Positions 1 to 9,075 of a stretch of 9,075 nucleotides of DNA are shown here, one piece after another. The DNA comes from Candidatus Omnitrophota bacterium (lineage in GTDB: Bacteria > Omnitrophota > JACPQZ01). The notes under the pieces are model-generated. The model saw only the letters and a program-made list of their open reading frames with translations. It had not been told where the DNA came from and ran no database searches. Position 1 is the stretch's first letter. Each line of letters opens with the position of its first letter. The position numbers and the translations under genes are program-made. The stretch spans positions 1 to 9,075 of the forward strand of contig JACPQZ010000016.1 of NCBI GenBank assembly GCA_016190205.1. The letters run 5' to 3'.

Positions 1-606
1 CGCATATTCCTCCTGGGTACCGACCGTGAGAAATCCCCGCATGCGGTAATGCCCCAGTCCGCACAATTCCGCGCAGGCGATCTCGAATTTGCCTGTCTTC
101 TTGGCATCAATCCAGATGTCCACGTCCGTCCCCGGAAGGACGTCCTGCTTCATGCGGAAATTCGGCAGGAAAAAGCTGTGTAGGACGTCCTTCGAACGCA
201 GGGTGAGCCGGACAGGTCTCCCCACGGGGATAAAGAGCTGATTGATGGTCTGAATCCCGTGCTCGGGGTAACTGATGTTCCAGGCGAATTGCTCCGCCGT
301 GACCCGGATCGGGATGGAGTGCGAAGGGGCGCGTCCGCCGCGCACCTCCTTCCAAATTCCCTGGCTGAAAAAGGCCAGGGCCACAAGGATAAGGGCGGGG
401 ATGGCCGTCCACACTATTTCAAGAGCGGTGTTTCCATGCGTGTAATAGGCCCTTCCTCCCTCGCGACGGCGGTAACGAATGATAAACCACACAAGCAACC
501 CCTCGACCAGAAAGAAGAAGAAGCCCGTGATCCACAGGATCACGTAGTAAAGGGAATCGATCCGCTCCCCGATCGTGGAGATGTTTTCGGGCAGAATAAA
601 AGTCAT
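1..606 (-). CDS. coxB: Cytochrome c oxidase subunit II, CuA-containing (C-terminus cut by window edge)
   Basis: This subunit takes electrons from a c-type cytochrome or cupredoxin at its binuclear CuA centre and passes them to the heme-copper subunit I. The 202 visible residues show an N-terminal part with two membrane helices (about 20-44 and 62-80) and a cupredoxin domain facing the periplasm. The CuA ligands are all present: H143 in DVLHSFFLP, then C178, E180, C182, H186 and M189 in CAELCGLGHYRM. There is no heme c motif in the visible part. The ATG lies 6 bp after the stop of the upstream lipoprotein gene, which suggests one transcript. The Shine-Dalgarno signal is weak: an AGG sits next to that stop codon and a G-rich run (620-628) lies farther back. 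The frame is open to base 1, so the protein continues outside the window, where subunit I would be expected. The family call is very secure. Confidence 0.96.
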   Translation of the reverse strand, partial: MTFILPENISTIGERIDSLYYVILWITGFFFFLVEGLLVWFIIRYRRREGGRAYYTHGNTALEIVWTAIPALILVALAFFSQGIWKEVRGGRAPSHSIPIRVTAEQFAWNISYPEHGIQTINQLFIPVGRPVRLTLRSKDVLHSFFLPNFRMKQDVLPGTDVDIWIDAKKTGKFEIACAELCGLGHYRMRGFLTVGTQEEYA

Positions 607-612
607 GAAGGC

Positions 613-1407
613 CTAGGCGCCCCCCTCCGTGTGCGCAAACGTAAATACCACCTCTCCCGCGGCCGGAACCGTGATGGTCTGGGTCTGGGCCGCGTAATAT
701 TCATGCCAGGCCTCAATGACGTATTCACCTGGGGCAAGCTCCCCCAGATCAAAGGAGCCGTCATCGCCCGTGACCGCGAAATGGGGATGCTCCACCACCC
801 CGATGTAGGCATTCATCCAAGGGTGAACGTCGCACTTCACCTTTACCATGATCTCCGGCTTGTCGAATTGGGCTGGGAGCGCCATGCCTTCAAACGGCAT
901 CCCATAGTTAAATTCCGGATTGACCTTGGCCATCGCATGCACGTTATGCAGGGTGGTATCGCTGTTCACGATTTCTATGGGCTGGCCCACCCTCACTCCC
1001 ATCACATGGGGGTCGTACATGCACGTGTGCTGGTCAAACTTAACTTTTTCCGAAGCCGCCGGGAAGGTCTTCCCCTCGAGGCCCTTTTTGACATATACGA
1101 ACACGTTCTTGAGCGTGCCATTGGCATTGACGAGGACCGTCTCGGAGTGCACCGCCCCCGCGTGCAAGCCTTGACAGACGGGGTCGGCCGCCATGTCGAG
1201 CTTCTTGAGCGTGGGCTGGGTGCCTGAAAACATGATCTTGCCGGTGACGTGACCGGCCGCGGCCGGCGCTGCGGGCGCCGCTGACGGCGTCTCCGTCGCC
1301 TGCGCCACCACCGCGGTTTCGGTGCTCTTCACCTCCTTGGCCTCACTACAGCCCACGGCTGCCATAAGAACAAAAGGTGTTACCATCCAAGCGAAATGCG
1401 TACGCAT
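613..1407 (-). CDS. Cupredoxin-like lipoprotein with carboxypeptidase-regulatory-like domain
   Basis: The 264-residue product starts with a lipoprotein signal whose lipobox ends AAVGC, so Cys20 is the likely lipidated residue. An Ala/Pro/Thr-rich linker (about 24-52) leads to a cupredoxin-like domain (about 53-205). Candidate type 1 copper ligands are H154 (in TTLHNVHA) and C192, H195 and M198 in CDVHPWM, a short C-x2-H-x2-M loop as in amicyanin. A second conserved-looking cluster has H127, C129 and H134. Residues about 206-258 resemble the carboxypeptidase regulatory-like beta-sandwich (DDGSFDLGELAPGEYVIEAW). The ATG at 1407 was chosen because a strong TAGGAGG precedes it and the signal peptide starts there; upstream extensions run into the cytochrome c gene. 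It lies between a cytochrome c gene and the CuA subunit gene, so an electron shuttle or copper-delivery role is plausible but inferred. The domain calls are more certain than the role. Confidence 0.85.
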   Translation of the reverse strand: MRTHFAWMVTPFVLMAAVGCSEAKEVKSTETAVVAQATETPSAAPAAPAAAGHVTGKIMFSGTQPTLKKLDMAADPVCQGLHAGAVHSETVLVNANGTLKNVFVYVKKGLEGKTFPAASEKVKFDQHTCMYDPHVMGVRVGQPIEIVNSDTTLHNVHAMAKVNPEFNYGMPFEGMALPAQFDKPEIMVKVKCDVHPWMNAYIGVVEHPHFAVTGDDGSFDLGELAPGEYVIEAWHEYYAAQTQTITVPAAGEVVFTFAHTEGGA

Positions 1408-1413
1408 GTTTTT

Positions 1414-1420
1414 CCTCCTA
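1414..1420 (-). promoter_or_regulatory. Strong Shine-Dalgarno sharing the upstream stop codon
   Basis: On the minus strand the sequence reads TAGGAGG followed by six bases and the ATG at 1407. The TAG of this motif (1418-1420) is also the stop codon of the octaheme cytochrome c gene. A ribosome terminating there sits on the ribosome-binding site of the lipoprotein gene, so translational coupling is likely. This site fixes the start of the lipoprotein gene. Confidence 0.8.
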
Positions 1421-4030
1421 TTGAGTTTCAAAAACGGGTTCCTGAACCGGCTCTGCCTGCGTCGCCTCACCCTCGGCCGGAACAACAGCCGGTTCGGGAA
1501 GAGGTTCCGGTTCTTCTTCAACACCTTCAAAAACCATGAGATAGTCGCGCACGGCCTGAATCTGAAGCGCCACATCCCCGCCCAGGATGTCTTTGGCCGG
1601 CGGGGGCACGTAGTAGCGGCCCATGATATAGGGCCAGTTCGTGGGCATGCGGGTACCCGGCTGAATCTTCTGCGGATCCTCCAGCCACGCCTTCACCCAC
1701 TCGGGTTTCAAGCGGTGCTTGACCTGTGTGAGATCCGGGGCCAGGTTTTCCGTGGGCACGCCCTCGGGGACCTCTCCTGCCACATGGCAGGCCAGGCACT
1801 TGAACATCTCAAAAAGCTGCTTACCCGCCTCAAGCCCCTCCTCCGTTGGAGCCGGGGTCTCGAAGGACTCATAGGGATAGGGCTCTCCGTCCAGCGCTGC
1901 GAAATACGCGACCAAACCCGTCACCTCTTTATCGTCAAATCCGAAATTCGGCATCCGGGCATCCAGCCAGGGCCGCAGGGTGCGGGGCTCCTTAAGGAAA
2001 TGGAAGAGCCAGTCCTGCCTGACCTTCTTCCCCTCCCCGGCGAGATCCGGCGCCACGTCGCTTCCCACCCCTTCTATCTTGTGGCAGGCCGTGCAGTTGT
2101 GCTCCCGGACAATCTGCCTCCCCAACTCGATGGCTCGCTCGCGCTCCGTCAACGGACTGCGACTCGATTCGGGCAGGCCATGCTCGGTCAGGGTCATGAG
2201 GTACGTCAGGAGGGCCTCCACTTCGCTGTCATCCAGATTAAAGGTGGGCATGTTCGCAAAAATGCGCTCGGTGTCGAACACCCCGGGCTTGTTTATTTTG
2301 TGCCGTACCCAGTCATAGACGGTGCGCGGCACCTCTTCCGGGCGGGTATACCCAAATTCAAGTTCATGGATGTGCTTGTCGGCCAGTCCCGTGAGGGGGG
2401 GAATAATCAGTTTCTGCTCTATACCTTCCACTTCATGGCAGGCCATACAACCTTTGCTCGCAATGAGTTCCTTGCCGCGCGCAATGAGCGTTTCCTGCGG
2501 CTCACCGCCCCCCTGCTGGACACCGCCCTGAAGACCCGCCCTCACCCCCTGCCCTTTCAAACTGGCCAGGTACTCCGTAATGACAAAGGCCTCACGGTCC
2601 GTAAGCCGGAAATCCGGCATGTGGGTGTGCGGCTGAAGTTTTTTGGGATCCTTCAGCCACTGGTATATCCATTCCGGGCGGGTCTTGTCTCCTATCAACG
2701 TAAGTTCAGGGGCATAGACATCCCCCTCCGCACCGACCTTGTGGCACCCCGCGCAATTGAGTTTACCCACGAGCTCCTGGCCCTCCGCAAGGTATTGCGA
2801 AAGATGGCCGAGCTCTTTTTCCGCCGCGGCGTAACCGGGACCGATCGTGTCATCGCGGAGCGAGGCGAGATACGCGCTGATGGCCTCTACCTCACCTTCC
2901 GCGAACCGGAAAGCCGGCATCCGCGTCTTGGGGCGAACGGTCTTTGGGTCCCGGATCCACGCCTCGAGCCACTTCTGTGACGTCTTCGACCCTAAGCTCA
3001 CGAGCTTGGGACCCACGCGGTGTTCCTCGAGCGGCTTGAATCCTTCAATCTGATGACAACCCCAGCACCCGTATTGTTCAAACAACTGCCGCCCCTTCAT
3101 CACGACCGGTGCCCCTTCAAGCTGGGTGACACCGCTGTGACACTGTAAGCAGCGCGTCTCGATGAATTTTCCATCCAGGAGGGGCTCATGCCAGAATTCC
3201 ACGCGGCCGTGAGCAGCCTCCCGCGTCGTAGCCCACCCCTGCCCTCCATGGCAGGAGGTGCAACCGAATTTTTCCGGCGGGTGGCTGGCCAGCAGGGTCT
3301 TAAACTGCGGGTGGGTGGCAAACGGCGGAGGGGCATCCTCCAGGCCCGGTTGATCCGCGCCCATGTGACAGGTCATGCAACGGTCCACCCGGCCCAGTTC
3401 CTCCAGGTTAAATTGCTTGATCTCCAGCCCGCGCGGGAAGACAAGAGCCTGTGCCTGCGTTTGCCTAAGCTTTTTCTCGAGCCTCCTGACATCCGCTTCG
3501 AGCCGGCCGATATCCGCCTGCGCCGCATCCACGGGGCTGTCGTAGTGCTCCACCCGGGCCTCGGCCTGATCCTTGATCTTCTCAAGGCCCGCCGCCCTTT
3601 CTTCCTGCTCCGAAAGCTCCCGCTTAAGCTCTTCCACCGCGCCCTTCTCAAACTCGCCCGCGCGCCCGCTTTTCACTTCATGCTCGTAACGGTACAGGGC
3701 CGCGTCCAGGCGGCTCTTGATAAACTGGCGCTTGCGGTCTTCCTTGAAAAAGATATGGCGCGCGGCCTTCCGTTCCTTCACGCCCTCGTCATAGTCTTCT
3801 TGGTTTTCCTTTTTGATCGTAACGGCCTGCTCAAGCGCGGCGCGCGCCTTCTCGAGTTCGGGACCCGAGAGACGGTCCCTTGCCTCCTGAAGCTCCTTTT
3901 GCGTCCTCTCCGCCAAAAGCCTTCTAAACCCCCGCTGGTAACCCTTCCACTCGCGGTTATATTCCGTCCAGAAACCCCACAGCGTGACCAGGAAAAGGAC
4001 GATGCCTATCCAGCCAAAGGCGCGCGACAC
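1418..4030 (-). CDS. Membrane-anchored octaheme cytochrome c with coiled-coil stalk, bc-complex-associated
   Basis: The 870-residue protein probably carries electrons from the Rieske/cytochrome b complex towards the oxidase on the outer face of the membrane. Residues 5-21 form an uncleaved membrane anchor. Residues about 30-195 are highly charged and helical, consistent with a long coiled coil. Eight CxxCH heme motifs follow, at 218, 257, 294, 322, 426, 528, 646 and 745. The first three are close together with many His residues (240, 250, 274, 281), consistent with bis-His hemes. The last five each belong to a class I cytochrome c unit with a downstream Met in an MP motif (M371, M471, M594, M693, M795). 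The tail (837-870) is rich in Glu and Pro. The start is GTG with GAGGA seven bases upstream (4038-4042). It follows the two cytochrome b genes, which supports a role as the c-type subunit. Its heme count and stalk are far from a canonical cytochrome c1 or f. Confidence 0.9.
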   Translation of the reverse strand: MSRAFGWIGIVLFLVTLWGFWTEYNREWKGYQRGFRRLLAERTQKELQEARDRLSGPELEKARAALEQAVTIKKENQEDYDEGVKERKAARHIFFKEDRKRQFIKSRLDAALYRYEHEVKSGRAGEFEKGAVEELKRELSEQEERAAGLEKIKDQAEARVEHYDSPVDAAQADIGRLEADVRRLEKKLRQTQAQALVFPRGLEIKQFNLEELGRVDRCMTCHMGADQPGLEDAPPPFATHPQFKTLLASHPPEKFGCTSCHGGQGWATTREAAHGRVEFWHEPLLDGKFIETRCLQCHSGVTQLEGAPVVMKGRQLFEQYGCWGCHQIEGFKPLEEHRVGPKLVSLGSKTSQKWLEAWIRDPKTVRPKTRMPAFRFAEGEVEAISAYLASLRDDTIGPGYAAAEKELGHLSQYLAEGQELVGKLNCAGCHKVGAEGDVYAPELTLIGDKTRPEWIYQWLKDPKKLQPHTHMPDFRLTDREAFVITEYLASLKGQGVRAGLQGGVQQGGGEPQETLIARGKELIASKGCMACHEVEGIEQKLIIPPLTGLADKHIHELEFGYTRPEEVPRTVYDWVRHKINKPGVFDTERIFANMPTFNLDDSEVEALLTYLMTLTEHGLPESSRSPLTERERAIELGRQIVREHNCTACHKIEGVGSDVAPDLAGEGKKVRQDWLFHFLKEPRTLRPWLDARMPNFGFDDKEVTGLVAYFAALDGEPYPYESFETPAPTEEGLEAGKQLFEMFKCLACHVAGEVPEGVPTENLAPDLTQVKHRLKPEWVKAWLEDPQKIQPGTRMPTNWPYIMGRYYVPPPAKDILGGDVALQIQAVRDYLMVFEGVEEEPEPLPEPAVVPAEGEATQAEPVQEPVFETQ

Positions 4031-4062
4031 TTATCATTCCTCAAGGAGAGCCCTGCCCGTTG

Positions 4063-4139
4063 TGCGTACTGCGTCGTGCGTACTGCGAAAACGCTGTACG
4101 CAGTACGCTGTACGCAGTACGAATCACGCAATACACGTT
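4063..4139. repeat. Mirrored heptanucleotide array 1 (between cytochrome b C-terminal gene and octaheme gene)
   Basis: Eleven consecutive 7-bp units fill most of the 126-bp spacer. The left half has units such as TGCGTAC and TGCGTCG (4063-4090), and the right half has units such as ACGCTGT and ACGCAGT (4091-4118), which are reverse complements in another phase. A 16-bp word recurs exactly at 4092-4107 and 4106-4121. The halves pair: 4078-4087 is perfectly complementary to 4099-4108, and 4064-4073 pairs with 4113-4122 at 9 of 10 positions. This gives a hairpin of about 24 bp with a small internal loop. A second perfect 7-bp hairpin has arms at 4125-4131 and 4138-4144. Function unknown. Confidence 0.85.
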
Positions 4140-4156
4140 GCGTGGACTGTCGACCA

Positions 4157-5041
4157 CTAAATATTGAACCACGGTGTTACGATCAAATATTTCAGGTTGA
4201 GCGTCCAGCGGAGAATCATCTTCACCGGCAAAAGCAGCATGAACAAAAATAAAAACATCGTCACCCAATAGCGAACGATGCCCAGTTGAGCAAAGAAAGC
4301 GCGCTTCACGAGCGCGACCACATAAGGGATAAAAGTGAACCACAAGAGCAGAAATAAAAAGCCGGGGACCTCGCGCACATACCAGGGGGTCTTGGGGTCA
4401 ATATCCAAAAGCTCCGAGAGATCCACGTTGGTGAGGGGCACCACCTTGTGAACATCCCACGGCTCGAAGGGGGAAAAGAAATTCCACCCCGGACCGCGCA
4501 TGAACGTGCCCGTAAAAATCATCGCTACCCACAGGATCAGGAATCCGAACAAAAACCCGAAAATGGCAAATGGCCGCTCCTGAAGCGTATAGTAGCCATT
4601 TCCTTTCGCGTTCTTATCAAGATACGGTATGGCCATGAGACCCAGGATGATCAGGGTCGGAAAAACCACCCCGGCAAGCCACGGATCGAAATAGACCAGC
4701 ATTTCCTGAAGGCCCAGGAAGTACCAGGGGGCCTTCGACGGGTTGGGCGTCACGGCAGGATTGGCTATTTCCTCCAGCGGCGCATTGACCGCAACAGACC
4801 AGATCACGAGAATAATAGTGACAACAAGGGCCGCGATAAACTCGCGCTTCAAGAGGTGGGGCATGACATCCACCTTTAGGCCTGACTCCTCGAGCTCCAG
4901 GGGACCTTTACCTGCTTTAATCCGCAGGTCATTCCGGATGGCCATGACGAAGGCCCAGCCCGTGTAGAAGAAAACCAAGAGCACCATCCCCGCGATGGGG
5001 ATGTTATCGGGCTTGCTTAAGATCTTGATGAAATGTTCCAT
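4157..5041 (-). CDS. Cytochrome b C-terminal subunit (subunit IV type, extended)
   Basis: This is the C-terminal half of a split cytochrome b and forms part of the quinol-oxidising Qo site. Six membrane segments are visible in 294 residues: about 15-35, 67-86, 121-140, 157-180, 225-245 and 255-278. The segment at 67-86, followed by NPSKAPWYFLGLQEML, corresponds to the helix before the PEWY loop of cytochrome b6f subunit IV, but the motif reads APWY (104-107), so its glutamate is absent. A GPGWNFF stretch (183-189) follows the fourth helix. Plant or cyanobacterial subunit IV is about 160 residues with three helices, so this protein has one extra helix at the N-terminus and two at the C-terminus. 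The ATG is preceded by GAGG only three bases away. It lies directly downstream of the b6-type gene, with one repeat-filled spacer between them. Confidence 0.92.
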   Translation of the reverse strand: MEHFIKILSKPDNIPIAGMVLLVFFYTGWAFVMAIRNDLRIKAGKGPLELEESGLKVDVMPHLLKREFIAALVVTIILVIWSVAVNAPLEEIANPAVTPNPSKAPWYFLGLQEMLVYFDPWLAGVVFPTLIILGLMAIPYLDKNAKGNGYYTLQERPFAIFGFLFGFLILWVAMIFTGTFMRGPGWNFFSPFEPWDVHKVVPLTNVDLSELLDIDPKTPWYVREVPGFLFLLLWFTFIPYVVALVKRAFFAQLGIVRYWVTMFLFLFMLLLPVKMILRWTLNLKYLIVTPWFNI

Positions 5042-5046
5042 TTACC

Positions 5047-5145
5047 TCGTCCGTCGTCCAGCGTCTGTCGTGTGTGATGTGTGGTGTGTGATGTGCAATG
5101 CGGCCCTTTCTCACCACACAGCACTCATCACTCACGACTCGTCAC
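5047..5145. repeat. Mirrored heptanucleotide array 2 (between the two cytochrome b genes)
   Basis: Eight 7-bp units (5047-5102), such as TCGTCCG, TGATGTG and TGGTGTG, are followed by an 8-bp spacer and five units of opposite sense (5111-5145), such as TCATCAC and TCACGAC. The two sides form one long imperfect hairpin: 5067-5095 against 5110-5138, with 24 of 29 positions Watson-Crick paired and a 14-base loop. The array starts within the ribosome-binding region of the downstream gene and ends just past the stop codon of the upstream gene (5142-5144). Confidence 0.85.
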
Positions 5146-5939
5146 GGTCCGGAGATGCCCCCGTCCTTGCGGACCCGCCATAGATGTACTGACAGAAAGA
5201 CTAGAAAGATGAGCGGAAAAGCAATACAGTGAAACACGTAAAAGCGAAGCAGGGCGTTTGGACCCACAATCCGTCCTCCCAGGAGGGCGAAGCGAACGTC
5301 GCTCGCCGCGTCCACGATGGAAAACGGCCCCTCTGCGCCCAGGAAAGGCGTCGCCTTGGCCATATTGGTCCCCACGGTCACCGCCCATAGGGCGAGCTGA
5401 TCCCACGGCAAAAGATATCCGGTGAAACTTAAGAGCAGGGTAAACGTGAGCAGCACTACTCCCACGCCCCAGTTAAATTCGCGCGGGGGCTTGTAACTGC
5501 CCGTCATAAAAACGCGCAGCATGTGCAGCCAAACCGTGACGACCATAGCGTGGCCAGACCACCGGTGGATATTTCTTAGGAACATCCCGAAGGGGACGTC
5601 GAATTCCAGAAACTTCATGTCGTGATAAGCCTCGGGTATGCTGGGCCGGTAATAAAACATGAGCAAGACGCCTGATACAAGGAGCACGAGGAAAAGGTAA
5701 AAGCTGATGCCTCCCATACCCCAGGTGAAGCTATAGCGAATACCATGTTTTCTCACCTTGACAGGATGGAGATGGAGCCACACGTTGCCGATGACCGCAA
5801 GCGCCCTGTTCCGCGGGGTGTCCTTATAATCCCGCCGGAACATGGACTTATAGAACTGGGAAGCCTTGATTTGGCGCGATAGCTCTTCCCAGTTTACGAG
5901 CTTTTTCTTAGGCGGTTTTTGTTCGATCGTTTCAGGCAT
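5142..5939 (-). CDS. Cytochrome b N-terminal subunit (cytochrome b6 type, diheme)
   Basis: This protein holds the two b hemes that carry electrons across the membrane in the quinol-cytochrome c reductase. Its 265 residues start with a cytoplasmic segment of about 70 residues and then four helices (about 75-97, 122-146, 157-178, 232-254). The heme ligands are H125 and H139 in the second helix (14 apart) and H237 and H252 in the fourth (15 apart). The 15-residue spacing and the PWDQ motif (178-181) are the cytochrome b6 pattern, not the mitochondrial one. In b6f complexes a Cys before the first-helix GG binds heme ci; here the aligned position is Gly74, so that heme is probably absent. The ATG at 5939 has only a weak AGAG upstream. 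The Rieske gene lies upstream and the subunit IV-type gene downstream, the usual order of such complexes. Confidence 0.94.
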
Positions 5940-5972
5940 CTCTACTTTTCGCCCTCATCCCCCTTCTCTCGC

Positions 5973-6007
5973 CCCACGTCCAACGTCCCACGTCCAACGT
6001 CCTACGT
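5973..6007. repeat. Heptanucleotide array 3 (between Rieske and cytochrome b6-type genes)
   Basis: Five consecutive 7-bp units of the form CCNACGT, with the variable base C, A, C, A, T in order. A 14-bp doublet therefore repeats exactly at 5973-5986 and 5987-6000. Weaker 7-bp, C-rich periodicity extends left to about 5954. Unlike the other arrays, I see no mirrored half; each unit instead contains the palindrome ACGT. It occupies much of the 76-bp gap after the Rieske stop codon. Confidence 0.85.
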
Positions 6008-6015
6008 AACCCTGT

Positions 6016-6582
6016 CTATACCTTTAGAAAAGCTTCAGGCCTCTCCCACTCACCCTTCTCATACCGGAAGGTCTTGCTTCGGTCCACCATGATCTGGCCG
6101 TCATCTGCCAATGAGATCGCTACCCGCTCGAGCGGGCGGGGGGCCGGACCCTCATAATTGATTCCGGTCATCTTAAAACCCGAACCGTGACAGGGGCACT
6201 TAAATTTGCTTTCGGCCATAAGCCACACCGGGGTACACCCCAGGTGCGTGCAGATTGCCGAGAGCGCATAAAAACCCTCCTTCGTCCGCACCACCCAGAC
6301 GCGGTATTTCTGCTGCCACTTGGTGCTGACCACACCTACCTCGTAATCCTCGGGGAAACCCACCCTGACTTGGGGAGGAGGTTCGAAAAGGACATTCGGA
6401 AAGAAAAAGCGCAGCGAGGCCCACGTGGAAGATAGAAGGGTAGCCCAAAATGCCCACCAGCCCGCGAGGAGAAAGAACCTTCTCCTCGACACCGCCTTTG
6501 GGCTCGTATCGGAATATTTAAGATCCGCCTCGGGATCTATTTTTTGCGGAGGCAGAGGTGTCTTGTTTAAAATATCAGGCAT
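6016..6582 (-). CDS. Rieske [2Fe-2S] protein of a quinol-cytochrome c reductase
   Basis: The Rieske protein takes the first electron from quinol at the Qo site and passes it to the c-type subunit. With the ATG at 6582 the product has 188 residues. A twin-arginine motif (SRRRFF) precedes a hydrophobic segment about 20 residues long, so it is probably exported folded by Tat and kept as an uncleaved anchor. The C-terminal domain has both cluster boxes, CTHLGC and CPCHGSGF. These supply two Cys and two His for the cluster, a Cys pair for the stabilising disulfide, and the Ser of the HGS motif. An in-frame TTG at 6591 would add three residues; ATG is preferred, but neither has a clear Shine-Dalgarno. 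The Tat genes lie immediately upstream and the cytochrome b genes downstream, matching its export route and partners. Confidence 0.95.
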   Translation of the reverse strand: MPDILNKTPLPPQKIDPEADLKYSDTSPKAVSRRRFFLLAGWWAFWATLLSSTWASLRFFFPNVLFEPPPQVRVGFPEDYEVGVVSTKWQQKYRVWVVRTKEGFYALSAICTHLGCTPVWLMAESKFKCPCHGSGFKMTGINYEGPAPRPLERVAISLADDGQIMVDRSKTFRYEKGEWERPEAFLKV

Positions 6583-6608
6583 TATAACCAAGTTAGCATA
6601 AGAACGGC

Positions 6609-6678
6609 GTTGTGCGGGGCGCGTTGTGCGTTGTGCGTCGCTCTCGCCTCACGCGCCACGCCTCACGCTCCACGCGAT
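6609..6678. repeat. Mirrored heptanucleotide array 4 (end of tatC to Rieske)
   Basis: Ten 7-bp units run in one unbroken phase. The left half has GTTGTGC three times plus GGGGCGC and GTCGCTC (6609-6643). The right half has TCGCCTC, ACGCGCC, ACGCCTC, ACGCTCC and ACGCGAT (6644-6678). The right half read on the other strand gives GCGTG-containing units resembling the GCGTT units of the left half, so the array is an imperfect inverted repeat, weaker than arrays 1, 2 and 5. The right end overlaps tatC: its last four codons and stop (6663-6677) are inside the array. Confidence 0.8.
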
Positions 6679-7379
6679 TTAAGCCAATATGATAACAGAA
6701 TTCCGAGTTCATATAAAAGGATCATTGGGATGGCCACCAGGCACTGGCTCACCACGTCCGGCGGAGTCACGATGGCAGCCACGATAAAGATGGCCACAAT
6801 GACGGGCGCCCTTTTCTGCCTCAAAAAGGCCGGGGTCACAATACCGATCCGGCTCAAGACCACCAAAAGAACCGGCAGCTCAAACACAATACCAAAGACC
6901 AAGAGCATCGCCCCGACGAACGAAAGATACCGATCGGCAGAGAGCATGGGCTCGATGACGCTCCCCCCGAACCCCATGAGAAACTTAAGCCCCACCGGGA
7001 CAGCCAAAAAAAACGCAAAGGCTACCCCCAGGGCGAAAAAGAGGACCACCGCCCAGACAGAGGCCCCCACCAAGCGGCGCTCCCGGTCCTTAAGCGCGGG
7101 CCAAACAAAGGCGCCAGCGTGATAAAGCACGAGGGGCATCGACAGGATCAGGCCCCCCATGAAAGCCACCTTGAGTCTTGCCACAAAGGCCTCGGAAGGA
7201 CCGATAAAAACGAGCCGAGGGACCGGCCGCGCCAGGTACATGAGCAGCGGATCGGCCCAATAAAACAGGACCATGGATAGAACTGCCACAGACCCCACCG
7301 ACCAAAGGAGATGCCGCCTGAGCTCGCGCAGGTGCTCCAGGACCGGCATCTTCTTTTCATTCGTGTCCGCTGGCATCAT
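6663..7379 (-). CDS. tatC: Sec-independent (twin-arginine) translocase subunit TatC
   Basis: TatC is the membrane receptor that binds twin-arginine signal peptides and nucleates the Tat export channel. The 238-residue product has six membrane helices and the family hallmarks: EHLRELRRHLL at the N-terminus (E19, matching E. coli Glu15), AFVWPALKDRERR (F91 and E100, matching Phe94 and Glu103), VFELP (E167, matching Glu170) and TPPDVVSQ before the last helices. The ATG at 7379 overlaps the small Tat gene by 23 bases. An in-frame GTG at 7394 has AAGGAG shortly upstream and would add five residues, so the start is not certain. The last four residues and the stop codon come from the heptanucleotide array, suggesting the natural C-terminus was altered by it. 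The likely local substrate is the Rieske protein encoded next. Confidence 0.95.
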   Translation of the reverse strand: MMPADTNEKKMPVLEHLRELRRHLLWSVGSVAVLSMVLFYWADPLLMYLARPVPRLVFIGPSEAFVARLKVAFMGGLILSMPLVLYHAGAFVWPALKDRERRLVGASVWAVVLFFALGVAFAFFLAVPVGLKFLMGFGGSVIEPMLSADRYLSFVGAMLLVFGIVFELPVLLVVLSRIGIVTPAFLRQKRAPVIVAIFIVAAIVTPPDVVSQCLVAIPMILLYELGILLSYWLKSRGA

Positions 7380-7533
7380 GATCTTTTTCGTCACGGAGCT
7401 CCTTTCCGAGAGACTTGAGCTCCCGTATGAGCTTTCCGGCACTGCGGGCAAGCTCTGGAAAACGGTCCGGCCCCAGGACGATGAGCGCGACCACCAAGAT
7501 AAGAACAACTTCCCAAAAACCGATCCCGAACAT
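7357..7533 (-). CDS. tatA: Small Tat translocase subunit, TatA/TatB family (58 residues)
   Basis: This 58-residue protein is the pore-forming or adaptor partner of TatC in export of folded proteins. It has one N-terminal membrane helix (about 7-20), then the hinge GPDRFPELAR (21-30), and an amphipathic, charged helix (about 25-50). The opening MFGIGFWEVVLILVVALIVLG fits the family, with a Glu at position 8. A Glu here is typical of TatB, whereas TatA usually has a polar residue at this place, so either assignment or a dual-function protein is possible. TatA and TatB proteins are commonly longer, so this one lacks most of the C-terminal tail. It starts 4 bp after the stop of the prenyl synthase gene, and its end overlaps the tatC start. 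The translation was read by hand; all 59 codons are open and end in TGA. Confidence 0.9.
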   Translation of the reverse strand: MFGIGFWEVVLILVVALIVLGPDRFPELARSAGKLIRELKSLGKELRDEKDHDASGHE

Positions 7534-7537
7534 AAGT

Positions 7538-8548
7538 TTAGTACCGCCTCATCACGGCAAAATCGGCCATGCGGGCAAGATGCTCTTTAATAGGACCATT
7601 CCGGCTAAGACCGTCCAGCTCCATCCGGGCGCGATCGCGGTACGCGTAGGCCCGCTCCCGCGCGTACTCGAACGCCCCCGAGCGCTCGAGTTCCGCGCGC
7701 ACGGTCTTCAGGCGCTCAGGCGGTGCCAAGTCTAGTATCTCGCCAAACCGCCGCCGGACCCCATGATCCTGCCGCAAATGAAAGATGAGGGGAAGCGTCA
7801 CGAGACTGTTCGAGACATCCAATCCCATTTCCTTGCCGGTCAGATCCGGGTCCCCTTCCAGATCCAAACAATCGTCCACAATTTGAAACCCGACGCCCAG
7901 ACTAAGCCCGAACTCAAAGAGCCGCTGCGCATCTGCCCGGCTCAAACCCCCCAAGATTCCCCCCGCCCCGCAGCAGGCAGCTATCAAAGACGCGGTTTTC
8001 TCTTCGAGAATCTTGAGATATTCCTGCTCTGCGAGATCCAAGGCTCCTGTCCGCAGGACCTCGCGTATCTCCCCTTGGCACATCGACACCGCGGCTTGAG
8101 AAAATAACGCCGACACGGCCCCGGACCCAAGGTCCGAAATCATCCCGAAGGCCTTGGCATACAGGAGATCGCCCGCCAGAATTCCCACCCGGTTATTCCA
8201 TTTCTTGTGGAGCGTCGCCTGCTTACGCCTCAAGTCCGAATCGTCGATAATGTCGTCGTGCACCAGGCTCGCGCTGTGGAGGAGTTCCGCGGCGCAGGCA
8301 AGGGCGATGTCTTTGCCCCCAGCCGCCGCGCCGAGATAGGAACACAAAAGCACAAGCGCCGGGCGCAAACGCTTCCGGCTCGCAAGGGCTAAGTCCCGCG
8401 TGACCGCCCCCACCGGCTCGGGGATGCCTTTGAGAAACCGGGCATAGAGTTCGTCGGACTGCTTGAGGGCGTCCGCGACAGGCGCGTAGATCACTTCCAG
8501 GGTATCCGGGCGCTTCATATCAGTACAACCGTTAAGGCGCTCATGCAT
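7538..8548 (-). CDS. Trans-polyprenyl diphosphate synthase (quinone side chain)
   Basis: This enzyme condenses isopentenyl diphosphate onto an allylic diphosphate to build the long prenyl tail of a respiratory quinone. The 336-residue length fits the family. Both Asp-rich motifs are present: DDIID at 98-102 (first, substrate-binding) and DDCLD at 225-229 (second). The diphosphate-binding RKRLRP (58-63) replaces the more usual GKRLRP. KTA (184-186) and GKEMGLD (238-244) are also family motifs. The ATG at 8548 is preferred to the one at 8518 because GGGAGAG lies just upstream (8553-8559). The neighbouring UbiE/MenG gene supports a role in quinone rather than carotenoid synthesis. Chain length cannot be read safely from the sequence; octaprenyl and heptaprenyl synthases are both possible. 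Confidence 0.92.
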   Translation of the reverse strand: MHERLNGCTDMKRPDTLEVIYAPVADALKQSDELYARFLKGIPEPVGAVTRDLALASRKRLRPALVLLCSYLGAAAGGKDIALACAAELLHSASLVHDDIIDDSDLRRKQATLHKKWNNRVGILAGDLLYAKAFGMISDLGSGAVSALFSQAAVSMCQGEIREVLRTGALDLAEQEYLKILEEKTASLIAACCGAGGILGGLSRADAQRLFEFGLSLGVGFQIVDDCLDLEGDPDLTGKEMGLDVSNSLVTLPLIFHLRQDHGVRRRFGEILDLAPPERLKTVRAELERSGAFEYARERAYAYRDRARMELDGLSRNGPIKEHLARMADFAVMRRY

Positions 8549-8552
8549 AACA

Positions 8553-8559
8553 CTCTCCC
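8553..8559 (-). promoter_or_regulatory. Shine-Dalgarno of the prenyl synthase gene
   Basis: Minus-strand GGGAGAG lies four bases before the ATG at 8548. It favours that start over the internal ATG at 8518, which has no such signal. Confidence 0.6.
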
Positions 8560-8569
8560 GTCACACGCC

Positions 8570-8660
8570 GGTCATCGGTTATCGGTGATCGGTTATCGCA
8601 AGCAGCAGTTTGATCTTCATCTTTAGATTGCGATCACCGAATACCGATGACCGATCAACG
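8570..8660. repeat. Mirrored heptanucleotide array 5 (between ubiE and the prenyl synthase gene)
   Basis: Thirteen 7-bp steps stay in one phase. Four left units have the form GGTNATC (8570-8597), and four right units are ATCACCG, AATACCG, ATGACCG and ATCAACG (8633-8660). The central 35 bases show little unit similarity. The arms 8569-8591 and 8631-8653 are complementary at 21 of 23 positions, with a 39-base loop. The array ends just before the stop codon of the upstream methyltransferase gene (8671-8673). Confidence 0.88.
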
Positions 8661-8670
8661 AACCCAGCGA

Positions 8671-9075
8671 TCAACTGTGCGGCTTCTGTGCGATGTAGAC
8701 ACCGGCAATCCCGTTGTTGAGGGCAACATAACGCGGGCTGGCAAAGCCCGCCTTAAGAAGCAGTTTTCGAAATTCCGAGGGGTCAAAAAACTCATAAATG
8801 GATTGCGCCAGATAAATGAACGGGTCCTTCGCCCTCCGCAGGAAAAGGCCCACCGCCTTGACATACGTGGCAAGCCAAAAACGGTGCATCTGTCTTAACA
8901 AGACGTTGTGAGGCCGTCCCAGCTCGAGTATAAAAACCTCCCCTCCCGCGTCCAAGACGCGCCGGATCTCCTGAAGCGTTTTTAAGGAAGATTCCATGTT
9001 GCGCATGGCAAAGCCCATCGTGACTAAATCGAACGCGCTATCATGAAATGGGAGCTCCTCTGCCCTGGCCTGCAC
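8671..9075 (-). CDS. ubiE: UbiE/MenG-type quinone C-methyltransferase (N-terminus cut by window edge)
   Basis: This SAM-dependent enzyme methylates the quinone ring late in menaquinone or ubiquinone synthesis. The 134 visible residues are the C-terminal half. They include AEELPFHDSAFDLVTMGFAMRNM, which matches the UbiE region around the AEALPF and GFGLRN motifs, then a VLDAGGEVFILELGRP strand-turn-strand. The segment IYLAQSIYEFFDPSEFRKLLLKAGF and a final NNGIAGVYIAQKP also match the family. The glycine-rich SAM motif lies outside the window, and the first visible codon is not claimed as the start. The menaquinone or ubiquinone substrate cannot be told from this part. It lies upstream of the prenyl synthase, so head-group and tail enzymes sit together. 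Confidence 0.9.
   Translation of the reverse strand: MQARAEELPFHDSAFDLVTMGFAMRNMESSLKTLQEIRRVLDAGGEVFILELGRPHNVLLRQMHRFWLATYVKAVGLFLRRAKDPFIYLAQSIYEFFDPSEFRKLLLKAGFASPRYVALNNGIAGVYIAQKPHS

What the first reader, a model, noticed from the sequence alone, without database searches (positions are those of the whole stretch)
4031..8670. Every long intergenic gap holds its own 7-bp-period array, mostly mirrored into a hairpin
All five gaps over 60 bp contain degenerate tandem units with a strict 7-bp period. The unit differs in each gap (for example TGCGTAC, TGATGTG, CCNACGT, GTTGTGC, GGTNATC), so these are not copies of one dispersed repeat. Four of five flip to reverse-complement units midway. 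Gaps of 4-10 bp lack them. Heptamer tandem repeats (STRR) are known in heterocystous cyanobacteria, but those reuse fixed units. Different sequences with a shared period and shared symmetry suggest a common generating process (slippage plus strand switching) or selection for structure, for example RNA stabilisation between cistrons.
Basis: partly seen in the sequence, partly recalled or inferred. Interest (0 to 1): 0.8.

Follow-up and report, generated by a model that had tools for sequence, protein, structure and literature searches.

The report
Scattered hairpin repeats of seven-base units
The gaps between genes in this bacterium are filled with copies of short, often hairpin-shaped DNA repeats built from seven-base units; they are scattered through the whole genome and look like tolerated, self-spreading repeat DNA more than a control system tuned to these genes.

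Summary
The arrays are real. All five gaps over 60 bp in the window have lag-7 identity of 0.49-0.61, against 0.25-0.33 in shuffles (0 of 2000 reach it). Three gaps (g1, g2, g5) form mirrored hairpins; g3 is direct only and g4 is not mirrored.

The claim that each gap holds its own private array fails: all five have relatives elsewhere in the same 1.65-Mb genome. g2 is one of about 23 copies of a ~75-bp palindromic element (E2); g1 is a shortened copy of a dispersed element (E1). The genome holds about 360 period-7 segments, against 0-5 at each neighbouring period (4-11). They lie between co-directional genes (153/446 gaps), almost never in divergent gaps (1/31).

Best reading: lineage-specific dispersed palindromic repeats, REP/ERIC/MITE-like in behaviour, whose arms gain and lose 7-bp units. 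Structure selection is not supported for E2 (no compensatory changes), and the hairpins lack terminator T-tracts. Period-7 arrays with other sequences recur across the phylum (53/145 genomes with one probe); one relative uses period 8. Heptamer excess is already known; the mirrored, dispersed, genome-saturating form is a new variant. What moves the elements, and why 7 bp, stay open.

The parts
4058..4128 (.). g1: mirrored heptamer array, arm 4058-4087 (CGTTGTG CGTACTG CGTCGTG CGTACTG CG) and arm 4091-4121 (ACGCTGT ACGCAGT...), between the cytochrome b C-terminal-half gene and the multi-haem cytochrome c gene; shortened copy of dispersed element E1
   Evidence: fold z -3.2/-3.6; E1 copies share the odd unit CGTCGTG and the CGAAAAC loop start
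5061..5141 (-). g2: copy of palindromic element E2 (~75 bp, about 23 copies; the minus strand is the family orientation), between cytochrome b N- and C-terminal-half genes
   Evidence: fold z -2.8/-2.3
5973..6007 (.). g3: direct (unmirrored) array of CACGTCC/AACGTCC units between the Rieske and cytochrome b genes; same unit family at C47, C33 and C66
6607..6638 (.). g4 first half: GCGTTGT units; same unit family at C36, C70, C75 and C15
6641..6675 (.). g4 second half: CGCCTCA/CGCTCCA units, running about 13 bp into the 3' end of tatC; not the reverse complement of the first half
   Evidence: z about 0
8569..8598 (.). g5 left arm: CGGTYAT/CGGTGAT units ending TTATCGCAAG; same arm at several places on contig C70
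8599..8626 (.). g5 loop; GCAGCAGTTTGATCTTCA resembles the centre of the two-copy CCAG element at C26:6052 and C23:11762
   Evidence: weak: 7 mismatches in 28 overall
8627..8661 (.). g5 right arm: reverse-complement units (CGATCAC, CGAATAC, CGATGAC, CGATCAA)
   Evidence: (fold z -3.5/-5.7)
1418..4030 (-). gene flanking g1: multi-haem cytochrome c
   Evidence: Pfam Cytochrom_C
4157..5041 (-). cytochrome b C-terminal-half gene (identified from the sequence and operon position)
   Evidence: inference
5142..5939 (-). cytochrome b N-terminal-half gene
6016..6582 (-). Rieske iron-sulphur gene (identified from the sequence and operon position)
   Evidence: inference
6663..7394 (-). tatC
   Evidence: Pfam TatC
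7538..8548 (-). polyprenyl synthetase gene
   Evidence: Pfam polyprenyl_synt

Best explanation
The arrays are members of several families of dispersed non-coding repeats that saturate this genome. A typical element is about 70-250 bp, a quasi-palindrome whose arms are tandem 7-bp units around a short loop; some families (as in g3) are direct arrays only. Two processes act together. (1) Copying: whole elements (E1, E2, a CCAG element) have been duplicated to many sites in both orientations and have since diverged; this is shown by conserved irregular units, loops, linkers and ends. (2) Unit turnover: arms gain, lose and replace units in steps of 7 bp, probably by replication slippage, so unit number differs between copies and one heptamer shifts into another in register; this is inferred from comparing copies. 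Elements survive where they do least harm, in transcribed spacers between co-directional genes from just after a stop codon to just before the next start, and are nearly absent from divergent, promoter-bearing gaps. The enzyme that copies them and the reason for 7 bp are not identified. Any effect on mRNA folding is probably a by-product.
For: Genome-wide excess at period 7 only. All five window arrays have relatives in the genome. E1: 14 matching places with conserved odd unit, loop and linker. E2: 23 copies, 21 aligned, with shared ends and invariant columns. 142 of 276 clusters share at least 30 non-array bases with another; 93 distinct units against 331 expected. Unit number after the E1 loop varies from 3 to 8. 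CG phase is kept across 18 of 30 unit switches, against about 4 expected. Co-directional gaps with an array 153/446, divergent 1/31, Fisher p 9e-5. Arrays start a median 9 bp after the stop and end 20 bp before the next start. Most families show no orientation bias against transcription. E2 is found in this genome and in no other of 145 phylum members searched, apart from one weak 35-bp partial match.
Against: No target-site duplication or empty site could be shown, since no close relative is held. Of four Y1 (RAYT-type) transposase genes only one has an array beside it, and no reverse transcriptase of family RVT_1 was found. g3, g4 and most of g5 share only the array itself with other sites, which convergent generation from similar units could also produce. 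E2 has an orientation bias with transcription (17:3, p 0.003) that neutral spread does not predict.
Confidence: 0.68

Rival explanations
1. Each array was generated locally in its own gap by replication slippage with a 7-bp preference, plus template switching that mirrored it.
For: Period 7 dominates whatever the sequence, in this genome and in relatives (against 80); unit number varies between E1 copies; 44 of 93 units occur once.
Against: Far fewer distinct units than independent origin predicts, and many clusters share flanking, loop or linker sequence.
Confidence: 0.15
2. The hairpins are selected as RNA structures between cistrons, for example to protect or process mRNA as some REP elements do.
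For: Gaps with arrays fold more stably than gaps without (median z -2.9 against -0.9); inverted pairs exceed direct ones 50:12; location is between co-directional genes; E2 orientation bias 17:3.
Against: In E2 the arms show less covariation than all 500 shuffles, and some heptamer positions are conserved mismatches; g3 and g4 are not hairpins; most families show no orientation bias.
Confidence: 0.1
3. The arrays are clustered binding sites for a DNA-binding protein that reads one unit every 7 bp, as proposed for paired tandem repeats in Geobacter metallireducens.
For: CG is the best-conserved dinucleotide in 66 arrays and the least conserved in 11; units keep an anchor (CGT, ACCAG) while other positions vary.
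Against: Many unrelated unit families in one genome; per-position conservation is only slightly more uneven than chance; no candidate protein identified; near absence from divergent, promoter-bearing gaps.
Confidence: 0.05
4. The arrays are intrinsic transcription terminators.
For: Hairpins sit just after stop codons.
Against: A T-rich tract follows the array on the sense strand in 1 of 153 gaps; the hairpins lie inside what looks like one operon; terminator-like matches in the window lie outside the arrays.
Confidence: 0.01
5. Assembly error.
For: Arrays are about three times denser near contig ends.
Against: Copies are diverged and sit in distinct flanks on many contigs; the same type of array occurs in many independently assembled genomes. 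Enrichment at ends is what true repeats cause.
Confidence: 0.01

Closest known systems
Heptanucleotide long simple sequence repeats of prokaryotes (Mrazek et al. 2007, as summarised in PMC4679880; also PMC4692102)
   Same: Excess of 7-bp tandem units over other lengths, scattered among bacteria, mainly intergenic; a 7-nt polymerase contact was proposed to favour slippage.
   Different: Here the arrays are degenerate, mosaic, often mirrored, and many are parts of larger copied elements.
Geobacter metallireducens multicopy elements: 49 four-heptamer elements and paired tandem octa-/heptanucleotide sites on opposite strands (PMC2700814)
   Same: Tandem 7- or 8-bp units, many copies per genome, often as inverted pairs with variable spacing, species-specific sequence.
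   Different: Read there as regulator-binding sites or regulatory RNA; fewer families; I found no covariation or placement test in the passages read.
REP elements, GTAG and CGTC super-families (PMC3733652)
   Same: Palindromic, high copy, between co-directional genes, rare in divergent gaps, species-specific families.
   Different: REPs are 20-40 bp without heptamer arms; RAYT association not shown here.
ERIC-like repeats and MITEs (own knowledge)
   Same: Dispersed non-coding palindromes of about 70-250 bp in transcribed spacers, both orientations, running into gene ends.
   Different: No target-site duplication or parent transposase shown.
TAACTGA repeats of Beggiatoaceae and GGGNATC repeats of Xanthomonas/Nostoc (PMC4679880, PMC4692102)
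   Same: Genome-wide intergenic heptamer arrays.
   Different: One fixed unit type per genome, as direct repeats; here dozens of units with mirroring.
Cyanobacterial STRR heptamers
   Same: Tandem 7-bp units.

Membership tests
Heptanucleotide long SSR class | Tandem 7-bp units well beyond chance, more than other unit lengths | tested here: met
   361 segments at lag 7 against 0-5 at lags 4-6 and 8-11
Heptanucleotide long SSR class | Arrays are simple iterations of one unit at each site | tested here: not met
   Many clusters are in-register mosaics or parts of composite elements
REP elements | Placed between co-directional or convergent genes, rare in divergent gaps | tested here: met
   153/446 co-directional, 2/13 convergent, 1/31 divergent
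REP elements | 20-40 bp palindromes | tested here: not met
   E2 is about 75 bp, E1 and the CCAG element longer
REP elements | GTAG or CGTC tag outside the stem | tested here: inconclusive
   Many E2 copies begin CGTC, but the opposite end pairs with it in part, so it is not clearly an unpaired tag
REP elements | RAYT gene flanked by the same repeat | tested here: not met
   4 Y1_Tnp genes; only the C66 copy has a nearby array, and none has E1 or E2
MITE | Terminal inverted repeats on a multi-copy non-coding element | tested here: met
   E2 ends GCGYCTGTCGTG ... CACGACAGGCG, about 23 copies
MITE | Target-site duplication | tested here: inconclusive
   Flanks of 21 E2 copies listed; no clear duplication by eye, no formal test
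MITE | Parent insertion sequence with the same ends | not tested
   Only Y1_Tnp and RVT_1 families were searched
Structured RNA element | Compensatory base changes in the stem | tested here: not met
   E2: covariation 0.052 against 0.078 in shuffles, 500/500 at least as high
Known Rfam RNA family | Match at gathering score | tested here: not met
   No match in the window
Intrinsic terminator | T-tract after the hairpin on the transcribed strand | tested here: not met
   1 of 153
STRR of cyanobacteria | The fixed STRR unit sequences | not tested
   STRR units were not searched for

The most novel reading that the evidence does not exclude
Members of this phylum have an unidentified activity, such as a dedicated polymerase, recombinase or DNA-binding protein, that builds and spreads mirrored arrays with a lineage-set unit length: 7 bp in most, 8 bp in one relative (G099). 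Sequence is free while period and symmetry are fixed.
Probability: 0.13. Interest if true: 0.85.

Novelty: new variant of a known kind. Interest (0 to 1): 0.5.

Why it matters
Heptamer excess in bacteria was reported in 2007, and I found no tested mechanism for it in the papers searched. This genome has hundreds of arrays, several copied families and clear unit-number differences between copies. A related genome shows period 8 with the same probe design. That makes the question of what sets the unit length open to comparative and laboratory tests. It also warns annotators: these arrays create spurious reading frames, shift predicted starts and stops, and break assemblies.

Tried and rejected
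Terminator reading rejected. RAYT as mover not supported: only one of four genes lies beside an array. Reverse transcriptase (RVT_1) absent. Structural selection on E2 tested and not supported; an apparent covariation in the first alignment disappeared once copies were put in one orientation. Lag values are inflated by masked N contigs, so only (N excluded) is used. Comparison of the same gene junctions in 82 other loci was not informative because start sites are uncertain. A tatC-based viral scan found nothing. The comparison of relatives' units with this genome is biased, because several of those loci were picked through the CCAG pattern.
Full report
OBSERVATION. The window is one whole contig (C4) of a 1.65-Mb, 76-contig draft genome. 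Genes on the minus strand run from cytochrome oxidase subunit II to a UbiE-like gene; Pfam confirms the multi-haem cytochrome c, TatC, TatA and polyprenyl synthetase, and cytochrome b is confirmed by homology. The Rieske, CoxII and UbiE identities rest on my reading of the sequence. All five gaps over 60 bp carry period-7 arrays: lag-7 identity 0.49-0.61, with 0 of 2000 dinucleotide shuffles reaching it; Tandem Repeats Finder agrees. Folding shows true mirrored hairpins in g1, g2 and g5, a direct array in g3 and no mirrored pairing in g4.

GENOME SCALE. I fetched nearly the whole genome (1,643,273 bases) and called 1491 genes with a simple in-frame hexamer model; gene starts are therefore approximate. 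Period-7 segments with score 16 or more number 361, of which 257 are intergenic by that gene set; lags 4-6 and 8-11 give 0-5. Lags 14, 21 and 28 also rise, as expected. Lag 24 rises, probably because of the 7+7+10 layout of the CCAG element. Segments scored as coding mostly lie at gene ends or in weak gene calls.

DISPERSED FAMILIES. The claim that each gap has a private unit fails. All five arrays match other places in the genome. Among 396 homogeneous sub-arrays there are 93 distinct units where random units would give about 331, and the commonest occurs 44 times against about 3.5. 142 of 276 clusters share at least 30 bases of non-array sequence with another cluster. E1 has 14 matching places of 105 bp or more, with a conserved odd unit CGTCGTG, a loop CGAAAACCCATTCTCAACTTTC and a linker TCGGGGCGAGC in most of them. 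g1 has the odd unit in the same place and a shortened loop, so I read it as a copy. E2 has 23 copies; 21 were aligned and give CGTCTGTCGTGAGTGNTGAGTGGTGAGTGATGAG..CTGTCTCACCACACATCACACACCACTCACGACAGGCG; g2 is one of them. A CCAG element of about 250 bp has two copies 93% identical over 255 bp on C23 and C26 and many looser relatives. E2 is found in this genome and, apart from one weak 35-bp match, in none of the other 144 phylum genomes searched.

PLACEMENT. Arrays occur in 153 of 446 co-directional gaps, 2 of 13 convergent and 1 of 31 divergent gaps of 40-600 bp (co-directional against divergent, Fisher p 9e-5). They begin a median 9 bp after the upstream stop and end 20 bp before the next start, so they make up most of the gap. 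Most families show no orientation bias with transcription. E2 does: 17 copies run with the flanking genes and 3 against (p 0.003). This bias is unexplained.

SYMMETRY AND STRUCTURE. For same-family sub-arrays 15-200 bp apart, 50 pairs are inverted and 12 direct (p 1e-6). Gaps with arrays fold more stably than gaps without: median z -2.9 (n 107) against -0.9 (n 293). In E2, however, the arms do not compensate each other's changes: cells paired 78.5% against 80.7% in shuffles, and the covariation score is below all 500 shuffles. Some heptamer positions are conserved mismatches. So E2 is kept as a sequence, or simply inherited from its copying, and not as a maintained stem. Terminator function is unlikely: a T-rich tract follows the array in 1 of 153 gaps.

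UNIT TURNOVER. The number of units after the E1 loop ranges from 3 to 8. Where one unit type gives way to another, the CG phase is kept in 18 of 30 cases. CG is the best-conserved dinucleotide in 66 arrays and the least conserved in 11, although overall unevenness between positions is slight. This fits slippage in 7-bp steps with slow drift; it is inference, not observed change.

RELATIVES. No genus- or family-level relative was among those offered. In the same phylum, the CCAG pattern is abundant in G056 (68+52) and G016 (19+22) and occurs in 27 of 145 genomes. A generic CGT-every-7 probe hits 53 of 145 genomes; the same probe at period 8 hits 5, but one of these, G099, has about 140 sites at period 8 and none at period 7. 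Sampled relatives show mirrored heptamer arrays with other sequences; several of those stretches were chosen because they held the CCAG pattern, so they do not measure prevalence. Among 80 loci from many phyla, four held period-7 arrays.

MECHANISM. Best-supported: dispersed palindromic repeats spread by copying, with arms that change by unit slippage, tolerated in transcribed spacers. Shown: dispersal, conserved irregular features, placement, period, absence of compensation in E2. Inferred: slippage, neutrality. Unknown: the mover and the reason for 7 bp. Four Y1 transposase genes exist; only one has an array beside it, and short repeats of other sequence lie beside at least three of them.

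KNOWN WORK. Heptamer excess among long simple repeats was reported in 2007, with a polymerase-footprint idea, as summarised in PMC4679880; PMC4692102 and PMC4679880 describe single-unit genome-wide families. PMC2700814 describes multicopy heptamer and octamer repeats, many as inverted pairs, in Geobacter metallireducens, which is the closest parallel. PMC3733652 describes REP placement between unidirectional and convergent genes, which matches. I found no description of this form in the papers searched, which cover open-licence papers only. I class it as a new variant of a known kind.

Noticed in passing
G099 (same phylum), e.g. C3:4937-5012: A genome with about 140 period-8 sites (ACGTNNNN) and none of the period-7 probe sites; the unit length seems to be lineage-specific.
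   Followed up: partly
E1 copies at C37:11611, C13:152 and 781, C63:18589, C36:11-238 and 3277-3431: E1 elements sit at or inside the predicted starts of pseudopilin-like and type II secretion genes (N_methyl, T2SSK, PilX_N), so array sequence may encode leader-peptide residues.
   Followed up: partly
C32:10212-11048, C66:4043-5290, C13:22006-22581 (G000): Y1 transposase genes have their own short repeats nearby (TAATGCAAGACCTGACCCC inverted; AAAGGTGCCAGGCA; CAGACACACATGTGTGTCTG), unrelated to the heptamer arrays.
   Followed up: no
E2 copies, 21 loci: The asymmetric orientation of E2 follows transcription in 17 of 20 cases, although its stem shows no compensatory changes.
   Followed up: partly
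C13 just upstream of 22006 and C39 near 10500 (G000): The palindrome CAGACACACATGTGTGTCTG beside the C13 transposase gene has a similar sequence near C39:10448.
   Followed up: no
whole genome G000: Adjacent genes are overwhelmingly co-directional: 446 co-directional against 44 other gaps of 40-600 bp.
   Followed up: no
L025:2981-3013: A Methylomirabilota locus has a period-7 array (AGTGATG-like units) just after the same cytochrome b gene.
   Followed up: no
seven contigs of G000 (C6, C10, C14, C22, C45, C53, C58): These contigs read almost entirely as N (withheld).
   Followed up: no
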